From positions 55,475 through 119,474 of the IMG/VR virus record IMGVR_UViG_3300025889_017816: a stretch of DNA of 64,000 nucleotides. The stretch is one strand, 5' to 3'. The notes under the pieces are model-generated. The model was not told the origin of the DNA. It made no database searches and worked only from the letters and a program-made list of their open reading frames with translations. Positions 1 through 64,000 of the stretch are shown here, piece after piece. The DNA comes from a virus. A program made the translations under genes and the position numbers. Every line of letters begins with the position of its first letter. The stretch's first letter is position 1.

Positions 1-20
1 TTTAAGTTTAGCTTAGCCAT
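1..20 (-). CDS. 5' end of the next late gene (cut by window edge)
   Basis: An ATG on the minus strand at 20-18 follows the TAG stop of the large baseplate gene by five bases and is preceded by an AGG about four bases upstream. Only about six codons (reading MAKLNL) lie in the window, so the product cannot be named. The tight spacing matches the other gene junctions of this tail operon. Confidence 0.35.
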
Positions 21-25
21 AGTAC

Positions 26-2713
26 CTAAAAGTTGATAAAGAATTTGAGTGTTTCAGTTTGTCCGGTTGTTCTAACTATAGGAGATATATTTGTTAAATG
101 AATTACATCTCCAGAATTTTGTGAAATTTCAGGGGTTGTTAATGTAGTAATTGACAACGTGGGGACACCTGTAGTTTCATTTCTTAAAATACTTGTTTGT
201 TGTATACTATTTATCACAGGTTGCAAATAGATTGTATTATCTTTAACATACACCACCGTGAATATACCACCTGAATCAGTAGTGATATTATCATCTAAAT
301 TATACTGCGAACCATCCGGCACGGTTATAACGTAGCAACCATTTCCTGTGGCAGATGAAAACACAGTAGAACTATTATATCCTTTAATATTTTTAATTAT
401 TCCGTATTGTCTAAAATCATTATTTAAGAAAAAGTCACTTTGGAAATCTTCTATATTAGCTATGATAGCTACTTTTGTTGCAAACAATTCTTGAGGAACA
501 TTTGAACCATGTCCACCTTGAGGTGAAATAGTTGCCTTTGCTGTAGCACCAGTTCCTATACCTGTAAAAGATATATCTGCATAAGTGTAACCAGTACCAC
601 CATCAGTGACTTGAATGGAAGTAATAGCACCAGCTGCAACTGTTGCTACTGCTGCAGCACCAGAACCATCACCTTTAATAACCACACTAGTAGAATTACC
701 ACCAGTATTAGAATATCCAGAACCACCAGCTGTTACTTCTATTTTATTAATTTGACCATTAACAGCCACAGCATATCCTGCCACATTTTGATTTACAATA
801 CTAGGAAGATCGGTTGTTTCTAATGTTGCTACTGCTGAAGCTCCGGTTCCTCCCCCACCATAAAAATATACAAATGCAAAACTATATCCTACACCACCCG
901 AGGTAATCGTTAATGTATCTAAAAGTCCTGCAGGGGTAATACTTGCTGTTGCTGTTGCTCCATTACCATCACCTAATATTATAACATTAGGAGCAGAAGT
1001 ATAACCCGATCCAACACCAGTTATTGTAATATCTGAAACTGTTCCATTATGATCAAATCTTGAAGAGGTACCATAAAATTTAACAGGGATATAATCGGTT
1101 GTCAAGAACTTAGTTCTGTCAGCAGAAGGCACTTCATATATTAACTGCCAGGTATACCCATCAGACAAAACTTTAGGTCCTGCGTCAGAATGTGCGGGTT
1201 TAACTGTTGATTGACCACCACTATTATTATCTAAGCACTTATATATTCTGTAATTATCTGGATTATAAACATAAAAGTTAAGAGAAGATATGTTTGCATT
1301 ATCGGCATATTCAGCATAAACCGTACCTGAAACCCAATCTCTTCTAGTTACAATTAATGAAACATCACTTGGGTTAATTTTTTTAACACCTAAAATAGAT
1401 CTTTTAGCTTCAGAATCCGTAACTCTTGTATCTGTAGGTGTAGGTGGAGATACTTCATTTGTCCAAGCTAAAGGTCTTCCTAAAAATACATGAAAATAAT
1501 CATTAGGATTCAAGAAATTTGTAATAGAAAAAGTATTAATAGTTACAGTTTGATTTAAAGGACCTGTTAATGTAAAGGTACCTGGAATAACAACTTCAGA
1601 AATTGGTATTTCTGTTCCTGCATTTGCATTAGATAAACTTGTAGCTAATTGTATATTATAATTATCATTTTTAATGATAAAATAATTAGTACCGTTAGTC
1701 AATCCATTTATAGCAGTAGACCCAGTAACAGAATAAGTTATTTCATCACCTGTAACTAATGTATGATTTGGTATATGTATTTTATCATTTGCTAAATCTA
1801 ATGGAAAATCATCCAATCTAACTAATTGAAAATCATTACCAGAACCAGTAGAAGTTATATTTACTTTGGTGCCTGCAATTGCGTTAGACAATGATGTTGC
1901 TAAAGACAAAGTATTATCTGCAACATCAATAACATAATAAGTTGTATCGTCAACCAATCCACCAGGTACTGTACCTGAATTTACATAAAAATGTACACGA
2001 TCACCTGTGTTAAAACCGTGTGCATATATTGATATTCTATCATAAGATGTGTCTATAATAGTATCAGAAAATGTTTTTGTAGTTAAAGGAACTAATAGAA
2101 AATTAGACCCAGAAGGACCTCCAGCTAAATTAATTCTTTTGCTTATATCACCAGATGTAGCTCTTGCATAACCACTACCAGTACCTGAACCAGTTGCTTC
2201 TGCTAAGGCAACAACATCTGCTTCGTCTCTTATTGCCCAATATCTTGTATTATTTGTTAAATTAGTTATGCCTGCGCTTGCTCCATTTTCCAAGTAAAGA
2301 ACAACATCACCTGAGTTTAATCCATGAGCAGTAATGTCAATTTCATTATTTGGGAGATCAACTGCAGTGTCTGCAAATTTTAATGCAGTAACTTGAAAAG
2401 TTGTGGTTGAACTACCTATAGCATCATCTAACGTAATGCTAGTTCCATTTGTAGCAGTATAAGCTGAAGAATTAACTTTCACGCCATCTAGAAATACTTC
2501 TACTCTTCCTGGTGTATAACGTAATGTTCTTCCATTAGTATCCGCACCTGAGAAAGTAACATCTCCCTCAGTGCCGTTATAGTCGAAAACATATCCGTCC
2601 AAAGTGGTGAGCGTGTTTAGCTCACCACTTGGGACGTTAATATGGTTTACTATGTCTCTATGGAACGAACGAGCTAACTCGGTTCGGAACCTTATAGGTA
2701 GTAAAGAAGCCAT
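26..2713 (-). CDS. Baseplate wedge / tail-fibre-like structural protein (marine T4-like gp8/gp10 type)
   Basis: An 895-residue virion protein, probably part of the outer baseplate or short tail-fibre network. The first 120 residues form a beta-rich head. Three diverged modules follow, each with an H-G-x3-G-D core (for example HGLNSGD, HGFNTGD, then HTLVTGD). A middle segment (about 405-550) contains W-T-N-E-x-S-P-P-T-P and Y-K-C-L-D-N-N-S, which I associate with the gp8-like wedge proteins of marine T4-like phages. At least four glycine-rich 'GSGYT/GGVGYS' repeats follow (about 565-740), of the sort found in fibre stalks. It sits first in a run of minus-strand tail genes and is separated by 3 bp from the next one. 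Assignment to gp8 rather than gp10 is uncertain. Confidence 0.6.
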   Translation of the reverse strand: MASLLPIRFRTELARSFHRDIVNHINVPSGELNTLTTLDGYVFDYNGTEGDVTFSGADTNGRTLRYTPGRVEVFLDGVKVNSSAYTATNGTSITLDDAIGSSTTTFQVTALKFADTAVDLPNNEIDITAHGLNSGDVVLYLENGASAGITNLTNNTRYWAIRDEADVVALAEATGSGTGSGYARATSGDISKRINLAGGPSGSNFLLVPLTTKTFSDTIIDTSYDRISIYAHGFNTGDRVHFYVNSGTVPGGLVDDTTYYVIDVADNTLSLATSLSNAIAGTKVNITSTGSGNDFQLVRLDDFPLDLANDKIHIPNHTLVTGDEITYSVTGSTAINGLTNGTNYFIIKNDNYNIQLATSLSNANAGTEIPISEVVIPGTFTLTGPLNQTVTINTFSITNFLNPNDYFHVFLGRPLAWTNEVSPPTPTDTRVTDSEAKRSILGVKKINPSDVSLIVTRRDWVSGTVYAEYADNANISSLNFYVYNPDNYRIYKCLDNNSGGQSTVKPAHSDAGPKVLSDGYTWQLIYEVPSADRTKFLTTDYIPVKFYGTSSRFDHNGTVSDITITGVGSGYTSAPNVIILGDGNGATATASITPAGLLDTLTITSGGVGYSFAFVYFYGGGGTGASAVATLETTDLPSIVNQNVAGYAVAVNGQINKIEVTAGGSGYSNTGGNSTSVVIKGDGSGAAAVATVAAGAITSIQVTDGGTGYTYADISFTGIGTGATAKATISPQGGHGSNVPQELFATKVAIIANIEDFQSDFFLNNDFRQYGIIKNIKGYNSSTVFSSATGNGCYVITVPDGSQYNLDDNITTDSGGIFTVVYVKDNTIYLQPVINSIQQTSILRNETTGVPTLSITTLTTPEISQNSGDVIHLTNISPIVRTTGQTETLKFFINF

Positions 2714-2716
2714 TTA

Positions 2717-3175
2717 TTATGCTAGTGTTACTGTCCAAGTAATAGTCATTGCGTCAGCAGCGCCTTTGTTAACAGTTGAGAAAACTGTACGGCAAAGCAT
2801 TGTACCTCCTGAAGCAGCATTGAAAATACCTGCCTCAGTTAATGCGCCTGTGCCTGTACCTGCTGGGAATGTGCAAATATATTCAATTGAATCGTCTGTA
2901 CTGCTTGATGTTGCTTGGTTTGATGATGTAAGAGATGTACGAGAAGCAGCAACAGCAGCACCTAATGCTGTATCAGTAACAGCGGCTGCAGTAGAATTTG
3001 TACCTACTTCCATGTGTGACATAACAGCTTGACCTGTACCAATCATACGCTCAGTAATGAACTGCAAACCTACATCTGTAACAACGTTAGGAACATGATG
3101 CTCTTCCTTAACATTGCCATTTTCGTCGTGAAGGACAATCTTCAAACTGCCCTTTGCTTTTAATGTGTCTTTCAT
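2717..3175 (-). CDS. Virion structural protein, small fibre/decoration type
   Basis: A 152-residue protein with a lysine-rich, charged N-terminus (residues 1-30) followed by an Ala/Ser/Thr-rich beta-type body. The segment around 'GALTEAGIFNA' recurs in small phage tail or head-decoration proteins. It has no signal peptide or membrane segment. It lies between two large baseplate/fibre genes with short gaps, so it probably belongs to the same virion substructure. The start is supported by an AGAGG ribosome site a few bases upstream (near 3180-3184). The precise position in the particle cannot be told from sequence. Confidence 0.5.
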   Translation of the reverse strand: MKDTLKAKGSLKIVLHDENGNVKEEHHVPNVVTDVGLQFITERMIGTGQAVMSHMEVGTNSTAAAVTDTALGAAVAASRTSLTSSNQATSSSTDDSIEYICTFPAGTGTGALTEAGIFNAASGGTMLCRTVFSTVNKGAADAMTITWTVTLA

Positions 3176-3201
3176 TTTTGCCTCTAAAAGTTTAAGTTAA
3201 A

Positions 3202-5709
3202 TTAAAATATGTAAGTTGTTCCAACATATTGTTCTGCGAAATACTCAGGTGAGTATGAATTATTGAATATTTCTCCACCAGCATCGGTCGCAGTGGCCGA
3301 ATCAGAGAGAGATTTATTAGTATTTATAACACTATTTTCTGATGTTGAAGCAGCATCAGAAACACTTCTACTGAAGGAAATTGCAGGTGAATCTGTTACT
3401 GAAACATCATCTTGTAGATCAGATGTTACGTCATCTTGTTGATCAAAAGTATAACTTATACCAGAATCGGTTACTGTAACTGTATCAGTAAGATTTACTG
3501 GTATAACCACTAAGGTTGATACATTTTCTGAAGTTGTTACAGTCTCAGTAAACGGTACGTTAATAGATTTAACTGGTGAATCTGTGACTGATATATCTTC
3601 TTGAAGATCTGAAGATATATCATTTTCCTGATAGAAATGTTTTTGTACATTCTCTGAAACAGGTATTGTTTCAGTTATATTTTTTGCAATATTTAATGAA
3701 TCAACAGCTTCGGAAGTTGTTACAGATTCGGTAAATGGTACGTTAATAGATTTAGCTGGAGAATCTGAAACAGTTGAATTATCACTTATAGGTGTACTAA
3801 ATGATTTTGCGTCAGATTCAGAAGATGTGACCGTATCAGACAATACCTTATCTAATTGGAATACACTATTTTCAGAAACTGCAATATCTTCCTGTAGATC
3901 AGATGTTAAGTCATCTTCCTGTGCAAATTCATATCTAGATGATTCTGTAACCGCAACTGTTTCTGAAGAAGCAATCACATTTAAGGATTTAATTACACTT
4001 TCAGAAACCGTAATATTTTCCTGTAGATCAGAGGTTACGTCATCTTCTTGAATGAATTGTTTTCCGACATTTTCTGATACAACAATTGATTCGGAAACAT
4101 TTAGATTAAAAATCTTTACTTCAGATTCGGAAACCGATACAGATTCCGATTTTTCTAATGATGTTGAAATAGAATCTACTTCAGAAGAAGTTACCGTTTC
4201 AAAGAACTCTCGCAAGTAAGTTAGAGTAACTTCTTCTGAATCTGTAACCGTAGCAGAATCAGAAATTGGTCTAGTTAAAGACTTAGCATCAGATTCAGAA
4301 ACCGTAACTGTATCCGAGGCTTCTAAGAAAACATGATAATCAACTTCAGTAATACTGGATGTTACTGAAGGTGTTACTGAGATCTCACCTTCCAAATTCA
4401 ATTCAGAAAACAACTTAAATCCAGCAGGGTGAGTGCTTTCTAAGAATGTAGTATCCCAGTCGTTTCTTTGTTTTGATGATGATACTACATAGGAATATGG
4501 TTGATAATAATCATAGTCCTGTAAATGAATATTACTTGATAAGAATCCTTCATTATTTTTGAATTCACCAGGCGCATGATATACTAAACCAGTATTGAAT
4601 GTAACAGTTGCGGATGACCCTGTAATTCTTGGTTCAAATTCAATAGTAAATGTTTTTACAGGTTCTCCCGAATCATCACGGAAAGCAAATTTTTCACCTG
4701 TATCAATAATGGCTAATCTCTTTAACAATCCAACGGTTGTTGCCTCAGCATAATCTCCCGTCAAAACATAATCTTCAGCAAAATATGTTGCCGAAGATCT
4801 TTTTCCTGTTTTTGTAACACGAACAATTGCATTATTTTGTATCAAATCATAAACATATGCATCAGCGCCTGTTAGTATTTCTGTATAATCTCCAGCAAAA
4901 TAAAGACCCTCAACACCTGTTTCACTAATAAAATATGAATCATCTCTAACAAAACTTGAACCTTCATCATCAACTTTAGATATAGAAACTAACTGTTTGG
5001 TTATAGAACCATATGTAACCCCTGCTTTTTCAACATAAACATGAGTATCATGGCTTCCTAATGATGTTGTTAAATTAGAATCTAAAGAAATATAATCAGG
5101 CCACGCATAGTCTGGATCTAAATCTACTTCTAATTGATAGATGTTAGGACGAGTCCTAAAAACATCATAACATCTAGTAGTTACAGTTCTTTCAATATTT
5201 CCTGCACCTGGAATAAATTCCAAATATCTTAATGTAATTATGGAAGCATTTAAGGCATAGATGTTGTTACTAGAAAAATTAGTATTGTTTACTTTAATAA
5301 ACTTTTTTCTTCTCCAACGACCATCAGAAGCACGAAGTATATAATCACCGGGATACGTTACTGATGCTGTATCGTTGAACATGAAACGGAAAAACATTTC
5401 CGTAGAATTTTCTGAACCTTTAGATTCATAATATTGATTGATATACTTTACTAGCTTTCTCGTAGAAAGCTCAATTTGATCGGAGAATTCATTTGCAAAT
5501 TGTTTTCTAAACTCAGGAATAAAAACATCTAATGTAGCATCAATGTCCATCCAGTCGTCAGAATTAAGAAGATAATAATGCGATTGTCCGGATTTTTCCA
5601 TCCATGTGTAATAATGTTCTAGGAAGGTGACAAAATCAGGGTACTCGGCCCTTACGAAATCAGGGAGCTGCCCTGAAATTAAATGATGCAGTTTCTTCCT
5701 AATAGACAT
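3202..5709 (-). CDS. Baseplate/tail-fibre protein with long Ser-Glu-Ser repeat C-terminus
   Basis: An 835-residue protein with two parts. Residues 1-150 ('QLPDFVRAEYPDFVTFLEHYY...') are a compact globular head of the kind that starts many baseplate-attached proteins of marine T4-like phages. Residues 150-430 look beta-rich. From about 445 to 815 the chain is a low-complexity array of 'TVSES/VTDS' segments, rich in Ser, Thr, Val and acidic residues. It includes four spaced copies of a Q-x-D-D-[VL]-T-S-D-L-Q-[ED]-D-like block. Such arrays typically form extended fibres. Its ATG overlaps the gp6 stop (TAATG), which indicates translational coupling. The host-recognition role is inference. Confidence 0.6.
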   Translation of the reverse strand: MSIRKKLHHLISGQLPDFVRAEYPDFVTFLEHYYTWMEKSGQSHYYLLNSDDWMDIDATLDVFIPEFRKQFANEFSDQIELSTRKLVKYINQYYESKGSENSTEMFFRFMFNDTASVTYPGDYILRASDGRWRRKKFIKVNNTNFSSNNIYALNASIITLRYLEFIPGAGNIERTVTTRCYDVFRTRPNIYQLEVDLDPDYAWPDYISLDSNLTTSLGSHDTHVYVEKAGVTYGSITKQLVSISKVDDEGSSFVRDDSYFISETGVEGLYFAGDYTEILTGADAYVYDLIQNNAIVRVTKTGKRSSATYFAEDYVLTGDYAEATTVGLLKRLAIIDTGEKFAFRDDSGEPVKTFTIEFEPRITGSSATVTFNTGLVYHAPGEFKNNEGFLSSNIHLQDYDYYQPYSYVVSSSKQRNDWDTTFLESTHPAGFKLFSELNLEGEISVTPSVTSSITEVDYHVFLEASDTVTVSESDAKSLTRPISDSATVTDSEEVTLTYLREFFETVTSSEVDSISTSLEKSESVSVSESEVKIFNLNVSESIVVSENVGKQFIQEDDVTSDLQENITVSESVIKSLNVIASSETVAVTESSRYEFAQEDDLTSDLQEDIAVSENSVFQLDKVLSDTVTSSESDAKSFSTPISDNSTVSDSPAKSINVPFTESVTTSEAVDSLNIAKNITETIPVSENVQKHFYQENDISSDLQEDISVTDSPVKSINVPFTETVTTSENVSTLVVIPVNLTDTVTVTDSGISYTFDQQDDVTSDLQDDVSVTDSPAISFSRSVSDAASTSENSVINTNKSLSDSATATDAGGEIFNNSYSPEYFAEQYVGTTYIF
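3270..4340 (-). repeat. Degenerate protein-coding repeat array in the fibre gene
   Basis: The DNA encodes repeated 'V-[ST]-[ED]-S' units. Four longer blocks carry a shared D-D-[VL]-T-S-D-L-Q core, near 4023-4060, 3890-3925, 3600-3640 and 3400-3440. A motif reading S-I-N-V-P-F-T-E occurs twice, near 3545-3570 and 3730-3755. The copies are diverged at the DNA level, so this is an old, recombining repeat tract rather than a recent expansion. Confidence 0.75.
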
Positions 5710-7592
5710 TATTCATTAAACGGAACAGAATTAATCACCAAACCTGGTTTAATATTTGCTTCAGCAATACTCAAAGAATTATCCAATGTAACAATTGTGT
5801 TTTTTGCAGGTAATGCTGTAACAGCAAATTTTGAAATATCAGAAGCACGAACCAACCCACTGGTTATATTTTGATATAAAGGTTGAGGTCTGACATTTAA
5901 ATATAACTTGTTAACGTTGCCTACATATCTCGTTACTTTTATTTCTTTCAAAGTAACTATTCCTGTCTCATAGTTTACGGTTCCATAAGAAGTAATTTTT
6001 TGTTTATCTTCTTTGTTTACAAAATATAAAGTTCCAGTTCCCGTATCATCTTGAATTGCTGCATCACTAAAATCTTGTAAATATCCTGTGTATTCTACGC
6101 CATTAACTGTAGTAGTAAAAACTGAGCTTACAACAGTTTCAGGATCAATAGCAGTAAGATAATTCAATACCTGTGAGTATGCGGATGAAGCACCAGCACC
6201 TATTGATATTCTTTTCTGAAGATTCATCTTGAACAATGAACCCACAACTGAACGATTTAAATCCTTAACTCTTTGTTGTACTCTAGAAAGAATAAAGGTT
6301 CTACTTAGTGTACCTAATTCCGTAGAAAAATAATTTTCAATTTCTGCTTTAACTAATGCTGAAAGATCTTTTGCTTTTAATGTAGTTAATTTAGGATCAT
6401 AATTAACTGTACCTGTAAGACCCAAATACAAATAATCAGGATCAACAAACTCATGTTGAATACTCATTACAGAACGTGGTCTTAATAAAGTTTCTGTAAT
6501 ATAATCTTTATCTGCTTCAGTTAAAACTTGTCCGGAAACTGTATCAATAGAAATGAAAACTTTACCATAAATTGGAGGAGAATTTTCTTCGCCGCCCCAA
6601 ACGGTAACTTCTCGTGCTTTTGATAAATTTTGTTTGATGATTGTTCTATAATCATCAGAAGTTACAGCACGATTTCTATTAGCATTAAATTTAGGAGCAT
6701 TGTGTCTAATGCTATCAATGGTTTCTTTTTCAGCACCATTTGCAGCTGCAGTGTTAATGGTTATTGTTGCTGCATCTTCACCATCAATATCACCTATTAA
6801 CGTGAAATTTCTTGCACCATTTGCAATAGAACCTCTGGAAACAACATAAGAAATTGTAACAATATTTCCTGCTGTTAATTTTGCACCTACATTATCATCA
6901 CCAAAAACTAATTGAAATTTTCCTTCTTTGTTTTCTTCAACCCAAAATACTTTACTAGTTGAAGTAACATCAAGAATGTTAGAAGCCTTGGTCCATGTGG
7001 CTGTTGTTAAATCTGAAATACTAGTTTGAACAGACACAGAAATTGTAGATGTATCAACAGAATCATTTGGAATAACTAAAGGACCTGAAACATTGTCAGA
7101 AACAATTGTGAAAGAATTGGATAAACGTATACCTTCAATCAAATCAATCGAAGTAAAAACAAAGTTTCCTGATTCATTTAATGTTGCTGTTTGTGATTCA
7201 TTTACATTAAAGGTAAATGTTTCATCATTAATTGTTGCAGAAAATTTATTTGAAGGTGTTATGGTTAATGTTACACCCACAGTATCAATTCTTGGTACCG
7301 TAATGTTAACGTTTGCTATTGCAGAGGTTGTTGATCTAGGTGTATAACCTAACATTTTTGCAATTGATGTTACCGAACTTCTTTTTATTGCAGTATCAAT
7401 AAACATTTCATTGGCTTGAAGATTAGCCAATACTGCATTATAATGTGTATTATATGCTAAAACATCCAACAACAAACTTAATGCTGAACCGTTGAAATCA
7501 TAATCTGTAAATTCATTTTGGGCAGCAAGATATGTTTTTAAGTTAGTTTTAATATCAGCAAAATCTAATTCGGTAATATTTAATTCAGCCAT
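5709..7592 (-). CDS. gp6: Baseplate wedge subunit gp6
   Basis: A 627-residue protein, close to the 660 residues of T4 gp6, which dimerises to form the inner ring that holds the six baseplate wedges together. The N-terminal 110 residues (F-A-D-I-K-T-N-L-K, then the L-A-Y-N-T-H-Y-N block) are the conserved start of gp6 in marine T4-like phages. The central part (about 240-400) is typical of Baseplate_J-type wedge proteins. It is followed directly by gp25 upstream and a fibre protein downstream, the expected company. The start ATG lies 4 bp after the gp25 stop. Confidence 0.85.
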   Translation of the reverse strand: MAELNITELDFADIKTNLKTYLAAQNEFTDYDFNGSALSLLLDVLAYNTHYNAVLANLQANEMFIDTAIKRSSVTSIAKMLGYTPRSTTSAIANVNITVPRIDTVGVTLTITPSNKFSATINDETFTFNVNESQTATLNESGNFVFTSIDLIEGIRLSNSFTIVSDNVSGPLVIPNDSVDTSTISVSVQTSISDLTTATWTKASNILDVTSTSKVFWVEENKEGKFQLVFGDDNVGAKLTAGNIVTISYVVSRGSIANGARNFTLIGDIDGEDAATITINTAAANGAEKETIDSIRHNAPKFNANRNRAVTSDDYRTIIKQNLSKAREVTVWGGEENSPPIYGKVFISIDTVSGQVLTEADKDYITETLLRPRSVMSIQHEFVDPDYLYLGLTGTVNYDPKLTTLKAKDLSALVKAEIENYFSTELGTLSRTFILSRVQQRVKDLNRSVVGSLFKMNLQKRISIGAGASSAYSQVLNYLTAIDPETVVSSVFTTTVNGVEYTGYLQDFSDAAIQDDTGTGTLYFVNKEDKQKITSYGTVNYETGIVTLKEIKVTRYVGNVNKLYLNVRPQPLYQNITSGLVRASDISKFAVTALPAKNTIVTLDNSLSIAEANIKPGLVINSVPFNE

Positions 7593-7596
7593 TTTA

Positions 7597-7995
7597 CTAC
7601 CTTAGTCTTTCTAGTGTTATTGATAATGAACTTGTTTGACTGATCCCTAATACTTTAAAAAATATAGTAACCTCATATTCATTTTCATCATAATTAGGAA
7701 TAACATCTACTCTCTGTACTGTTACCCGCGGTTCATTGTTTTCCAAAACTATTTGTATTTTTTTTGCTAAAACATTAGAAGAAATATTGTCCATAGGTTC
7801 AAACAAAACAGCGTTTAAACCAGATCCAATATCTGGGCGAAACAATCTTTCACCAAAATTAGTAAATAATAAAATTTTCATGGACTGTTTTACAGCATTA
7901 ATGTCCACCTTTTTCAAAACATCTTTGGTTTCAGGATGTTTATCAAAAGAAAGATCTAGGTCTTTATATATTTTGTTGGATTTTAGAATACTCAT
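7597..7995 (-). CDS. gp25: Baseplate wedge subunit gp25
   Basis: A 132-residue protein, exactly the length of T4 gp25, a small wedge protein of the gp25/VgrG-system GPW family that joins the wedge to the sheath. The block 'LLFTNFGERLFRPDIGSGL' (residues about 43-61) is the hallmark of the family, and the 'E-P-R-V-x-V' segment further on is also conserved. It lies between gp5 and gp6. A TATAAATA late-promoter box lies immediately upstream, so the gene may begin its own late transcript as well as being read through from gp5. Confidence 0.92.
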   Translation of the reverse strand: MSILKSNKIYKDLDLSFDKHPETKDVLKKVDINAVKQSMKILLFTNFGERLFRPDIGSGLNAVLFEPMDNISSNVLAKKIQIVLENNEPRVTVQRVDVIPNYDENEYEVTIFFKVLGISQTSSLSITLERLR

Positions 7996-8004
7996 TTTTA
8001 CTTT

Positions 8005-8012
8005 TATTTATA
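8005..8012 (-). promoter_or_regulatory. T4-type late promoter box (TATAAATA) before gp25
   Basis: A perfect TATAAATA on the minus strand, 10 bases upstream of the gp25 ATG. T4 late promoters consist of this -10 box only. The predicted start site would leave almost no leader for ribosome binding, so a chance match in AT-rich DNA remains possible. Confidence 0.5.
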
Positions 8013-8016
8013 TGAA

Positions 8017-9873
8017 TTATACTGAGATGCCTACTGAACCTGCCAATTGTAAAAGAACCCCTATTCCTTGTGGATGTGGTTTATGATCTAAGTAAGTAAT
8101 CATGTTTCTTCTCGGACCATCACGGTTAAAAGATAAATGAATCCAAGGAGTTCCACCTCTTTGATATTCTAATAACATTTGATCAAAATTAACATTATCT
8201 CTTATCCATTTTGCAATTTCAAAATATTGACTATTGGTTGCGCCTCGGAATTGTATATCAGCAGCCTGTCCCTTTAGGTGTTGGGAAGTTAAAGATCCTC
8301 CTTCAGGAACATCCGTTCTGAACCCAGATGTTATTATCATATTAGGATATTTTGCTTTTATCGGATCAAGCACCTGTGTTGCCAATCCTCTTAGATTGCA
8401 AGCAATTTCTCTTTTAGATAAAGTACCTTGCGCCCTCAATCTCCTGTTTGGATCACTACAACAAATTGCTTTATATGTTAAATCTTCAATTTTAAAAAAT
8501 GTAGAAATTTGATATGTTTCGGGTATTTCCTGTATATTATTTATCTCACCACATCCTGGAATAGATGTTGGTAATTCTGCTGGTTGAGTTCCATCTGAAT
8601 CTTGTACCGTAACTGCTGAATTAAGTGTTTCCTGAGAAATAACTCCGTCTGCTACGGCGCTAGCCAATTCTCTTGCAATAATTTCTGCATTAACTGAAAA
8701 ATCTTCACCCAAAAGATCTAAACGAAAAATTAATTGTTCCAATCTTGAAGGAACCAACAAATCAGAAAAACTAGGTAATTGTGGAGATTTAGAAGACACA
8801 GAATCATTCATTAAAAAAATTGCACCTGGAGTAGAAGGTGCAAAAGATTTGACTACATACTTTAATCCAACTGTTTTAGTAATCAAACTTTTAATATCAG
8901 TTTTTAATCCAAATAAAAATTGATTTGCTCTAGAAAATAATTTCATGTCATCAGAAGAAAATATTTCCATTTCTTTTTTAGAATGAAGCTCCATATTATC
9001 ACCTGAGGTAATACTTACTTTACCTGCAACTTTCATTTCATAATCACCGTGAACATGATGAGTTAAATCACCATCAACAGTTAAGTTACAATCATTCTTA
9101 ACGTATATGTTATTATTTCCTTCAATAGTTATGTTAGCATTTCCCTTTATTAAAACATTATTATGTCTAAGAGAAATTTCATAGTTATCACCTGTAATTT
9201 TTTCTATTTTTGTTCCATTTACATCAATATCAAAATAGGTTCCTGATTTATGATATAAAGATATTCTTTCATTGCTAGGTGTATCATCTATTTCGATTAC
9301 ATGGCCTGATTCAGATTGATAAACATGGTTAAATGGATAAGAAGCATTGTAATGTGATAATGGTTGATCCCAGGTTTTACCATCCGATGTTTGAATATTA
9401 GTTTGTCTGTTATCGTCTTTAATTTTTACAACAGTATTTGCTATATCTTGATTTCTTGCTAATTTATTTGTGTCTGGCTCACTCAAATATTCTGCTTTAG
9501 GATAAACTTTGTTTGGATCTTGAAATCCGTAATTGGAGTTATTCCTTAAGGCGTTTACATATGTCTCACCAGGAACACCACCTAAAGTTCCAATCATTAT
9601 AGGTTCTTGACAATCTTCACCATCACGAAAAAAACCTAAAACCCATGTGCCTTCAACGGGACCTATAGGAGCATTACCTATACCTGACATGGCAGCTGAG
9701 GTAATAGGCTGTAGAGGAAAAGCCCAAGGCAAGTCTTCGGTTGGTAATAAGGATTTATTAGAAGTGTGATATCCCACTACTCTAACCTTACAACGGCCGA
9801 GATACATAGGGTCAAAGCGATCTTCTACTACACCTACCCACCAATGAAAATTATTTCCGTATAAGTTTTCCAT
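8017..9873 (-). CDS. gp5: Baseplate hub spike gp5 with C-terminal M15 peptidase domain
   Basis: A 618-residue central spike protein. Residues 1-110 form the gp5/VgrG OB-fold (W-W-V-G-V-V-E-D-R, then the G-P-V-E-G-T-W-V-L-G-F-F-x-D-G block). Residues about 190-320 are short repeats typical of the triple-stranded beta-helix spike (N-I-T-I-E-G, D-L-T-H-H-V, M-E-L-H-S). Residues about 480-600 are a zinc D,D-peptidase of the M15 type with S-Q-H-x2-G-x-A-A-D and a later W-I-H-L, supplying the His/Asp/His ligands. T4 gp5 instead carries a lysozyme between OB-fold and helix, so the cell-wall enzyme type and its position both differ. The gene sits between gp27 and gp25. Confidence 0.87.
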   Translation of the reverse strand: MENLYGNNFHWWVGVVEDRFDPMYLGRCKVRVVGYHTSNKSLLPTEDLPWAFPLQPITSAAMSGIGNAPIGPVEGTWVLGFFRDGEDCQEPIMIGTLGGVPGETYVNALRNNSNYGFQDPNKVYPKAEYLSEPDTNKLARNQDIANTVVKIKDDNRQTNIQTSDGKTWDQPLSHYNASYPFNHVYQSESGHVIEIDDTPSNERISLYHKSGTYFDIDVNGTKIEKITGDNYEISLRHNNVLIKGNANITIEGNNNIYVKNDCNLTVDGDLTHHVHGDYEMKVAGKVSITSGDNMELHSKKEMEIFSSDDMKLFSRANQFLFGLKTDIKSLITKTVGLKYVVKSFAPSTPGAIFLMNDSVSSKSPQLPSFSDLLVPSRLEQLIFRLDLLGEDFSVNAEIIARELASAVADGVISQETLNSAVTVQDSDGTQPAELPTSIPGCGEINNIQEIPETYQISTFFKIEDLTYKAICCSDPNRRLRAQGTLSKREIACNLRGLATQVLDPIKAKYPNMIITSGFRTDVPEGGSLTSQHLKGQAADIQFRGATNSQYFEIAKWIRDNVNFDQMLLEYQRGGTPWIHLSFNRDGPRRNMITYLDHKPHPQGIGVLLQLAGSVGISV

Positions 9874-9875
9874 AA

Positions 9876-11111
9876 TTATTTAATAGGCTCCGAGAAAGAT
9901 TCTTTTATACACTCTAAAATCATGTTGTGTGTATCAAATGTGAATTCATGTCTAATATTAGTAATTAAATATTTTCCTGTAAGATATGGATCAAAAACAT
10001 CATCCGAGGGAGTTTCTTCAGACAAATATATACTCTTCGGTATAGAAATACCTATCATTTGCCCCACTTCTATATCAGTTTTACCGAAAACTTCTATTGT
10101 TAATTTCAAATTACTATATTGATATAGAATATGGTTTCTTTGCATTACCCAATTATCATAGGAAAAATTTCTTTGATCGTTAAACAAATTATAATGATTT
10201 GTTCTAACGTGTAAATGACTTTCTGGATTTCTTAGCAAATTAGGTGATAACATTGAATATTCTTCAGAATGTTCATGAGCATTATAATATTCTACACCAT
10301 CAAATATAAATTCACGATATTCTTTTGTAGCAACATCATGTGTAACAAGTTTACTAGCAAGATAACCATAATCTTGCGCGTCCATAATATTCAAATAATC
10401 AACAGCGTTTATTTTTTTAATAAATTTATAACGTTGTTCCAAGGATAATTCTGCTGAGCGCGCCGTTTCAAAATACAAATAGGACTCATACAAATTATCC
10501 TTTCCTTCTCTTATCAAATCGTCTATGCTGTTAAGATAAAAGTTTTTATTTGTTTCATAAAACAAAACACCTGGTGTGCTTTGATAACTACGATTTGTAA
10601 CCCAATTAATACATTTCAAAGGACTCCAAAACGGAGACACAAAACTCAAACTAGTATTGTGATCTTCGTATATTATTAACTGTTTTTCAAGAGATATTTC
10701 ATTAAAAATATCCTTAACAATATCATCAGTCTTACCTGAAAATTTTTTAGATAAACGTATAGAATTATCTAAAAACCCTTCCTGTGACATAAAGTGTAGT
10801 ACATAGGCCTGTGTGGTTCTTGCAATAACTCTTTCATCTACACTAGTTATATGAAAGGTACCTTCTATGGTTTGTCTGAATCCAGGAGTTTTATATCTTA
10901 TTCTTAAAAGTTCTGTGCCTGTTATACCAAACTGAGTTATCATACTAGCACTATCACTAAAAACAGCATATCCTGTTATTACGTTACTGAAAAGATCTTC
11001 ATGTAATACTACATTAACGATGTGTGCTTTAACATCGTATTCAATTTCGTCTTTTAGTAAAGTTATTTCTTCAGGTATAACATTACCCGCATTAAAAATT
11101 TCATTTTCCAT
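9876..11111 (-). CDS. gp27: Baseplate hub subunit gp27-like
   Basis: A 411-residue protein, near the 391 of T4 gp27, which forms the trimeric ring connecting the gp5 spike to the tail tube. The conserved stretch 'SPFWSPLKCINWVTNRS' (residues about 164-180) and the placement directly upstream of gp5 support this. No signal or membrane segment is seen. The ATG overlaps the stop of the gp53 gene (TAATG), and the gene ends 2 bp before gp5, so hub and spike would be made in step. Naming rests on context and partial motif recall. Confidence 0.75.
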   Translation of the reverse strand: MENEIFNAGNVIPEEITLLKDEIEYDVKAHIVNVVLHEDLFSNVITGYAVFSDSASMITQFGITGTELLRIRYKTPGFRQTIEGTFHITSVDERVIARTTQAYVLHFMSQEGFLDNSIRLSKKFSGKTDDIVKDIFNEISLEKQLIIYEDHNTSLSFVSPFWSPLKCINWVTNRSYQSTPGVLFYETNKNFYLNSIDDLIREGKDNLYESYLYFETARSAELSLEQRYKFIKKINAVDYLNIMDAQDYGYLASKLVTHDVATKEYREFIFDGVEYYNAHEHSEEYSMLSPNLLRNPESHLHVRTNHYNLFNDQRNFSYDNWVMQRNHILYQYSNLKLTIEVFGKTDIEVGQMIGISIPKSIYLSEETPSDDVFDPYLTGKYLITNIRHEFTFDTHNMILECIKESFSEPIK

Positions 11112-11800
11112 TATATAATTAATCTATTAAAGGTGGAGACGAAAAGACCTACTTGATTAGGTTGTAGGATTTTTATTGCGCGTTTATCATCATTTAATTT
11201 AATCTCATGTTCATAATTGGTAACACTAGTTGCTCCTAAATAATCACTATCCACAATATAACCATCCGAACTTACATAGTGATGTACAACTGCGCTAGGA
11301 TCAGTCACACTTGATATTGCAATCCCAGAAATATTCTTGGTTACATTTGTGAGTGTGTTTGAGTTGGTTAATATCGGTTTTTTAAATTGTGATCTTAAAT
11401 TCAATGTAGTGCCTGATATAGAACTAACAATAAAATGATAATTATTGTTACTTTTGATTTCATCATTTTTTGCAAACTGTGATCCATCTGTAACCGTCAT
11501 TGTGAAATCGTAGTTTAAATAAACTAAATCAACTACACTTTGGTTGGAAATTGGCCATTCATTCCTAGGATCTGTAATATCATTCACCATCAATATAACC
11601 CAATAATTTTCAGGTGTCCCATAAAATCTTTGACTAACAAGTTCAGGAGTCTCACCATCTTTAATTAGGTAATCATCCAAGTTCACAACACCATCCCTGA
11701 ATTTTTTAGAAATTGTGACTCTTCTTAAAAAATCTTTAATTATAATATTTTTTTTATTGTTAGTAGTTATTATACTAGGAAAATTCTTGAAGTATGACAT
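11111..11800 (-). CDS. gp53: Baseplate wedge subunit gp53
   Basis: A 229-residue wedge protein that completes the wedge before hub attachment. The motif Y-G-T-P-E-N-Y-W-V-I-L-M-x-N-D-x2-D-P (about residues 60-77) closely parallels T4 gp53 (Y-G-N-P-Q-L-Y-W-V-L-L-M-C-N-D) and resembles a LysM-like fold. It overlaps both neighbours by one base in TAATG junctions, indicating translational coupling from gp48 through gp27. Confidence 0.85.
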   Translation of the reverse strand: MSYFKNFPSIITTNNKKNIIIKDFLRRVTISKKFRDGVVNLDDYLIKDGETPELVSQRFYGTPENYWVILMVNDITDPRNEWPISNQSVVDLVYLNYDFTMTVTDGSQFAKNDEIKSNNNYHFIVSSISGTTLNLRSQFKKPILTNSNTLTNVTKNISGIAISSVTDPSAVVHHYVSSDGYIVDSDYLGATSVTNYEHEIKLNDDKRAIKILQPNQVGLFVSTFNRLII

Positions 11801-12939
11801 TAATATCCTTCCTCAATTCTGTTTCTTGTTAGTAGTTCTATTTCAGTGAAACTTAAGGTCATATTAATTTCTGTTGGCATACCGTTTGTATCCTTAAAGG
11901 TCACAAAATCTTGACCTCCATATTTTACTTCCATATCAGTCAAGTAACAATTTCCTATTTGGAATAAATGTTTATTACGTTGATCCTTGTGCCAATATTC
12001 AATTTTAAATTCTCCCGGATATCCTAAAATAAAATTCTCTTGTTTCAGTGTGGGGTGCATATATAGTTTGAAGGTTTTTATGATATCCAAAACCTGAATC
12101 ATTTCATCGTAGTCCTTTGGTAAGAAAACATAACTAAAGTTAAATTTTCTGAATCCAACATTTTTGAATATTTGTGCTGTGAATGGGTTAGGGGCAATAC
12201 CCGCAGAAGATGAAACTAATCCAGTTATATTACCTATACCCTGAAATGCTCTTGGGTTTTGTCTTAAAATCAAATTACCCATTGCACCACCTGCCTGTTC
12301 TAATGCGGCCTTTGCGCCCTCTAGAGCTCCTGTTACACCTCCCCCATCCGCAGCGCCGCTTATAGCATCCAATGCTCCACTAAGTCCTCCCAATGGACCT
12401 ATATCGGATGTATCATAATCAGCTTTATAACTTGAACTGGGAACATCTTTAACATATAAAGCAATTGCTTTATTTAATACTACACGATCTTGATCACTAC
12501 CTACTGGAAGAATTTTCTTAGCAATTCCTAGACCAGCGCCGGCGCCGGCTAACGCTCCAGCCGTTCCAAAGCCTCGGGTGACTCTGCGGCCGGCCCCAAA
12601 AGTTCTCGCTAAACTTCTACCAACACCACCTAAGATTTGTGCACTACCAACTACAGCAAGTCCCCTAGCAAGATTTTCTAGGGCGTCCCCTTCTATTTTA
12701 TCCGGACGATTTGAGTTACTAATATCTGTAGTAATTTTTCTAGACGTTGGATTATTAACAACTTCAGCAGCACCAACATCCGAACGTCTAGAAGTTATAT
12801 AAAACATTACCCAATGCGGATATTCTTGGGTTTCACCATCCCCGACTTTTAATGGATATCTAGATACAGTGAACTCGTTTGTAGTATTATCAAGAGAAGC
12901 CTGATTTATTAGATTTTCTTGGCTAGTTGGATCCAGCAT
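11800..12939 (-). CDS. gp48: Baseplate tail-tube cap gp48
   Basis: A 379-residue protein, near the 364 of T4 gp48, which caps the hub and starts tube polymerisation with gp54. The C-terminal half (G-F-R-K-F-N-F-S-Y-V-F-L-P-K, then F-K-L-Y-M-H-P, and F-x-I-E-Y-W-H-K-D near the end) matches the tube-like fold of this group. Residues about 95-130 are an Ala/Gly-rich, possibly membrane-seeking helix. It is the first gene of the minus-strand tail operon and is divergent from gp4. A late-promoter box lies 36 bp upstream. Confidence 0.82.
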   Translation of the reverse strand: MLDPTSQENLINQASLDNTTNEFTVSRYPLKVGDGETQEYPHWVMFYITSRRSDVGAAEVVNNPTSRKITTDISNSNRPDKIEGDALENLARGLAVVGSAQILGGVGRSLARTFGAGRRVTRGFGTAGALAGAGAGLGIAKKILPVGSDQDRVVLNKAIALYVKDVPSSSYKADYDTSDIGPLGGLSGALDAISGAADGGGVTGALEGAKAALEQAGGAMGNLILRQNPRAFQGIGNITGLVSSSAGIAPNPFTAQIFKNVGFRKFNFSYVFLPKDYDEMIQVLDIIKTFKLYMHPTLKQENFILGYPGEFKIEYWHKDQRNKHLFQIGNCYLTDMEVKYGGQDFVTFKDTNGMPTEINMTLSFTEIELLTRNRIEEGY

Positions 12940-12944
12940 AAATA
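12937..12944 (+). promoter_or_regulatory. Late-promoter-like box (CATAAATA) before gp4
   Basis: CATAAATA on the plus strand, 38 bases upstream of the gp4 ATG. It differs from the T4 late consensus by the first base and overlaps the gp48 start codon on the other strand. With the minus-strand box at 12975-12982 it would form a compact divergent pair of late promoters. Confidence 0.4.
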
Positions 12945-12974
12945 CTCTCGCTATATTAAGGTAACCTATAGGAT

Positions 12975-12982
12975 TATTTATA
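12975..12982 (-). promoter_or_regulatory. T4-type late promoter box (TATAAATA) before gp48
   Basis: A perfect TATAAATA on the minus strand, 36 bases upstream of the gp48 ATG. This leaves room for a leader with a GAGAG ribosome site. It probably starts the 13-kb minus-strand tail transcript. Confidence 0.65.
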
Positions 12983-13443
12983 TGACTTATGCAAAGGATA
13001 CTTACAAAGGATACTTTGTTCCATTAAATCCGCAAAAATATGTGGGTGACCCAGGTAATATTATATATCGTAGCAGTTATGAACTAAAATTCATGAAGTG
13101 GTGTGATAATAATAAATCTGTTATAAAATGGGCTAGTGAAGAATTGGCTGTCCCATATATTAGTCCTATAGATAGGAAATATCACAGATATTTCATAGAC
13201 TTCTTGATAGAAGTTCAGGACCGAGAAGGAAAAATTAAAAAATATATGGTAGAAGTAAAGCCTTACAAATATACTCAACCACCTGTCCCACAAGCAAGAA
13301 AAACAAAAAGATTTATCTCCGAAGTAAAACAATGGGGAGTTAATCAAGCCAAGTGGGAAGCAGCATCAACATATGCTTCTAAACAGGGATGGCAATTCAT
13401 TATCATCACCGAGAAAGAATTAGGATTAGGAAAAACACTATAA
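12982..13443 (+). CDS. gp4: Head completion protein gp4
   Basis: A 153-residue protein matching the T4 gp4 (gp50) family, needed to finish the DNA-filled head before tail joining. The stretch 'YRSSYELKFMKWCDNN' (residues about 32-47) and the downstream D-x-L-I-E-V-Q and V-E-V-K-P-Y pattern resemble a PD-(D/E)XK nuclease core, a known feature of this family. The start is the ATG at 12982, with AGGAT eight bases upstream. A longer in-frame reading would overlap the gp48 start and lacks family similarity. It is the first plus-strand gene of the second tail block. Confidence 0.85.
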   Translation: MTYAKDTYKGYFVPLNPQKYVGDPGNIIYRSSYELKFMKWCDNNKSVIKWASEELAVPYISPIDRKYHRYFIDFLIEVQDREGKIKKYMVEVKPYKYTQPPVPQARKTKRFISEVKQWGVNQAKWEAASTYASKQGWQFIIITEKELGLGKTL

Positions 13444-13446
13444 ATA
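13439..13446 (+). promoter_or_regulatory. T4-type late promoter box (TATAAATA) after gp4
   Basis: A perfect TATAAATA on the plus strand spanning the gp4 stop codon, with the next ATG 78 bases downstream. It is placed to drive the plus-strand tail genes from 13524 onward. Confidence 0.6.
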
Positions 13447-13523
13447 GTAGAGTATTTTATTAATCCCCGACATAGTGAATTTATCATCGTGTCAATATCT
13501 TGTCAAGTATCAATTGAACCAAA

Positions 13524-14096
13524 ATGCCATCAATCAAACCTTTAGATCAGCTCAGAAAGTTAGAAACACCTGATAAATCATTCAGGTGGTATTTGAACAC
13601 GATCAGAAAAGTTGGTTTAGCTAGTTATTCGGCTAATAGGGCAATGAAAACTGATATTGGCGAATTTACTGCGGATGTTGAAATAGGAAATATGTATCTG
13701 TTTTTATATGACCCTAAAAATAAAGAAACATTGCCATATTATGATGCTGCTCCTTTAGTTGTTGCATTCCGAACAACCCTAGATGGGTTCTATGGACTGA
13801 ACCTGCATTACTTACCACCAATGATGCGAATGAGATTGTTTGGTAATATGATAGATGCATCAGTTGATAAGCTAGATGAGGGTTCTAAAATTATGTTGAA
13901 ATGGAGTGTTTTGAAAAACATATCTAGATTTCCAGGAAGTAATGTGTGTGTTAAAAAATACTTGTACTCACAGGTATCTTCTAGATTATTAAAAATTAAT
14001 CCAAAAGACTGGAGAATAGCTTGTATGTTGCCTATACAAGTATTCGAAAAACGATCCGATAACTTTGTATATCAAGATTCTAGGAGTAAAATGTAA
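13524..14096 (+). CDS. Conserved T4-like phage protein, unknown function (between gp4 and gp54)
   Basis: A 190-residue soluble protein with no signal peptide or membrane segment. It is rich in Leu, Tyr and Arg, with a striking central segment 'GLNLHYLPPMMRMRLFG' (about residues 91-107) and a preceding Y-D-P-K motif. I believe proteins with this signature occur at the same place in other marine T4-like phages, which suggests a virion or assembly role, but I cannot name it. A late-promoter box lies 78 bp upstream and the stop overlaps the next ATG (TAATG). Confidence 0.6.
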   Translation: MPSIKPLDQLRKLETPDKSFRWYLNTIRKVGLASYSANRAMKTDIGEFTADVEIGNMYLFLYDPKNKETLPYYDAAPLVVAFRTTLDGFYGLNLHYLPPMMRMRLFGNMIDASVDKLDEGSKIMLKWSVLKNISRFPGSNVCVKKYLYSQVSSRLLKINPKDWRIACMLPIQVFEKRSDNFVYQDSRSKM

Positions 14097-15028
14097 TGCA
14101 AGAGGTAATGTCAACCCAGGGCCTCACCGTCACGGTTCCACCTTCAATACCAACATTAGAAGAGTTTGTTTCTCTCCTCAAAACAAGAAATCTTCAAAGA
14201 CAAGAAAGATTTTTTGCTTCCTTTTCCTATTTTAGTGGAGAAGTCGATGACCTAACACTATTATGTTATAGTGCAAGTTTGCCTGGTAAAAATATCAATA
14301 ACCGCACCATAAGAATAAATGGTTTGGATGAAAGAAGAGCATCCACAGCAGATTATACAGGAAATTCTATTACATTATCTTTTTTAGTAGATCCACAGTT
14401 TTCTCCTAGAAATTATTTTGAAAAATGGATGAAAGCCTGTGTGGGTGAAGTAACAACTGGGAGAGAAGTTGGTTTTTATTCGGATTATGCAAAAGAAATA
14501 AAACTTTATGCTCTCATGCCAGCTGGTATACCTGGAGAAAAACTCCTTAATCTTAGCCCTACTATTGCTGATAGAGTAGATTTTGGTAACCAATTAACTT
14601 CAAATCAAGGATTAGGAGCAGCCATAAATAAATTGTTTGCCAAAGGATCACAAAAAGTTGATAGTGCTTTTGCAAGAGCAAAGGCAGGTACTATAGGGCG
14701 TTTAGATATTGCATCTAATCCAATATATGAAGCATTCCGTCAAATAGAAGACATAACATATACTATAGAATTAAAAGAATGTTGGCCAACAAGACTGAAT
14801 TCAATCAATATGAATTATGAAAATTCAGGAGTAACAAGAATGGATGTAGAATTTACATTTAAATATTGGGTTTCTAGTGTCGATGTTGCCCCTGAGGATT
14901 TAGCCGATAAAGCCAACAACAAGATGAATGAATTCTTAAACGGATTTAAGAAAAAAATACCGGGAGGTTCACTTGATACTTTTGGGGTGAATTTAAAAAA
15001 TAAAATTACTAATGTTTTTAATCGTTAA
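14096..15028 (+). CDS. gp54: Baseplate tail-tube initiator gp54-like
   Basis: A 310-residue protein, near the 320 of T4 gp54, which sits on gp48 and nucleates the tail tube. The segment 'LLCYSASLPGKNINNRTIRING' (about residues 57-78) and the later F-x-F-K-Y-W-V are typical of tube-fold proteins related to gp19, and the length favours gp54 over the tube subunit itself. It is coupled to the gene before it by a TAATG overlap. Gene order gp54, gp26/51, tape measure is consistent with tail initiation functions. Confidence 0.72.
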   Translation: MQEVMSTQGLTVTVPPSIPTLEEFVSLLKTRNLQRQERFFASFSYFSGEVDDLTLLCYSASLPGKNINNRTIRINGLDERRASTADYTGNSITLSFLVDPQFSPRNYFEKWMKACVGEVTTGREVGFYSDYAKEIKLYALMPAGIPGEKLLNLSPTIADRVDFGNQLTSNQGLGAAINKLFAKGSQKVDSAFARAKAGTIGRLDIASNPIYEAFRQIEDITYTIELKECWPTRLNSINMNYENSGVTRMDVEFTFKYWVSSVDVAPEDLADKANNKMNEFLNGFKKKIPGGSLDTFGVNLKNKITNVFNR

Positions 15029-15044
15029 TAAAAAAGGAGGGTAA

Positions 15045-15749
15045 ATGATACCTTCAGTGACCGTGCCTACATATAAAATGATTTTGCCTGTAAGTAAAGA
15101 TGAATTTGAATTTAGACCATTTTTAGTTAAAGAAGAAAAAATTTTATTGATGGCGAAAGAAACAGAAAATGTAAAAGAAGCTTTTTTGGCACTAAACGAA
15201 GTAATTAATAAATGCACATTTGAAAAAATGAAATCATCTAATTATTCTGTTGCTGATACTGAATATGCTTTTTTACAAATAAGAGGAAAATCCATAGGAG
15301 AAACTTTGGATCTAAATTTAATTTGTCCTAATAAAGAATGTAAAAAAAGCACTATAACTACAGTTCATGTTGAGGATTTTGTTTTAGATCGTGAAATTGA
15401 TAACCAACATAATACTATAAGTGTAGGAGGTATTAAGGTTATTATGAAATATCCTGCTTTGGAACAAGTAGGAGAAATTATTGATAATTTCACAGAAGAC
15501 ACAGTTATTTCTATAATAGCAAAATCCATAGACAGTATGTACAATGATGAAGAAAAAATTGTTATTGATGAATCTAATATTGAGGATGTTATTGAATTTA
15601 TTAACAACCTAACAATACAAGATTTTTCAAAGTTCAAAGAATTTTTTAATAATGTTCCTAAGTTAAGAAAAAAAATTACTCTTGATTGTAACCACTGTGG
15701 AGAACAAAATAGTTTTGAAGTGGATGGGATAACATCTTTTTTCGTTTAA
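15045..15749 (+). CDS. gp26: Baseplate hub assembly protein gp26 (frame 0 tail-assembly chaperone)
   Basis: A 234-residue protein of the T4 gp26 baseplate family (T4: 208 residues). The start 'TYKMILPVSKDEFEFRPFLVKEEK' is conserved, with a long acidic helical body and four Cys in two CxxC-like groups (C-P-N-K-E-C near 100 and C-N-H-C near 219) that may bind zinc. A strong GGAGGG site precedes the ATG. The last codons form the heptamer T-TTT-TTC, after which the -1 frame continues with a conserved domain. This looks like a G/GT-type arrangement in which most ribosomes stop here and a minority make a longer protein. Confidence 0.82.
   Translation: MIPSVTVPTYKMILPVSKDEFEFRPFLVKEEKILLMAKETENVKEAFLALNEVINKCTFEKMKSSNYSVADTEYAFLQIRGKSIGETLDLNLICPNKECKKSTITTVHVEDFVLDREIDNQHNTISVGGIKVIMKYPALEQVGEIIDNFTEDTVISIIAKSIDSMYNDEEKIVIDESNIEDVIEFINNLTIQDFSKFKEFFNNVPKLRKKITLDCNHCGEQNSFEVDGITSFFV
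15737..15743 (+). promoter_or_regulatory. Programmed -1 ribosomal frameshift site (T TTT TTC)
   Basis: A canonical X-XXY-YYZ slippery heptamer in the gp26 reading frame, two codons before the gp26 stop. Slipping back one base opens a 61-codon frame whose first residues (R-L-T-L-S-H-D) look conserved in T4-like phages. No independent start with a ribosome site was seen for that frame. Confidence 0.75.
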
Positions 15750-15928
15750 CTCTTTCTCATGATAGTTTGGAAAATTTTTACAAAACAAATTTTTTAATGA
15801 TGAAGGTTCATGGTTATTCTCTCACAGAATTAGAGAACATGATTCCATGGGAAAGAGAAGTCTTTATAGCTTTATTATTGGAATACATAGAAAAACAAAA
15901 TCAAAAAAACAAAAATGAGGATTTTTGA
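15743..15928 (+). CDS. gp51: gp51-like C-terminal extension of gp26 reached by -1 frameshift
   Basis: A 61-codon open frame beginning inside the gp26 stop region and ending in TGA at 15926-15928. It encodes 'RLTLSHDSLENF' and later 'GYSLTELENMIPWERE', a small helical domain I associate with the hub-assembly region of T4-like phages. The only in-frame ATGs (15797, 15800) have no ribosome site, while the slippery T-TTT-TTC sits exactly at the frame junction. The most economical reading is a gp26-gp51 fusion made by frameshift. Its position directly before the tape-measure candidate is where tail-assembly chaperone pairs are found in other tailed phages. Confidence 0.7.
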   Translation, partial: RLTLSHDSLENFYKTNFLMMKVHGYSLTELENMIPWEREVFIALLLEYIEKQNQKNKNEDF

Positions 15929-17100
15929 TGGACAGCGAACGCCTAGACATTGCTGAAGATATAGCCGAATCTATAGTAAGACTTGTTCTTGCGAGCGAAG
16001 ATAAAGAAGCATCTTATGATTTAAAAGAATCTTTAGATCAACTTCCGAAATCTGCTCCACGGTTAGAACAAACATCTAATGCCTTTGAAGAGGCCAAAGA
16101 AAAGGGACTTACTGATAAACAAATTTTAGCTGGTTTTGGTGGCAAGAAAGCCAAAGAAATGATGTTATCAGGAAATTCAGGGGGTTCTGAGGACAGTGAC
16201 ATTTCCGAAGCCTCAGGTGAAGGTGGAGATTCTCCTATGGAACTAATTGTAGAAGCTGTTACAGGTATCAATGAAAATACAGCAGCCATATTAGCAGGAT
16301 TAGAATCTGGTGATTTTGGTGGAGGTGAAGACGAAGGTCTTTTAGAAAACCTCAGTGACAAGTTTGGTGGAATGTTCGCTGGGTTAGGTCGCACCCTGAC
16401 TGGTGCAATCAGAAGTATAGGTAGTGGAATTGCTCGCCTGGGTGGTGGAGCGGTCAGTATGGCTGGCCGAGGAGTCAGTATGGCTGGCCGAGGAGCACTT
16501 TCTATGATGCCTTCAGGTATGGCTGCCACAATGGGAGCTTCCGTGGCCGGTTCGTCTGCTCTTGCTATCGGTGGTACGGTCTTAGGTGGTCTGGCTGCTG
16601 GAATGGCTATAGGTGACCAATTTAATACTTCTGTAGAAGAAGGCGGGTCGGGTAATCTTCGTGACTGGTGGAGGAATAGTAGATTATTGGGATTGAGAAA
16701 GCAATCAATTGCAGAAAGAGAAAGTGAAGAACAAATCAATGCTAGCGGCGATGCTGCAGCGCGTGCAAGAGGATACAGTAGTTTTGCAGAAATGCAGGCG
16801 GCGAATGATGCGAGACGAGCTGCCCAGAGTCAAAACCAAGAAATGTTAGGTGAAGTTATTAATACCCCACGGATTAATACATCTGAGTCTTTACGAGAAG
16901 AAACTGAATATATGGCTGAAGGGCACAGAATTGCTTCGACTGAGGAACTAGCAGCTGGTCTTGGTCTTAATTATGCTCCAAACAATACTACAAATATTGT
17001 AAATAATGCTGGATCATCTCAAACAGCAACCATACAAACAAGAGACACACACAACAGTTATAGAAGATATCAGGATAAAAGACAAAACAGAGTTTATTAA
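15928..17100 (+). CDS. Tail tape-measure / hub protein candidate (gp29 position)
   Basis: A 390-residue protein placed where tape-measure proteins sit, just after the frameshifted assembly chaperone. Residues 1-80 are a charged helical head. About 110-150 is helical and acidic. About 155-235 is Gly/Ala/Met-rich with hydrophobic membrane-like stretches, and the rest is polar and helical. I chose the ATG at 15928 (overlapping the preceding TGA, with GAGG eight bases upstream) over a TTG one codon earlier. It is much shorter than T4 gp29 (590 residues), implying a short tail if it is the ruler. A 21-base tandem duplication lies inside. Confidence 0.6.
   Translation: MDSERLDIAEDIAESIVRLVLASEDKEASYDLKESLDQLPKSAPRLEQTSNAFEEAKEKGLTDKQILAGFGGKKAKEMMLSGNSGGSEDSDISEASGEGGDSPMELIVEAVTGINENTAAILAGLESGDFGGGEDEGLLENLSDKFGGMFAGLGRTLTGAIRSIGSGIARLGGGAVSMAGRGVSMAGRGALSMMPSGMAATMGASVAGSSALAIGGTVLGGLAAGMAIGDQFNTSVEEGGSGNLRDWWRNSRLLGLRKQSIAERESEEQINASGDAAARARGYSSFAEMQAANDARRAAQSQNQEMLGEVINTPRINTSESLREETEYMAEGHRIASTEELAAGLGLNYAPNNTTNIVNNAGSSQTATIQTRDTHNSYRRYQDKRQNRVY
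16453..16494 (+). repeat. Perfect 21-base tandem duplication in the tape-measure candidate
   Basis: Two exact copies of a 21-base unit (16453-16473 and 16474-16494) encode the seven residues V-S-M-A-G-R-G twice. Being in frame and identical, it looks recent. It would change a ruler protein by seven residues. Confidence 0.9.
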
Positions 17101-17104
17101 ACTG

Positions 17105-17140
17105 AAAAAGAGGGGGGCTTAAAGGCCCCCCTCTTTTTTT
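17105..17140. terminator. Bidirectional rho-independent terminator
   Basis: A perfect inverted repeat (A-run, GAGGGGGGC, six-base loop, GCCCCCCTC, T-run) lies between the convergent tape-measure and gp32 genes. It has U-tracts on both strands, so it can stop transcription from both sides. Confidence 0.93.
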
Positions 17141-18023
17141 AATCTTCAGCTAACTTAGCAAAATAGCTAAGAGTATCATCCTCGTCTTCATCCTCCATTG
17201 GAGAAGGAGCACTCCTAATAACAGGAGCTTCCTCTGAAATCTCAGAGATTTGATCTGCTGTCATAGCAGAGACAGGATTACCCTTTAAAACCATTTCGAG
17301 CTTTCTCTTAAGCTCATCATAACTCTTGAAATTCTTTTCGTCTAAGAATTCCTGTAAAGAGTGTTGCTGATTCCAAATAACTTCAATATCTGAATCGGAA
17401 TCTGCAATTGCAGAAGGCGAATCAAACTCGGACTTGTCGTAGTTGCGATAACCCTCAACATTACGAATCTTCAGCTTGAAGTCTGCACCAGCCCAGAAGT
17501 CAAAAGGATTAATAGGATCTTCATCCTCAAACTGTGGGTGCATTACGTCCTTGATCTTATCAAAGATTTTCTTACCAAACTTGTATAGGAAAACCTTCCC
17601 ATCATTCTCAGGATTAGCTGAATCCTTAACTACGAGAATGTTAGAGATATGACTTAGACGGCGCTTCTGCTTACGAGCAATTTCCTTATTGCTCTCAACA
17701 CCTGAATTCCAAAGCTCATTGTTAAGCTCAGAAACAGGATCGGGTTGATTAATAGTGGTCAAGCTGTTCTCAATATACCAGCGACCTGTGGGACCCTGAA
17801 ACCCATGATCCCAAACACGAACCCATGGAATCTCCTCACCCTTTGGCGGAGGAAGAAAGCGGATCACAGCATAGCCGTTGCCTGCCTTATCAACTGTAGG
17901 CTTCCAAAAGCGATCATCACCACGTGGCTTTGATGATGGATTAGAAATCTTCTCAACCTCTTTCATGAGGTTTTCGAAGTTGCCACGGCTACTGCGTAAA
18001 TCTGATAAACTTGAAAATGACAT
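17139..18023 (-). CDS. gp32: Single-stranded DNA-binding protein gp32
   Basis: A 294-residue gp32 homologue that coats single-stranded DNA in replication, recombination and repair. The core is clear: 'NGYAVIRFLPPPKGEE' (about 48-63), 'GRWYIEN', 'SNILVVKDSANPENDGKVFLYKFGKKI', and an acidic C-terminal tail. The zinc ligands of T4 gp32 (His64, Cys77, Cys87, Cys90) are not conserved; no Cys occurs in that region. The ATG at 18023 is chosen because AAGGAG lies eight bases upstream and residue 1 matches the family; an in-frame start 14 codons earlier has neither. The leader contains two TTGTATAGC copies, possibly relevant to autoregulation. Confidence 0.93.
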   Translation of the reverse strand: MSFSSLSDLRSSRGNFENLMKEVEKISNPSSKPRGDDRFWKPTVDKAGNGYAVIRFLPPPKGEEIPWVRVWDHGFQGPTGRWYIENSLTTINQPDPVSELNNELWNSGVESNKEIARKQKRRLSHISNILVVKDSANPENDGKVFLYKFGKKIFDKIKDVMHPQFEDEDPINPFDFWAGADFKLKIRNVEGYRNYDKSEFDSPSAIADSDSDIEVIWNQQHSLQEFLDEKNFKSYDELKRKLEMVLKGNPVSAMTADQISEISEEAPVIRSAPSPMEDEDEDDTLSYFAKLAED

Positions 18024-18076
18024 TGTATTTCTCCTTGTATAGCGTTGTATGTTGTTGTATAGCATTTTTCATAATA

Positions 18077-18256
18077 TTATTCATCATCCTGGTCTGTGTA
18101 ATCCAAGTCTAATGAATCTTCATCAAAATCATCATATTCTTCATCAAGATAATCGTAGACTCTACCTTTGTGTTTTTTAAACAAATCCTTATTGTTTCTT
18201 TTACTTTGGTGTCTTCTTTCTTGATATTCTTCTTCTTCCCAATAATTGTTACTCAT
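18077..18256 (-). CDS. Small acidic protein between gp59 and gp32, unknown
   Basis: A 59-residue ORF with a basic middle (residues 14-32, rich in Lys and Arg) flanked by acidic stretches; the last 22 residues are mostly Asp and Glu. Its ATG overlaps the 3' end of the gp59 gene by eight bases, consistent with translational coupling. Polar composition and no membrane segment suggest a soluble accessory factor of the gp32-gp59 group. No family recognised. Confidence 0.65.
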   Translation of the reverse strand: MSNNYWEEEEYQERRHQSKRNNKDLFKKHKGRVYDYLDEEYDDFDEDSLDLDYTDQDDE

Positions 18257-18839
18257 TATAAACCTTTTTTGTAATCATTTGGTATTTATCTTTCTCAACT
18301 GTTAAGAACGGTGAATATTTTTTGATTTTAATAGAAACTTCTGCCCATACTGGATCAAGAAATAATTTCTTGTCCAAGTATAATCTAAATTTATATAATT
18401 TATTTAGAATTACAAGAGTTTCTAAAGAAACAATTTTACCATAATATAGTTTTAAAATAGGTGGATGGGTGTTTTCAACTTCCCAAAGTTCTGATAAAAC
18501 AGGATAATGTTCCTGAATCCTCTGAAGTTCGGATTCATATGTGTATGCCATACTTTGTATTCTTTTTTGCCATTCCAAATATGTGTTCGCACCACCATCA
18601 TCAAATAAACCACCCCATGTATCACCTGTAATAAAATTTGCAACAAAATATTCCACAAATGCATCTTGTGAATTATACTTGGATTTTATTTTATTTAAAT
18701 AAATTCCAAACTCTTTTTTAACACCTTGTTTTGGTTTTTTAGGGATTCTTCCTTTTCTTATATCAAAATTATCTGAATCCTGTGTGAAATGTAATCTTAA
18801 AGCAGTATAAACCTGATATAAAGATTCTACATTGCTCAT
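18249..18839 (-). CDS. gp59: Replicative helicase loader gp59
   Basis: A 196-residue homologue of the T4 gp59 loader (217 residues), which places the gp41 helicase on gp32-coated forks and on recombination intermediates. The helical pattern, the N-terminal 'YQVYTALRLHF' and the C-terminal 'KIVSLETLVILNKL' segment (parallel to 'IISFETFILLDSF' in T4) support the call. It lies in the T4-like order 33-59-32, overlapping the gp33 stop by four bases (ATGA). Confidence 0.82.
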   Translation of the reverse strand: MSNVESLYQVYTALRLHFTQDSDNFDIRKGRIPKKPKQGVKKEFGIYLNKIKSKYNSQDAFVEYFVANFITGDTWGGLFDDGGANTYLEWQKRIQSMAYTYESELQRIQEHYPVLSELWEVENTHPPILKLYYGKIVSLETLVILNKLYKFRLYLDKKLFLDPVWAEVSIKIKKYSPFLTVEKDKYQMITKKVYNE

Positions 18840-19129
18840 GGCAACTTAGGTGTTTTGTTTTTCTTTAATAAGTTCATTTCTTCAGCTTCAGCTCTAATTT
18901 TTTCTTTCAGAGATGAAGTTATAAAACTAGAAACAGCTTGAGGTTCAATATCATTCTCCTCACAATATTCTAGTAACATTTCAAAATAGCCCAAACGCCT
19001 CAGAACAGCCTGTTCTTCAATATACATTGAAAAATCTATAGCATTATTAAATTCACCTTTGGTAATAATATATTCCAAAGTTACAATCTCAACTGGTTGA
19101 GGTTTTGGTAATTCAAATTCATCCATCAT
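18836..19129 (-). CDS. gp33: Late transcription co-activator gp33
   Basis: A 97-residue homologue of T4 gp33 (112 residues), the RNA-polymerase-bound co-activator linking the sliding clamp to late promoters. 'GYFEMLLEYCEENDIEP' and the following F-I-x-S-S-L-K-E-K-I-x-A-E-A run align with T4 'SYLEATTAFLEENSIPE' and 'F-I-P-S-G-I-I-E-K-I-Q-S-E-A'. The T4 protein ends in a hydrophobic clamp-binding tail (L-D-F-L-L), whereas this one ends K-T-P-K-L-P. Two adjacent ATGs are possible starts. The gene overlaps both neighbours by four bases. Confidence 0.8.
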   Translation of the reverse strand: MMDEFELPKPQPVEIVTLEYIITKGEFNNAIDFSMYIEEQAVLRRLGYFEMLLEYCEENDIEPQAVSSFITSSLKEKIRAEAEEMNLLKKNKTPKLP

Positions 19130-19635
19130 GCACCATCCGCTAATTCATAAAAAATGTGATTTCCTATTTGTTCAATTTGTTTTGCATAAGGCCATTTTGG
19201 ATTTACATATGATGCATGAAAAAATAAAGCATCTTTTAAAATATCCAATTCTAAATTATCATTTAGAAATTTTTCTGCCAAAATATAAGTTTCATTGAAA
19301 AGATGTGGTTCAAATCTTGTTCTTGCTCCACAAGTCCAAGAAAACTGACACCCTACATCATTTCTTTGAAAAACAACCTCACAAATAGAATTAGGATATT
19401 GTTTATTTCTAACTCTATTCATAGTAACTGTAGCAACTGCTAATTTTCCTTCATAAGGTTCATTCAATGACTCAAAGAAAATATTTTGAGCCAAACAATT
19501 TATTTCTGAACCTTCAAATTCAGATTTTTCAACAATTACCTCAACTACAGGAGGTAAAGTATTTGGAATATTAGTTGGAAAAACTATTAATACTAAAGAC
19601 GATAGTACCAAAGTTATAATAATATATCTCATCAT
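19126..19635 (-). CDS. SleB-type cell-wall hydrolase with N-terminal signal anchor (lysin candidate)
   Basis: About 169 residues. Residues 1-20 are a hydrophobic export or anchor segment (M-M-R-Y-I-I-I-T-L-V...). The rest matches the Hydrolase_2 (SleB/CwlJ) fold: 'CLAQNIFFESLNEPYEGKLA' with the catalytic-type Glu, then V-A-T-V-T-M-N-R and 'CQFSWTCG'. Such enzymes cut peptidoglycan glycan strands. Two ATGs (19635, 19632) follow a GGGAGG site; an in-frame start 11 codons upstream has no such site. The gene has its own early-type promoter, which is unusual for a lysin, so entry or wall remodelling is a possible alternative role. Confidence 0.8.
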   Translation of the reverse strand: MMRYIIITLVLSSLVLIVFPTNIPNTLPPVVEVIVEKSEFEGSEINCLAQNIFFESLNEPYEGKLAVATVTMNRVRNKQYPNSICEVVFQRNDVGCQFSWTCGARTRFEPHLFNETYILAEKFLNDNLELDILKDALFFHASYVNPKWPYAKQIEQIGNHIFYELADGA

Positions 19636-19656
19636 AAGTACCTCCCTTATTGATGT

Positions 19657-19685
19657 AATATAATACATTACAATTGGTTTGTCAA
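19657..19685 (-). promoter_or_regulatory. Early-type promoter before the SleB-like gene
   Basis: TTGACA (19685-19680), a 17-base spacer and TATATT (19662-19657) on the minus strand. The -35 hexamer contains the TGA stop of the upstream nuclease gene. Confidence 0.8.
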
Positions 19686-20338
19686 GGTTTAAGTTCGAAA
19701 AGGTCCCGGTAGTATAAAAGACCTTCTACAAAATCATCCCTTTTGCCTTGAAAAGTTTGGACAAACCCATCTTCGACTACGATAATAATTGTTAAACGAT
19801 TGATAGGTATATTGGTTCTTTCTTCGAACATTATTGCATATGCTGAGGCTTGCATAAAATAATGCAAAATGTGTTCTTTATCTTTTTCTCTTCTGGCAGT
19901 TTTAAAATCTATGATAGATAATTTACCATCATATTCAGCTATACAATCTACACGTCCTGCTAATCGTAAATGATCAGAATATAACGGCGCCTCAAGGGAC
20001 CTTATATTATTTATTCTATCAAGTTCCGGGAGTATGACAGAAAACATCTCCTTTTCCATTAGAGATATGTTTTCTAACTCCTCATTATTGAGGTAATTTT
20101 CAATAATGTTATGTATCCTTGTTCCTCTGTTGGCTGCCTGTTTAGATATTTTATTTGCTTCTTCCTCACCAACACGTTTGCGCCATTCTTGTATACCTTG
20201 TTTAGTATGTTCAGATAACACCGTGGTGACGGAAGGGTAGGATTTACCTTCAGGAGTTTGGTAAACCCTACCCTTCTCGGTCGTGTAAGCAGTCAAATCC
20301 TGTAACTCAACAGGAACATGATTAAATTTTTTCATCAC
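19682..20338 (-). CDS. PD-(D/E)XK exonuclease, Cas4/MGME1-like
   Basis: A 218-residue nuclease of the PD-(D/E)XK superfamily. The 'AANRGTRIHNIIE' block (68-80) is the conserved R-G-x2-[IV]-H helix. Asp131 in G-R-V-D and the 'IIDFKTA' core (142-148, Asp144 and Lys146) give the metal-binding and catalytic residues, followed by a Q-A-S-A-Y-A helix at about 163-168. Related proteins act on DNA ends in recombination and repair. It stands between PhoH and the lysin candidate with its own promoter, so it belongs to the early or middle replication set. Confidence 0.82.
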   Translation of the reverse strand: MMKKFNHVPVELQDLTAYTTEKGRVYQTPEGKSYPSVTTVLSEHTKQGIQEWRKRVGEEEANKISKQAANRGTRIHNIIENYLNNEELENISLMEKEMFSVILPELDRINNIRSLEAPLYSDHLRLAGRVDCIAEYDGKLSIIDFKTARREKDKEHILHYFMQASAYAIMFEERTNIPINRLTIIIVVEDGFVQTFQGKRDDFVEGLLYYRDLFELKP

Positions 20339-20364
20339 ACCTCAACTTGTTTAATCATACTATT

Positions 20365-20393
20365 AATGTAATAATAATTTATTGTTATGTCAA
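20365..20393 (-). promoter_or_regulatory. Early-type promoter before the PD-(D/E)XK nuclease
   Basis: TTGACA (20393-20388), 17-base spacer, TACATT (20370-20365) on the minus strand. The -35 hexamer contains the PhoH stop codon TGA. Confidence 0.72.
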
Positions 20394-21136
20394 GATGCCA
20401 TTAACACCATATCGTCGTAGGCCAATCTTGCTAAAATATATTCTTTAACAAGGTTGCTTCTAACAATATCGGTGATTTCAAATTCTAGCATTTTGAATGT
20501 TGACATATGTTTTGTTATACTTATAAACTTATTTAACCCAGACATATCCTGTTTTCTATAAAGATCTGTTTGCCTAAAATCTCCACAAAATATAATTTTA
20601 GAATGTTTGCCAATACGGGTCATGATACTATTAATTTCCATATCGTTCATGTTTTGACATTCATCAACAATAACAATGGAATTATCCATTGTTAATCCTC
20701 TTACATACGATGTTGTCATGAATTCAATTACTCCTTGTTCCATTAATTTCATGTATGCAATTTTTCCAAATCTAGGAATTAAATCTGAACAAATATCCTG
20801 ATATGGTCGAGAATATATTTCAGTTTTTTCTTTTTCGTTTCCTGGCAAAAATCCTATGTCTCTGGATGGAACTGCTGATCTTACTATAACAATTTTTTCG
20901 AACTCTGAGGTTTCCTTTAAAACCTCATTTAATGCATTGTACAATGCGATATATGTCTTACCTGTTCCTGCTACGCCATGCAATAATATAGCTTCAGTAC
21001 CCTTGTTGTAAAGTTTATAGAATTTGTCTTGGTTAATTGTTAATGGTTTGATTGGTTTTAAATCTCCTTTGATAATTAAATTAGGGTTTCTACCATTAGA
21101 ATTTTTAACACTTTGGCGATTTTTTTTACGGGACAT
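20390..21136 (-). CDS. phoH: PhoH-like P-loop ATPase
   Basis: A 248-residue PhoH-family ATPase/helicase-like protein, widely carried by marine phages; the family's cellular role is uncertain (phosphate-starvation regulon, RNA metabolism). Walker A is G-V-A-G-T-G-K-T (54-61), followed by 'VIVRSAVPSRDIGFLPG' and the Walker B I-V-I-V-D-E-C-Q-N. The ATG at 21136 is chosen over a TTG 18 codons upstream, which falls inside a terminator hairpin. The N-terminal 25 residues are strongly basic. No early-type promoter was seen directly upstream, and the terminator would limit read-through, so its own transcription start is unclear. Confidence 0.92.
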   Translation of the reverse strand: MSRKKNRQSVKNSNGRNPNLIIKGDLKPIKPLTINQDKFYKLYNKGTEAILLHGVAGTGKTYIALYNALNEVLKETSEFEKIVIVRSAVPSRDIGFLPGNEKEKTEIYSRPYQDICSDLIPRFGKIAYMKLMEQGVIEFMTTSYVRGLTMDNSIVIVDECQNMNDMEINSIMTRIGKHSKIIFCGDFRQTDLYRKQDMSGLNKFISITKHMSTFKMLEFEITDIVRSNLVKEYILARLAYDDMVLMAS

Positions 21137-21157
21137 TTTAGACTCGCTAGTTAGGGT

Positions 21158-21197
21158 AAAAAAATAACTCCCCCAGTGCTTAAGCACCAAGGGAGTA
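21158..21197 (-). terminator. Rho-independent terminator after the zinc-ribbon gene
   Basis: On the minus strand, ACTCCCTTGGTGC, a TTAA loop and GCACTGGGGGAGT form a long stem followed by TTATTTTTTT. It separates the ligase/zinc-ribbon transcript from PhoH. Confidence 0.85.
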
Positions 21198-21219
21198 TGT
21201 TTAAGTTATTTCGTACTTT

Positions 21220-21486
21220 TTAAAAGTCGAAACTGCTGTTGCTAAGTGTGTTGCCTCTGTTATTTGATTCAATTTTTTGCATCACCTCTTTGAAGCCCCC
21301 ATCGGGTCTTCTGATTCCTAGTCTTACCGGGTCTCCTAAAGCAGGAGCGGAAAATATAACCTTCTTGACCTGAACCTCACCACAATTAGGACATGGTTCC
21401 TCCTCGGGTTGTTTCATGTTAGGAATGCTCAATATCTTTTCAAAATAATGTTCACATTTGTCACACTTGTATTCATAGTTAGGCAT
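21220..21486 (-). CDS. FmdB-like zinc-ribbon protein
   Basis: An 88-residue protein starting 'MPNYEYKCDKCEHYFE', the hallmark of FmdB-type regulatory zinc ribbons. Two CxxC pairs (C-D-K-C at about 8-11 and C-P-N-C near 32-35) would bind one zinc. The rest is polar and disordered. A GTG 12 codons upstream overlaps the ligase stop (GTGA) and could couple translation, but family similarity starts at this ATG. A role in transcription or nucleic-acid contact is likely but unproven. Confidence 0.75.
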   Translation of the reverse strand: MPNYEYKCDKCEHYFEKILSIPNMKQPEEEPCPNCGEVQVKKVIFSAPALGDPVRLGIRRPDGGFKEVMQKIESNNRGNTLSNSSFDF

Positions 21487-21518
21487 ATTTTTATTTATCT
21501 CATCGGGTTTTTTACGGT

Positions 21519-22811
21519 TCACTTAATCTTCTTGGAAGAATCTGCTTCGGTTTTATCCTCACGAATTTCAAGGAAAACAGGGAGGAACAAACTCTCAGTA
21601 TCAGAATTCTTGTCCTTGATTCTTGCATTATATTTAACTGCAACAATCTTACCTACAGTATTATCTACTGTGTATTTATCACGCTGTTCATCCGTAAATC
21701 CACTACCAACATTAACACGAATTTTCTTGTCAGCAGATTCAAGAACGAGAGCACCTAACTTACCAACATTCTTACCTGTACCTTCTTGCCAATCAACACA
21801 AAGCAAATCACAATCTAACTCACCCTTAAACTTAATTTGATGAGTAGCACGCTTGTCTTCCCATGGACTATTGATATTTTTTAGGATGATACCTTCCTCA
21901 CCCTTGTTAAAATATTCCTGAAACAGTGTGTTAGCCTGATCTTCAGATACTACCTCATGATTTTCAATGATGGAAATTCTATGAACAGCCTTGTTTGGAT
22001 CAACACCTAGCAACTTAGAAAATCTTTGTACATAAGGTGTGTTACAAACACCAACCTTGAAATCTTGTAGAGGAATAATGTCCCAAATAGTAGCATAAAC
22101 CATATTTGCTTCCTTGAGAGAGATAGTTCCCTTTACTGCCTTATTAAGGATACCATTACCCTTTTGTCGGTTCATAATAGAACCATCTACTTCCTTAACA
22201 ATAAGCTCTCCATCAAACACACAATTTTCTGTCCCTGCATATGCAAGAAAAGCCTGATTTAATACATCATGAAGCTCTATGCTTTTTCCGTTTCTTGACT
22301 TTAATTCAATTTTCCCATTTTCTACAATAGCATTGAAACGCATCCCATCTAACTTTAGTTGAACATATGCGGGATATTCCATTCTAGCCATTAACTTCTC
22401 GCTGTATCCAGAAGCTAACATAACAGGGTAGGTTGGGATAAGATTAGGAAAAATTTTGTTAACAGTTGCGGTAGAAACACCACACTTCAAATCCTTAGAA
22501 ATAATCCTGGTAACAATGTCTGCATCTTCAGGATGAATATTTTCAAGAATCCAAGTAAGTCGGTCAATGGCAGCATTACCTGTGATTTTTCTTGTATAAA
22601 TTTCTTCCAGATGAAAAAACACATCGTCCCAATTTAGATTAAAGGACTTGTTTTCGTATGCTGGGATCTTTCTTATGTAAAACTGAGTATAAGGATCCAG
22701 AGCAAGAAACATTACCTTCTGTAAGGTTTCATTCATGAAATTAGACCGAAGAATATCCTCCTTGTCTAATCTAGAAGAAGTTGATTCTAATGCCTTGAAA
22801 ATATGATACAT
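21519..22811 (-). CDS. gp30: ATP-dependent DNA ligase gp30
   Basis: A 430-residue ligase sealing nicks in lagging-strand synthesis and repair. The nucleotidyl-lysine motif is 'QLKLDGMRF' with Lys153 (Lys159 in T4), followed by motif III-like 'CVFDGELIV', motif IV-like 'EEGIILKN', and motif V-like 'HQIKFK'. The N-terminal region resembles T4 ligase ('KITGNAAIDRLTWIL', 'KDLKCGVS'). It has a strong AAGGAG site and an early-type promoter 33 bases upstream. Confidence 0.92.
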   Translation of the reverse strand: MYHIFKALESTSSRLDKEDILRSNFMNETLQKVMFLALDPYTQFYIRKIPAYENKSFNLNWDDVFFHLEEIYTRKITGNAAIDRLTWILENIHPEDADIVTRIISKDLKCGVSTATVNKIFPNLIPTYPVMLASGYSEKLMARMEYPAYVQLKLDGMRFNAIVENGKIELKSRNGKSIELHDVLNQAFLAYAGTENCVFDGELIVKEVDGSIMNRQKGNGILNKAVKGTISLKEANMVYATIWDIIPLQDFKVGVCNTPYVQRFSKLLGVDPNKAVHRISIIENHEVVSEDQANTLFQEYFNKGEEGIILKNINSPWEDKRATHQIKFKGELDCDLLCVDWQEGTGKNVGKLGALVLESADKKIRVNVGSGFTDEQRDKYTVDNTVGKIVAVKYNARIKDKNSDTESLFLPVFLEIREDKTEADSSKKIK

Positions 22812-22843
22812 ATATTTCTCCTTGAAGAATCCATTTCTACTTA

Positions 22844-22872
22844 AATATAATACTTCAGGAGTGTTTTGTCAA
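22844..22872 (-). promoter_or_regulatory. Early-type promoter before DNA ligase
   Basis: TTGACA (22872-22867), 17-base spacer, TATATT (22849-22844) on the minus strand, four bases past the carbamoyltransferase stop. It marks the end of the 24-kb cassette and the start of the ligase transcript. Confidence 0.82.
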
Positions 22873-22875
22873 GTG

Positions 22876-24348
22876 CTATAAAACCAAAATATCGTAAACA
22901 TTACTAAATTCTGTGGCATCCTCTATGGTATTAACCATTGGTTTTCCACGAATATTTAAACTGGTATTTAAAATCATTGGACAACCAGTTTCCTGTTCCC
23001 ATAATTTCAAGAATTTATTAAACCCTGGAGAATCATATTCTGAAACAGTTTGGACTCTAGAGCTTCCATCATGATGTATGATGGCTGGGAATTCATCTGG
23101 TTTTTTACATTGCATTGTGTATTGCATATATGGACTTTCAGAGGTACACATATGAAAATAATTTGATGCTTCTTTTTTAAGGATGGCGGGAGCAAAAGGT
23201 CTGAATTTTTGTCTACGTTTAATTTCGTTTACTTTATCTTTTATTTCAGGACCTCTAGGATCAGCCAGTAAACTTCTGTGACCTAAAGCTCTTGGTCCAA
23301 ACTCTGCTCTACCATTAGCAATACCAACAATTTTATGTTTTTTTAAAGCATCTACTAATTGTTCGGCTGGATACTTACCTTTAATATCATGTCCTAAAAA
23401 TGCATTATTAAAAAGCATAGATTGTTTTCTTTGAGCAGCAACCGCACCCAAACTGTTACCTGCATCACCTGGGTTAGGCATGATCCACACATTTTTGAAA
23501 TAAGTATGTGCAATAGAATTAGCTACACAATTTAATGCACATCCACCCGCAAGAACTAAATTATCCGATGGTACTAATTCTTTGGCTTTGTGCAACAAAT
23601 CATGAAAATATAATTCATAAACAAATTGTGTGGCTGCTGCAATATCATACTTATCTTGTTCAGAAGATAGTTCGCGCCTCCACCATTTACAACCACGATG
23701 AAGGTTTTCCTTTAACTTAAGATCATGTTTTGTATCAAAGAAGTCTTCCAATATTATTGGAGCATACTTGGATGCGTCTCCATATGCAGCCATACCCATC
23801 AAAATATATTCTTCTTCGTTTGGTTTTAATCCAACACGTTGGGTCATTGCAGAATACCACAATCCTAAACTATGGGGATATTTAACACTAAATTTCTTGT
23901 GTAATTTTTTATTTTTTCCTTCCCATATTGTTGTGGTATCAAATTCACCTATGGCATCAATCACTAAAATGGCAGCATCAGGAAACAAAGAAGTATAATA
24001 ACCACCTGCTGCATGACTTTCGTGGTGATTACCGAACGTTAAATATTTTGGGTCAATATTATATTTCAGTAAATAATCTCTAAAATTATTTTCTTTCCCT
24101 AACCACCCTTGACCTGACATGAATTGTCGGAATGTTTTTGTAAATGGATTTTCATACCATACTACTTCATCTGGTTTGCCAAAATACAAAGCATCTGAAA
24201 TTAAATCATGGTGTAAATGAGCATCATTCTTTTTTCTTGAATAACGTTCACTTTGTGCGGCAAAAAGTATGGTGTTGTGTTTATCCACAACCGTGATTGC
24301 TGCATCATGGCTATTTGCTGATATTCCCCAACTAATCATATTATTCAT
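22876..24348 (-). CDS. NodU/CmcH-family carbamoyltransferase
   Basis: A 490-residue O-carbamoyltransferase that moves a carbamoyl group from carbamoyl phosphate, via carbamoyl-AMP, to a hydroxyl. The N-terminal Kae1-like domain shows the metal motif H-H-E-S-H-A (108-113), A-Y-G-D, and 'LAGGCALNCVAN'. The C-terminal YrdC-like part has 'EFGPRALGHRSLLADP'. Known relatives decorate Nod factors, cephamycin, tobramycin and novobiocin, and a metavirome-derived member was reported to carbamoylate 5-hydroxymethylcytosine in DNA. The acceptor here is therefore either a sugar made by this cassette or a modified base. It is the last gene of the cassette. Confidence 0.88.
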   Translation of the reverse strand: MNNMISWGISANSHDAAITVVDKHNTILFAAQSERYSRKKNDAHLHHDLISDALYFGKPDEVVWYENPFTKTFRQFMSGQGWLGKENNFRDYLLKYNIDPKYLTFGNHHESHAAGGYYTSLFPDAAILVIDAIGEFDTTTIWEGKNKKLHKKFSVKYPHSLGLWYSAMTQRVGLKPNEEEYILMGMAAYGDASKYAPIILEDFFDTKHDLKLKENLHRGCKWWRRELSSEQDKYDIAAATQFVYELYFHDLLHKAKELVPSDNLVLAGGCALNCVANSIAHTYFKNVWIMPNPGDAGNSLGAVAAQRKQSMLFNNAFLGHDIKGKYPAEQLVDALKKHKIVGIANGRAEFGPRALGHRSLLADPRGPEIKDKVNEIKRRQKFRPFAPAILKKEASNYFHMCTSESPYMQYTMQCKKPDEFPAIIHHDGSSRVQTVSEYDSPGFNKFLKLWEQETGCPMILNTSLNIRGKPMVNTIEDATEFSNVYDILVL

Positions 24349-24349
24349 A

Positions 24350-25213
24350 TTATAACATTTTTTCTATTTTAGGTAAGATATGCTGCTCTAAAAAATTTTT
24401 ATGTGCTTCGGGGCCTGGATGAACAGTATCTAATAATTTATAATTGTTTTTTTCTGTGAATTCCAATAAAGGTTCCATTACCCAATTATCAAAATTGATA
24501 CAATCATAAAGAGGTTTTAAAAAATTATATTTTTTATAACAAATATCTTTCTTGATTTTTTTAAAGTGAAAATCATAATCAGGATAATAGAAAAAATCTA
24601 TAGCCATCATATTCAACATTTTGATGTTATTTTTTTCACAAAAATATTGTAGTAATAAAATATTATTAAATGTTTCTAACAATTCACTTCCGGAAGAGTG
24701 GTAGGTATCGTACCAAGGTTTAACAAATTTATCAATTTCTGGGTACCAACCGAATTCATATGTACCACCAGGACTTCCTACAGCCCAAAATTCATTAATA
24801 TTTGTTGTTTCTTCTTTTGAAAAGGACTTTAAGGCGACATGATGATAGGTTCGGTTTGGAAAGGGAAAAATATCTAAAAATATAGGATTTAAAACTGGTA
24901 ATGGTTCTCTTTTTAATAAGATTGGATCATAAACATATAAATCTGAACCATACATTTCTTCCCTGTCTATTAAAAATAATTTTCTAGGAGGATAGGTCCA
25001 AAGAACAGCTAGAAAAATTTCATTGGAGTTATATCCTTTTTCAAATGCTGTTTGAATACCATGTATTGAACTTCTGGTAATCCATTCATTTCCATATGAA
25101 GGCATAGCAAGATTGTGTATAGGAACCATCAAATGCTCAGCCAATCTATTATTCCAATCAGGGTGCTCGGATGAAAAGCTATCACCACTTGTTATTAGTA
25201 TTTTAATTTCCAT
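24350..25213 (-). CDS. SGNH/GDSL-hydrolase-like protein (copy 1)
   Basis: A 287-residue protein with the SGNH bookends: G-D-S-F-S near residue 9-13 (block I, nucleophilic Ser) and 'DTVHPGPEAH' near the C-terminus (block V, Asp-x-x-His). SGNH enzymes esterify or de-esterify acyl groups on sugars or lipids. No signal peptide, so it acts inside the infected cell. It abuts the carbamoyltransferase and overlaps the next SGNH gene by one base. Four such proteins occur in the cassette. Substrate unknown. Confidence 0.65.
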   Translation of the reverse strand: MEIKILITSGDSFSSEHPDWNNRLAEHLMVPIHNLAMPSYGNEWITRSSIHGIQTAFEKGYNSNEIFLAVLWTYPPRKLFLIDREEMYGSDLYVYDPILLKREPLPVLNPIFLDIFPFPNRTYHHVALKSFSKEETTNINEFWAVGSPGGTYEFGWYPEIDKFVKPWYDTYHSSGSELLETFNNILLLQYFCEKNNIKMLNMMAIDFFYYPDYDFHFKKIKKDICYKKYNFLKPLYDCINFDNWVMEPLLEFTEKNNYKLLDTVHPGPEAHKNFLEQHILPKIEKML

Positions 25214-25998
25214 TATAACTGTTCTTTAATTTTTAAATAATGGTTAAACAAATATTCTGCAACCAATGAATGTCCAAAATCATTATAATGGCTGAGATCT
25301 AGTTCTCCGGTAATACTGTCATAACCTAGCATAATATTTTGCCAAGATTCTTCAGAATGTATGTGCTCATCTTCCATGTTCTTGTCTGTGTACATTAAAG
25401 TCGAACATTTATTACCTATTATCTGCTCGGCCATTTTTTCCCAAATATTGATTGCTCTATGCCAATATATTAGCAGTTTTATATTGTTCAACTGGCATAT
25501 TGATTCTATTAAGGTATGATAAACTTGCCATTTATGTAGGAAGAAAAGTTCGTTTTCTGCGGTTACGGATTCTAATGCGCTTATATATTTTGACATCATT
25601 ACTTGTTGAAAATCATTAGGGTTGACATTTTTATATGCTGGTAACCCAATCTTGAAATTGTAATACACATAATCTCCTAAATTGGATTCGCGTATTAATG
25701 GTAAATCCCCAGGAACGGCGGGGCCATGATCTTTTCGTCGTTGTTCTACATCATTTAAAAGAGTCGGAACCTCTTGGCGAGTAGGTTCTGGCCATTGTAT
25801 AATGACAAGATCACCGGAGACTAGTTTTCCGTTTGTAATAGCATCAACAACTTCTTTAATAACACGATCATTAGATCCGCAACCCTGTGCTAAATGCAAA
25901 TAGTTATACCCTAATTTTTCCGCAAGGACTACACCGTAAGGTCGTAGGACCTTACAATAATCTGAAAAACTACAACCACCTACTGCTAAAGTTGGCAT
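25213..25998 (-). CDS. SGNH-hydrolase-like protein (copy 2)
   Basis: A 261-residue protein. 'VGGCSFSDY' near the N-terminus supplies the nucleophile position (Gly-Cys-Ser in place of Gly-Asp-Ser). 'GCGSN' at about 40-44 resembles block II/III glycine and asparagine. 'DLSHYNDFGH' near residue 240 matches the Asp-x-x-His block. The segment 'VIIQWPEPTRQE' recurs as 'LIVWPEPSRQT' in the copy at 37889-38788, showing that the two are related. It is coupled by one-base overlaps to neighbours on both sides. Probably cytosolic. Confidence 0.62.
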   Translation of the reverse strand: MPTLAVGGCSFSDYCKVLRPYGVVLAEKLGYNYLHLAQGCGSNDRVIKEVVDAITNGKLVSGDLVIIQWPEPTRQEVPTLLNDVEQRRKDHGPAVPGDLPLIRESNLGDYVYYNFKIGLPAYKNVNPNDFQQVMMSKYISALESVTAENELFFLHKWQVYHTLIESICQLNNIKLLIYWHRAINIWEKMAEQIIGNKCSTLMYTDKNMEDEHIHSEESWQNIMLGYDSITGELDLSHYNDFGHSLVAEYLFNHYLKIKEQL

Positions 25999-27263
25999 TA
26001 TTTCCCCTCATAAAAAATTCTATACTTCTTTTTAAAAATTTGATTTACTGTATTTTTTAAATTTATAAAACTATCCTTCAAATGATCATTATTATAAAAA
26101 TGTTTCATGTTATGTTCTAAAATAGGTATATTTTTTAATATAATTTGATTTTTTTGTCTTCTTGATAAAGAAATCCATTTTTCCAATGATTGGTGAGCGC
26201 AAAAGAATCTTTCCTTATCATTTTCAATATCATCATAACTTTGATCTATACCATAAAAATCCGTTTCATATCCTAAAGTTTGTAAAAATTTTAAAACTCC
26301 TTTTTGTCCTAATAATATAAACGGATGTCCAGCAACTATAGGTTTAAAAACTTTTTCAGTTATAAACAATCCAGGGTCAAAAAAATTTGTTTCAGTTACG
26401 AAAGTTAATAAACTACTTTTATATATATCGTGATTAAATCTGGCTGTTTCATCCAAATATTCAATTTTTTGCGACCAATCACCGTCCACAAATATCGGCA
26501 AATTCTCCATCAAAATATCGGTAAAATATTTATGATTAATATCAAAATAATTTTCTACCAGCTCTTTCGGGGTCATTGTTTTATTAATATCACATAAACC
26601 ACTAACCACATTATTTTCAACTAAGTTTTTATCTATTAAATAAAACAAATGGAAAAACCGTTGTAATCTTCCGGTTCGGTTTAAACTATTAAAAGATTTT
26701 GCTTCCAAATCCCTTATTGCTTTTAATACCAGCGGATTTTTAGGTATCTTGTTTTCAAAATAAAAAAATCCTGCGAGACCATAACAATGAGCAATTCTTG
26801 GGGTTACCTTCTTTTTTATACACCAATTTTCATATTCATGATTAAATAATTTATCACCATTGAAAATTAAAACACTAAATGGAGGCAATTCATGCATTTT
26901 CATAAAATCATGAATTTTCTGAAACCCATTAGCTTTTTCATAATTTAAAGATTTTCCTTCTTCCGTATTATCTATCACTAATATTATTTGTTCCTGTTTT
27001 AAGGCCTTGATTGTTCTTTCTGGTATATGATTGAGTATATTTTCAGTATGAGGTGTCGCTCCCAGCCAAGTATCTGCATGTTCTCTAACTTTAATAAAAT
27101 AAATTCCTTTTTCAGGATAAGGTACTAATCTGCTACGAGACTCCTTAACAACAAAACCTGCCCGCCGTGCTTCTCCGATACTATGTAAAGAATAATCAAA
27201 AACTTCTTTTTCCAAATGACTTAAATTTCCTAAGTTTTTGTCATCATAATATGCTACAATCAT
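25998..27263 (-). CDS. Glycosyltransferase-like protein, cassette family copy A
   Basis: A 421-residue protein of a family represented five times in this cassette. Two signatures are present: a weak form of 'F-x-C-L-N-R-x4-HR-x2-LL' near 190-213, and 'TFVTETN...FITEKVFKPI...HPFILLG' near 287-319, followed by L-x2-L-G-Y-E-T. The second signature resembles the nucleotide-sugar binding part of exostosin/GT10 transferases, where a T-E-K or S-E-K motif contacts the donor. No membrane segment or signal. It overlaps the SGNH gene by one base and the amidinotransferase by four. Donor and acceptor unknown. Confidence 0.55.
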   Translation of the reverse strand: MIVAYYDDKNLGNLSHLEKEVFDYSLHSIGEARRAGFVVKESRSRLVPYPEKGIYFIKVREHADTWLGATPHTENILNHIPERTIKALKQEQIILVIDNTEEGKSLNYEKANGFQKIHDFMKMHELPPFSVLIFNGDKLFNHEYENWCIKKKVTPRIAHCYGLAGFFYFENKIPKNPLVLKAIRDLEAKSFNSLNRTGRLQRFFHLFYLIDKNLVENNVVSGLCDINKTMTPKELVENYFDINHKYFTDILMENLPIFVDGDWSQKIEYLDETARFNHDIYKSSLLTFVTETNFFDPGLFITEKVFKPIVAGHPFILLGQKGVLKFLQTLGYETDFYGIDQSYDDIENDKERFFCAHQSLEKWISLSRRQKNQIILKNIPILEHNMKHFYNNDHLKDSFINLKNTVNQIFKKKYRIFYEGK

Positions 27264-28312
27264 TGGTAATCACCATAAGTATCATTTCGTATAGTGTCCA
27301 ATGTAACACAATGTGGACCGCCACTCAAGGTTCTACAGTGTCTCAATCTAATAGGTAACACATCAAAACCGCTAGATTCTAATTGTTTTATGAGCGGTGT
27401 TTGTCTTTCTTCTACAGCAACTAAAGTTTCAGATAAACTTAAAACATTCATGCCTATCCACGGACTTGCTGCTGCCCAGTGTTCTTCATAAGGGGTTTCT
27501 ATAGGGTCAACACTCCAAATTTTTTCCCAATTTTTAAAATATGAAGGTAAATTATTTTCGTTTATTCTTTTAGGATTTAATAAAACTTTACCTGGAGCTA
27601 AAGGCAAAATAGTAGTATCAACATGAATAAAAGCATATATGTTTTCTAAAAGATGAACCTTATATTTTTCACCTAGAAATCTTTGTAGCCATTTTGCTCC
27701 TAGTATATTACCTGAATTTGATACTAAATAAAAAATGTCTTTTCCACACTTAATTACATTTGCAGCATCAAAAGCAATTTCATAATTTGTTAAGGTAGGT
27801 TTACTTAAATCTGTTCGGTCATATAACTTATTATCTAATTGCGGTTTTGGGGCAGATATCCAATTACTACCCGCATCAAAATATTTCTGAAATAAACTTC
27901 TATAAGCAAACGTTTCGAAGTATCTTGATCTAAGTGGCATAGGTGTTTCAATAATAGTATCACCTATAATTAATACACTATCTCTTGGACAATAAAGATA
28001 ATAGCCATCAGAAGTCCAATTTGGTGTTGAAAAAGTATCTGCACAATTTTTAATTTCAGGTCTATAAACAATAATACCTAGATTTTCCAATTGTGTTTGA
28101 AAAACATTCAAATCTTCTATGGTCTCTTCTATGATTTTAGAATCATAATAACCGCTGGGTAAATTATCGGTTTTTTCATAGTTTGCATAATCCACGCAAT
28201 GCATATCATGTTTTTTAATTGTAGGGATATGAGCAAATTCTGCTCTACCTAAAATTATTTCTTTTAAATCGCCCCATTCTGTGTGACAATTAATTTTGTT
28301 TAGTGTTTCCAT
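27260..28312 (-). CDS. Amidinotransferase family (AGAT/StrB-like)
   Basis: A 350-residue pentein-fold protein of the glycine/inosamine amidinotransferase family, which moves the amidino group of arginine to an amine. The catalytic elements are visible: 'AFDAANVIKCG' (Asp), 'FIHVDTTILPL' (His) and 'SGGPHCVTLDT' with the nucleophilic Cys near residue 335. 'SDGYYLYCPRD' is also conserved. The ATG at 28312 is preferred; an in-frame TTG 14 codons upstream overlaps the previous gene. StrB makes the guanidino groups of streptomycin, so a guanidinylated sugar or amine is a reasonable product. A hydrolase or ornithine-forming role is the alternative. Confidence 0.8.
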   Translation of the reverse strand: METLNKINCHTEWGDLKEIILGRAEFAHIPTIKKHDMHCVDYANYEKTDNLPSGYYDSKIIEETIEDLNVFQTQLENLGIIVYRPEIKNCADTFSTPNWTSDGYYLYCPRDSVLIIGDTIIETPMPLRSRYFETFAYRSLFQKYFDAGSNWISAPKPQLDNKLYDRTDLSKPTLTNYEIAFDAANVIKCGKDIFYLVSNSGNILGAKWLQRFLGEKYKVHLLENIYAFIHVDTTILPLAPGKVLLNPKRINENNLPSYFKNWEKIWSVDPIETPYEEHWAAASPWIGMNVLSLSETLVAVEERQTPLIKQLESSGFDVLPIRLRHCRTLSGGPHCVTLDTIRNDTYGDYQ

Positions 28313-28313
28313 T

Positions 28314-29501
28314 TTAAAATTTCCACGGCGTATGTCTGAAATCTGTGATTTCAAAAAATCTATTATAATTGTGCTCTACTATATCTTTTATATTTAATTG
28401 CCATTCATGCCATTGCTCTTCAGACAGATTACATAATCTTTCTATTTCGTCTACAATAGCAGCTAATCTTTTTTTAGGGTCAACAATCGTGTCATAATTC
28501 TCATTAATAAAGGGATGGAAGGTTTTATATCCTCTATCTCTTAATGCAGATAACATAAAAGCAGAACCAACCAAAATAAATGGATGTTTAACTGATATAG
28601 GTTTATAGGTTTTTTCTGTAAAAAATTTATGTGATTTATATTCACCATAAGTCCCCATAAAACCGGATTCGTGTGGATAAAAAATTGTTTCAGTTACAAC
28701 GGAAAAATAACTATTTTCAAAATACTCCAAATCTTTTGGTGTCATATCAACAGGATTATTTCTGAATTCTGAAACTCCACCCTCTAACCGTAGAGGTAAC
28801 ATATTTTCATTTTCTTTTATTGTATTGAATACTTTTTCCTCGTAAAAGGGATGTTGGAGTGAATCACCATAGTTATCTAACCACCTTTTAACCCAATTAA
28901 TATTTGGGGCGTAGCCTGCCCCCGCCATCGAATAAAAAGATTGATTTAATAAATTTTTATTTATAACCTTAGATAACAATTCCATTCTATGTAATCTTTC
29001 TACCTTATTAAAACATAGAAATTTTTTTTCTCTTTTTCCAATAAGATAAGAATCAGTTTTAATTTTTGTGCCTTGATAATCTCTAGCAATTTTTTCAAAA
29101 ACATAATAGGATATTATATTAATTCTCTCTCTGTAATTTAAACTATTGCAAAATTGATCATAACTTTTAGGACCGTCTAAAGTTCCAGTTGTTAAAAAAA
29201 TATTTGATGCATCAATGTCTGTATTTTCTATAACATTATGAATTTTTTTTATGAGAGATATATGTACGGCTTCCATTGAATTAAAAAATATTATTTTTTT
29301 ATTTTCCTTTAAAACGGCTAGAATAATTTCTTTCAATTCTTCATCGGTAAATCTATTAATTTTGTCAGCATAAGCGATAATAATGAAAAAATCATTTTGA
29401 AGTTCGCTCAATTCCTTATAAATCAAAACTAGCAGAAGGAAATAGGTATCTGATTCCTCCTGTAAAAAAGTATATTTTTGATTTATTTCCTGTAGGTTCA
29501 T
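28314..29501 (-). CDS. Glycosyltransferase-like protein, cassette family copy B
   Basis: A 395-residue paralogue of copy A. Motif 1 reads 'FLCFNKVERLHRMELLSK' near 170 and motif 2 'VVTET...FFTEKTYKPISVKHPFILVG' near 255-290, followed by a G-Y-K-T-F and N-Y-D-T-I tail. The N-terminal 150 residues differ from the other copies, suggesting a different acceptor-binding half. Four-base overlap with the UDP-sugar dehydrogenase gene upstream. Confidence 0.55.
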   Translation of the reverse strand: MNLQEINQKYTFLQEESDTYFLLLVLIYKELSELQNDFFIIIAYADKINRFTDEELKEIILAVLKENKKIIFFNSMEAVHISLIKKIHNVIENTDIDASNIFLTTGTLDGPKSYDQFCNSLNYRERINIISYYVFEKIARDYQGTKIKTDSYLIGKREKKFLCFNKVERLHRMELLSKVINKNLLNQSFYSMAGAGYAPNINWVKRWLDNYGDSLQHPFYEEKVFNTIKENENMLPLRLEGGVSEFRNNPVDMTPKDLEYFENSYFSVVTETIFYPHESGFMGTYGEYKSHKFFTEKTYKPISVKHPFILVGSAFMLSALRDRGYKTFHPFINENYDTIVDPKKRLAAIVDEIERLCNLSEEQWHEWQLNIKDIVEHNYNRFFEITDFRHTPWKF

Positions 29502-30727
29502 CTTGTATTGCCATATTGGATAACGATAGATTCAGAAATATCTTCTGTTTTTAAATATCTCCAAATATCTATAATAATACTTCCTGGAAGTATATTACAA
29601 TAAAAATGTTGTTTATCACTACCAATTAAATGGCTATGACTATAGGTTGTTGGAGCATGATGAGCAAGAAGAATAACACCATGAGCTTCATTTATCACAT
29701 CATTAGTAAGAGGGTCAATATATATTACCTCATGTCCTTGCTGTTCCACATAATGACCAATTAATAAACTGTAACTGCCTTCTGTGTATGCAACACCTGG
29801 CTTATATGCCTTACCATGAATATAAATTTTCATATTATTTTTATTGGCTAGGTCAACCATCTTTTCTGCCACACGTTTGGCTTGTAGTTCTCTACTATCC
29901 ATGATGGCGCCAAATAAATCATAACCTAAATTTAATTTTTGTGATAACCAACGTAAAGCAATGTTATCACGAGGATGGCAAGCACCTGCATCTCCCATAC
30001 CCGCTTTCATATAGGCCGGCCCCATGATCCGTCGGTCGCTTTCTGCCAAAGCTTTTGTCACCACATCCACATTGATGTTTCCAGATGCTTCTGCTACATC
30101 CTGTATCATGTTGACTAATCCAATTTTAGCAGAGATGAAAGTATTATAAAAAATCTTGATGCATTCTGCTTCATCCCAAGTACCTATGACATATCTTGGG
30201 TCATTTTGCATAATAGTTTTATAAAAATTTGTTAAAATTTTTGCATCACCTGTAGTGGTTCCATCTTCAGTTCCTATAATAACCATTTCAGGATTAATCA
30301 TGTCCCAGTTTACAGATCCCATTGCAATTAGATATGGGTTGTAAATGAATCTATAATTAGATGTGTGTTTGATAAATTCTCTGCGAGTGGTTCCTGGAAG
30401 AACAGTACTAATAAGAACTATTAGTTGATCTTTAGTGCAATGATTATTCAATTCCTTTAATATATCAATAACTATTGAATAATCAAAATCTTTCGGCTCT
30501 AAATGTGCTGTCGGTATTTCACCACCATAAGAAGAATCATGAGGTGTTGGGACAGCAATAAAAATTAATTCTCTGTTTTGTACCGCTTCTTTTATAGAAG
30601 ACAAAACAGAGAATTCTGCTATACCATGATCTTCAATATCATATCCTACTACATCATAGCCAGCATTTTTCATTTCGTTTGCACACGGTGCTCCTAATTT
30701 ACCGCAACCAATCATTGCAACCTTCAT
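29498..30727 (-). CDS. UDP-glucose/UDP-sugar 6-dehydrogenase family
   Basis: A 409-residue NAD-dependent dehydrogenase oxidising the C6 hydroxyl of a nucleotide sugar to a carboxylate. An N-terminal Rossmann fold is evident (M-I-G-C-G-K-L-G), then 'IAVPTPHD', 'STVLPGTT', and 'GDAGACHPRDN' with the catalytic Cys near 255. The C-terminal domain contains 'GKAYKPGVAYTEGS'. It could supply a uronic-acid donor to the neighbouring transferases. A GAGATTAAATC segment precedes the ATG. It is one of the most GC-balanced and best-conserved members of the cassette. Confidence 0.88.
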   Translation of the reverse strand: MKVAMIGCGKLGAPCANEMKNAGYDVVGYDIEDHGIAEFSVLSSIKEAVQNRELIFIAVPTPHDSSYGGEIPTAHLEPKDFDYSIVIDILKELNNHCTKDQLIVLISTVLPGTTRREFIKHTSNYRFIYNPYLIAMGSVNWDMINPEMVIIGTEDGTTTGDAKILTNFYKTIMQNDPRYVIGTWDEAECIKIFYNTFISAKIGLVNMIQDVAEASGNINVDVVTKALAESDRRIMGPAYMKAGMGDAGACHPRDNIALRWLSQKLNLGYDLFGAIMDSRELQAKRVAEKMVDLANKNNMKIYIHGKAYKPGVAYTEGSYSLLIGHYVEQQGHEVIYIDPLTNDVINEAHGVILLAHHAPTTYSHSHLIGSDKQHFYCNILPGSIIIDIWRYLKTEDISESIVIQYGNTR

Positions 30728-30739
30728 TGATTTAATCTC

Positions 30740-32791
30740 CTAGAAAATGCAATCATCGAAATTGTAATTTTTGTATCTAGCCAAACAACCTAATTGGTCA
30801 ATAAATGGATTTGTAAGAAATAAAGACGAAGCTAAATGTATTTCCTTAGGTAACTCCATATCCTTAGATAATTCCAAACACCTATTATAATTATAATTTA
30901 TTTTTTCTTCCAAAGATTTATACACATCATTTAAATTAGTCAAATTAGAAATTTTAATCATTTCTTGAGCAAACATTTCAGTTTTTATATTTAGATCTTC
31001 AATATTATCAAAACTATAATCTATAATTTCATCATACAGTTCAAAACCAAGCTCTCTCAAATATTGGTTTATGCCGACATAACCAAGAACTGCGAAAGGT
31101 TTTTTAAAAATTAAAGGCTTTATTGTTTTTTCTGTTATGAATATAACATTGCTCGTGCTTTCCGTAACAAAATCAAAAAATACATCATTATATTCTTTTG
31201 GTATTACATAGGATCCCCTATGGGAAGCCATATTATCTAAATCAATAATTGTTTTTTTGTCAAAATATTCAAAATCAAATTGCATATTTTTTACAAAACC
31301 ATTTATATCTGCCCAACTAACAACTCCTTTGTCAAAAAGATTATATTTAGCAATTTTATCAATTAAAAAACATCTATGAATATGTGGGTTATTATTTAAA
31401 CATATAAAAGGTATGGATATATGTTTGTTTTCTATAGGTGGCAAAGTTTTTAAAATAGGAGTTGAATATCTAAAATAAAATTTCGGCCAATATTCTACAT
31501 TTACATTATTGATATTTAAATCTTCTATATAATTTTTTATTAGTCCTGACTCTTTACATCCTAAAACAAAGGTTACTTTTATATCATACTGGTTGACTAT
31601 ATTTACAAAATCCTTAGTTGCCCATGGCTGCCATTCAATTTCTCCCAAAATAATAATTCTTTTGGGTTTTTTATTTTTTATTTCTTCAACTATTTCCTCA
31701 TAATTTATTTCCGCATAATGAAAATATAATTTTTCTGGTCTATAAGTTTTTTGGAAATAAAATTTTTCTTCGTTATCCTCAAAATTATTGAAAATGCCCG
31801 CTAAACCTTCATCTCCGGGTAGAGGAAATTCTTTGTGAGGAAAAGTTTTAAAATACTCTTTTATGTGACTAGGTACTGATTTAGATGATCTTGCAAAATT
31901 TTTTGCTAAATTATAATTAAATTCTATTTTTTCTTTTATTTTTTCATATAGCCCTTCTAAATCTTCGGAAAAAATTATAGCATGAACATTTTTTAAATAC
32001 AACTCTATTCTTTTTTCTATATCTTCTTCATCATCAAAAGAATAATCAAATATTTCATCATATAGTAGAAATCCTAATTCTTGTAGTTTTTTATGTATAT
32101 TTACAGCTCCTAAAATTAAAAAAGGTCGTTTACATAAAAGAGGAGTTGCAGTTTTTTCTGAAATAATTGGAACTATTTCATCAGTCTCAGCTACCAAATG
32201 CAAAAATCCTTGGAAAAACTTTTCATTAAATGAATAGCTTGTTCTATTTTGCAAATATTCATCATCAATATGCAATTTACCACCGTTATAATATTTCCAC
32301 TTGTATACTTTACTGTAGTTATTTTCATCATGAAAAGTAACCAAACCTTTATCTAAAAAACTTTCCTTTTGTAATTCATCTAATAACATACATCTATGTT
32401 TTTTTCCTCTACCTATAAAACATAAAAATGGGTGGGTAAATTTTATATTTGTATGTGATGAGTTTTCATAAAAAATATTTCTTACTGCTTTCATTTGCAT
32501 ATCAGTTTTTACAAAATAAAAAGTTGGCCATATCTGACATTTAAACAAATCCTCCCTAACACCTAATTCAATTATTCGGTTTTCTAACCATTTTTGATCT
32601 AGTGTGCAGGTACTCACAATTATTTCAATATTATTTTTATTAATATATTCAACCTCTTTTTTGCCGATTATTATATCATACTCATCAAAGTGTAAAAAAT
32701 ATATTTTTTGTGAATTAGATTCCAATATATATTGTTCTATTATTGTTGAATCTGGTTGGTAAGCATAAACAGCTATAGTTTTGTTATCCAT
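30740..32791 (-). CDS. Double-domain glycosyltransferase-like protein, cassette copies C1 and C2
   Basis: A 683-residue protein made of two tandem copies of the cassette transferase domain. Copy C1 (about 1-330) has 'FLCFIGRGKKHRCMLLDEL' and 'LVAETDE...ISEKTATPLLCKRPFLILG'. Copy C2 (about 345-683) has 'FICLNNNPHIHRCFLIDKI' and 'FVTEST...FITEKTIKPLIFKKPFAVLG'. Both end with E-L-G-F-x-L-Y-D-E-I-x-D-Y-S-F-D, so the two halves are each other's closest relatives here and arose by internal duplication. It may add two sugars in turn, like polymerising bifunctional transferases (inference). It overlaps the radical-SAM gene upstream by 19 bases. Confidence 0.58.
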   Translation of the reverse strand: MDNKTIAVYAYQPDSTIIEQYILESNSQKIYFLHFDEYDIIIGKKEVEYINKNNIEIIVSTCTLDQKWLENRIIELGVREDLFKCQIWPTFYFVKTDMQMKAVRNIFYENSSHTNIKFTHPFLCFIGRGKKHRCMLLDELQKESFLDKGLVTFHDENNYSKVYKWKYYNGGKLHIDDEYLQNRTSYSFNEKFFQGFLHLVAETDEIVPIISEKTATPLLCKRPFLILGAVNIHKKLQELGFLLYDEIFDYSFDDEEDIEKRIELYLKNVHAIIFSEDLEGLYEKIKEKIEFNYNLAKNFARSSKSVPSHIKEYFKTFPHKEFPLPGDEGLAGIFNNFEDNEEKFYFQKTYRPEKLYFHYAEINYEEIVEEIKNKKPKRIIILGEIEWQPWATKDFVNIVNQYDIKVTFVLGCKESGLIKNYIEDLNINNVNVEYWPKFYFRYSTPILKTLPPIENKHISIPFICLNNNPHIHRCFLIDKIAKYNLFDKGVVSWADINGFVKNMQFDFEYFDKKTIIDLDNMASHRGSYVIPKEYNDVFFDFVTESTSNVIFITEKTIKPLIFKKPFAVLGYVGINQYLRELGFELYDEIIDYSFDNIEDLNIKTEMFAQEMIKISNLTNLNDVYKSLEEKINYNYNRCLELSKDMELPKEIHLASSLFLTNPFIDQLGCLARYKNYNFDDCIF

Positions 32792-34692
32792 GATTTTCCA
32801 AAATTTCTTCTTCTGTAAAAAAATATTTGCTCACAAAATCTATCTAAAGACACGGTTTTATCTTCAGGAAAATCAAATTCATAGGTAGTTGGAACATCTA
32901 ATTCTGATATATCTTGCATATATCCTAAGAAATCATAATTAAAAGTTTTTGTTAAAGGATAATTAGTAATTTTTTTATGATCAATTATATAATATTTTTG
33001 AAATTCTAATAATTCATCAAGCAAATTATCATCCAATGAATATTTTGATTTAACAAAGTTTTTTATTATATCAAAGAAATGTTCATACTTATCTTCAAAA
33101 TGCATTTTAATAATTGTGCTATGGATTAAATTCCAACCATGTATTTCAACTTTTGAAATTGGTTCATGAGCTATTTCTCCGTTGACTGTCCAAATATTGT
33201 AATGATGTCGAACAGAATTCATTTCTTTTTTCAACCAATCATCCTGATGAATATATTCAAAAAGGTTTTCATAAAATTCTGAATAATCTACATTTTTTGC
33301 TTTATATAGATATCTACTAATAAAACTTGTTAAGCCATTGATATGAAAGGTATTTAAAAACCAAGAAAAAACTTGAGCATCTAACATTTTTTCCCTAGGC
33401 ATATCCTTTGTTGCTGTAACAACTTCAATAGATTCTCTTACTTCTCTCTCATTATATGTGCCAACAATATAGTCATAAACCTCAGCACTTTCAATATTGT
33501 GTTCTGCTCGTTGTGTTAAATTCATTTCAGCATTTTCTAATAACTGTGCTTGGTAAACAGTAATACCTGTGTGATTATTTGCTCTAAAAAGTTTATAAAA
33601 ATTCTCTTTCCATGATTCTAGAGTTTCTTCTGGCAACCCAAGGATTAATTCTGTATACAAAGGCACTCCTTCTTTTTCACACATTTCAAAAACTTCTTCA
33701 ATTTTATTCATGCCAAGGTTTTTTCTTCTTACTGCTGAAAGAACATCTTCATGAAGACTTTGAACACTCAAATTTAAACCAATTTTTGCGCCGCCACCGT
33801 CAATAAGTTTTTTTGCAATTTGAATAACGGATTTTTTTTGATTTTTAGCCCATGCCAATGTGTAACTTCTTGGATTATTATAGGTTTGTTGAACTTCTAT
33901 AAGTTTATCAGCAATTCTTGCATCTCTTTCTTCAAAGATACCGAAATTTGCATCAGTAAAACTAACGAAATCAAAACCATGTTGGCCGGTCCATTCTAAT
34001 TCATCATAAACTCTTTGTTCATCAAAAAGTTTTACTTTTGCATAAGTTAAACTACCCCAGTCGCAAAATGTACATTGATATGGACACCCACGATTAGTTT
34101 CTATAGTCATGTTCCATCTAACATCATCATTTTGCGCAATTAAATCATCAAATAATCCAGACAAATATGGGCTAGGTATAGTATCTAGTTCGCTAATTCT
34201 ATCAGCGATTCCTGTGGTTATTGCCTTACCATTTTCGTTTATTACAAGGCCTCTTATTTTATAAAAATCTTCAGGGGAAGATGCTTCAAGAACCTTTTTA
34301 AATGTTATCTCACCTTCTCTGATAACAGCTAAATCTATAAAGGAAAATCTTTCAAAAATATCTTTTTTTTCAATTGGTGGTTCAGGACCACCAAATATTA
34401 TTAACATATTTGGGTTAACTTTTTTTAATTCTTTGGCTAATTTGTAGTTATAATTTCTATTCCAAATATAAGTACTGAAACCAACTATATCATGATTTTT
34501 TAATCTCTCCACTACCTCATCAATTTCCTCTCTTCTCCAAATAAATTCACCTAATTCATATTTTTCACGGATATTATCAAATTGATTAACATATGACCAA
34601 ATAATACCTGCACTATATGGTAGGTAATAAGCATTGAACTCTTTAGGTCCTTGGTTGAAATTTGGATTCACAAAACTTATAATTTTTTTCAT
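32773..34692 (-). CDS. Cobalamin-binding-type radical SAM protein
   Basis: A 639-residue radical SAM enzyme of the B12-binding subclass. Residues about 60-130 form the cobalamin-type Rossmann domain ('DIVGFSTYIWN', 'IIFGGPEPP'). The [4Fe-4S] motif is 'NRGCPYQCTFCDWG' near residue 200 (C-x3-C-x2-C), and a TIM-barrel continuation includes 'GLNLSVQSLHEDVL' and 'ELILGLPEE'. Such enzymes methylate unactivated carbons or do ring contractions on sugars, nucleosides and peptides. Substrate unknown. It sits between two transferase-like genes in the operon. Confidence 0.8.
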   Translation of the reverse strand: MKKIISFVNPNFNQGPKEFNAYYLPYSAGIIWSYVNQFDNIREKYELGEFIWRREEIDEVVERLKNHDIVGFSTYIWNRNYNYKLAKELKKVNPNMLIIFGGPEPPIEKKDIFERFSFIDLAVIREGEITFKKVLEASSPEDFYKIRGLVINENGKAITTGIADRISELDTIPSPYLSGLFDDLIAQNDDVRWNMTIETNRGCPYQCTFCDWGSLTYAKVKLFDEQRVYDELEWTGQHGFDFVSFTDANFGIFEERDARIADKLIEVQQTYNNPRSYTLAWAKNQKKSVIQIAKKLIDGGGAKIGLNLSVQSLHEDVLSAVRRKNLGMNKIEEVFEMCEKEGVPLYTELILGLPEETLESWKENFYKLFRANNHTGITVYQAQLLENAEMNLTQRAEHNIESAEVYDYIVGTYNEREVRESIEVVTATKDMPREKMLDAQVFSWFLNTFHINGLTSFISRYLYKAKNVDYSEFYENLFEYIHQDDWLKKEMNSVRHHYNIWTVNGEIAHEPISKVEIHGWNLIHSTIIKMHFEDKYEHFFDIIKNFVKSKYSLDDNLLDELLEFQKYYIIDHKKITNYPLTKTFNYDFLGYMQDISELDVPTTYEFDFPEDKTVSLDRFCEQIFFYRRRNFGKSWITKL

Positions 34693-34695
34693 ATT

Positions 34696-35793
34696 TTAAT
34701 CCTCAATAAATTTATAAAAAGCTTCTTTCCTTTTTTCATCCACACTATCAATCATATTTTTCATATTTAAATAATTTTTATGTGCTCGTTCTGAAAAATT
34801 ATTTATTAATACAGAATAATCTTCAACATTTTTATCTAAAAGGTAATTATATACTCTTTCAATTTCATTCCCAATCAATTTTATTCTTACATAAGGATCA
34901 TGCTCTTTATCATAAGAATGATCAATAAAATCATCAAAAATATCAAACCCCAAACTTCTAAGATATTCAGCATATCCTTCGGGTGCTACAAAAATAGGAA
35001 CTTGGTGACAAAAAAATGCCTTGCTGGTTTTTTCTGTGAAGAAATGTCTATTCCAAGATTCACATATAGGTAAAAGTGTACCTTCAGGAGAAATTACAGG
35101 TGAATAATCATACCCAGATTCCATTACCACATTTATTAGAGCAGACACCCAAATCGAAAGATGTTTATGTGAATCATCATAATGTTCTAGGATATTTATT
35201 TTCCCAAAAGGAGTTAATGGGAATATTTTTCTCACATCTTCAGGTAATAAAGAAAGGTAATTTTCTAACATTCCTTCTTGTTCTAATGCTGCACCGCAGG
35301 TTATTATTGTTTTATCAGATAAATGCAGGTTCCTTTTAATTAATTCATAAGTCATCAAAACCCTAAAAGGTCTAGCAATTCTTGCTAATGAGATCAAGAT
35401 TTTATCTTTTTTAACTACTGTTTCAGGATAAAAACCGGAAGTGCCAACAACACCAACATTTACCATAGAAAGATGATGCCATTTTCTAGATAAGGGATTA
35501 ATAAGAGCTCCACAATCTACAAATAACATATCTTTTTCTTCTATACCTAAATTTTGTAATATTCTAGATATTTCAAACCAATATGAAGAAAAAAATGCTT
35601 CAGTACAAATATGAATAATAATTTTATCCATATCTTTAATAGTTTCTTTGTTTTCTTCAATTAATTTTAATACCCGGTCATATGCACTACCTTCTTGAAT
35701 TATAAAAATTTTTTTATTTATATCTGAAATTGGATATTCCCAATCCCTGCTGAAAAAACCAATAGAAACGTCACAATGATGATTATGTATCAT
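34696..35793 (-). CDS. Glycosyltransferase-like protein, cassette family copy D
   Basis: A 365-residue, more diverged member of the cassette family. Motif 1 is degenerate ('ILISLARIARPFRVLMTYEL' near 135). Motif 2 keeps 'HFFTEKTSKAFFCHQVPIFV' near 255, with E-K-T-x-K-A instead of E-K-T-x-K-P. It ends 'LRSLGFDIFDDFIDHSYD', like copies C1/C2. The loss of the K-P pair could alter donor binding. It overlaps the SGNH copy 3 gene by 11 bases. Confidence 0.5.
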   Translation of the reverse strand: MIHNHHCDVSIGFFSRDWEYPISDINKKIFIIQEGSAYDRVLKLIEENKETIKDMDKIIIHICTEAFFSSYWFEISRILQNLGIEEKDMLFVDCGALINPLSRKWHHLSMVNVGVVGTSGFYPETVVKKDKILISLARIARPFRVLMTYELIKRNLHLSDKTIITCGAALEQEGMLENYLSLLPEDVRKIFPLTPFGKINILEHYDDSHKHLSIWVSALINVVMESGYDYSPVISPEGTLLPICESWNRHFFTEKTSKAFFCHQVPIFVAPEGYAEYLRSLGFDIFDDFIDHSYDKEHDPYVRIKLIGNEIERVYNYLLDKNVEDYSVLINNFSERAHKNYLNMKNMIDSVDEKRKEAFYKFIED

Positions 35794-36592
35794 AATTATT
35801 ATTTTTTATAAAAGTATACAGGCAATTTGCAATAACTTTATAACCTTCTATGGTAGGATGAATACAATTTGCCAAATAGGTTAATGGCCATGGTAATTCT
35901 GTATAAGTACCAAAATGTTCATCATGGTTACAAAAACCATCTAAATCAGATAAAAGATTTATAAAATTTTTATATTGGTCATGTTTATGGTAGTAATTAT
36001 CCCATTTAATTAAATTTGTGTATTTTTCTCCAATGTGATTTTTCAAATATCCAGGCAAAAAATATGGATCATATGCATTTGCAAATATGAATTTGAAATT
36101 ATATCTTTCTGCAAAAGTTTGAGCTTCCAGTACCGCAGCTAAAAATTCCATACACATCATTGCAGGGCAAAAAATTTCGGTTCTATATGCATCCCACCAA
36201 GGCTTTGGTGGGTCGTGAGGTTGCGGCCAAGCCGTCCAAAACTTATAGTGTTGATCTGGGCGATCATTAAATGTGTCCCATCTCTCTAATCCTGGACACA
36301 TTAAAATAATTATTCCGCTATCATTTTCCCAATCCACCTCGTCGGTTAAATAAAGTTGTTTTACAGCGGCCGTGTTGCCTATCCCTCTAACTCCTAAATT
36401 CACAGGAGTGTAATCGGTTAGATGATCTCTACACAAAACATTAATCCAACTATTTTCGTGTTCATATCCTCTCAGATGTTCATCAGGAACCCCGCGCAAG
36501 TTTACACGACCATTGTATTGTTTCCATATTTCTTCCGGATATCCACCTTCACCTTGAGCCCAACTACATCCCAACCCAACTATTTTTTTCAT
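35783..36592 (-). CDS. SGNH-hydrolase-like protein (copy 3)
   Basis: A 269-residue protein. The N-terminal 'VGLGCSWAQGEGGYP' carries the nucleophile Ser in a G-C-S context. 'NLGVRGIGNTAAV' near 68-80 matches the Gly/Asn oxyanion blocks, and 'CIHPTIEGY' near 248 supplies the final His. No signal peptide. It is sandwiched between transferase copies D and E with overlaps at both ends, making a transferase-SGNH-transferase-SGNH run. Acylation or deacylation of the glycan under construction is a guess from context. Confidence 0.62.
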   Translation of the reverse strand: MKKIVGLGCSWAQGEGGYPEEIWKQYNGRVNLRGVPDEHLRGYEHENSWINVLCRDHLTDYTPVNLGVRGIGNTAAVKQLYLTDEVDWENDSGIIILMCPGLERWDTFNDRPDQHYKFWTAWPQPHDPPKPWWDAYRTEIFCPAMMCMEFLAAVLEAQTFAERYNFKFIFANAYDPYFLPGYLKNHIGEKYTNLIKWDNYYHKHDQYKNFINLLSDLDGFCNHDEHFGTYTELPWPLTYLANCIHPTIEGYKVIANCLYTFIKNNNYDT

Positions 36593-37902
36593 AGGAATTT
36601 ACTCCAAAATGTTTTACTTAAATTTTTATCACGATAAACTTCTACCAATCTCTGGTAGTTATAATCTACAATCTCTAAGGTTTCTTCAAAAAATTTTTTC
36701 TTTGTTTCTAAATCCCATAGATTTATTTCTTTACATATTTCACCTACTCTAATATATCGGTCATAATCATTTTGAATATCATCATAATCTTCAGGGAACC
36801 AATTTGAAAATGTTTTATAACCATGGTTTCTAAAATATCTCAAAACTCCTGGTGTGCTTAAAATCATAAAAGGTTTTTTATAATAAATTGGTTTATATGA
36901 TTTTTCTGAAATTTGTTGGACAGCTCCGTTACCTTGTGTTTCAGTAACCAAACAAACCAAAGATGCTTCATACCAGGAGCGCAATTTCCTCATTGTATCT
37001 TGTACCATATCACCATAACTAGTATCAATGTCTACACGCAATGGTAACCTATTTTGTATGTTATTTAAATCTTCTTCAGTAAGTCCTATTCTTTGAGCAA
37101 ATGTTCTATTAACCACATCCTTCCATACTTGTCCTGTACTATCCGGATGTTCTGCAGGCATACTAAAAAAACTATCTTTGAGTAAATCATTTTTGTAAAA
37201 ATACATAAGAAGATTAATTCTGTGTTCTCTGTATCTTCTATTCAAACAAATAAATGTGGTTTTTATATTTTTAAAATCTTTATTTCCAATATAGTTGGAT
37301 TGTGGCCCCTGAAAATTTCTAGAAAGATGCCATTCATTGCTGTCCCAAAAAGTTATATTCATTCTTTGATCTATTGGGATGTTTTCATTATTACACCATT
37401 CCGTATATAATTCATTCCCGTTTGGGGCGCCGGACTGATAAAAAACTTTTGGTAAAGGTATATGATGTTCAGAAAAATATTTGTGCATTGTTTTATACAA
37501 ATATGGATAAATTTCTGCCTCAACTGAATATTCTAACAACAAATAACCATTACCGGACCTTATTCCGTGTTTTATATGGCCAGGTGTATTACTAAGTTCA
37601 AACAACCCAGGAGAATGATCATAAATGAAATAACCTGGAAAAGGTTTTTCATGATGTAGTTCAAAGGGATAAACAAAAGTATCTTCCGGTTTAATTTCTG
37701 ATGATGGAATTAATTCAAAAACATCTTTCATAGTAGAAAAAAAATTTGAGTTTATTCCACTAGATCTCCATTTTTTTGATAATCTATTTGAGTGTTGTAC
37801 CTCTTCGAGAACCGAAGATAATTGGTATATGTTCGGTGTTTCTAGATTTGGTATTGGTCCGGTCGGACCAAACCAATCGTATACTATTTTAATTTTCTTC
37901 AT
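36589..37902 (-). CDS. Glycosyltransferase-like protein, cassette family copy E
   Basis: A 437-residue family member. Motif 1 reads 'TFICLNRRYREHRINLLMYF' near 210-230, the clearest copy. Motif 2 reads 'CLVTETQGN...ISEKSYKPIYYKKPFMILS' near 320-350, then the G-Y-K-T-F and E-D-Y-D-D-I tail. The N-terminal half has 'KTTFICLN' preceded by a W-H-L-S-R-N-F segment not seen in the others. Overlaps: four bases with SGNH copy 3 and 14 bases with SGNH copy 4. Confidence 0.57.
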   Translation of the reverse strand: MKKIKIVYDWFGPTGPIPNLETPNIYQLSSVLEEVQHSNRLSKKWRSSGINSNFFSTMKDVFELIPSSEIKPEDTFVYPFELHHEKPFPGYFIYDHSPGLFELSNTPGHIKHGIRSGNGYLLLEYSVEAEIYPYLYKTMHKYFSEHHIPLPKVFYQSGAPNGNELYTEWCNNENIPIDQRMNITFWDSNEWHLSRNFQGPQSNYIGNKDFKNIKTTFICLNRRYREHRINLLMYFYKNDLLKDSFFSMPAEHPDSTGQVWKDVVNRTFAQRIGLTEEDLNNIQNRLPLRVDIDTSYGDMVQDTMRKLRSWYEASLVCLVTETQGNGAVQQISEKSYKPIYYKKPFMILSTPGVLRYFRNHGYKTFSNWFPEDYDDIQNDYDRYIRVGEICKEINLWDLETKKKFFEETLEIVDYNYQRLVEVYRDKNLSKTFWSKFL

Positions 37903-38788
37903 TAGTAATTACCGTTATAATCCTATTTGCTGCAGTTTGATGTCCTCTCCAACTTGGGTGTATTCCATCTACTCCTGCATGGATATGATACCAATCACAA
38001 TGACCTTGTTGAAAATTTAAAATAAAAGGCTCAACAATTAAATGTGTTCTAAAAATTTCAAAATCATATTTCGGCCACATATCATCTAAAATAAAATTAT
38101 AAACCTTAATATTAAGTGCTTGTAAAAATAAATTTACTTGATTGTAATATTGTACAAAGGAATTACTCCAAGTTTCTTGTACAACTGCACTTCTTAGAAA
38201 ATTTTCCTGATATACATTCACTGCTTCGTCCCAAAGGTTTGTGGGGGTATTTGTTGGTAATAAATGTAATGCAGTACCTTCGTTATTGATACAATCAATT
38301 ACCTTGGTTTGTCTTGACGGTTCTGGCCATACTATAAGGATTCTTTCTGGTTTTGGTCTATTTTGCATAAACCATCCGAAAATATTTAGACTTACATATT
38401 CTGGAGATCCACCACCTTTAGATATGTTCACAACATTTCTATTAAAATGTTCTTGATAATAATGATCCCAACGTTCCTTTAATCGCACACCAATGCCTTC
38501 TGGCACAGAACACCCTATTGCTAAATCATAAGGACCTTTATTGATAATATCAAATTCATGAGTTCTATAACCATAGCTATTGAAAAAATAGAAATCATCT
38601 TCCAGATTTCTATATGGCCATTCTTCCTCTGAAACATTTTTAGGTATAATAACACTATCTACAAAATTATAATATAGATTTTCGTCCCACGTTCCTAAAA
38701 ATTTTCTAGGTCCCAGGTGATTGTAACCTTCCACATATTTTAATATGTCTCTATATAAATGATTTGGTTTAAAAGTCAAATTACGCAT
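37889..38788 (-). CDS. SGNH-hydrolase-like protein (copy 4)
   Basis: A 299-residue protein. The SGNH block I ('LAIGCSVPEGIG') starts only at residue about 90, so there is an extra N-terminal segment. 'NISKGGGSPEYV' gives the glycine block, and 'DGIHPSWRGHQ' near 280 the Asp-x-x-His. 'ILIVWPEPSRQT' links it to copy 2. The start overlaps the radical-SAM gene stop by one base. Cytosolic, substrate unknown. Confidence 0.6.
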   Translation of the reverse strand: MRNLTFKPNHLYRDILKYVEGYNHLGPRKFLGTWDENLYYNFVDSVIIPKNVSEEEWPYRNLEDDFYFFNSYGYRTHEFDIINKGPYDLAIGCSVPEGIGVRLKERWDHYYQEHFNRNVVNISKGGGSPEYVSLNIFGWFMQNRPKPERILIVWPEPSRQTKVIDCINNEGTALHLLPTNTPTNLWDEAVNVYQENFLRSAVVQETWSNSFVQYYNQVNLFLQALNIKVYNFILDDMWPKYDFEIFRTHLIVEPFILNFQQGHCDWYHIHAGVDGIHPSWRGHQTAANRIITVITNEEN

Positions 38789-39753
38789 TATTTTCTCTTA
38801 GGTATAATGATATCAGTTCCACAAACGCAATGATATTTATCACAAATTATACTTTTTGGTTTTACCTGTTCAACATCAGTTAAAATGTGACCAACCACAC
38901 CAGAAACACCACAACTAGCCATGGTTATTAATCCTGCGGGGTTAATAAAAACTGAATCTCCGATATCACATTCCCAACCTGTAAAAAAATTCTGACGGGC
39001 AATGATAATTTCATTACTGTTTATAAATTTGTCTGTACCGTCTGACCATTTACCATAGGAAACAGCAACACTATCTTTAAATGGTTTGTTGGGGGCAAAC
39101 TTAACTTCCAGATCTTGGTGATTTTCTATCCATTCATTTTTAGCAGAATCTTTATATTCCCATGGCTTTGCAAAAGCAGACATTTCATCAAACAAAGGTG
39201 TCCATTCAATATAATAACCAGGCAATTCTCTCTTTAACATTTCACCATATTCTACAACTTCCCAAAATTTTTCATCATGTAATAAAAGTTTATTACAAAA
39301 GTAATTTATTTTATCGCATAAAAATAAACTATTTTTAAAATATCTTTCTTTGTTTACCCCTTCAATATGAAAACTAGCTACAATGTCATCAAAGAGCTGG
39401 TAATGAGATTTCCACCAAGATGTAGCTCTACTTAAATTAGTATTAATAGCTATTGTATTATTTGGTGTATTTTCTTTGAAAAACTCTACTACAGGAATTA
39501 AATTTTTCCAAATCGTTGGTTCTCCACCACTCAAATATAACTTGAAAGCGTTATAACCATTTTCCTTGTAGATGTTAATTATTTTTTCTAGTTGACGAAG
39601 ATATATATCCGTGTTATCATCATTTTTATGATTACCATTCCAATTACCTGGATTACAATAACTACAACTATAGTTACAATTATCGCTAACCTGCCAAGTA
39701 ATGGCTAGATATTTTTCTTTAGGGTATATTTCTTCTATTCTTGATTGGACCAT
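38788..39753 (-). CDS. Radical SAM protein (compact)
   Basis: A 321-residue radical SAM enzyme. The cluster motif 'DNCNYSCSYCNPGNW' (C-x3-C-x2-C, residues about 21-35) is followed by 'LYLSGGEPTIW', the conserved GGEP that binds SAM. Further Cys near the C-terminus (G-W-E-C-D, A-S-C-G-V, then C-D-K-Y-H-C-V-C) look like an auxiliary SPASM-type cluster. Such enzymes modify peptides or sugars by hydrogen abstraction. It overlaps the next radical SAM gene by 19 bases. Confidence 0.82.
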   Translation of the reverse strand: MVQSRIEEIYPKEKYLAITWQVSDNCNYSCSYCNPGNWNGNHKNDDNTDIYLRQLEKIINIYKENGYNAFKLYLSGGEPTIWKNLIPVVEFFKENTPNNTIAINTNLSRATSWWKSHYQLFDDIVASFHIEGVNKERYFKNSLFLCDKINYFCNKLLLHDEKFWEVVEYGEMLKRELPGYYIEWTPLFDEMSAFAKPWEYKDSAKNEWIENHQDLEVKFAPNKPFKDSVAVSYGKWSDGTDKFINSNEIIIARQNFFTGWECDIGDSVFINPAGLITMASCGVSGVVGHILTDVEQVKPKSIICDKYHCVCGTDIIIPKRK

Positions 39754-41021
39754 AAGTATAATTCTTTAAATTGAGGAATAGCTTCAAAAATATTTTCATT
39801 TCTTAATTCATCATAAGTTGCATTTAGTTTAAAAAATTCTTGGACTCCACCTTTATTGGATTTTACATGATCCAATGCTCCTATAATAGGTAATAATTTA
39901 TCTATATAAGGATGAGATTCAGGAAATTTAGTCCTCATATCATGATGGTGTTGTCTCCACATTTGCTGTACGTTCTTTGCTATATGTAGAGGTAAAATAT
40001 CTATAGATTGATACCAAGGATAAGTTAGAATATTCAATCTCATACTATTTTCTGAAAAATCTATTATTTCATTTTTAATTAACCATTCATGTAATTTTGG
40101 GAAATCAAAAATGTTGTATAAAGATATAGTAGGTGTTATACCAAATTTAACATGGGGGACTTCTTTTTTTAATTCGTTAATGTTTTTAACAATTTGCTCC
40201 CAATTTGCACCATGTCGAAGAAATTGTATGACATCTCCCATTGCATCTAAACTGGCCCATATTTGAACGTTTTTAAATTTTTTCCAATAATCTATAGCAT
40301 TTTTATCTTTATATCTTAAGGTCAAAAAATTTGTCGTATATGTTAATTCCACATCTGTGTGATGATTTTCCAACCAATAATCTAAAATATCATAATGCTC
40401 TTTGGTTATCAAAGATTCTCCGCCAGCAAAATATACCTCTTCCACATCAAGAAGATAAGGCTCCAATTTATTTAAAAGATTATTTTTTTCATTATTAGAA
40501 ACTACAATTTTTTTCATGTTAAAAAAAGTTTCTAAGTTTTCTTTTCCTTTATCTCCGTACATTTGGACATATTCTTCAGCCCAACGACTACTGCAGGCTG
40601 GACCACAAGTACGACATTTCATATTACAAAGATTACTAAACCTTATATCTAGGTATTTCATCTTAAAATCTGTAATTTCACCATCATCTTTTGTATTTTC
40701 TACCAAAGTTTTAGAGCTTTGTAATCTTCTTGTATTATTAGATTGTCTCAACGACCATAAACCATATCCTTCCAATTCATAACATCTTTTACATTCTTCT
40801 ACATACTCATCTTTTAACATACTAACACGTATTTCTTTATATCTTTCTGAATTCATCATATCCAGGACGGTTTTTTTATCCGTAGAAGAAACCGGTTTAT
40901 TTGAATCAGCCACACAACACGGCATTATTCTTTTGTCCGGCCAGGCATGAAAATGAATCCAAGGCAAAACACAAAAATGCTTAGTTTGTTCTGGGTTACT
41001 CAATATCGGCAAGGTTTTCAT
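39735..41021 (-). CDS. Radical SAM protein, twitch/SPASM type (copy 1 of 3)
   Basis: A 428-residue protein with an unusual layout. An N-terminal Cys-rich segment ('FCVLPWIHFHAWPDKRIMPC' followed by C, then E-E-C-K-R-C) resembles a SPASM/twitch auxiliary-cluster domain. It is placed before the radical SAM core 'RFSNLCNMKCRTCGP' (near 130-145) and 'VYFAGGESLI'. The next two genes have the same layout. Related proteins occur in marine phages and bacteria with unknown substrates. Confidence 0.8.
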   Translation of the reverse strand: MKTLPILSNPEQTKHFCVLPWIHFHAWPDKRIMPCCVADSNKPVSSTDKKTVLDMMNSERYKEIRVSMLKDEYVEECKRCYELEGYGLWSLRQSNNTRRLQSSKTLVENTKDDGEITDFKMKYLDIRFSNLCNMKCRTCGPACSSRWAEEYVQMYGDKGKENLETFFNMKKIVVSNNEKNNLLNKLEPYLLDVEEVYFAGGESLITKEHYDILDYWLENHHTDVELTYTTNFLTLRYKDKNAIDYWKKFKNVQIWASLDAMGDVIQFLRHGANWEQIVKNINELKKEVPHVKFGITPTISLYNIFDFPKLHEWLIKNEIIDFSENSMRLNILTYPWYQSIDILPLHIAKNVQQMWRQHHHDMRTKFPESHPYIDKLLPIIGALDHVKSNKGGVQEFFKLNATYDELRNENIFEAIPQFKELYLWSNQE

Positions 41022-42252
41022 ACCATTCTCTCAATTCGGGGAAAGACTCACAAAAATTTTCGTTTCTTATACTATCAAAATGCTGAGTTAAATTTTTAAA
41101 TTTCTTTTGCCATTCTATATTTGGTTCAGTATCTTCCTGAATAAAATGGTATATGTCGGTCAAATTACTTTTGATTGGACCATCTTCATGTGTATTTAAC
41201 CAATTTAGAATTTTATTTTTTGCTTCAGTTTTTAATTCTGTTGTTAGAACATTGTTCAAATTATAATGATCTGGATTAATTAATTTATAAAAAGAGCAAG
41301 TAGTTGTTTTCCAATCTATCAACCCTTCCTGATGTAAATGATCTAAAAAATCTGTTATTGTTAATATATTAAAAACACCAACTACACAATTGAATGAAAT
41401 AGAAACTGAAGGACATTTTTTTTGAACTATTTTCAAATTTTCTAAAATTTTATTCCATTCGGTACCATGTCTCATGTATTCTGCTCTAGACCCAAAACTA
41501 TCTAAACTACCATACACTTCGACCTTTTTAAACTCATTCCATAAATCGGTGACATTTTTATTTTTAAATTCTAATCTACTGCAATTTGTATTATATCTTA
41601 ATATAACATCCGTGCTGTTATTGTCAATAAGATATTCCAATATTTGATAATGTTCGGGGGTAATTAATGGTTCTCCACCAGCAAAATATAACATTTCCAA
41701 ATCACCTAAATGAGGCTCAAATTGTTTCAGCAAGTTGGGATCCCCATTTGAGGCATGCATTAATCCATTTACTTCTCCGTATCCTTGTTTGAAAGATTCA
41801 GCAGCCCAGGTAGAAGAAAACATATCACCACAAGTTCTGCACTTAAAATTACATAGGTTACTAAACCTAACATCAAAATATTTCAAATGCATCCCAGGAA
41901 GATATCCATCTTCTAAAGTTTCTTTGGTTAAATCAAAATGTTGCCCAAATTCATTGTTTGCAAAATTTCTAAATGAAAATCCACCTGAACCAGTAGATTC
42001 ATGTCTATAACAATTTGCACACCCTTCTACAATTTCACCAGCAAGTAATTTTTTGCGAACTTCTTTTAATTCTGGGCTGTTCCAAAGTTCTTCAATAGAA
42101 GATTCTCTTACATTTCCTATCGGATTTTCGTAACGAGTGGTACAACATGGATATGCAGCTCCATCGGTATTTACATATAGATGTATCCATGGAAACATAC
42201 AAAATGTTTTGTTAGTTTCTAATAACTTATCAAGTTCTGGATGTTTACTCAT
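40996..42252 (-). CDS. Radical SAM protein, twitch/SPASM type (copy 2 of 3)
   Basis: A 418-residue paralogue of the neighbouring gene. N-terminal 'FCMFPWIHLYVNTDGAAYPC' (followed by C) and 'GCANCYRHE' form the auxiliary-cluster part. The core is 'VRFSNLCNFKCRTCGD' near 135 and 'LYFAGGEPLI' near 190. The two copies share 'W-N-S/M-N-S-E...EVRKKL' and 'S-L-D' segments, pointing to tandem duplication. Overlap with copy 1 is 26 bases, one of the longest in the operon. Confidence 0.82.
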   Translation of the reverse strand: MSKHPELDKLLETNKTFCMFPWIHLYVNTDGAAYPCCTTRYENPIGNVRESSIEELWNSPELKEVRKKLLAGEIVEGCANCYRHESTGSGGFSFRNFANNEFGQHFDLTKETLEDGYLPGMHLKYFDVRFSNLCNFKCRTCGDMFSSTWAAESFKQGYGEVNGLMHASNGDPNLLKQFEPHLGDLEMLYFAGGEPLITPEHYQILEYLIDNNSTDVILRYNTNCSRLEFKNKNVTDLWNEFKKVEVYGSLDSFGSRAEYMRHGTEWNKILENLKIVQKKCPSVSISFNCVVGVFNILTITDFLDHLHQEGLIDWKTTTCSFYKLINPDHYNLNNVLTTELKTEAKNKILNWLNTHEDGPIKSNLTDIYHFIQEDTEPNIEWQKKFKNLTQHFDSIRNENFCESFPELREWYENLADIE

Positions 42253-43634
42253 AGTTTTTTGCCTGCAAGATAGAAATCCTTGTATTCTGGGAATGTTTCC
42301 AAGAAGTTTGTTCCTCTTCTCTTATCATATTCGGTAAACCATTGATAAAAATCCTTATGACCCATTTCTTGTCTTGCGGGATCATAATGGGTTGCTTCCA
42401 TGTATTTCAAAACACGCTTGAATCTTTCCAACTCAAGTTCAGAAAATTTTGTTACATCATTTTCATCTGTGTTTTGCTTCATGAAGTCATAATGCTTGTA
42501 CATATATGGCATGAAAACATCTTTAGGTAGAATATTCATATCATACTGTATAGGTTCTTTGAGATATGGTGTATCAAAGCGTATCTTTCTTTCCAATGGT
42601 CTTATTTCGTCATCAGGAATGACATCATTGTATTTAATACGCCACTCTAATATTTTCTTTAACAATTTGTCAAAATTTGCAATGCTTAATGCGTTAAAAG
42701 TAATCATGAAAGTAACATGGCTCTTGGTCATGTTCACATAAGTATCTAAATTATTTTCCCAAGTTTGTAAATTCAATCCTGTTCTTAGATATTCGGCCTG
42801 TGGGCCCCATGTATCAACACTACTAAACAATTTAAATTTTTTAATACACTTATTGTCCAATAGTTCAGTAACGTGGTTTGAAAGACGAACAACCCATTCG
42901 TTTTTTCCACCCAAATTACTATTGATGTTTAATTCTAAATTGGGTTGTGGATCTTCTTTCAAAGATTCTAACAATCTCCAAGTACTTTTATGCATCAAAG
43001 GTTCTCCGCCAGTTAAGCGAAGAATGTTCAGAGTTTTTCTAACTTCAGGCCACCATTTCCACCAAGCATCTACATAAGGATTGGTTTCTTCCTCATACAT
43101 AGTGAACCAATCAATATCATTACGATGATTTTTAACCATGGTATAAGGACCATGGGTCTTAATCTCATTATAATATCTTGAAGATGCCTTAGGATGACAA
43201 TATCCACACTTAAAATTACACTCGTTACCAAAACTTAATTCAATATATTCTGGATTAATGTTTTGATCCCATGGTCCGTTTTTAATTTGTTCATATCTTT
43301 CATCTGTGTATATGGATGCTGTACGAATATGTCGGTCAGAAATATAATCAGGACCCATGTCTTCAATGTTCCAACAATATTGACATCCAGAAGGTCTTTC
43401 TCCATTTAACATCTGAAGACGTTCTTGTTTTTTATGTGAAGTATTATGTAGTGCTGAAGGATTATCTTTTAACTCATCCAACATAATTTTATGCGGAGCA
43501 GGGTGATAACAACTATGGGTTTCACCTGTTTGCAAATATATTGTAACGTGGTGCCACTTAGCCAAACAAAAAGTACAGCTTAGTTTATCCACTACAGGTA
43601 AAACTTTTTTAATTCTGTCTAAATCATAACTCAT
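42249..43634 (-). CDS. Radical SAM protein, twitch/SPASM type (copy 3 of 3)
   Basis: A 461-residue protein. N-terminal Cys pairs ('LSCTFCLAKWHHV', 'SCYHPAP', 'GCQYCWNIE') form a likely auxiliary cluster domain. The radical SAM motif is 'FGNECNFKCGYCHP' near 150 and the SAM-binding 'LRLTGGEPLMH' near 210. It is slightly longer than copies 1 and 2 and its codon use is a little less AT-extreme. It overlaps the methyltransferase-like gene by 11 bases. Confidence 0.82.
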   Translation of the reverse strand: MSYDLDRIKKVLPVVDKLSCTFCLAKWHHVTIYLQTGETHSCYHPAPHKIMLDELKDNPSALHNTSHKKQERLQMLNGERPSGCQYCWNIEDMGPDYISDRHIRTASIYTDERYEQIKNGPWDQNINPEYIELSFGNECNFKCGYCHPKASSRYYNEIKTHGPYTMVKNHRNDIDWFTMYEEETNPYVDAWWKWWPEVRKTLNILRLTGGEPLMHKSTWRLLESLKEDPQPNLELNINSNLGGKNEWVVRLSNHVTELLDNKCIKKFKLFSSVDTWGPQAEYLRTGLNLQTWENNLDTYVNMTKSHVTFMITFNALSIANFDKLLKKILEWRIKYNDVIPDDEIRPLERKIRFDTPYLKEPIQYDMNILPKDVFMPYMYKHYDFMKQNTDENDVTKFSELELERFKRVLKYMEATHYDPARQEMGHKDFYQWFTEYDKRRGTNFLETFPEYKDFYLAGKKL

Positions 43635-44304
43635 TATACCCTATCTCCATGAATCTTGTGAATTGTACACAATCTAATTCTCCACTATATAAAACTTTAT
43701 CCATTTTATTTTTTTGTAAAAACTCTTTCATGTTTTCCGATGTTCTTATGTGGTCATCCAAAGAAGAAAAATTATTACCCTGTAAACATACCAGTGTGTT
43801 TAATGGTATGTTACCAACCCAAGTATTAAAATCTTCCTGTGTAATATGTTCCGTACTAGTATTAACAATTAGAGTGGTTATTTCTTGAATTTCAATATCT
43901 CTATAGGTGGTTTTAAAATTATGATAAAAAAATTCATCTATTTTAGTCATATCCTGTGTTAGAAATATTATCCTGGGATCATAATTTGTTAACATAGAAC
44001 CCTGGTCCGCACATTTTTCATCCTTATCTATACTATAAACTTTTTTAATATTAGGTAAATTGTCAATAATATACATTGCAGCTAAACCATGCCATCCACC
44101 AAAAACATAGGCTACTCCTTCTTTCTCTAAAGAAGGATTGTTTTTATAGATGTTTTTTATTTCTTCAATCATCCAACCTTTACTTTTTATTTGACTGCCC
44201 CAAAAGGCTTCTAATAAATCATATTTGGTTTTAGGATCTTCCGTATTTCGAATAACATTCATCCAATGGATAAATCTATCCTCAATGATATATGAATGGG
44301 TCAC
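43624..44304 (-). CDS. Class I SAM-methyltransferase-like protein
   Basis: A 226-residue protein. 'AYVFGGWHGLAAMYIIDNLP' (near 64-83) fits the glycine-rich SAM loop, 'KVYSIDKDEKC' the acidic residue after beta-2, and 'DPRIIFLTQDM' the next strand. The catalytic part is not recognisable. The start is a GTG with AGGAG 11 bases upstream. A methyl group or a mere SAM-binding scaffold are both possible. Confidence 0.55.
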   Translation of the reverse strand: MTHSYIIEDRFIHWMNVIRNTEDPKTKYDLLEAFWGSQIKSKGWMIEEIKNIYKNNPSLEKEGVAYVFGGWHGLAAMYIIDNLPNIKKVYSIDKDEKCADQGSMLTNYDPRIIFLTQDMTKIDEFFYHNFKTTYRDIEIQEITTLIVNTSTEHITQEDFNTWVGNIPLNTLVCLQGNNFSSLDDHIRTSENMKEFLQKNKMDKVLYSGELDCVQFTRFMEIGYNEL

Positions 44305-44398
44305 GCTTTCTTAGCTCCTTCATTTTACGCTTATTGCGATATTTTACTAACAAGGATATCATTTTGTCTACAATGATATCAATTAAATTTAAAAACAT
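44282..44398 (-). CDS. 38-residue small protein with hydrophobic N-terminus
   Basis: A short ORF filling the only sizeable gap in the cassette. Residues 1-19 are amphipathic to hydrophobic (M-F-L-N-L-I-D-I-I-V-D-K-M-I-S-L-L-V-K) and 20-32 strongly basic. It starts two bases after the preceding stop and overlaps the next gene by 23 bases, as other real genes here do. A weak GAG lies four to six bases upstream. It could be a membrane-tethering peptide or simply a coupling leader. Confidence 0.45.
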   Translation of the reverse strand: MFLNLIDIIVDKMISLLVKYRNKRKMKELRKRDPFIYH

Positions 44399-44399
44399 A

Positions 44400-46619
44400 T
44401 TACTCATGTCCAACCTCCAATACAGGTAAAGCTATTTTTTTTCTTCTTGGTGATGCGCCTTGATTGTTCCCCCAATCCCCCTTACCTTGATAATGATATT
44501 CAAAGGAAAAATCTATAGTGGAATTTAAACGTTCTTCTTCTAACAACATATCATAAAAATCACGATCACCTCTTCCGATTTCCAAATCCCAATTTGGCTT
44601 AGCTAACTTTCTTGCTCTGTAAGCTGCATTTGATTGCATCCTACTGTAATCTTGAGCATAAAATGGTCCTTTTCTGCCAGGATTACCGTCTTTATCAAAT
44701 TCATGGGGGTATGGTCGGTCATCATAAGGATTTTCTATCTGATCAAACTTATATTTGAAATCTGCTTCCCATTTACCATCTTCGGTTATAGAAAAATAAA
44801 AATCTGCGTTATACATACCAGGACCAAATTGACTGCCAAATTCTTTTAAATCAATTTCAGGATTGAATTTAACTTTAGCATTATATCCACCTCTGGTTTT
44901 CCATAACATACGGAAAAAAGGCCACATTTCATTAACAAGTGTATTAGCAAAAGGATTTATATCAACTTTAATGATGTTGTAATCAAAATCTTCCCATTCT
45001 ATTTCTCTCATTAATTTAGGATCATGCAATTGAATATCATAATGTTCTTTTGCTAGATTAAAACGAACAGGATATCCAAATGGAACGTCAGTACAACCAG
45101 TCATAAAGTCTAAAAACATATGAAACGTCTTAACTCTGGTCATTACATGAGTTCCACCTATCTTGAAATCATTTGATATCCAGTGTCCTTGGTATTTGTG
45201 AGCACTAACATTGAATTTATGTGTATTTTGTCCTACTATGGACTCTGGACCAACTGCCATACCAACACCTGCACCAACATTGTTGATATTGTTGTTACGA
45301 TTTCTCCAAAGCAAAGTCATACTATCAGCAAAATCTTGAAATTCTTCGTTTGGGAAACCAACAATCCAATTTGTAGCAGCAAAAATACCAACTTCTTTAC
45401 CGCTTTTGAAATTTGCTTCCATTTCTTCTACAGTAACTCTCTTGTTCATCAAATCTAATACTTTTTGACTGCCAGATTCTATTCCATAATTTAAAATTAT
45501 ACATCCACCTTCTTTTAAGTCCTTAAAGAAGTCAAGATCCATTCTTCCATCACATCTAGCATAGCCAGTCCATTTTATATCCAATTTTTTAGCAGCTACG
45601 CCTCGACAAAAAGCTCTAAGTTCATTTAAATTACCATTTACTAAACTATCAATGAACCAAATAATGTCAGTTCCTTTGTTATAATAAAGCCATTCAATTT
45701 CTTCCAAGGCATCGACAGCAGTTCTTTGGCGATATTTCCAGAAATGTGTTTCATCACAAAATGTACATTTTGCTGTACATCCTCTACTGAATTGAGAATT
45801 TACACCATTAGGAAGAGCATATTGCGAGAAGTCAATACTCTCATAATCAGGCAAAGGAAGTCCGTTAATGTTAATTCTTTGATCAACAGGTTGTTTAATA
45901 ATGTGTGTTTCGTTTCTAACCACCCCATTTTCAATTTCTTCTAAAATTTCTAACAAGGCCGCCTCACCTTCACCTACAACCACATAGTCATAATAAGGTT
46001 GTACATTAAACCAACTTTTATGAACATTACTTCCACCAACCATAATTTTAATTTTTGGGTTTCTTCTTTTTAATTCTTGTGCCATCCATTTAGTAGGCTC
46101 TTCACTAATATAATACATCGAAAAACCAACGACATCAGGGTCATATTGTAAAATTTCTTCAATGCCCTCATTCAATAAAGGTTCTAAAAGAGGGTGAATG
46201 TCCCTCATATAGGTTTCACCCAACCAATGCCAACTTGCGCTTGGATCATAAAGTCTAAATGGTATCTTATTGTTAGGACGCCAATCATTGTTATGTGCAT
46301 TGAAGGTTCTAACATTTAGATCCCACAAATTTGTCTCATAACCAGCAGTTTTTGCAATACCACTTAGTAGTGCAATATTGTAAGGAGGCATATGAGGCGA
46401 CCACTCTGGACACATAACCAATGCCAATTTAGTTTTTCTGGTTTTATAATCAATATATAAAGGTGTTAAATTCTTTTGCTCAACAGCCTTAGCATATGGA
46501 GCAATAGCCTCCATCATCGCCACGTGGCGATCATTGGAAATTTCTACTGGTGGTGCTTCTCTAGCCTCTACTTTAGATTTGGCTAGAGAAATCATGTTAA
46601 AATCTACAGGTTTAGTCAT
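44400..46619 (-). CDS. Cobalamin-binding-type radical SAM protein (large)
   Basis: A 739-residue radical SAM enzyme. A B12-type domain is at about 60-235 ('LALVMCPEWSPHMPPYNIALLSG', split by 'VVGFSMYYISEEP' and 'KIMVGGSNVHKSW'). The cluster motif is 'FSRGCTAKCTFCDETHFW' near 280 (C-x3-C-x2-C), followed by 'IIWFIDSLVNG' and 'ILNYGIESGSQKVLDLMNKR'. A 300-residue C-terminal region is specific to this protein. It is the first cassette gene after GMP reductase, with a four-base ATGA overlap. Related to the 639-residue protein at 32773-34692 but not a close copy. Confidence 0.82.
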   Translation of the reverse strand: MTKPVDFNMISLAKSKVEAREAPPVEISNDRHVAMMEAIAPYAKAVEQKNLTPLYIDYKTRKTKLALVMCPEWSPHMPPYNIALLSGIAKTAGYETNLWDLNVRTFNAHNNDWRPNNKIPFRLYDPSASWHWLGETYMRDIHPLLEPLLNEGIEEILQYDPDVVGFSMYYISEEPTKWMAQELKRRNPKIKIMVGGSNVHKSWFNVQPYYDYVVVGEGEAALLEILEEIENGVVRNETHIIKQPVDQRININGLPLPDYESIDFSQYALPNGVNSQFSRGCTAKCTFCDETHFWKYRQRTAVDALEEIEWLYYNKGTDIIWFIDSLVNGNLNELRAFCRGVAAKKLDIKWTGYARCDGRMDLDFFKDLKEGGCIILNYGIESGSQKVLDLMNKRVTVEEMEANFKSGKEVGIFAATNWIVGFPNEEFQDFADSMTLLWRNRNNNINNVGAGVGMAVGPESIVGQNTHKFNVSAHKYQGHWISNDFKIGGTHVMTRVKTFHMFLDFMTGCTDVPFGYPVRFNLAKEHYDIQLHDPKLMREIEWEDFDYNIIKVDINPFANTLVNEMWPFFRMLWKTRGGYNAKVKFNPEIDLKEFGSQFGPGMYNADFYFSITEDGKWEADFKYKFDQIENPYDDRPYPHEFDKDGNPGRKGPFYAQDYSRMQSNAAYRARKLAKPNWDLEIGRGDRDFYDMLLEEERLNSTIDFSFEYHYQGKGDWGNNQGASPRRKKIALPVLEVGHE

Positions 46620-47674
46620 TTTATTGTATAATTTTCTAAGGAACGATTAAGTTGATTGTTCACACGAATGAAATTTGTCTTGGAATACATTTCTGAGACG
46701 TTTTTTGCACCAATATATGCACAAGTTGACCTAATTCCTCCAAAAATTTCTTCGATTGTGTGTTTTACAAGCCCTTTATAAGGAATTTCTACTACTCTGC
46801 CCTCTGAAGCACGATAACTCTTGACAGAATTGTGCTTTTTCTGTGCTTCACGACTGCTCATACCATAAAAAAGTACTTTTCCGTTAACAATTTCACACTC
46901 TGACTCGTCATGGCCGGCAAAAACACTACCTGCCATGACCATTTGGGCACCTATACCTAGTGCCTTTGAGAAATCACCAGGGAAAACGCACCCTCCATCA
47001 CTCTGAACACCACCACCTACTGCATCAGCAGCAGGAACACACTCTTGTAAAGCGGAAAATTGTGGGAATCCAACGCCAGCTACCCTTCTTGTGGTGCAAA
47101 CAGCGCCTGTTCCTATGCCAACTCGTGCTAAATCTGCACCTGAAAGTATTACACGCTCCACGGCCTCAGGTGTTACTACTGTTCCTGCCATAATAAAAGC
47201 GTTTGGAATAGCTTCCCGTACTCTGGAAATGAAATCATAAAAAGAATTCATGTAACCATTAGCAACATCAATAACAATTTTCGGTGTTTCTAGGTTTATT
47301 TCTGAATTAACTGTTAGAAATTTACTTAAATTTACTGCTTTCTCTAGTTCTTGGCCCGACATCCCAATAGAAATGAATGCCTTATCCATTATTTGGTCTA
47401 TTACTGAATTAGATAGATTTTTAATTAAATAATCCATCCATTGTTCTTCTGTAACGTGCTTTGTTATTGCAGTAAAAACATCATAACTTGACAGAGATTC
47501 ATTCATGGAAAATGTACCAACACCATCCATGTTGGCTGCAATAATAGGAACTCCTTTAATTTTAGCTCCCCATTTCCCTGAAATTTCTGTTTTGAGCTTA
47601 ACCTCAGACCTAGAATTAATATCTGAAAACTGTGGCACTATCAAAACATCATCAAAATCTAGCATTATATTCAT
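46616..47674 (-). CDS. guaC: GMP reductase (IMPDH/GMPR family)
   Basis: A 352-residue TIM-barrel enzyme converting GMP to IMP with NADPH and releasing ammonia. 'LDFDDVLIVPQFSDI' at the N-terminus, 'AANMDGVGTFSM', the active-site loop 'GIGTGAVCTTRRVAGVGFPQ' with the catalytic Cys (about 190), and 'GGVQSDGGCVFPGDFSKA' identify the family. Length and the T-T-R-x2-G-V-G-x-P pattern fit GMP reductase; no CBS domain is present. Together with the phage adenylosuccinate synthetase it would push guanine nucleotides toward AMP. Confidence 0.87.
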   Translation of the reverse strand: MNIMLDFDDVLIVPQFSDINSRSEVKLKTEISGKWGAKIKGVPIIAANMDGVGTFSMNESLSSYDVFTAITKHVTEEQWMDYLIKNLSNSVIDQIMDKAFISIGMSGQELEKAVNLSKFLTVNSEINLETPKIVIDVANGYMNSFYDFISRVREAIPNAFIMAGTVVTPEAVERVILSGADLARVGIGTGAVCTTRRVAGVGFPQFSALQECVPAADAVGGGVQSDGGCVFPGDFSKALGIGAQMVMAGSVFAGHDESECEIVNGKVLFYGMSSREAQKKHNSVKSYRASEGRVVEIPYKGLVKHTIEEIFGGIRSTCAYIGAKNVSEMYSKTNFIRVNNQLNRSLENYTIK

Positions 47675-47676
47675 AA

Positions 47677-47937
47677 TTAACCTTTTGGATTAGTCACGGT
47701 CTCATAAAGTGTTTCAAAGTTTTTATTAATTTCTTGTTCTTCGGAAAAATTACCCTTGTGATAGGTTCTTGCCAACTTATTTAGTACTTTTCTATTAAGT
47801 TGTAATTCTTCACAAATATTGTCCTTGATATTTTTAATTAAATCACGCTCTGCTTCTACTCTGGTCATGGAAGCAGATAATTCTCTTAGTGATTGTAAAA
47901 GTTTTAGTTTATCTTCGGGGGTGGATGGTAAGGTCAT
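47677..47937 (-). CDS. dsbA: DsbA-like double-stranded DNA-binding protein (late transcription)
   Basis: An 86-residue helical protein matching T4 DsbA (89 residues), which binds double-stranded DNA near late promoters. 'LIKNIKDNICEELQLNRKV' parallels T4 'LIKDIRIRAKDELGVDGKM', followed by L-x2-L-x-R-T-Y-H-K and 'ETLYETV' (T4 'VELYDTV'). In T4 it neighbours gene 33; here it lies 28 kb away between GMP reductase and the UV endonuclease, overlapping the latter by four bases. Confidence 0.78.
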   Translation of the reverse strand: MTLPSTPEDKLKLLQSLRELSASMTRVEAERDLIKNIKDNICEELQLNRKVLNKLARTYHKGNFSEEQEINKNFETLYETVTNPKG

Positions 47938-48848
47938 ACTAAACTCCTATTATGTAAAATTGTTTTGTATTGAAACCAAGCTGCTTCCTTGGCTTTTGTT
48001 TCCAAATCAACATCAATGTTTAGTCCATAGTCATCAATAACATGGTCAGCAAAGTCCGAATGTGCACGAGGATTACCACTTACATTTTCGTGAAAATTCC
48101 TACTTTCAGAATAATGAAACAAAGGTCTTGTTTCACCCCATGTACTAGCTGCCAATGTTGCTGCTTCCTCTGACGATAAACCATCAGGATGGAATGTATG
48201 ATGAAAATAGTCAAACGTTATGGGTGTTTTAATTTGTGAGTAAATGTGTTCGTGGAGTTGTTTGACAGAAAAAGCATTTGCCTTATCATCGTTTTCAACA
48301 ACCAGACGCTTTTTAGTTGTGTCGTCCAACATATGAAAAGTTGAAACAAAGTCTTCGACCACACGTTCACTAAAGTTTTGTCCAACATGAATGTTAAGAC
48401 AATAAAAATGATTAGCAGGGAGACCCATCATTGATAGAAGTTTATCATGATGATTTAGATCATGAATACTTTTCTCAACAACATGAGATTTCACAGATGC
48501 AAGTTTAACAAAATGATCCGGATGGAAAGTAACACGTTGTCCACTTTCCTTTACTATATCACCTGCTTGTTTTAGTACAGAGGAAATTTCCTCAATACCT
48601 GGAACATCTTCCAATTCATATTCTGAATTCCATGGGAATATATTACTACCAATACGAAAAACTTTAACATTGTTTTCCACGTTCCACTGTAGTATGGAAA
48701 TCAAGTCTTTGGAATTTTGTAAGGTTAGTTCAGCAACATAATCTATTCCTTTAGACTTGTATGTAGCTTTACGCATGGTCCTACCAGTGGTAATACCATG
48801 TTTGCCTAAAGTAAGATTGATACAGCAATAACCAAATTGATGGGGCAT
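47934..48848 (-). CDS. uvdE: UV-damage endonuclease (UvdE/UvsE family)
   Basis: A 304-residue TIM-barrel endonuclease that nicks 5' to cyclobutane dimers and other photoproducts, starting light-independent repair. 'FGYCCINLTLG' at the N-terminus, 'VFRIGSNIFPWNSEYE', 'VTFHPDHFVKLAS', 'FYCLNIHVGQ', 'VVENDDKA', 'ITFDYFHHTFHP' and 'LFHYSES' supply the three-metal His/Glu/Asp set of the family. T4 uses the unrelated DenV. It has its own early-type promoter. The nearly gapless genes downstream suggest that this promoter could transcribe through to 22.9 kb. Confidence 0.88.
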   Translation of the reverse strand: MPHQFGYCCINLTLGKHGITTGRTMRKATYKSKGIDYVAELTLQNSKDLISILQWNVENNVKVFRIGSNIFPWNSEYELEDVPGIEEISSVLKQAGDIVKESGQRVTFHPDHFVKLASVKSHVVEKSIHDLNHHDKLLSMMGLPANHFYCLNIHVGQNFSERVVEDFVSTFHMLDDTTKKRLVVENDDKANAFSVKQLHEHIYSQIKTPITFDYFHHTFHPDGLSSEEAATLAASTWGETRPLFHYSESRNFHENVSGNPRAHSDFADHVIDDYGLNIDVDLETKAKEAAWFQYKTILHNRSLV

Positions 48849-48877
48849 ACAACCTCCTCACAAAATACACATACTAT

Positions 48878-48906
48878 AATATAATAAAAAAACTACAATT
48901 TGTCAA
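48878..48906 (-). promoter_or_regulatory. Early-type promoter before uvdE and the cassette
   Basis: TTGACA (48906-48901), 17-base spacer, TATATT (48883-48878) on the minus strand, 30 bases before the uvdE ATG. No further promoter of this form and no terminator was seen until 22.87 kb. Confidence 0.82.
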
Positions 48907-48915
48907 TAATAGGGT

Positions 48916-49071
48916 TCACCAATAAGGACTGTAGGTGTGTTCACCATTAGCACCGGGTAGTTTATTCTTTCGGTTATGGGCCTTTCTTTTAACTTTCTTG
49001 GTAGCACCAGTTTTCTTATTTTTTCTTTTTACATAGGACTCTTTAATCCTAGTAGTACCATATTTAGGCAT
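48916..49071 (-). CDS. Tiny basic protein, 51 residues
   Basis: Starts 'MPKYGTTRIKESYVKRKN', and about 17 of its first 37 residues are Lys or Arg. A GGGAGA site lies about five bases upstream. The ATG shares a base with the preceding stop (TAATG). Composition suggests a nucleic-acid-binding or DNA-condensing role. The tail (residues 38-51) is neutral and aromatic. No family recognised. Confidence 0.65.
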   Translation of the reverse strand: MPKYGTTRIKESYVKRKNKKTGATKKVKRKAHNRKNKLPGANGEHTYSPYW

Positions 49072-49169
49072 TAATTTCTCCCTTTTCGGTTATTTCTACG
49101 AGCCTTACGCTTCTTACTCCCAATCTTTCTACGTCCTGTACGTGGACGATTTTTATGTGGATGTGGCAT
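49071..49169 (-). CDS. Tiny Arg/Lys-rich protein, 32 residues
   Basis: Starts 'MPHPHKNRPRTGRRKIGSKK'; 16 of 32 residues are Arg or Lys, with no acidic residue at all. AGGAGAATA directly precedes the ATG. It is translationally coupled to the 51-residue basic protein. A protamine-like or RNA-binding function is plausible but unproven. Confidence 0.65.
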   Translation of the reverse strand: MPHPHKNRPRTGRRKIGSKKRKARRNNRKGRN

Positions 49170-49183
49170 ATTATTCTCCTATA

Positions 49184-49963
49184 TCATAAACCCATTTTTT
49201 CTCTAATTTTTGTAGCACTAATTGCTTCAGTTTCATCATCTAATTTAATTTGCTCCACCTTGTAACCAACATCACGTCCATAATAAACACCTGTGATATT
49301 AGGAGCTCTCATTATCTTATACATCCCAAAGTATTTATTACCTAGAGCACGGTTAATGCCTAATTCAACTTCACGGAAATTAAAAGGATTTTTACTGTCT
49401 CCATGAGTATCACGAATTACTATTAATACTTGTCCTTCTTTTTTCAACATGGTCTCAAATAATTTCTTGTGACCATCATGAAATGGTTGAAATCTACCAA
49501 TCATTAATGCAGTTGGTTTCTTGTCATCAAACTTTGTGAACATAGAATTCATGAACATAGCTCTTTCAAATATTATGTCCAGTAAACTAGGTTCGTTCCA
49601 ATCCATGACCTGATAATCTATATCATGTATGCCTGGAGCTTCGAACATCTTGTTTGTGTCTGTGAATCTACCTTCACGAATTGTATTCATCCATATTGTA
49701 TAATCTGCATCAAATATATCTCTGGTTTCTTTTGTAGGACAAACAAAGTCACAAACACTATTCTTGCCCATGTTTTCAGCAACCATACTTAAATTTTTCA
49801 TGCGCTCTGCTTGACGTAATCTAGCTTCTGGAGAAAAATCCCAGTCATTAAAACTTTTTCTAATTTCGTCTGCATTAAAATGTACTGCATCAAATTTCTT
49901 TGCTAATTTTTCTGAGAAAGTAGTTTTCCCAGATCCAGGTAATCCCATAACTAATATTCTCAT
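49184..49963 (-). CDS. Fused P-loop kinase and HIGH-type nucleotidyltransferase
   Basis: A 259-residue bifunctional protein. Residues 1-120 are an adenylylsulfate-kinase-like P-loop domain (G-L-P-G-S-G-K-T at 7-14, 'HFNADEIRK' at 28-36). Residues 150-259 are a cytidylyltransferase/NMN-adenylyltransferase-like domain: 'MIGRFQPFHDGH' with H-D-G-H at 162-165 and 'ISATKIREKM' near the end. NadR fuses the same two types in the opposite order. NAD synthesis from a nucleoside precursor or activation of a phosphorylated sugar or alcohol are the main options. Coupled to purA by a four-base overlap. Confidence 0.8.
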   Translation of the reverse strand: MRILVMGLPGSGKTTFSEKLAKKFDAVHFNADEIRKSFNDWDFSPEARLRQAERMKNLSMVAENMGKNSVCDFVCPTKETRDIFDADYTIWMNTIREGRFTDTNKMFEAPGIHDIDYQVMDWNEPSLLDIIFERAMFMNSMFTKFDDKKPTALMIGRFQPFHDGHKKLFETMLKKEGQVLIVIRDTHGDSKNPFNFREVELGINRALGNKYFGMYKIMRAPNITGVYYGRDVGYKVEQIKLDDETEAISATKIREKMGL

Positions 49964-51003
49964 AAACCCTCTTTCTTAGTAGACCATACAATTTCATTTA
50001 AAGTATGGTGATAATTCCACATAATTGTATTTTCAACAAACTCTTTAAATTCTTTGCTACTATTAAACACATAATTTTGATTTTTAAAATTTACAACCCA
50101 GGTTTTAACTGCATCAAGAACATCCACCTTGTTAATAATTAAGTTGGTAACATTGTTGATATACATGGCCTGAATTACGCCGTCTAATTGTAACCATCGA
50201 ATATGGCGCTTTCTTCCTGTTGTAGCACCAATTTCACCACCAATTTCTTGTATTTTATTGAATACATCAAGATATTGATTTACATCTGCTACTGAGGCAA
50301 AATGTGTTTTATGACCTGAGTATGTTTCATAGGCCTTCATGATACCATAAACGTTACGCCAGTATCTAGGTGCAATACCTGAAATTTGAACACTTGCAGA
50401 TGTGCAACTGCTAGATGTAACATACGGGTAATCACCCCAGTCCAAGTCGATCTGGAATCCTTGGGCGCCTTCACATAACACATCAATTGGAAAATACTCG
50501 CGTCTGTTATAAAAATAATTATATGTATCAATGATTGTGAATAATCCACGCTCATATGGATTCATAACATCAGCAATTCGTTTTCCTGTTCGTGCTACTT
50601 TGTCACGATATGTTGGTCCAATACCTTGACCTGTAGTACCCAACTTTACGTCTTTGGTATCCTCATCAATGTGTTCAGGCATTGTTACATGGGCTCGTTG
50701 GTCCACGAATACTTTACCATTGTACCCAAGAGAGCGAAGCATTGATATTTCTTCATTTAGCTTTGATATGTTAACAACACATCCAGCTCCTATAATACTA
50801 GGAATATTATAAAATATTCCAACAGGAACTTGGTGTGTTACAATTTTAACGCCGTCATGATAAATGGTGTGTCCTGCGTTCCCACCACCATTAAATCTGA
50901 GCACAGCATCATAATTATTATTTTTTGCTAAATGGTCAGATACTTTACCCTTGCCAGTATCACCAGCTTGTAAATCAATTACAATATCAGCATTACCAAT
51001 CAT
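49960..51003 (-). CDS. purA: Adenylosuccinate synthetase (PurA/PurZ superfamily, catalytic Asp retained)
   Basis: A 347-residue GTP-dependent ligase joining aspartate to IMP. The P-loop is 'DLQAGDTGKGK' (10-20), then 'GGGNAGHTI', 'GTTGQGIGPTYRDKVAR', 'CEGAQGFQIDLDWGDYPYVTSS' and 'GATTGRKRHIRWLQL'. Asp15 sits at the catalytic position of PurA (Asp13 in E. coli), where the Z-genome enzyme PurZ has Ser or another small residue. The neighbouring Thr16 and the compact length instead resemble PurZ. Function as IMP-using PurA is favoured, but a relationship to dZ synthesis cannot be excluded. It is about 85 residues shorter than the bacterial enzyme. Confidence 0.85.
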   Translation of the reverse strand: MIGNADIVIDLQAGDTGKGKVSDHLAKNNNYDAVLRFNGGGNAGHTIYHDGVKIVTHQVPVGIFYNIPSIIGAGCVVNISKLNEEISMLRSLGYNGKVFVDQRAHVTMPEHIDEDTKDVKLGTTGQGIGPTYRDKVARTGKRIADVMNPYERGLFTIIDTYNYFYNRREYFPIDVLCEGAQGFQIDLDWGDYPYVTSSSCTSASVQISGIAPRYWRNVYGIMKAYETYSGHKTHFASVADVNQYLDVFNKIQEIGGEIGATTGRKRHIRWLQLDGVIQAMYINNVTNLIINKVDVLDAVKTWVVNFKNQNYVFNSSKEFKEFVENTIMWNYHHTLNEIVWSTKKEGL

Positions 51004-51018
51004 AATATATTTCCTTTG

Positions 51019-51339
51019 TTACGCCGTAAAACTACTCCCACACCCGCAGCCACCTGTGGCATTTGGGTTATTAAAAATAAAACCAGATCCCATCATGTCA
51101 GATTTATAATCCAGGGAAATTCCCTCTAGATACTGAGCACTAAAAGGATCTATAATAAGATTTATATCTTCTGTAATCGCAATAATTTCATCATCGTCTT
51201 CAATGACATCTTCCAAATACATACCATATTGAAACCCAGAACAACCACCTGGAAGAACACTCATTCGGACGTTTCCAATCTCTTTTTCTTTTACCTGTCT
51301 TATTTGGTTTAAGGCAGTTTCAGTAACAGTAATGTTCAT
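51019..51339 (-). CDS. hesB: A-type iron-sulfur cluster carrier (HesB/IscA/ErpA family)
   Basis: A 106-residue Fe-S carrier. The three conserved cysteines are Cys33 in 'LPGGCSGFQY' and Cys98/Cys100 in 'GGCGCGSSF', and 'SGFIFNNPNA' is also typical. Such proteins hand [2Fe-2S] or [4Fe-4S] clusters to client enzymes. HesB genes are common in marine cyanophages. Here six radical-SAM proteins are encoded a few kilobases away, which would create a heavy cluster demand. It has its own early-type promoter and precedes purA. Confidence 0.92.
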   Translation of the reverse strand: MNITVTETALNQIRQVKEKEIGNVRMSVLPGGCSGFQYGMYLEDVIEDDDEIIAITEDINLIIDPFSAQYLEGISLDYKSDMMGSGFIFNNPNATGGCGCGSSFTA

Positions 51340-51373
51340 GTTTTTCCTTTTTTTTGCTTCCTATATACATAGG

Positions 51374-51402
51374 AATATAACAACTTTTTATCTATATGTC
51401 AA
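51374..51402 (-). promoter_or_regulatory. Early-type promoter before hesB
   Basis: TTGACA (51402-51397), 17-base spacer, TATATT (51379-51374) on the minus strand. The -35 hexamer contains the TGA stop of the upstream 334-residue protein. Confidence 0.82.
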
Positions 51403-52403
51403 TAGCGAAGAATGTCATCTTCCAAATCATATTCATTTCTTTTTTCTAAAGAAATCAAAAGAGGAGGCAATCTTCCTGCTCGGGCAGAAGTGGACATGGC
51501 ATATTTGGAAATTTTCATTTCTGTTCGTAATCCAGGATAATTAGGTAATGATTTTCTTCCTCGTTGATTACGAATCACCCATATAGGCTTTTTTTCTTTT
51601 GGAATATCATTTAATGTTTTATAAATGTCATATACCCTAACTTCAATTCTATTTTTAGAAAAATTATAAGAAAAATCATTTTTCCGAAATGATCGAACAA
51701 TAATGGCACCGTCTTTAACTATAATGTCACTACCAAAAACAGTAATGGTTTGTTCTTTCACGGTGGCTTCCATGGCAACAACTCTGTTTAAAGATACATC
51801 ACCGGGTGATCCGCCGGTCAATTGAATTTCATCTTTATCCAGTAATTTTTCAATTAATTTGGTACCCGCATCACGAAACAATCTGTCTGAACTTTCCCAA
51901 CCTCCAGCATCTTCCTGCTTTATGGATATCGGAACTTGCCCGGAGGTTGTAATTAAATTCACATCAGATTTTTTTGATCCAGCAGTGTCGGTACCTGCAC
52001 CAACAACATCTGTGACATTGTTTACAACAAATGTTTTTTTCCCAGATTCAAACGCAATTGTTACGGGTGTTGATACCATGAATGATTTTAATTGATCAAT
52101 AAGAAATTTTTCGTTGGCAACACCTGCGCCACCACCTCCGCCTCGACCTCCAAACTCAGATGTTTTTTGTATTTGATTTAACGGCAATAGTTTACGGATA
52201 TTTTTATCTCGGGTGATCAAATTAATGGCAATGGGATCGCCTTTAACGGCACTGCGAAGAATATCGGCAATTTGCTCGTTATATTTGGGAAGTTTGCGCG
52301 TTTGTTTGTCTATGAAAAGAAAATCCTCGTTGTTTTTCCATTTGTGCAGAAAAATTTCAATATTGTCTCTTTTTTTTAATTCTGTTAACCCCAAACTAGC
52401 CAT
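51399..52403 (-). CDS. Unknown protein, possible PD-(D/E)XK nuclease-like core
   Basis: A 334-residue soluble protein, not recognised with confidence. A glycine tract (about 85-95) separates an N-terminal helical half from a C-terminal domain. 'SKKSDVNLITTSGQVPISIKQ' (near 142-162) has the Asp-x(n)-[DES]-x-Lys spacing of restriction-endonuclease folds, with 'DVN' as the Asp and 'SIKQ' as the Lys strand. Basic residues are frequent in the last 60 residues. If the reading is right it may cut host DNA or act in repair; otherwise it is a conserved phage protein of unknown function. Confidence 0.45.
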   Translation of the reverse strand: MASLGLTELKKRDNIEIFLHKWKNNEDFLFIDKQTRKLPKYNEQIADILRSAVKGDPIAINLITRDKNIRKLLPLNQIQKTSEFGGRGGGGGAGVANEKFLIDQLKSFMVSTPVTIAFESGKKTFVVNNVTDVVGAGTDTAGSKKSDVNLITTSGQVPISIKQEDAGGWESSDRLFRDAGTKLIEKLLDKDEIQLTGGSPGDVSLNRVVAMEATVKEQTITVFGSDIIVKDGAIIVRSFRKNDFSYNFSKNRIEVRVYDIYKTLNDIPKEKKPIWVIRNQRGRKSLPNYPGLRTEMKISKYAMSTSARAGRLPPLLISLEKRNEYDLEDDILRY

Positions 52404-52409
52404 GGTTTT

Positions 52410-53039
52410 TTATTCCTTGATTATATCGTAATAGAAATTGTTACTATCTTCGGTTGAGTATTTTGGAGTATTTTCAACAGAATATTTTCTATGACATAAT
52501 TTACGAGGCACTACTAACTCTTTGGATACTGTGAAACTTGGATCAAAAAAGCGCATTCTGTTATTGGGTTGAATGGCAAATCCACCAAAATCACATTTAA
52601 TGAAATGCCCACATTTATGATTATCAGGCGTTTCGGCATACCCGTATCTAGCCTCAGAATAATCTCCCTGTGTCCAATCTATTGTAAACATATATGTTCC
52701 AGATGTTTTAATATTGTCTCTGTTATAATATACACAAGATAAACCGTCCAGGGCAGCATATGTAGTAATGCTCACGTTATAACTAAAACAGTTCCATAAT
52801 TGTAACTGAGTTAAGTGCACATACTCACATGGTTTCCAACACAAAGCACTCACAGGAACACCCCACCATACTCCACCATCAGTTAACATTATGTTAAACA
52901 AACAAGCTGATCCTGGACGAGATATTATACCAAATACAATACACTCGTAATATTCCTCAAACCCAGCTTCATGATTTTGTAAATATTGCCCACGAACATA
53001 ACATGATATTATAGGAATGCTAGTGGAATGATAGGGCAA
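52410..53039 (-). CDS. Conserved hypothetical protein with TTG start
   Basis: A 209-residue protein rich in Cys (about nine) and aromatic residues, no signal or membrane helix ('PYHSTSIPIISCYVRGQYL' at the start, 'GGVWWGVPVSALCWKPCEYVHL' near 55-76). The beginning of the body looks like a beta-sheet domain. The start is TTG, chosen because GGAGGAG lies four bases upstream and the next ATG is 50 codons downstream. It follows a 46-residue membrane protein after eight bases. No family recognised. Confidence 0.6.
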   Translation of the reverse strand: MPYHSTSIPIISCYVRGQYLQNHEAGFEEYYECIVFGIISRPGSACLFNIMLTDGGVWWGVPVSALCWKPCEYVHLTQLQLWNCFSYNVSITTYAALDGLSCVYYNRDNIKTSGTYMFTIDWTQGDYSEARYGYAETPDNHKCGHFIKCDFGGFAIQPNNRMRFFDPSFTVSKELVVPRKLCHRKYSVENTPKYSTEDSNNFYYDIIKE

Positions 53040-53047
53040 GGCTCCTC

Positions 53048-53188
53048 CTAAATCTTGGATTCCATGTTGGATATTATCTGAGATATTTCTGAGTTAAACT
53101 TAAGCATCTCATATTTCACAACAAAGTATACAAGAATGCTCGGCGCAAAATAATATATTATTTTAAGTAGTAATGATATGTTATCCAT
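53048..53188 (-). CDS. Small membrane protein, 46 residues
   Basis: One hydrophobic segment (about residues 4-26: S-L-L-L-K-I-I-Y-Y-F-A-P-S-I-L-V-Y-F-V-V) is followed by a polar helical tail. A strong AGGAGTTATT precedes the ATG. It lies eight bases before the TTG-start gene and may be a lysis or membrane accessory factor; nothing in it decides which. Confidence 0.6.
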   Translation of the reverse strand: MDNISLLLKIIYYFAPSILVYFVVKYEMLKFNSEISQIISNMESKI

Positions 53189-53200
53189 AATAACTCCTAG

Positions 53201-53208
53201 TATTTATG
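53201..53208 (-). promoter_or_regulatory. Late-promoter-like box (CATAAATA)
   Basis: CATAAATA on the minus strand, 12 bases before the ATG of the 46-residue membrane protein. One mismatch to the T4 late consensus; the same variant occurs before gp4. Confidence 0.3.
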
Positions 53209-53247
53209 AGGGGATAAAAATAATGTCTCGTTGTTTAAGTTTTTGGA

Positions 53248-53436
53248 TTAACCTCTGCCATATACTATTATGCTAAGTAACTGCGATATGGCAAAAAAGA
53301 ATGTCATAGTGTACATAATAGCAAATAATGTATATACTTTCTGTGACATATTAATGTTATGAATATCAGACATAGATGTGTAGTATATCAGAGGGAATGA
53401 TATTAAGAAAAATATTGCTAGTGATAATAAGGTCAT
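53248..53436 (-). CDS. Small two-helix membrane protein (holin-like size)
   Basis: 62 residues with two hydrophobic segments (about 3-20 and 37-57) joined by a short polar loop around 'SDIHNINMSQK'. AGGAG lies eight bases before the ATG. Two-helix proteins of this size can be holins, antiholins or superinfection-exclusion proteins. The SleB-type lysin is far away, so a lysis role is only a suggestion. Confidence 0.6.
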   Translation of the reverse strand: MTLLSLAIFFLISFPLIYYTSMSDIHNINMSQKVYTLFAIMYTMTFFFAISQLLSIIVYGRG

Positions 53437-53694
53437 AGTATATTCTCCTGAAGAAGCGCAAGCAAGTCCTGAGGACCTGTATTGGTCGTTTTTTGCGGCG
53501 AAAAATTTTTCATAATAAAGGTATGGAAAATGTCCTAGATTTCCCTAGTGAGGAATGGCGCAAAGAAGCAAGGCGTTAGGTGGGGTTTATTACTCGACCC
53601 TCTGGCTAAAGTAGTGACCAACTTTTTCATACCCCCTGTTCCTATGCTCCTCTTCCTGTTATATTATATGGCTCCACCTATCCCCCCTAGCTCC
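53437..53694. other. Intergenic junction between AT-rich and GC-rich regions
   Basis: A 258-base gap in which base composition changes toward the GC-richer early block. It contains a GTCCTGAGGAC palindrome (near 53466-53476) and several C-runs. Only two very short, weakly supported ORFs are present (18 codons plus, 31 codons minus). No promoter of the early type was found. Confidence 0.5.
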
Positions 53695-54630
53695 TCAACT
53701 CCTGCACAGTAGCACACGAGCCATACCTTCCCATTCACTCTGAGCAGATTTAGCTAGAGCAATGATTTTCATTGCCGTACGCAGACTGAGTTCACGGAAA
53801 TCATCGCGATGCTTATTGATGAATGCGAGGATATTATGTCCCATATCAGGCGACACACCTTCCACGGCGAACATTTTGCCTGCGGTAGCTACATAGCTGA
53901 TCCACAGTGCGATAGCCTGACGATCATGAAGCCTGAGATCCAGATACAGACTGCGGGACATGAGGGCCTCGAAATGCTGCACCATCTTGGACTTGCCCTC
54001 GTCCACATATTTCTGGAAATCGAGGTTGGAAATGAAGATGAAGCTTCCATGGAAATCGTACTGCTGCGGGACATCGTCCTGACGCAGGGTTGCTGAATCC
54101 TTCATCCAAGAAACGGTGCGCTTGCGCGAAGAGTCACACAATGCCTTGAGGACGTTCAGTGCATCCTCGTCCATGAAGATCCCGTCGGCGTCATCCAGGA
54201 CAATTACGGATCCTGGAGATGAATTGCGAAAACCCAGCTTGTATAGCTCGACTCCGGAAAGTGCACCTGCCACCTGCTCGGACTTTTGGTAATCCTCGAG
54301 CTGACGCATCACGTTATAGGTCTTGCCTACACCGGGTGCTCCGGAAACCACCAGAGACCTAATTGCACCACATTTGGAGGCAGTGGTGAGCTTATCGAGC
54401 ATCCCGAACCTAAGTTTAAGGTCCTCCAAGACTTCCTCGTCGGATCTGCGCTCATCCTGCGATACTGGACCGGTGGAATACTTACCATGCCCAATCTTAA
54501 GGGCCTCCAGGATTGCATGAGGCTTACAACCCGCCTGACGGCACGCCTGGAGAATATCGACCCGCCCATGAACGGTGCGTCCCGAAGCCTTGAGAATTTC
54601 GATGGCCTTGTTTTCAGCAGAGTTGAGCAT
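53695..54630 (-). CDS. AAA+ ATPase
   Basis: A 311-residue AAA-type ATPase. Walker A is G-A-P-G-V-G-K-T (97-104), Walker B V-I-V-L-D-D-A-D-G (about 143-151), a sensor-like 'FIFISNLDF' near 200, and a C-terminal helical lid. The N-terminal 90 residues are helical and charged. Similar stand-alone AAA proteins are frequent in large phages and may remodel replication or host proteins. Its codon use is GC-rich compared with the tail and cassette genes. It is the last gene of the early block and has its own promoter. Confidence 0.8.
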   Translation of the reverse strand: MLNSAENKAIEILKASGRTVHGRVDILQACRQAGCKPHAILEALKIGHGKYSTGPVSQDERRSDEEVLEDLKLRFGMLDKLTTASKCGAIRSLVVSGAPGVGKTYNVMRQLEDYQKSEQVAGALSGVELYKLGFRNSSPGSVIVLDDADGIFMDEDALNVLKALCDSSRKRTVSWMKDSATLRQDDVPQQYDFHGSFIFISNLDFQKYVDEGKSKMVQHFEALMSRSLYLDLRLHDRQAIALWISYVATAGKMFAVEGVSPDMGHNILAFINKHRDDFRELSLRTAMKIIALAKSAQSEWEGMARVLLCRS

Positions 54631-54665
54631 TGGATTTTTTGGTTGAGATTTCCTGAATGCCTATA

Positions 54666-54694
54666 AATCTAATGGGATTTAAGGTGTTTGTCAA
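54666..54694 (-). promoter_or_regulatory. Early-type promoter P1 (AAA+ gene)
   Basis: TTGACA (54694-54689), 17-base spacer, TAGATT (54671-54666) on the minus strand. The -35 contains the stop of the LPD29-like gene. It is the least perfect -10 of the set. Confidence 0.68.
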
Positions 54695-55098
54695 GAGCTC
54701 CCACGAAGGATGTAGGGCTTGTTCCACTTGCCGACCTGCACGTCCATATAGTAGGCGGTGTTGAAGTAATCCACCATTGCATCCGACTTGTCATACCAAT
54801 CGGCAGCCTTGAGCGCCTGAAAAACCTCGGCGAAGAACGCCTTGGACTGTCCCGTGTAGTGAGTTTGGTGGTGATACGGATTCACGTCCAGATGCCCAGG
54901 GAACATATCAGCCAGAGACCCACGGAACGCCTCACGGTTACGGTCGTTCCAGAAGTCCAGCTTGCCCTCCTTGATCGTGAGGACGATGGTCGAGTGGTGA
55001 CGAACCTTGAGAGACCCCTTGACCCCGTACTTGGCGAGGATAGGCTTGACCGCCTGAGCAATCACCTTCTTACGGTCTTGGTTCATGTAAGCGCACAT
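54691..55098 (-). CDS. LPD29-domain small protein
   Basis: A 135-residue protein matching the 'large polyvalent protein associated' LPD29 domain: 'VKGSLKVRHHSTIVLTIKEGKLDFW', then 'HQTHYTGQSKAFFAEVFQALKAADWYDKSDAMVDYFNTAYY' features and a 'GKWNKPY' end. The domain is widespread in phages and mobile elements, with unknown biochemical role. Start 'MCAYMNQDRKK'; the second Met is a possible alternative. It is served by promoter P2. Confidence 0.82.
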   Translation of the reverse strand: MCAYMNQDRKKVIAQAVKPILAKYGVKGSLKVRHHSTIVLTIKEGKLDFWNDRNREAFRGSLADMFPGHLDVNPYHHQTHYTGQSKAFFAEVFQALKAADWYDKSDAMVDYFNTAYYMDVQVGKWNKPYILRGSS

Positions 55099-55134
55099 TT
55101 TTTGCTACTCCTTGAGTGATTTTGAATATGCGTA

Positions 55135-55163
55135 AATATAGCACCGTTGGAACCAAAAGTCAA
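55135..55163 (-). promoter_or_regulatory. Early-type promoter P2
   Basis: TTGACT (55163-55158), 17-base spacer ending in TGC, TATATT (55140-55135) on the minus strand. The -35 contains the stop of the 72-residue protein. Confidence 0.85.
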
Positions 55164-55378
55164 GAGCTTTGACTCTCGCTCTCAGGCATATCGTACCAGT
55201 GAATGGTTTCCTTTTGCAGAGCCTCCGCTCGCTTCAACTCCCGAGCAATAAGGTTGTTGAACAGTCCGTAAACAACCCATCCCACCTGACGCTCACTCCC
55301 GGAGAGGGATTCGATATAGTCGTGAATCTCCTTTGCATTCTCCGGCGTGTGGAACAGTCCCATTTCCTGGATCTTCAT
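55160..55378 (-). CDS. Small early protein, 72 residues, unknown
   Basis: Helical, mildly charged protein starting 'MKIQEMGLFHTPENAKEIHDYIE', with 'VVYGLFNNLIARELKRAEALQ' in the middle and an acidic Ser-rich end. No membrane segment. GAG in the AGGAGAAC stretch precedes the ATG. Transcribed from promoter P3. No family recognised. Confidence 0.65.
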   Translation of the reverse strand: MKIQEMGLFHTPENAKEIHDYIESLSGSERQVGWVVYGLFNNLIARELKRAEALQKETIHWYDMPESESQSS

Positions 55379-55409
55379 TTGTTCTCCTGAGTGATCTTGA
55401 ATGTGCTAT

Positions 55410-55438
55410 AATATAGCACCGTTGGAACCAAAAGTCAA
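55410..55438 (-). promoter_or_regulatory. Early-type promoter P3
   Basis: TTGACT (55438-55433), 17-base spacer ending in TGC, TATATT (55415-55410) on the minus strand; leader with the shared TCAAGATCAC segment. Confidence 0.87.
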
Positions 55439-55442
55439 GCCC

Positions 55443-55688
55443 TTACCACTCTCCTGAATAATCATCAAAGTGGCCATAGTCCTCATCCGTTCCCCACCCA
55501 GCGGAAGCGAGCGTATCCGCGTCCGCTTCCACGTCGGTGTAATTGTCTTCCTTCTCCTCTGCCCAGCCCTGGTCAAACTCGGCATCGTCCGACTCCGTGA
55601 AGAGGCCAGGCTCCTCCGATTCCCACTGGGCATAGTAGTCCGCCTCGTCAATCGTGACCCACTCGTCCTGGTTATCGTACGGATTCAT
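55443..55688 (-). CDS. Extremely acidic small early protein (DNA-mimic candidate)
   Basis: An 81-residue protein with about 28 Asp/Glu, one Lys and no Arg, plus many Trp and Tyr. The acids are spread along the chain, as in DNA-mimic inhibitors of restriction or host nucleoid proteins, but no sequence match to Ocr, ArdA or similar is visible. AGGAGACAGC precedes the ATG. It has its own promoter (P4) in the early block. Confidence 0.7.
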   Translation of the reverse strand: MNPYDNQDEWVTIDEADYYAQWESEEPGLFTESDDAEFDQGWAEEKEDNYTDVEADADTLASAGWGTDEDYGHFDDYSGEW

Positions 55689-55721
55689 GCTGTCTCCTAT
55701 TGTGATCTTGAATCTGCATTA

Positions 55722-55750
55722 AATATAGCACCGTTGGAACCAAAAGTCAA
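55722..55750 (-). promoter_or_regulatory. Early-type promoter P4
   Basis: TTGACT (55750-55745), 17-base spacer ending in TGC, TATATT (55727-55722) on the minus strand. Confidence 0.87.
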
Positions 55751-55753
55751 GCC

Positions 55754-55954
55754 CTAGAGCTCCCGCAGTCTCCCGGAGCGATCTACCATCGGGATCACGA
55801 GACCCTGCCCCCAGAGCCCCAGCTCCGTGCGCAGACGGTACAGCTGCCATCTGATGGATGAGTGCTTCCTCCAGATCGCGTGATCATCCGTAAACTCATA
55901 CCAAGGGTCGTACTCTCCCCGAAGCCTGTGCCATTCTGTCAGCATCTTGTCCAT
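55754..55954 (-). CDS. Small early protein, 66 residues, unknown
   Basis: Starts 'MDKMLTEWHRLRGEYDPWYEF', rich in Trp, Arg and Leu, with a basic amphipathic middle. The ATG at 55954 is chosen because AGGAGACACG precedes it; a longer in-frame reading runs into the promoter leader. No family recognised. Confidence 0.65.
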   Translation of the reverse strand: MDKMLTEWHRLRGEYDPWYEFTDDHAIWRKHSSIRWQLYRLRTELGLWGQGLVIPMVDRSGRLREL

Positions 55955-55986
55955 CGTGTCTCCTAGTGTGATTTCTAATCTGCTAT

Positions 55987-56015
55987 AATATAGCACCTTT
56001 GGTCCCGTTTGTCAA
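55987..56015 (-). promoter_or_regulatory. Early-type promoter P5
   Basis: TTGACA (56015-56010), 17-base spacer ending in TGC, TATATT (55992-55987) on the minus strand. Confidence 0.87.
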
Positions 56016-56020
56016 GCACC

Positions 56021-56275
56021 TTAGTGGTCCATCGCCTGGACGTCCATGACAATCGAATCCTCCAGAATCTGCTGGGCCACGGTGTTCCAGTACTGGTAGG
56101 ATGGGTTCGTGTTCACCATGGTTTGCATCTCCAGCACGGCTTCATCCCTGGTTAGGAATCCTTGGACATAATTAAAGTCCGAAGGATATTCTCCGAGCCT
56201 AAGAGATTCCAGCTCCATGCCCTGGATCATGTATCCATTGACGTCTGGTATCACACGCAGGTAGGTGGTTCTCAT
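56021..56275 (-). CDS. Small early protein, 84 residues, unknown
   Basis: A soluble mixed alpha/beta protein starting 'MRTTYLRVIPDVNGYMIQGME', with 'QGFLTRDEAVLEMQTMV' in the middle. GGAGCG lies eight bases before the ATG. Its start overlaps the stop of a 33-residue membrane peptide (TAATG), so the two are made together. No family recognised. Confidence 0.62.
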   Translation of the reverse strand: MRTTYLRVIPDVNGYMIQGMELESLRLGEYPSDFNYVQGFLTRDEAVLEMQTMVNTNPSYQYWNTVAQQILEDSIVMDVQAMDH

Positions 56276-56376
56276 TATCGGCGCTCCACGATATACTCAA
56301 CCAGCTGCGCCACGAGCACCACGGCGAAGAGAAAACATCCCACGACGATGGCGAATTCCGTGTCCGATCCGTACAT
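56275..56376 (-). CDS. 33-residue single-pass membrane peptide
   Basis: Residues 8-29 are hydrophobic (F-A-I-V-V-G-C-F-L-F-A-V-V-L-V-A-Q-L-V) with an acidic N-terminus and E-R-R at the end. AGGAGAGCAAA precedes the ATG and promoter P6 lies upstream. It overlaps the next gene by one to three bases. Small early membrane peptides often alter host envelope functions; no direct evidence here. Confidence 0.62.
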   Translation of the reverse strand: MYGSDTEFAIVVGCFLFAVVLVAQLVEYIVERR

Positions 56377-56409
56377 TTTGCTCTCCTGATGAGATCTTGA
56401 ATCTGCTAT

Positions 56410-56438
56410 AATATAGCACCTTTGGTCCTACTTGTCAA
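56410..56438 (-). promoter_or_regulatory. Early-type promoter P6
   Basis: TTGACA (56438-56433), 17-base spacer ending in TGC, TATATT (56415-56410) on the minus strand. The -35 contains the stop of the zinc-finger-like gene. Confidence 0.87.
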
Positions 56439-56626
56439 GCCCTTTGCACCAGGGTTCGGTGACAGACCGTGCACTGGACACCCTTCACCCCATTGGGGGC
56501 CTGCAAGGGGTTGATGTGGACCTGGGCATCACGCCAGTAGGTCCACGTGTTGCAGGTCTTGCAGTAGCTGCTAACCTTAGTGGACGGTTCCTGCCAAACT
56601 TCGCTTCTCCAACTCTCGTACCGCAT
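56435..56626 (-). CDS. Small zinc-ribbon-like early protein
   Basis: A 63-residue protein with two CxxC pairs (C-K-T-C near 22-25 and C-T-V-C near 52-55) spaced as in a zinc ribbon. An AGGAG sits directly against the first ATG (56632) but six bases before the second (56626), so the second Met is taken as the start. Likely nucleic-acid or polymerase binding, unproven. Confidence 0.65.
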   Translation of the reverse strand: MRYESWRSEVWQEPSTKVSSYCKTCNTWTYWRDAQVHINPLQAPNGVKGVQCTVCHRTLVQRA

Positions 56627-56661
56627 TTGCATCTCCTAGTGTGATCTCTAATCTGTGCTAT

Positions 56662-56690
56662 AATATAGCACCTTTGGAACCAAAAGTCAA
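56662..56690 (-). promoter_or_regulatory. Early-type promoter P7
   Basis: TTGACT (56690-56685), 17-base spacer ending in TGC, TATATT (56667-56662) on the minus strand. Confidence 0.87.
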
Positions 56691-56696
56691 GAGCAT

Positions 56697-56946
56697 GGGA
56701 AACCCCCTTCGGTGACTATGCCGGAGGGGGAACGGCGTCCCGTTTTTCACCATTAATCGGGATTTCTATTCCTCGGCCGACTCGCACGGCAGGCAGTCCC
56801 GTATCGCCTGTATTAATTAACATTACAAATGAGGCCGAAAACAGCGCGAGTGTTTCTCCCGCATGTCCTCTGTGGGGGTCAGCCCTAGGAGGCGATGATT
56901 TTTCGGTGACTAGCCGTTTGTCATCCTTTGGCTAAACTGTTTCCAG
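56697..56946 (-). ncRNA. Candidate structured early RNA, about 250 nt
   Basis: A consensus promoter (P8) points into this stretch, which has no ORF with a ribosome site (best: 35 codons, ATG at 56823, no SD). The predicted transcript opens with GCUGGAAACAGUUUAGC, has a CGG-CUAGUCA-CCG hairpin near its 5' end, and closes with a GC-rich hairpin whose loop carries the same UAGUCA followed by CCG. The terminal hairpin is followed by only three U. Unknown function; a messenger for the 35-residue ORF is the main alternative. Confidence 0.5.
56703..56730 (-). terminator. GC-rich hairpin at the end of the candidate RNA
   Basis: CCCCCTCCGG, an eight-base loop and CCGAAGGGGG pair with one G-U, then GGTTTCCC on the minus strand. 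The U-tract is short, so termination efficiency is uncertain. Confidence 0.55.
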
Positions 56947-56952
56947 CATATT

Positions 56953-56981
56953 AATATATCACCATTGATATCAAATGTCAA
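56953..56981 (-). promoter_or_regulatory. Early-type promoter P8 (candidate RNA)
   Basis: TTGACA (56981-56976), 17-base spacer ending in TGA, TATATT (56958-56953) on the minus strand. The -35 contains the stop of the 87-residue protein. The downstream leader differs from the other promoters. Confidence 0.82.
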
Positions 56982-57241
56982 GAGGGCAATACCACTTCCA
57001 CAGCACCGTCTGGTTGAACCACCTCATAATGTACAGAGACCAGCTGGTAAATCTCTGTCCACTGAGCTTCGCACTCATTACACCTAATCCTCAGCCATGC
57101 CTCACCAGGAGAGCATTCTTCACCAGGGACTCCTGGTGATCCTGGTGGGGTAAACCCTTGGGGACCAGTGCCTAGGTCAGTTGAAGTGCAAAAGATGCAA
57201 ACGCTGCACCCGGATTCTACATATTCGGTATAGGTTTTCAT
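56978..57241 (-). CDS. Small Cys-rich, likely zinc-binding early protein
   Basis: An 87-residue protein with 'GCSVCIFC' near 11-18, a Pro/Gly-rich spacer containing two P-G-x-P-G turns, then 'RCNECEAQW' near 53-61. The Cys pairs fit a zinc ribbon with a long insertion. Four-base ATGA overlap with the gene upstream. No family recognised. Confidence 0.62.
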   Translation of the reverse strand: MKTYTEYVESGCSVCIFCTSTDLGTGPQGFTPPGSPGVPGEECSPGEAWLRIRCNECEAQWTEIYQLVSVHYEVVQPDGAVEVVLPS

Positions 57242-57432
57242 AGGTATAGGTAATGGTGTTTGGCGGCCTTGAGCTGCTCAGATTCTTCTACGGGTACCAC
57301 ACGGACACCAGTTATAATTCCATCGGGGTGGAGCATGGAGGATATATCTTCTCGCAGATCGCGCACGAGCGGCTTAAGCTCGGCCTCTGGGAGATCAGAT
57401 ATCTCCACCTCTACCACGAAGGAAATCTTCAT
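57238..57432 (-). CDS. Small early protein, 64 residues, unknown
   Basis: Starts 'MKISFVVEVEISDLPEAELKPLV'; alternating hydrophobic strand, then helix, then strand ('GVRVVPVEE'), a compact alpha/beta fold. It overlaps both neighbours by four and three bases, consistent with coupling. AAGG lies just before the ATG. No family recognised. Confidence 0.6.
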   Translation of the reverse strand: MKISFVVEVEISDLPEAELKPLVRDLREDISSMLHPDGIITGVRVVPVEESEQLKAAKHHYLYL

Positions 57433-57590
57433 CCCTTGCCAAGAATGAAGTTCACCGCCATATAGCGCAGTGAGGTTTGGTGAGTTTGTCCGTCAATACG
57501 GACGGCAAAGTATACACCAGGAGTTTCCTCCTTAATGTATCCAGCAATGCTTCCGGTTGCTGCTCGCACTTCCTGGTATCCGTTGCTCAT
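57429..57590 (-). CDS. Small early protein, 53 residues, unknown
   Basis: Reads 'MSNGYQEVRAATGSIAGYIK' at the start and ends G-K-G. GAGGAG lies six bases before this ATG, which is why it is preferred over a Met six codons upstream. The stop overlaps the next ATG (ATGA). Beta-rich by appearance; no family recognised. Confidence 0.6.
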   Translation of the reverse strand: MSNGYQEVRAATGSIAGYIKEETPGVYFAVRIDGQTHQTSLRYMAVNFILGKG

Positions 57591-57611
57591 AAACCACTCC
57601 TCATTCATGGG

Positions 57612-57776
57612 TTAGTTCCAACCATTGGTATCGTACATCATCATATCACGGATTGCATCCTCGATATCATCCATTTCCTCGGTGATCTGGAAGATTAGAT
57701 CCATATCCTTCTGGTTGTTAGGATCCAGAAGATGGAGCATTCCTTCGAGCTGTTCCAGTCGATCAATCAGGTTCAT
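57612..57776 (-). CDS. Small acidic helical early protein, 54 residues
   Basis: Starts 'MNLIDRLEQLEGMLHLLDPN' and continues 'DLIFQITEEMDDIEDAIRDMM', two amphipathic acidic helices likely to pair as a coiled coil. AAGGAGAAGTC precedes the ATG at 57776; a longer reading enters the promoter leader. Promoter P9 lies upstream. Confidence 0.65.
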   Translation of the reverse strand: MNLIDRLEQLEGMLHLLDPNNQKDMDLIFQITEEMDDIEDAIRDMMMYDTNGWN

Positions 57777-57808
57777 GACTTCTCCTTGAGTATTCGGAAT
57801 CTGCATTA

Positions 57809-57837
57809 AATATAGCACCATAGGGATAGTTTGTCAA
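57809..57837 (-). promoter_or_regulatory. Early-type promoter P9
   Basis: TTGACA (57837-57832), 17-base spacer ending in TGC, TATATT (57814-57809) on the minus strand. The -35 contains the stop of the 71-residue protein. Confidence 0.85.
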
Positions 57838-58049
57838 GCACAGCGTCCATCAGGTTTTATCCCAATACCTGTGTCCAGGACATGAGGCTTGCGCATCTCC
57901 AGCACCGTTTCCACAGCACCTCTCACCAAATCAGAGGATGCATTCTCGGTAATCAGGTATACCGCCACGGCCTGAGCTTCGGTTCTGCTCAAGGGACCAC
58001 AGACGTCCTCAACCATTCCTTGGATTTCTACAGCCTGTGCATATCTCAT
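57834..58049 (-). CDS. Small early protein, 71 residues, unknown
   Basis: Starts 'MRYAQAVEIQGMVEDVCGPL'; helical with a short polar C-terminus ending D-G-R-C-A. The ATG overlaps the stop of the coiled-coil gene (TAATG). No membrane segment and no family recognised. Confidence 0.6.
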   Translation of the reverse strand: MRYAQAVEIQGMVEDVCGPLSRTEAQAVAVYLITENASSDLVRGAVETVLEMRKPHVLDTGIGIKPDGRCA

Positions 58050-58273
58050 TAGCTTAGCAGATCCGCAGCAGCAGCCAGGGCCTCAGCATCTTCTTGCAAA
58101 CTTTGGTATACATCACGACGATGTACCAAGGATTGCAGCTTGCGCTGCTCATGTTCTAGCTCACGGGTGCGTTGGTCTACCAAACGCTCTTGGCGAGACA
58201 CATCCCCGTCCAGAGTCTCAAGGATTTTCTTGAGCTTCTCCACGTTAAGTTTCATAAATTTCTTATCACTCAT
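58049..58273 (-). CDS. Small coiled-coil early protein, 74 residues
   Basis: A continuous charged heptad-like helix from about residue 9 to 60 ('KLKKILETLDGDVSRQERL', 'RTRELEHEQRKLQSLVHRR'). It overlaps both neighbours (TAATG and ATGA). Likely an oligomeric adaptor or inhibitor of a host protein; no family recognised. Confidence 0.65.
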   Translation of the reverse strand: MSDKKFMKLNVEKLKKILETLDGDVSRQERLVDQRTRELEHEQRKLQSLVHRRDVYQSLQEDAEALAAAADLLS

Positions 58274-58581
58274 CGGTAAAGGTAACCAGTATAAGGATCC
58301 ACCACCTGACGCAGCTTCTCCATGTCAGTATTTAGATCGTACCGAGCTCCCTTGGCAGGTGCTCTCCAAGAGGCAGCCTTATACACCTCCAGGGTGGATT
58401 TGTTCACGAAACTATGGACGCACTGTCCACCATGGCGGTCAGATCTGACCTCCACGATCTTAACATACTTGCTCCCAGGCTGCTGCTCGAACGTAGGAGG
58501 AGTCAGGTTCGGGAGACGCTCGGCATAGTGAGCATTGGTCTTTTCCTGAATGATTGCTACATACTGGTCGATCAGGCTCAT
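58270..58581 (-). CDS. Conserved phage early protein, 103 residues
   Basis: Contains 'SKYVKIVEVRSDRHGGQCVHSFVNKSTLEVYKAASWRAPAKGARYDL' features: a small beta domain with the V-Y-K-A-A-S-W-x-A-P-A-K signature that I recognise from many short proteins of unrelated tailed phages. Function unknown. AGGAGAACATC precedes the ATG, promoter P10 is upstream of its transcript partner, and the stop overlaps the coiled-coil gene. Confidence 0.75.
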   Translation of the reverse strand: MSLIDQYVAIIQEKTNAHYAERLPNLTPPTFEQQPGSKYVKIVEVRSDRHGGQCVHSFVNKSTLEVYKAASWRAPAKGARYDLNTDMEKLRQVVDPYTGYLYR

Positions 58582-58615
58582 GATGTTCTCCTAGTGAATT
58601 CTTGAATCTGCATTA

Positions 58616-58644
58616 AATATAGCACCTTTGGTTGCCCTTGTCAA
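58616..58644 (-). promoter_or_regulatory. Early-type promoter P10
   Basis: TTGACA (58644-58639), 17-base spacer ending in TGC, TATATT (58621-58616) on the minus strand; drives the four-gene group starting at 58581. Confidence 0.85.
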
Positions 58645-58647
58645 GTG

Positions 58648-58953
58648 CTAGTAAGAAACTCCTTGGATCAGCTCACGGTTCAGGAACACAGGTTCGAGAT
58701 TATATCGCTTTTGGTGACAGGCGATGCACACATATTTGCCCTCGGATTTGCGCATCACCAGGGAGTTATCAGCTCGCCTACGCCCCGTATAATGAGCAGA
58801 ATGTTTGGCACAGTACTGACACAATGGGCGCCCGTTTGCATGGCGGCGAATGCTCAGGCGCTTGTGAAACTCCTGGCGCTCCTGCTGCAGCATCATGCTG
58901 CTCCCAGAATCTGTGCTGCGCTGGACCCGCTTTCTCTGGCCTACCATCTTCAT
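58648..58953 (-). CDS. Small basic zinc-finger-like early protein, 101 residues
   Basis: A basic protein with C-Q-Y-C near 45-48 and C-I-A-C near 75-78, each followed by His (H-S-A-H, H-Q-K-R), consistent with a zinc-binding HNH/zinc-finger-like fold. The N-terminus is Arg- and Gln-rich. AGGAG lies six bases before the ATG. It is the first gene of the early block next to the divergent intergenic region. Confidence 0.65.
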   Translation of the reverse strand: MKMVGQRKRVQRSTDSGSSMMLQQERQEFHKRLSIRRHANGRPLCQYCAKHSAHYTGRRRADNSLVMRKSEGKYVCIACHQKRYNLEPVFLNRELIQGVSY

Positions 58954-58987
58954 GAATTTCTCCTAGTGAGATCTTGAATCTACATTA

Positions 58988-59016
58988 AATATAGCACCGA
59001 TGGGACCAAAAGTCAA
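58988..59016 (-). promoter_or_regulatory. Early-type promoter P11
   Basis: TTGACT (59016-59011), 17-base spacer ending in TGC, TATATT (58993-58988) on the minus strand; first promoter of the leftward early block. Confidence 0.87.
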
Positions 59017-59038
59017 GACCCCAGGCCTCAGGACCCCA

Positions 59039-59093
59039 GGATGAGAATGAGTTTCAACCTCAGGTAGGCGGATGAGAATGAGTTTCAACCTCA
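59039..59093. repeat. 24-bp direct repeat, 31-bp period
   Basis: Two exact 24-base copies (59039-59062 and 59070-59093) beginning GGATGAGAATGAG, separated by seven bases. They lie just outside promoter P11, at the edge of the divergent intergenic region. Confidence 0.92.
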
Positions 59094-59116
59094 ACCTAGC
59101 ATTTTAAGGATAAAAT

Positions 59117-59162
59117 TTGCATTTATCCAGGTGCGCTCAATTGCATTGGTCCAGGTGCGCTC
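59117..59162. repeat. 24-bp tandem repeat containing TCCAGGTGCGCTC
   Basis: Two copies in tandem (59117-59138 and 59141-59162) differ at two central bases. Each ends with the same 13 bases TCCAGGTGCGCTC. Confidence 0.88.
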
Positions 59163-59231
59163 CCACCTGCGCAGTCCCAGCTCCCAGGTCCCATCTACGC
59201 TGAGCACCTTACTACCGAGATCTATACTATA

Positions 59232-59498
59232 TCCCGCAGAGCTCCCGTAGCATTCCCGCAATAGTATATGCAAAAACATATATGTGCGTTCTACCAGGAG
59301 TCCCGCAAAATTTCCCACAAATATTCCCGCGCTTTTTTCCCGCGCTTTTCCCGCGCATTATCCCGTATATAATGCACGCATCCCATCTACCACGAATCCC
59401 GCGCATAATCCCGTATAGTATCCCGCATAACATTATTGCTATAATATATGCACACGTTCTACCACGGATCCCGCGCTAAATCCCGCACAACAACCCGC
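59232..59498. repeat. Helically phased TCCCGC iteron array (candidate origin/operator)
   Basis: Sixteen TCCCGC-like hexamers start at 59232, 59243, 59254, 59301, 59313, 59325, 59338, 59349, 59361, 59381, 59397, 59409, 59421, 59469, 59481 and 59493. Within clusters the spacing is 11-13 bases, about one helical turn. A longer unit (TATA-rich, TGCACG-like, TCTACCA, then TCCCGC) recurs three times. Five of the hexamers vary in one or two bases. The array lies between divergent early genes and has no convincing ORF. Confidence 0.8.
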
Positions 59499-59514
59499 GC
59501 TGAATCTTACGGCG

Positions 59515-59535
59515 TGGGGGAATGCTACTCCCCCA
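59515..59535. other. Perfect GC hairpin
   Basis: TGGGGGA, seven-base loop, TCCCCCA. It has no U-tract on either side, so it is probably not a terminator. It closes the iteron region on the dCMP deaminase side. Confidence 0.7.
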
Positions 59536-59541
59536 TAGCCC

Positions 59542-59570
59542 TTGATTTATACCCTTATAAATATTATACT
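59542..59570 (+). promoter_or_regulatory. Sigma70-type promoter before dCMP deaminase
   Basis: TTGATT (59542-59547), 17-base spacer, TATACT (59565-59570) on the plus strand, about 100 bases before the dCMP deaminase ATG. A T4-late-like TATAAATA (59556-59563) lies inside the spacer, so timing could be dual. Confidence 0.6.
59556..59563 (+). promoter_or_regulatory. TATAAATA box inside the dCMP deaminase promoter
   Basis: A perfect late-type box overlapping the spacer of the sigma70-type promoter. It may be fortuitous. Confidence 0.35.
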
Positions 59571-59671
59571 TTGAGTACAGGACTTGCTTGCAAGTCTTCA
59601 GAACTTCAGAGCTTTCTTGCATTGCTCGTTTCTTTATACTGCTACTGGATACTATACAGGGATATTTTGTT

Positions 59672-60151
59672 ATGATTAAGAGTATATTGCGCGACTATTT
59701 TGCTCCATTATCCAAAGCTTCTGTTCCGTCATTATCTAACGGAGATTTAGCTACATCAATCTTTGTTGCGCGATATCTTTCAACTCGTAGTCGTGCTTCT
59801 AGAGCGCGTGTTGGGTGTGTTATATGGGATACTTCTTTGCGTACCATTGTTTCTATTGGTTATAACGGTACTGCTCCTGGAGCTGATAACACTATGGAAA
59901 TAGATAACGTTACATTACCTTCTGTGATTCATGCAGAAATTAATGCTTTAAGCAAGTTATCATGGGTGCAACGATATAAGCGCTCGTTAGTGCTTGTATG
60001 TACTCATCTTCCATGTATATCTTGTGCTTCTGCAATAACCAAAACGAAAATATCCCACGTTTACTACCTGGATAACTACGGGAGTTTGGATGGTTTGCGA
60101 TACTTGCGTTCGTTTCCTCATATGAAAATTACACGGGTTATACCACAATAA
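59672..60151 (+). CDS. cd: dCMP deaminase
   Basis: A 159-residue cytidine/deoxycytidylate deaminase-fold enzyme making dUMP for thymidylate synthesis. 'GYNGTAPG' (63-70), H-A-E (87-89, zinc ligand and proton shuttle) and P-C-I-S-C (114-118, two Cys ligands) are all present. The ATG at 59672 is used; an in-frame reading 28 codons longer starts in the promoter leader and does not resemble the family. Slightly shorter than T4 Cd (193 residues). It is the first gene on the plus strand after the iteron region. Confidence 0.87.
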   Translation: MIKSILRDYFAPLSKASVPSLSNGDLATSIFVARYLSTRSRASRARVGCVIWDTSLRTIVSIGYNGTAPGADNTMEIDNVTLPSVIHAEINALSKLSWVQRYKRSLVLVCTHLPCISCASAITKTKISHVYYLDNYGSLDGLRYLRSFPHMKITRVIPQ

Positions 60152-60660
60152 TGTATTTCTTATACCAGAAAAATAATGTATTGTTAATATCTAGGAAAAC
60201 TGCTCGGGAGCTTGGTTTTGCACACGAGTTGTTGTCACGGTTTCATAAGATCCAGGATTGTATATCATATATAGGTAAATATTATGCTGGTATAAGTTAT
60301 GTTACCGATGCCACCGTGAAAAGCATCCATCATGGACACACGCCTGAGGGAAAGCAGCGTATTGCTGAGGCAAAGCGAAATGATAATCCAAACAAGTATG
60401 GTTTAAGTGAAGAGCACAAGCGCAAAATATCAGAAAGCATGAAATTGGTAAGAAAGCATACCGTTCATCCAATGCAAGATCGTAAGCATCGACCTATGAG
60501 CAAAGCAAAAACGGGAGATACTATGCGCAAATCTTGGAAAAAAGATCCAAAGATCTGGGTAGTATCTCCCGAAGGAAAAGAATACAGAGTATCTAAATCC
60601 TTTGTTTTACCCGAAGGATGGTCTCGTGGACGTAGTCGTAAGCCATATATGCGTTTATGA
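60151..60660 (+). CDS. NUMOD3-type DNA-binding protein (homing-endonuclease relative, no nuclease domain seen)
   Basis: A 169-residue basic protein. Residues about 58-105 hold two NUMOD3-like motifs ('GHTPEGKQRIAEAKRND' and 'GLSEEHKRKISESMK'), the DNA-contacting helices of GIY-YIG and HNH homing endonucleases, and a later K-A-K-T-G-D-T-M-R-K-S segment resembles a third. 'VSPEGKEYRVSKSF' near the end looks like an IPA-type DNA-recognition fold. No GIY-YIG or HNH catalytic motif is visible, so it may be a remnant or a regulator. TAATG overlap with dCMP deaminase. Confidence 0.65.
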   Translation: MYFLYQKNNVLLISRKTARELGFAHELLSRFHKIQDCISYIGKYYAGISYVTDATVKSIHHGHTPEGKQRIAEAKRNDNPNKYGLSEEHKRKISESMKLVRKHTVHPMQDRKHRPMSKAKTGDTMRKSWKKDPKIWVVSPEGKEYRVSKSFVLPEGWSRGRSRKPYMRL

Positions 60661-60760
60661 AAAACAATAACAATATACTAAAGATTACCAATATTATCAT
60701 ACACGATATTGTCAGTATTGCTTTCACAAGCATCAAGAGAGTTTCTGAAAGTGCACTCAT
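60593..60760 (-). CDS. 55-residue membrane protein overlapping the lipoprotein gene (out-of-frame)
   Basis: Minus-strand ORF embedded in a different frame within the 3' half of the 50-residue lipoprotein gene and extending past it. Residues 8-38 are strongly hydrophobic, followed by a charged tail ending R-V-K-Q-R-I. An out-of-frame overlap of a lipoprotein and a membrane protein recalls Rz/Rz1 spanin gene pairs. It also overlaps the end of the plus-strand NUMOD3 gene, and no clear ribosome site was seen, so confidence is moderate at best. Confidence 0.35.
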   Translation of the reverse strand: MSALSETLLMLVKAILTISCMIILVIFSILLLFFINAYMAYDYVHETILRVKQRI

Positions 60761-60830
60761 TTTCTACACTCCAATTCATGTGGGTACATCCCGTAATACA
60801 TAACAACATTAATAATATATATTTTTTCAT
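60678..60830 (-). CDS. Small lipoprotein, 50 residues
   Basis: Signal peptide 'MKKYILLMLLCITGC' with lipobox I-T-G-C (Cys15), then a 35-residue polar, Cys-containing mature part. Its ATG overlaps the TGA of a 20-residue hydrophobic peptide (ATGA) and GGAG lies about 12 bases upstream. The sequence fits export and lipidation in a Gram-negative host. It could be the outer-membrane partner of a spanin-like pair or an exclusion lipoprotein. Confidence 0.65.
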   Translation of the reverse strand: MKKYILLMLLCITGCTHMNWSVENECTFRNSLDACESNTDNIVYDNIGNL

Positions 60831-60889
60831 ATTTTCTTTGACTCCAGTAAGTATAATAATAGAAACATTACAACGATAAACTTAACCAT
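60827..60889 (-). CDS. 20-residue hydrophobic peptide
   Basis: Reads M-V-K-F-I-V-V-M-F-L-L-L-Y-L-L-E-S-K-K-I. Its ATG overlaps the stop of the Pro/Arg-rich lipoprotein (TAATG) and its stop overlaps the next lipoprotein start (ATGA). The double coupling argues that it is translated, either as a membrane peptide or as a coupling leader. Confidence 0.5.
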   Translation of the reverse strand: MVKFIVVMFLLLYLLESKKI

Positions 60890-61287
60890 TATCTTATAAT
60901 GCCGCGATCTGGTGTTGGTTTTGGCGACGGAGTTTCATCACCACCTCTTGGTCTTGCTGGTCTATCTGGACGAGGCATTGGTCTATCAGGTCTAACATCA
61001 GGTCTGGCATCAGGTCTAGGTCTCATTGGACCTTGTGGGTTCTGTGGTCTAGCATTAATAATGATTGGACCTCTTGGTAATATTCTTGGGTTATAATAAT
61101 ACCAACTATCCATATAAGGATATCCCATTGTCCATGGATACCAAGGATTCCAGTTTCTTTGTACTGTAGGCATTGTGAACTTTCTTACCTTTACTGGTTC
61201 AACATCGTTAGTAGGCATTTCATATAGATTAATTGTGCATGATGATGTAATTAATAGTCCTACGAGTATGAAAAGCGAACGTTTCAT
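60889..61287 (-). CDS. Proline/arginine-rich lipoprotein
   Basis: A 132-residue exported protein. Signal peptide with a lipobox-like T-S-S-C (Cys17), a Trp/Tyr/Pro-rich middle (W-N-P-W-Y-P-W, 48-54), then a long Pro/Arg/Asp-rich tail with R-P-D repeats (about 88-115). Proline-rich lipoproteins are typical of outer-membrane spanin subunits, though this is larger than Rz1. A peptidoglycan- or LPS-binding role is the alternative. AGGAGGATAAC precedes the ATG. Confidence 0.68.
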   Translation of the reverse strand: MKRSLFILVGLLITSSCTINLYEMPTNDVEPVKVRKFTMPTVQRNWNPWYPWTMGYPYMDSWYYYNPRILPRGPIIINARPQNPQGPMRPRPDARPDVRPDRPMPRPDRPARPRGGDETPSPKPTPDRGIIR

Positions 61288-61296
61288 GTTATCCTC

Positions 61297-62109
61297 CTAA
61301 AATTGAAATTGTGTTCCAACCATGAATATTACTGGATTACTCTTTTTGAACCCTACTAATTCTGTTATCGGGTCAAATGTTTTATTTAATCTAAAATTGG
61401 TGTTTAAAACAAATCTATCGGTTAACTTCCAATCTAATGAAGTTCCATAATATAAATCTAAATTAGTATCGTTAAAATAAAAACCATTCAACTCACCAAA
61501 GTCATCTTTGTATATGCTGAATATGTCTACCAGTGCAAATATCTGTGGTGATATATCTATTCTTTGTGTTTCAAAGGTATAGGTATACATCAACATACCT
61601 CTTCCTACTATGTTACTAGATGCTGGTAAAAACCCATCCTCGTCTTCGTATTCTCCCCAAGTAGTTTCAGACACGTTTATATTGTATCCAAATGTGCCTT
61701 TTTTTGATGGGAACAATTCTATTAATGAAATACTAATATCTTTTTGAAAATCAAAGTCAGAAGCAAAAAATGCTTGTAGGGTAGAAATTTTATTATTACT
61801 TACCTTACTGATACCGTAACCAAACCCATAATAGTCCCATGCGGGATTTAAAGATGAAAGAAACGAGTGGCTCCATTTCCCACTTAAAGAAGACTTACTG
61901 TATCCTAGATTTAAGGTTGTAGATACTTTTCCATCAACAACGCCTATGGATAAATTAGAGGATGATAATACATCTTTTTGAAAATCAACATAGGACTCTA
62001 AAACATCTACATCGTTCCACTCAGAACTTTCATCAAACAACTCTTTGTCATTTGGGTCTTGTGCTGTTAAGGATGTTGGAATTAATAATAATAATAAAAA
62101 TTTCTTCAT
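61297..62109 (-). CDS. Exported outer-membrane beta-barrel-like protein, 270 residues
   Basis: Signal peptide 'MKKFLLLLLIPTSLTAQ' with cleavage after A-Q or A-x-A-type residues, an acidic mature start, then alternating beta-strand pattern through the chain and a final '...MVGTQFQF' ending in Phe, the classical C-terminal strand signal for BAM-dependent insertion. Reasonable functions are surface modification, superinfection exclusion or release. No family recognised. A strong AAGGAG site precedes the ATG, and the next exported gene lies 12 bases upstream. Confidence 0.65.
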   Translation of the reverse strand: MKKFLLLLLIPTSLTAQDPNDKELFDESSEWNDVDVLESYVDFQKDVLSSSNLSIGVVDGKVSTTLNLGYSKSSLSGKWSHSFLSSLNPAWDYYGFGYGISKVSNNKISTLQAFFASDFDFQKDISISLIELFPSKKGTFGYNINVSETTWGEYEDEDGFLPASSNIVGRGMLMYTYTFETQRIDISPQIFALVDIFSIYKDDFGELNGFYFNDTNLDLYYGTSLDWKLTDRFVLNTNFRLNKTFDPITELVGFKKSNPVIFMVGTQFQF

Positions 62110-62121
62110 GTATACTCCTTT

Positions 62122-63741
62122 TTAGAATGTTACAGAACTTCCGATCATCAAGTAATTTAATACTGGACTACCTTTTGATATCATCATTCTATATGCACCC
62201 ATTAGTCCAAAGCGTCTGGTAAAACTATATGCTAACCCAGACCCTACCATAGTATTTATTGTTCCAGATACGGAAAAACCAGAAACCGTGTTATATGATA
62301 TCGGACTTGTAATTAAAAATAACTGCGGTGACGATGAAAATCTAGATGTCAATTGAACCATTGGTGGCATATAAAACATGATAACACTGGTACCAAACAT
62401 TGGCTTGTATCCTTCTTCACCGTTCATTAACATGGTTAACCCACCAGCACTAACACCCCAAACACCACCTTTGTCATCAGGCAATACTTCGGTTCTGCTA
62501 GCCATCATTAGTATATTACCGTTCAAATAGGCAAACACACCTGAGTAATTGTAAACACCAAGAAGTTCTCCTTGAGATAATCCCATTTTTGTGTATGCAC
62601 CTGCCATGGCAAATTGTTGTAAATCACTCCATATTACAGCAGTTGCACCATAACTTTTATCACCCATTAAGGAACTTCTTGAAGCACCAACCGTACTAAT
62701 TGATGTTAAACTACCATCAGCATTTTGTCCTACGGTTAAGTTGGCAGCAACAATAATAGGGTTTGGTGTGCCTTCAGAACTTTCCTCAGATTCTTCTTCA
62801 CTAGATTCTTCAGATTCCTCACTGGATTCCTCACCAGATTCTTCAGAGCTTTCGTCTCCACCACCCTCATCACCACCACCTTCGTCACCGCCGCCACCCT
62901 CATCACCACCACCAGATGTATCTTCTGAGGAAGATGTATCACCACCCGAATCACTACTGCTATTAGAATCTCCACTACTAGAGTCTCCACTACTGCTACT
63001 ACTTTGTTCATTACTAGAACTACTAGAGCTACTAGATTGCTCGTTACTGGATGATGAATTTGATGATGTACTGCTAGACGATGAACTACTGGACGATGAA
63101 CTTGATGATGTACTGCTACTTGACGAGGTACTACTTGTTGATGTAGTATTACCAGACGAAGGAGCAGGAGCACTAGAAGTTGTTGGAGTAGGTGTAGAAG
63201 AAGCAGTACTACTTGCCGTACTTGATGCCGTGGACGATGCTGTACTGCTTGCTGTAGATGATGCTGTACTAGAAGCAGTAGAACTGGCAGCACTGGTTGC
63301 TGCGCTACTAGCCGCTCCACCTGCTGCGGAACTAGCTGCACTACTGGCTGCTGAACTAGCCGCGGAACTGGCAGCACTACTGGCTGCTGAACTAGCTGCA
63401 CTACTTGCCGCCGCACTAGCTGCAGCACTGGCTGCCTGGGTAGCAGCTTGTGTAGCAGCCTGGGTTGCTGTTTGTGTTACAACTGGATTATCTACAACTG
63501 GACATGGAACATATGCAGTTACTTGTGCAACCCATTTTTCTAAATCACCATTTCTTGCTTGTGTTGCTGTAAATATTTTGGATATACCACGATAGAAAAC
63601 CATTACACCAATGTTTTCCATAGGGAAGGTTGCTGTTTTTACTGTATTGTCACAAGGATCAATCCATGTAGAAACAACAACCTGTGCCTCTAGGTTATTT
63701 GCAAATAGTAAAAAGGCTAATGCAAATAATATCTTTTTCAT
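62122..63741 (-). CDS. Exported protein with Ala/Ser and acidic low-complexity linker and C-terminal beta-barrel-like domain
   Basis: A 539-residue protein. Residues 1-19 are a signal peptide (ending L-E-A-Q). Residues 20-90 are a small folded domain with two Cys pairs. About 92-185 is an Ala/Ser/Thr repeat tract (Q-A-A-T, S-S-A-A units), 185-265 Ser-rich, 265-330 Asp/Glu/Gly-rich. Residues about 330-539 are beta-rich and end '...MIGSSVTF' in Phe, as in outer-membrane barrels. The linker DNA is made of short near-identical units and is prone to slippage. The ATG overlaps the nuclease stop (ATGA). Confidence 0.65.
   Translation of the reverse strand: MKKILFALAFLLFANNLEAQVVVSTWIDPCDNTVKTATFPMENIGVMVFYRGISKIFTATQARNGDLEKWVAQVTAYVPCPVVDNPVVTQTATQAATQAATQAASAAASAAASSAASSAASSAASSAASSAASSAASSAAGGAASSAATSAASSTASSTASSTASSTASSTASSTASSTASSTPTPTTSSAPAPSSGNTTSTSSTSSSSSTSSSSSSSSSSSSSTSSNSSSSNEQSSSSSSSSNEQSSSSSGDSSSGDSNSSSDSGGDTSSSEDTSGGGDEGGGGDEGGGDEGGGDESSEESGEESSEESEESSEEESEESSEGTPNPIIVAANLTVGQNADGSLTSISTVGASRSSLMGDKSYGATAVIWSDLQQFAMAGAYTKMGLSQGELLGVYNYSGVFAYLNGNILMMASRTEVLPDDKGGVWGVSAGGLTMLMNGEEGYKPMFGTSVIMFYMPPMVQLTSRFSSSPQLFLITSPISYNTVSGFSVSGTINTMVGSGLAYSFTRRFGLMGAYRMMISKGSPVLNYLMIGSSVTF
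62800..63470 (-). repeat. Low-complexity coding repeat tract (Ala/Ser, Ser, Asp/Glu/Gly)
   Basis: Codon-level repeats such as alternating GCT/GCA and AGC/AGT units encode long runs of Ala, Ser, then Ser-Asp-Glu-Gly. This part of the gene is GC-richer than its flanks and its length is likely to vary between genomes. Confidence 0.8.
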
Positions 63742-64000
63742 TTTCTTAGTGCAGCAATACTATCCAAAGGAACAATGTGATCTAAGAAAGAATTTGTTTT
63801 TTCAGGAACATTAGGAAATACATATCCTGTAATTTCTCCTGTAGCAACAATCTCAATAATTTTCCAACAATGGGTTGGAACTGATAAACGATTTACTTTT
63901 CTTTCTTCACCAACACAACCTGCTTCAATACGAATTGTGTCGTGTTCTTCTGCAAGTTTTCTAGTGTAATCTTCTAATGACTTCCACTGACCACGATTCA
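63738..64000 (-). CDS. DNA/RNA non-specific endonuclease, C-terminal part (cut by window edge)
   Basis: The last 86-87 codons of a longer gene. 'RGQWKSLEDYTRKLAEEHD', the G-C-V-G-E-E-R spacing, 'VPTHCWKIIEIV', 'GYVFPN' and 'HIVPLDSI' follow the C-terminal half of the Endonuclease_NS (NucA/EndoG) family, where this region follows the D-R-G-H active site, which would lie outside the window. Members are often secreted. The gene is coupled (ATGA) to the exported barrel-like protein, so it may be exported too. The start is not visible. Confidence 0.7.
   Translation of the reverse strand, partial: NRGQWKSLEDYTRKLAEEHDTIRIEAGCVGEERKVNRLSVPTHCWKIIEIVATGEITGYVFPNVPEKTNSFLDHIVPLDSIAALRK

Follow-up and report, generated by a model that had tools for sequence, protein, structure and literature searches.

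Two families of predicted outer-membrane β-barrels within a co-linear exported gene module of T4-like phages

Why would a T4-like phage encode proteins that look destined for the outer membrane of its host? The question is raised by two adjacent genes at the extreme end of a 119,474-base virus record (IMG/VR IMGVR_UViG_3300025889_017816), of which bases 55475-119474, a stretch of 64,000 nucleotides referred to here as the window, were analysed. The same record carries a gp23 major capsid protein (E 2e-140) as well as genes for a baseplate hub/lysozyme, an ssDNA-binding protein (SSB), a ligase and a DNA end protector; the source virus is a T4-like phage, and its hosts are aquatic bacteria. The original prediction described two consecutive genes; they do lie at the stated places, and the run on the minus strand is wider and includes a nuclease gene upstream and a lipoprotein gene downstream. 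The end of the nuclease gene (63738-63998; C-terminal part of a DNA/RNA non-specific endonuclease, PF01223, Pfam 1.7e-11, cut by the contig end) overlaps by 4 bp the gene for a 539-aa protein, here called LONGB (62122-63741), which is followed after 12 bp by the gene for a 270-aa protein, BARREL (61297-62109), and after another 9 bp by that for a small Pro-rich lipoprotein of 132 aa (60889-61287; lipobox-like SSC at residues 15-17). With the contig stopping at this point, no more than these four genes can be seen. A full-length relative of the nuclease in another locus, L006, matches PF01223 at 1.5e-37, and signal peptides are present in the full-length relatives of the window nuclease. In relatives LONGB is preceded by lp30 lipoproteins, to which the 132-aa lipoprotein is similar by eye; an HMM search for this relation gave no match.

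Elsewhere in the window, a plus-strand ORF of 169 aa (60151-60660) beside a dCMP deaminase gene (59588-60151) has a weak, sub-threshold NUMOD3 motif and is a possible homing-endonuclease remnant. Two minus-strand genes, which resemble in PHROGs a Nol-like carbamoyltransferase (22876-24348) and a 2-aminooxy-adenylosuccinate synthetase (49960-51003), are a hint that this phage may have sugars or nucleotides that are modified.

Both proteins start with Sec-type signal peptides that end in A/Q, namely MKKFLLLLLIPTSLTA/Q in BARREL (residues 1-16, 62062-62109, minus strand, with predicted cleavage before Q17) and MKKILFALAFLLFANNLEA/Q in LONGB (residues 1-19, 63685-63741, minus strand). Signal peptides ending in this manner are a common form in Bacteroidota. 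A heuristic signal-peptide pattern was found in 110 of 130 members of the two families, some of the remainder being truncated, and the A/Q cleavage pattern is kept in most members of the BARREL family.

Structure prediction lent weight to the further expectation that the bodies of both proteins are rich in β-strands, since both ORFs model as barrels. For BARREL, an AlphaFold2 model built on an alignment of viral homologues (43 family members) has 10-12 strands with a core pLDDT of ~75-88, although confidence for the whole chain is moderate (pLDDT 68, pTM 0.60). Its top PDB matches are nearly all outer-membrane proteins, the best including EspP, FapF, CymA and BrkA, with just one match at E <= 0.001. 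The in/out alternation of hydrophobic residues was equally high in 23 of 2000 shuffles, and this above-chance value supports a barrel. No significant Pfam or PHROG match was obtained for BARREL, and its assignment as an outer-membrane β-barrel, at moderate confidence in the fold, is supported by the model. In two relatives a second, divergent barrel-like ORF of 254 aa lies in tandem directly after BARREL (L025:8801-9565 and L042:2486-3250).

LONGB is built of three parts, all encoded on the minus strand: an N-terminal head domain (residues 20-82, 63496-63684), a linker (residues 83-326, 62764-63495) and a C-terminal barrel domain (residues 327-539, 62125-62763). The AlphaFold2 model, likewise based on viral homologues, places a 12-strand barrel at a pLDDT of mostly 80-92, and 93 PDB matches were found at E <= 0.001, nearly all top ones being outer-membrane proteins (NanC, FapF, KdgM, OmpG and NalP). 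The alternation test gave no support, with 1660 of 2000 shuffles equally high; it is weak for this protein because the strands alternate hydrophobic with small residues. LONGB had no significant match in Pfam or PHROGs, and the confident 12-strand model supports its reading as an outer-membrane barrel. The head contains two invariant cysteines (C30 and C80) and an invariant tryptophan (W70), and between the window copy and those of L005 and L003 it is 63-73% identical, compared with 42-43% for the barrel domains. The original prediction had described some 240 residues of Ala/Ser and acidic repeats joining the export head to the body, and counting bears this out: the linker of 244 aa consists of an Ala/Ser helix followed by a Ser/Gly/Glu/Asp low-complexity stretch (S 102, A 42, T 26, G 22, E 21, D 10), modelled as a helix at 86-136 and with the rest mostly below pLDDT 50. 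The head-linker-barrel layout is kept in 36 non-redundant LONGB members, with linkers of 136-244 aa, so the linker is not a frame artefact. The C-terminal Phe proposed as a common mark of the two proteins is conserved in the family of the 270-aa protein (79 of 81 members), whereas LONGB proteins end in Leu (47 of 49) and the Phe of the window copy is an exception.

The barrel domains of BARREL and LONGB are paralogous (hhalign 98.6%, and 97.5% when repeated with larger sets). P7, a neighbouring protein considered as a third paralogue, showed no relation in profile comparisons. Relatives of BARREL were found at 78 IMG/VR loci and, with few exceptions, are 52-64% identical; those of LONGB were found at no fewer than 134 loci with one query, and those of E4, another exported protein encoded nearby, at a minimum of 489. 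All three are under purifying selection, with median dN/dS of 0.14 for BARREL, 0.23 for LONGB and 0.10 for E4. In INPHARED the BARREL and LONGB ORFs of the window had no match, and the E4 and lectin proteins of relatives retrieved four records, all of Flavobacterium phage immuto. We also considered a host origin of the barrels; within the limited sensitivity and sampling of these searches, a scan of GTDB contigs contained no relative of BARREL, and profiles of BARREL and E4 found none in 297 Bacteroidota genomes. The set of barrels, lectins, lipoproteins and nuclease is virus-only so far. As far as tested, neither the barrel families nor E4 match Pfam, PHROGs or NCBIfam, and in a literature search whose coverage was partial, for Immutovirus too, we found no description of the barrel families, E4 or the module; hence the barrel families and the module appear to be undescribed so far. 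That the phage itself encodes outer-membrane barrels is upheld by the gp23 gene on the same contig together with the barrel models and PDB matches, but the notion that phages seldom carry such proteins was overstated: Lom of lambda is a classic example, and phage outer-membrane barrels are numerous in the viral structure library, among them proteins from Aeromonas phage phiAS5 and Vibrio phage nt-1. The likeness of these library proteins to the present barrels is at the level of the fold, with ~10% sequence identity in structural alignments.

What surrounds the two genes in relatives was addressed by clustering and HMM assignment of families over 242 viral loci. Across about 240 of these, the same families recur as a co-linear exported or envelope module whose products comprise secreted lectin/LCCL/cohesin proteins (A), barrels, lipoproteins, small membrane proteins, E4, an exported nuclease and a lipase. 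In the main clade the order is m6 - A (~550 aa) - A (640-870 aa) - BARREL - two lipoproteins - m5 - m3 - h8/h10 - (lipase) - E4 - P7 or lp30 - LONGB, and in the clade of the window (L003, L005, L084, L085 and L184-L188) it is m6 - A - lipoprotein - m5 - m3 - h10 - (BARREL) - E4 - nuclease - LONGB - lipase. Where enough flanking sequence was available, a secreted A protein is encoded within 1.5 kb before BARREL in 57 of 60 non-redundant loci, and LONGB lies within 5 kb after E4 in 57 of 61. The A proteins bear domains of extracellular type (LCCL at 7e-13, C-type lectin and cohesin), a class 3 lipase gene occurs in some loci, and the lipoproteins of loci other than immuto have sub-threshold matches to Por_Secre_tail (9e-4 to 0.011). 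BARREL is absent from the stretch seen in L084, L085, L184 and L186-L188; its absence from these window-clade relatives and a negative profile search in immuto indicate that it is not essential to the module. Neither the nuclease (33 of 242 loci) nor an endolysin is a fixed member, each being present in part of the loci only.

The loci differ in further respects. A TonB-dependent receptor (Plug plus OMP_b-brl_3) is encoded in 30 of 242 (e.g. L011:10332-12611, L039:14028-16407 and L259:781-3264), often with a lipoprotein next to it, and the nearest cellular homologue found is 68% identical (Aquirufa antheringensis). By the module of L006 (11523-12302) and at other loci lies a gene for an LpxH-like phosphoesterase (NCBIfam PRK05340, 8e-14, below cut-off), for which modification of lipid A is a possible role. 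Strong Shine-Dalgarno sites precede 26 of 89 genes in the window record (including L081-L083) and 10 of 26 in L003 and L005, as against 12 of 848 genes in other loci and none of 22 in immuto; with such contrasting use, the module seems to span phages whose hosts differ in their translation-start habits.

That the pair is part of a widespread module had escaped the original prediction, as had the existence of a cultured representative, which is available in Flavobacterium phage vB_FspM_immuto (genus Immutovirus, MW353175; host Flavobacterium sp. LMO8). Its genes 12-15 encode an Endonuclease_NS protein (1e-25), a C-type lectin (3e-15), an A-like protein and a cohesin protein with a Por_Secre_tail, and genes 16-19 encode m5, E4, LONGB and m6; in the deposited annotation gene 12 is called endonuclease G, gene 13 lectin and gene 15 cohesin, and genes 14 and 16-19 are listed as hypothetical. 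Gene 15 (L088:12691-13422) matches cohesin at 6e-9 and Por_Secre_tail at 2.4e-8, the only case in which the latter lies above the Pfam cut-off, and because it bears this type IX secretion sorting tail, its product may leave the cell via the type IX secretion system (T9SS) of the host. LONGB of immuto has diverged strongly (19-22% identical along the whole alignment) and its linker is without the AASS repeat, yet the head is still detectable (E 2e-13). Compared with the modules of the main clade and the window, immuto thus shares nuclease, C-type lectin, cohesin, m5, E4, LONGB and m6, whereas BARREL was not found by profile search. Immuto genes 12-19 come after those for DNA polymerase, recombinase, helicase and RNR, and clamp-loader genes adjoin the module in some relatives, which fits an action during infection and not at its end. 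With immuto, the module has a host among the Bacteroidota and can be studied in the laboratory, and a T9SS sorting signal is seen on a phage protein.

Given the computed export signals, barrel folds, co-linearity, purifying selection and phage ownership, we infer a surface location, relations among the partners and a benefit to the phage as follows. The infected cell would make BARREL and LONGB and send them through its own Sec pathway and BAM to the outer membrane, as their signal peptides and predicted folds suggest. BARREL, being encoded right after the large secreted A proteins, may anchor these or pass them to the surface, and LONGB, with its flexible rod, may position the two-cysteine head across the outer membrane or outside it, in a layout like that of FapF. 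Partners would be the secreted lectin/LCCL/cohesin proteins, the lipoproteins with T9SS-tail-like segments, the small inner-membrane proteins, E4 and the nuclease. The coat of the cell would thereby change and either adhere to neighbouring cells or particles or be masked against other phages, while the exported nuclease could destroy incoming DNA. We give such remodelling of the surface by phage-encoded barrels and a virus-only envelope module an even chance of being correct. It is favoured by neighbours with extracellular binding domains and by the position of the module next to replication genes in immuto and some others; the genomic context at large, with secreted lectin and cohesin proteins, lipoproteins and the TonB receptor, favours it too among the three roles that the original prediction had put forward, the others being a block of superinfection and release. 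A more specific form, which we put forward tentatively and regard as rather doubtful, is that the two barrel families, E4 and m6 constitute a virus-built outer-membrane machinery displaying lectin/cohesin adhesins for ‘sibling capture’ and the exclusion of rivals. In aquatic T4-like phages this display might make use of the host type IX system or run alongside it, and before lysis the infected cells would stick to fresh hosts or particles.

The same gene set could be read as a release module, in which barrels, lipase, small membrane proteins and the envelope-spanning linker of LONGB would act at lysis in the manner of spanins or pinholins, by disrupting the layers of the envelope or tying them together. 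An endolysin (PG_binding_1 plus GH19) adjoins the module in about 12 loci, in L005 in the order LONGB-lipase-endolysin, the small transmembrane proteins m3, h8, h10 and m5 look holin-like by eye, the Ala-rich, TolA-like rod of LONGB could span the periplasm, and a release role has been proposed for the CsgGF proteins of phage Melnitz (PMC9004378). On the other hand, a PHROG search matched the small membrane proteins to no holin or spanin family, lectin, cohesin, LCCL and TonB-receptor domains are without an evident role in lysis, and the immuto module lies beside replication genes, the closest gene annotated as a glucosaminidase being ~6 kb away; we find release an unlikely purpose. Similarly improbable, in our judgement, is a function in superinfection exclusion specifically, with barrels and lipoproteins occupying or hiding a receptor and the exported nuclease degrading incoming DNA. 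Endonuclease_NS does adjoin LONGB in the window clade, the window included, and recurs in the immuto module, and the phage protein Cor is known to inactivate the receptor FhuA (PMC11436027), but the nuclease is encoded in a small share of the loci and could instead recycle host or environmental DNA, and the large lectin/cohesin proteins exceed what receptor blocking needs.

An uptake function, with the barrels acting as porins that, together with TonB receptors, lectins and lipase, feed the cell during long infections, would be in keeping with NanC, KdgM and OmpG among the closest PDB folds of LONGB and with the true TonB-dependent receptor and neighbouring lipoprotein of some relatives. We think it improbable to a further degree, as these receptors occur in a minority of loci, no module gene was recognised as coding for an inner-membrane transporter or a catabolic enzyme, and a simple porin needs neither the conserved head nor the long linker of LONGB. 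C-type lectin folds occur in some phage receptor-binding proteins, which could point to virion components such as tail fibres or head decoration. Virion parts or folds other than barrels were what the original prediction had named as speaking against it; the folds model as barrels, signal peptides conserved in both families argue strongly against a place in the virion, and no significant match to any PHROGs virion family was found, leaving this reading with very little probability. Slightest of all is the prospect, suggested by the location at a contig end, that the genes belong to a host and that the contig was mis-assembled or mis-called, in view of gp23 on the same contig, the internal position of the module in numerous long contigs of phages as well as in the genome of a cultured one, and the searches of Bacteroidota genomes and GTDB contigs described above.

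Surface remodelling, the reading we prefer, may be set against systems already known. In Bacteroidota, PorP/SprF of the T9SS is an outer-membrane barrel encoded beside large secreted adhesins; the present barrels were rejected as members of that family (hhalign probabilities of 3.9 and 6.5%, no PF11751 match). Partial type VIII CsgG/CsgF genes are carried by pelagimyophages, the OM43 phage Melnitz and a Bacteroidetes T4-like viral genome (PMC7029224, PMC9004378, PMC7198788), and ‘sibling capture’ was proposed for the curli genes of pelagimyophages (PMC7029224). These phages are likewise T4-like and aquatic and combine an outer-membrane pore with unexplained exported partners, so that the same hypotheses apply, but the barrels described here are single-chain with 10-12 strands. 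CsgG had no Pfam match among the module proteins tested; E4, suspected from its sequence layout, and m6 were both dismissed as CsgG (hhalign below 4% for E4 with small and larger alignments, and 0.3% for m6), and PDB matches gave this reading of either protein no support. FapF, the secretion porin for functional amyloid in Pseudomonas, consists of an N-terminal helical domain, a disordered linker and a 12-strand barrel (PMC5557850), a layout that LONGB shares in architecture only (TM about 0.5-0.6 by target length). The LONGB head is instead a small β/α domain with two Cys, and its linker measures 244 aa compared with ~40; no sequence relation to FapF was detected, and no genes for Fap fibres or amyloid subunits were recognised among the module neighbours. 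Lom, Bor and Cor, associated with lambda, are phage-made envelope proteins that change the host surface (PMC8065619, PMC11436027), although these are single accessory genes of temperate enteric phages, whereas here a multi-gene module is found in T4-like phages.

With Lom, Bor, Cor and the barrels of the viral structure library on record, phage outer-membrane barrels are a kind already known. So far, however, the phage outer-membrane proteins known have mostly come from lone genes of temperate phages or from pelagimyophages, whose curli pores are unexplained. The gene set described here, present in at least hundreds of aquatic viral contigs and in immuto, links two new barrel families with lectin/cohesin proteins, lipoproteins and a nuclease, and a cultured phage-host pair makes the purpose of outer-membrane pores in lytic phages directly testable. 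If the proposed remodelling is true, the surface of an infected cell would be of viral making, and this would bear on aggregation, superinfection and carbon flow.
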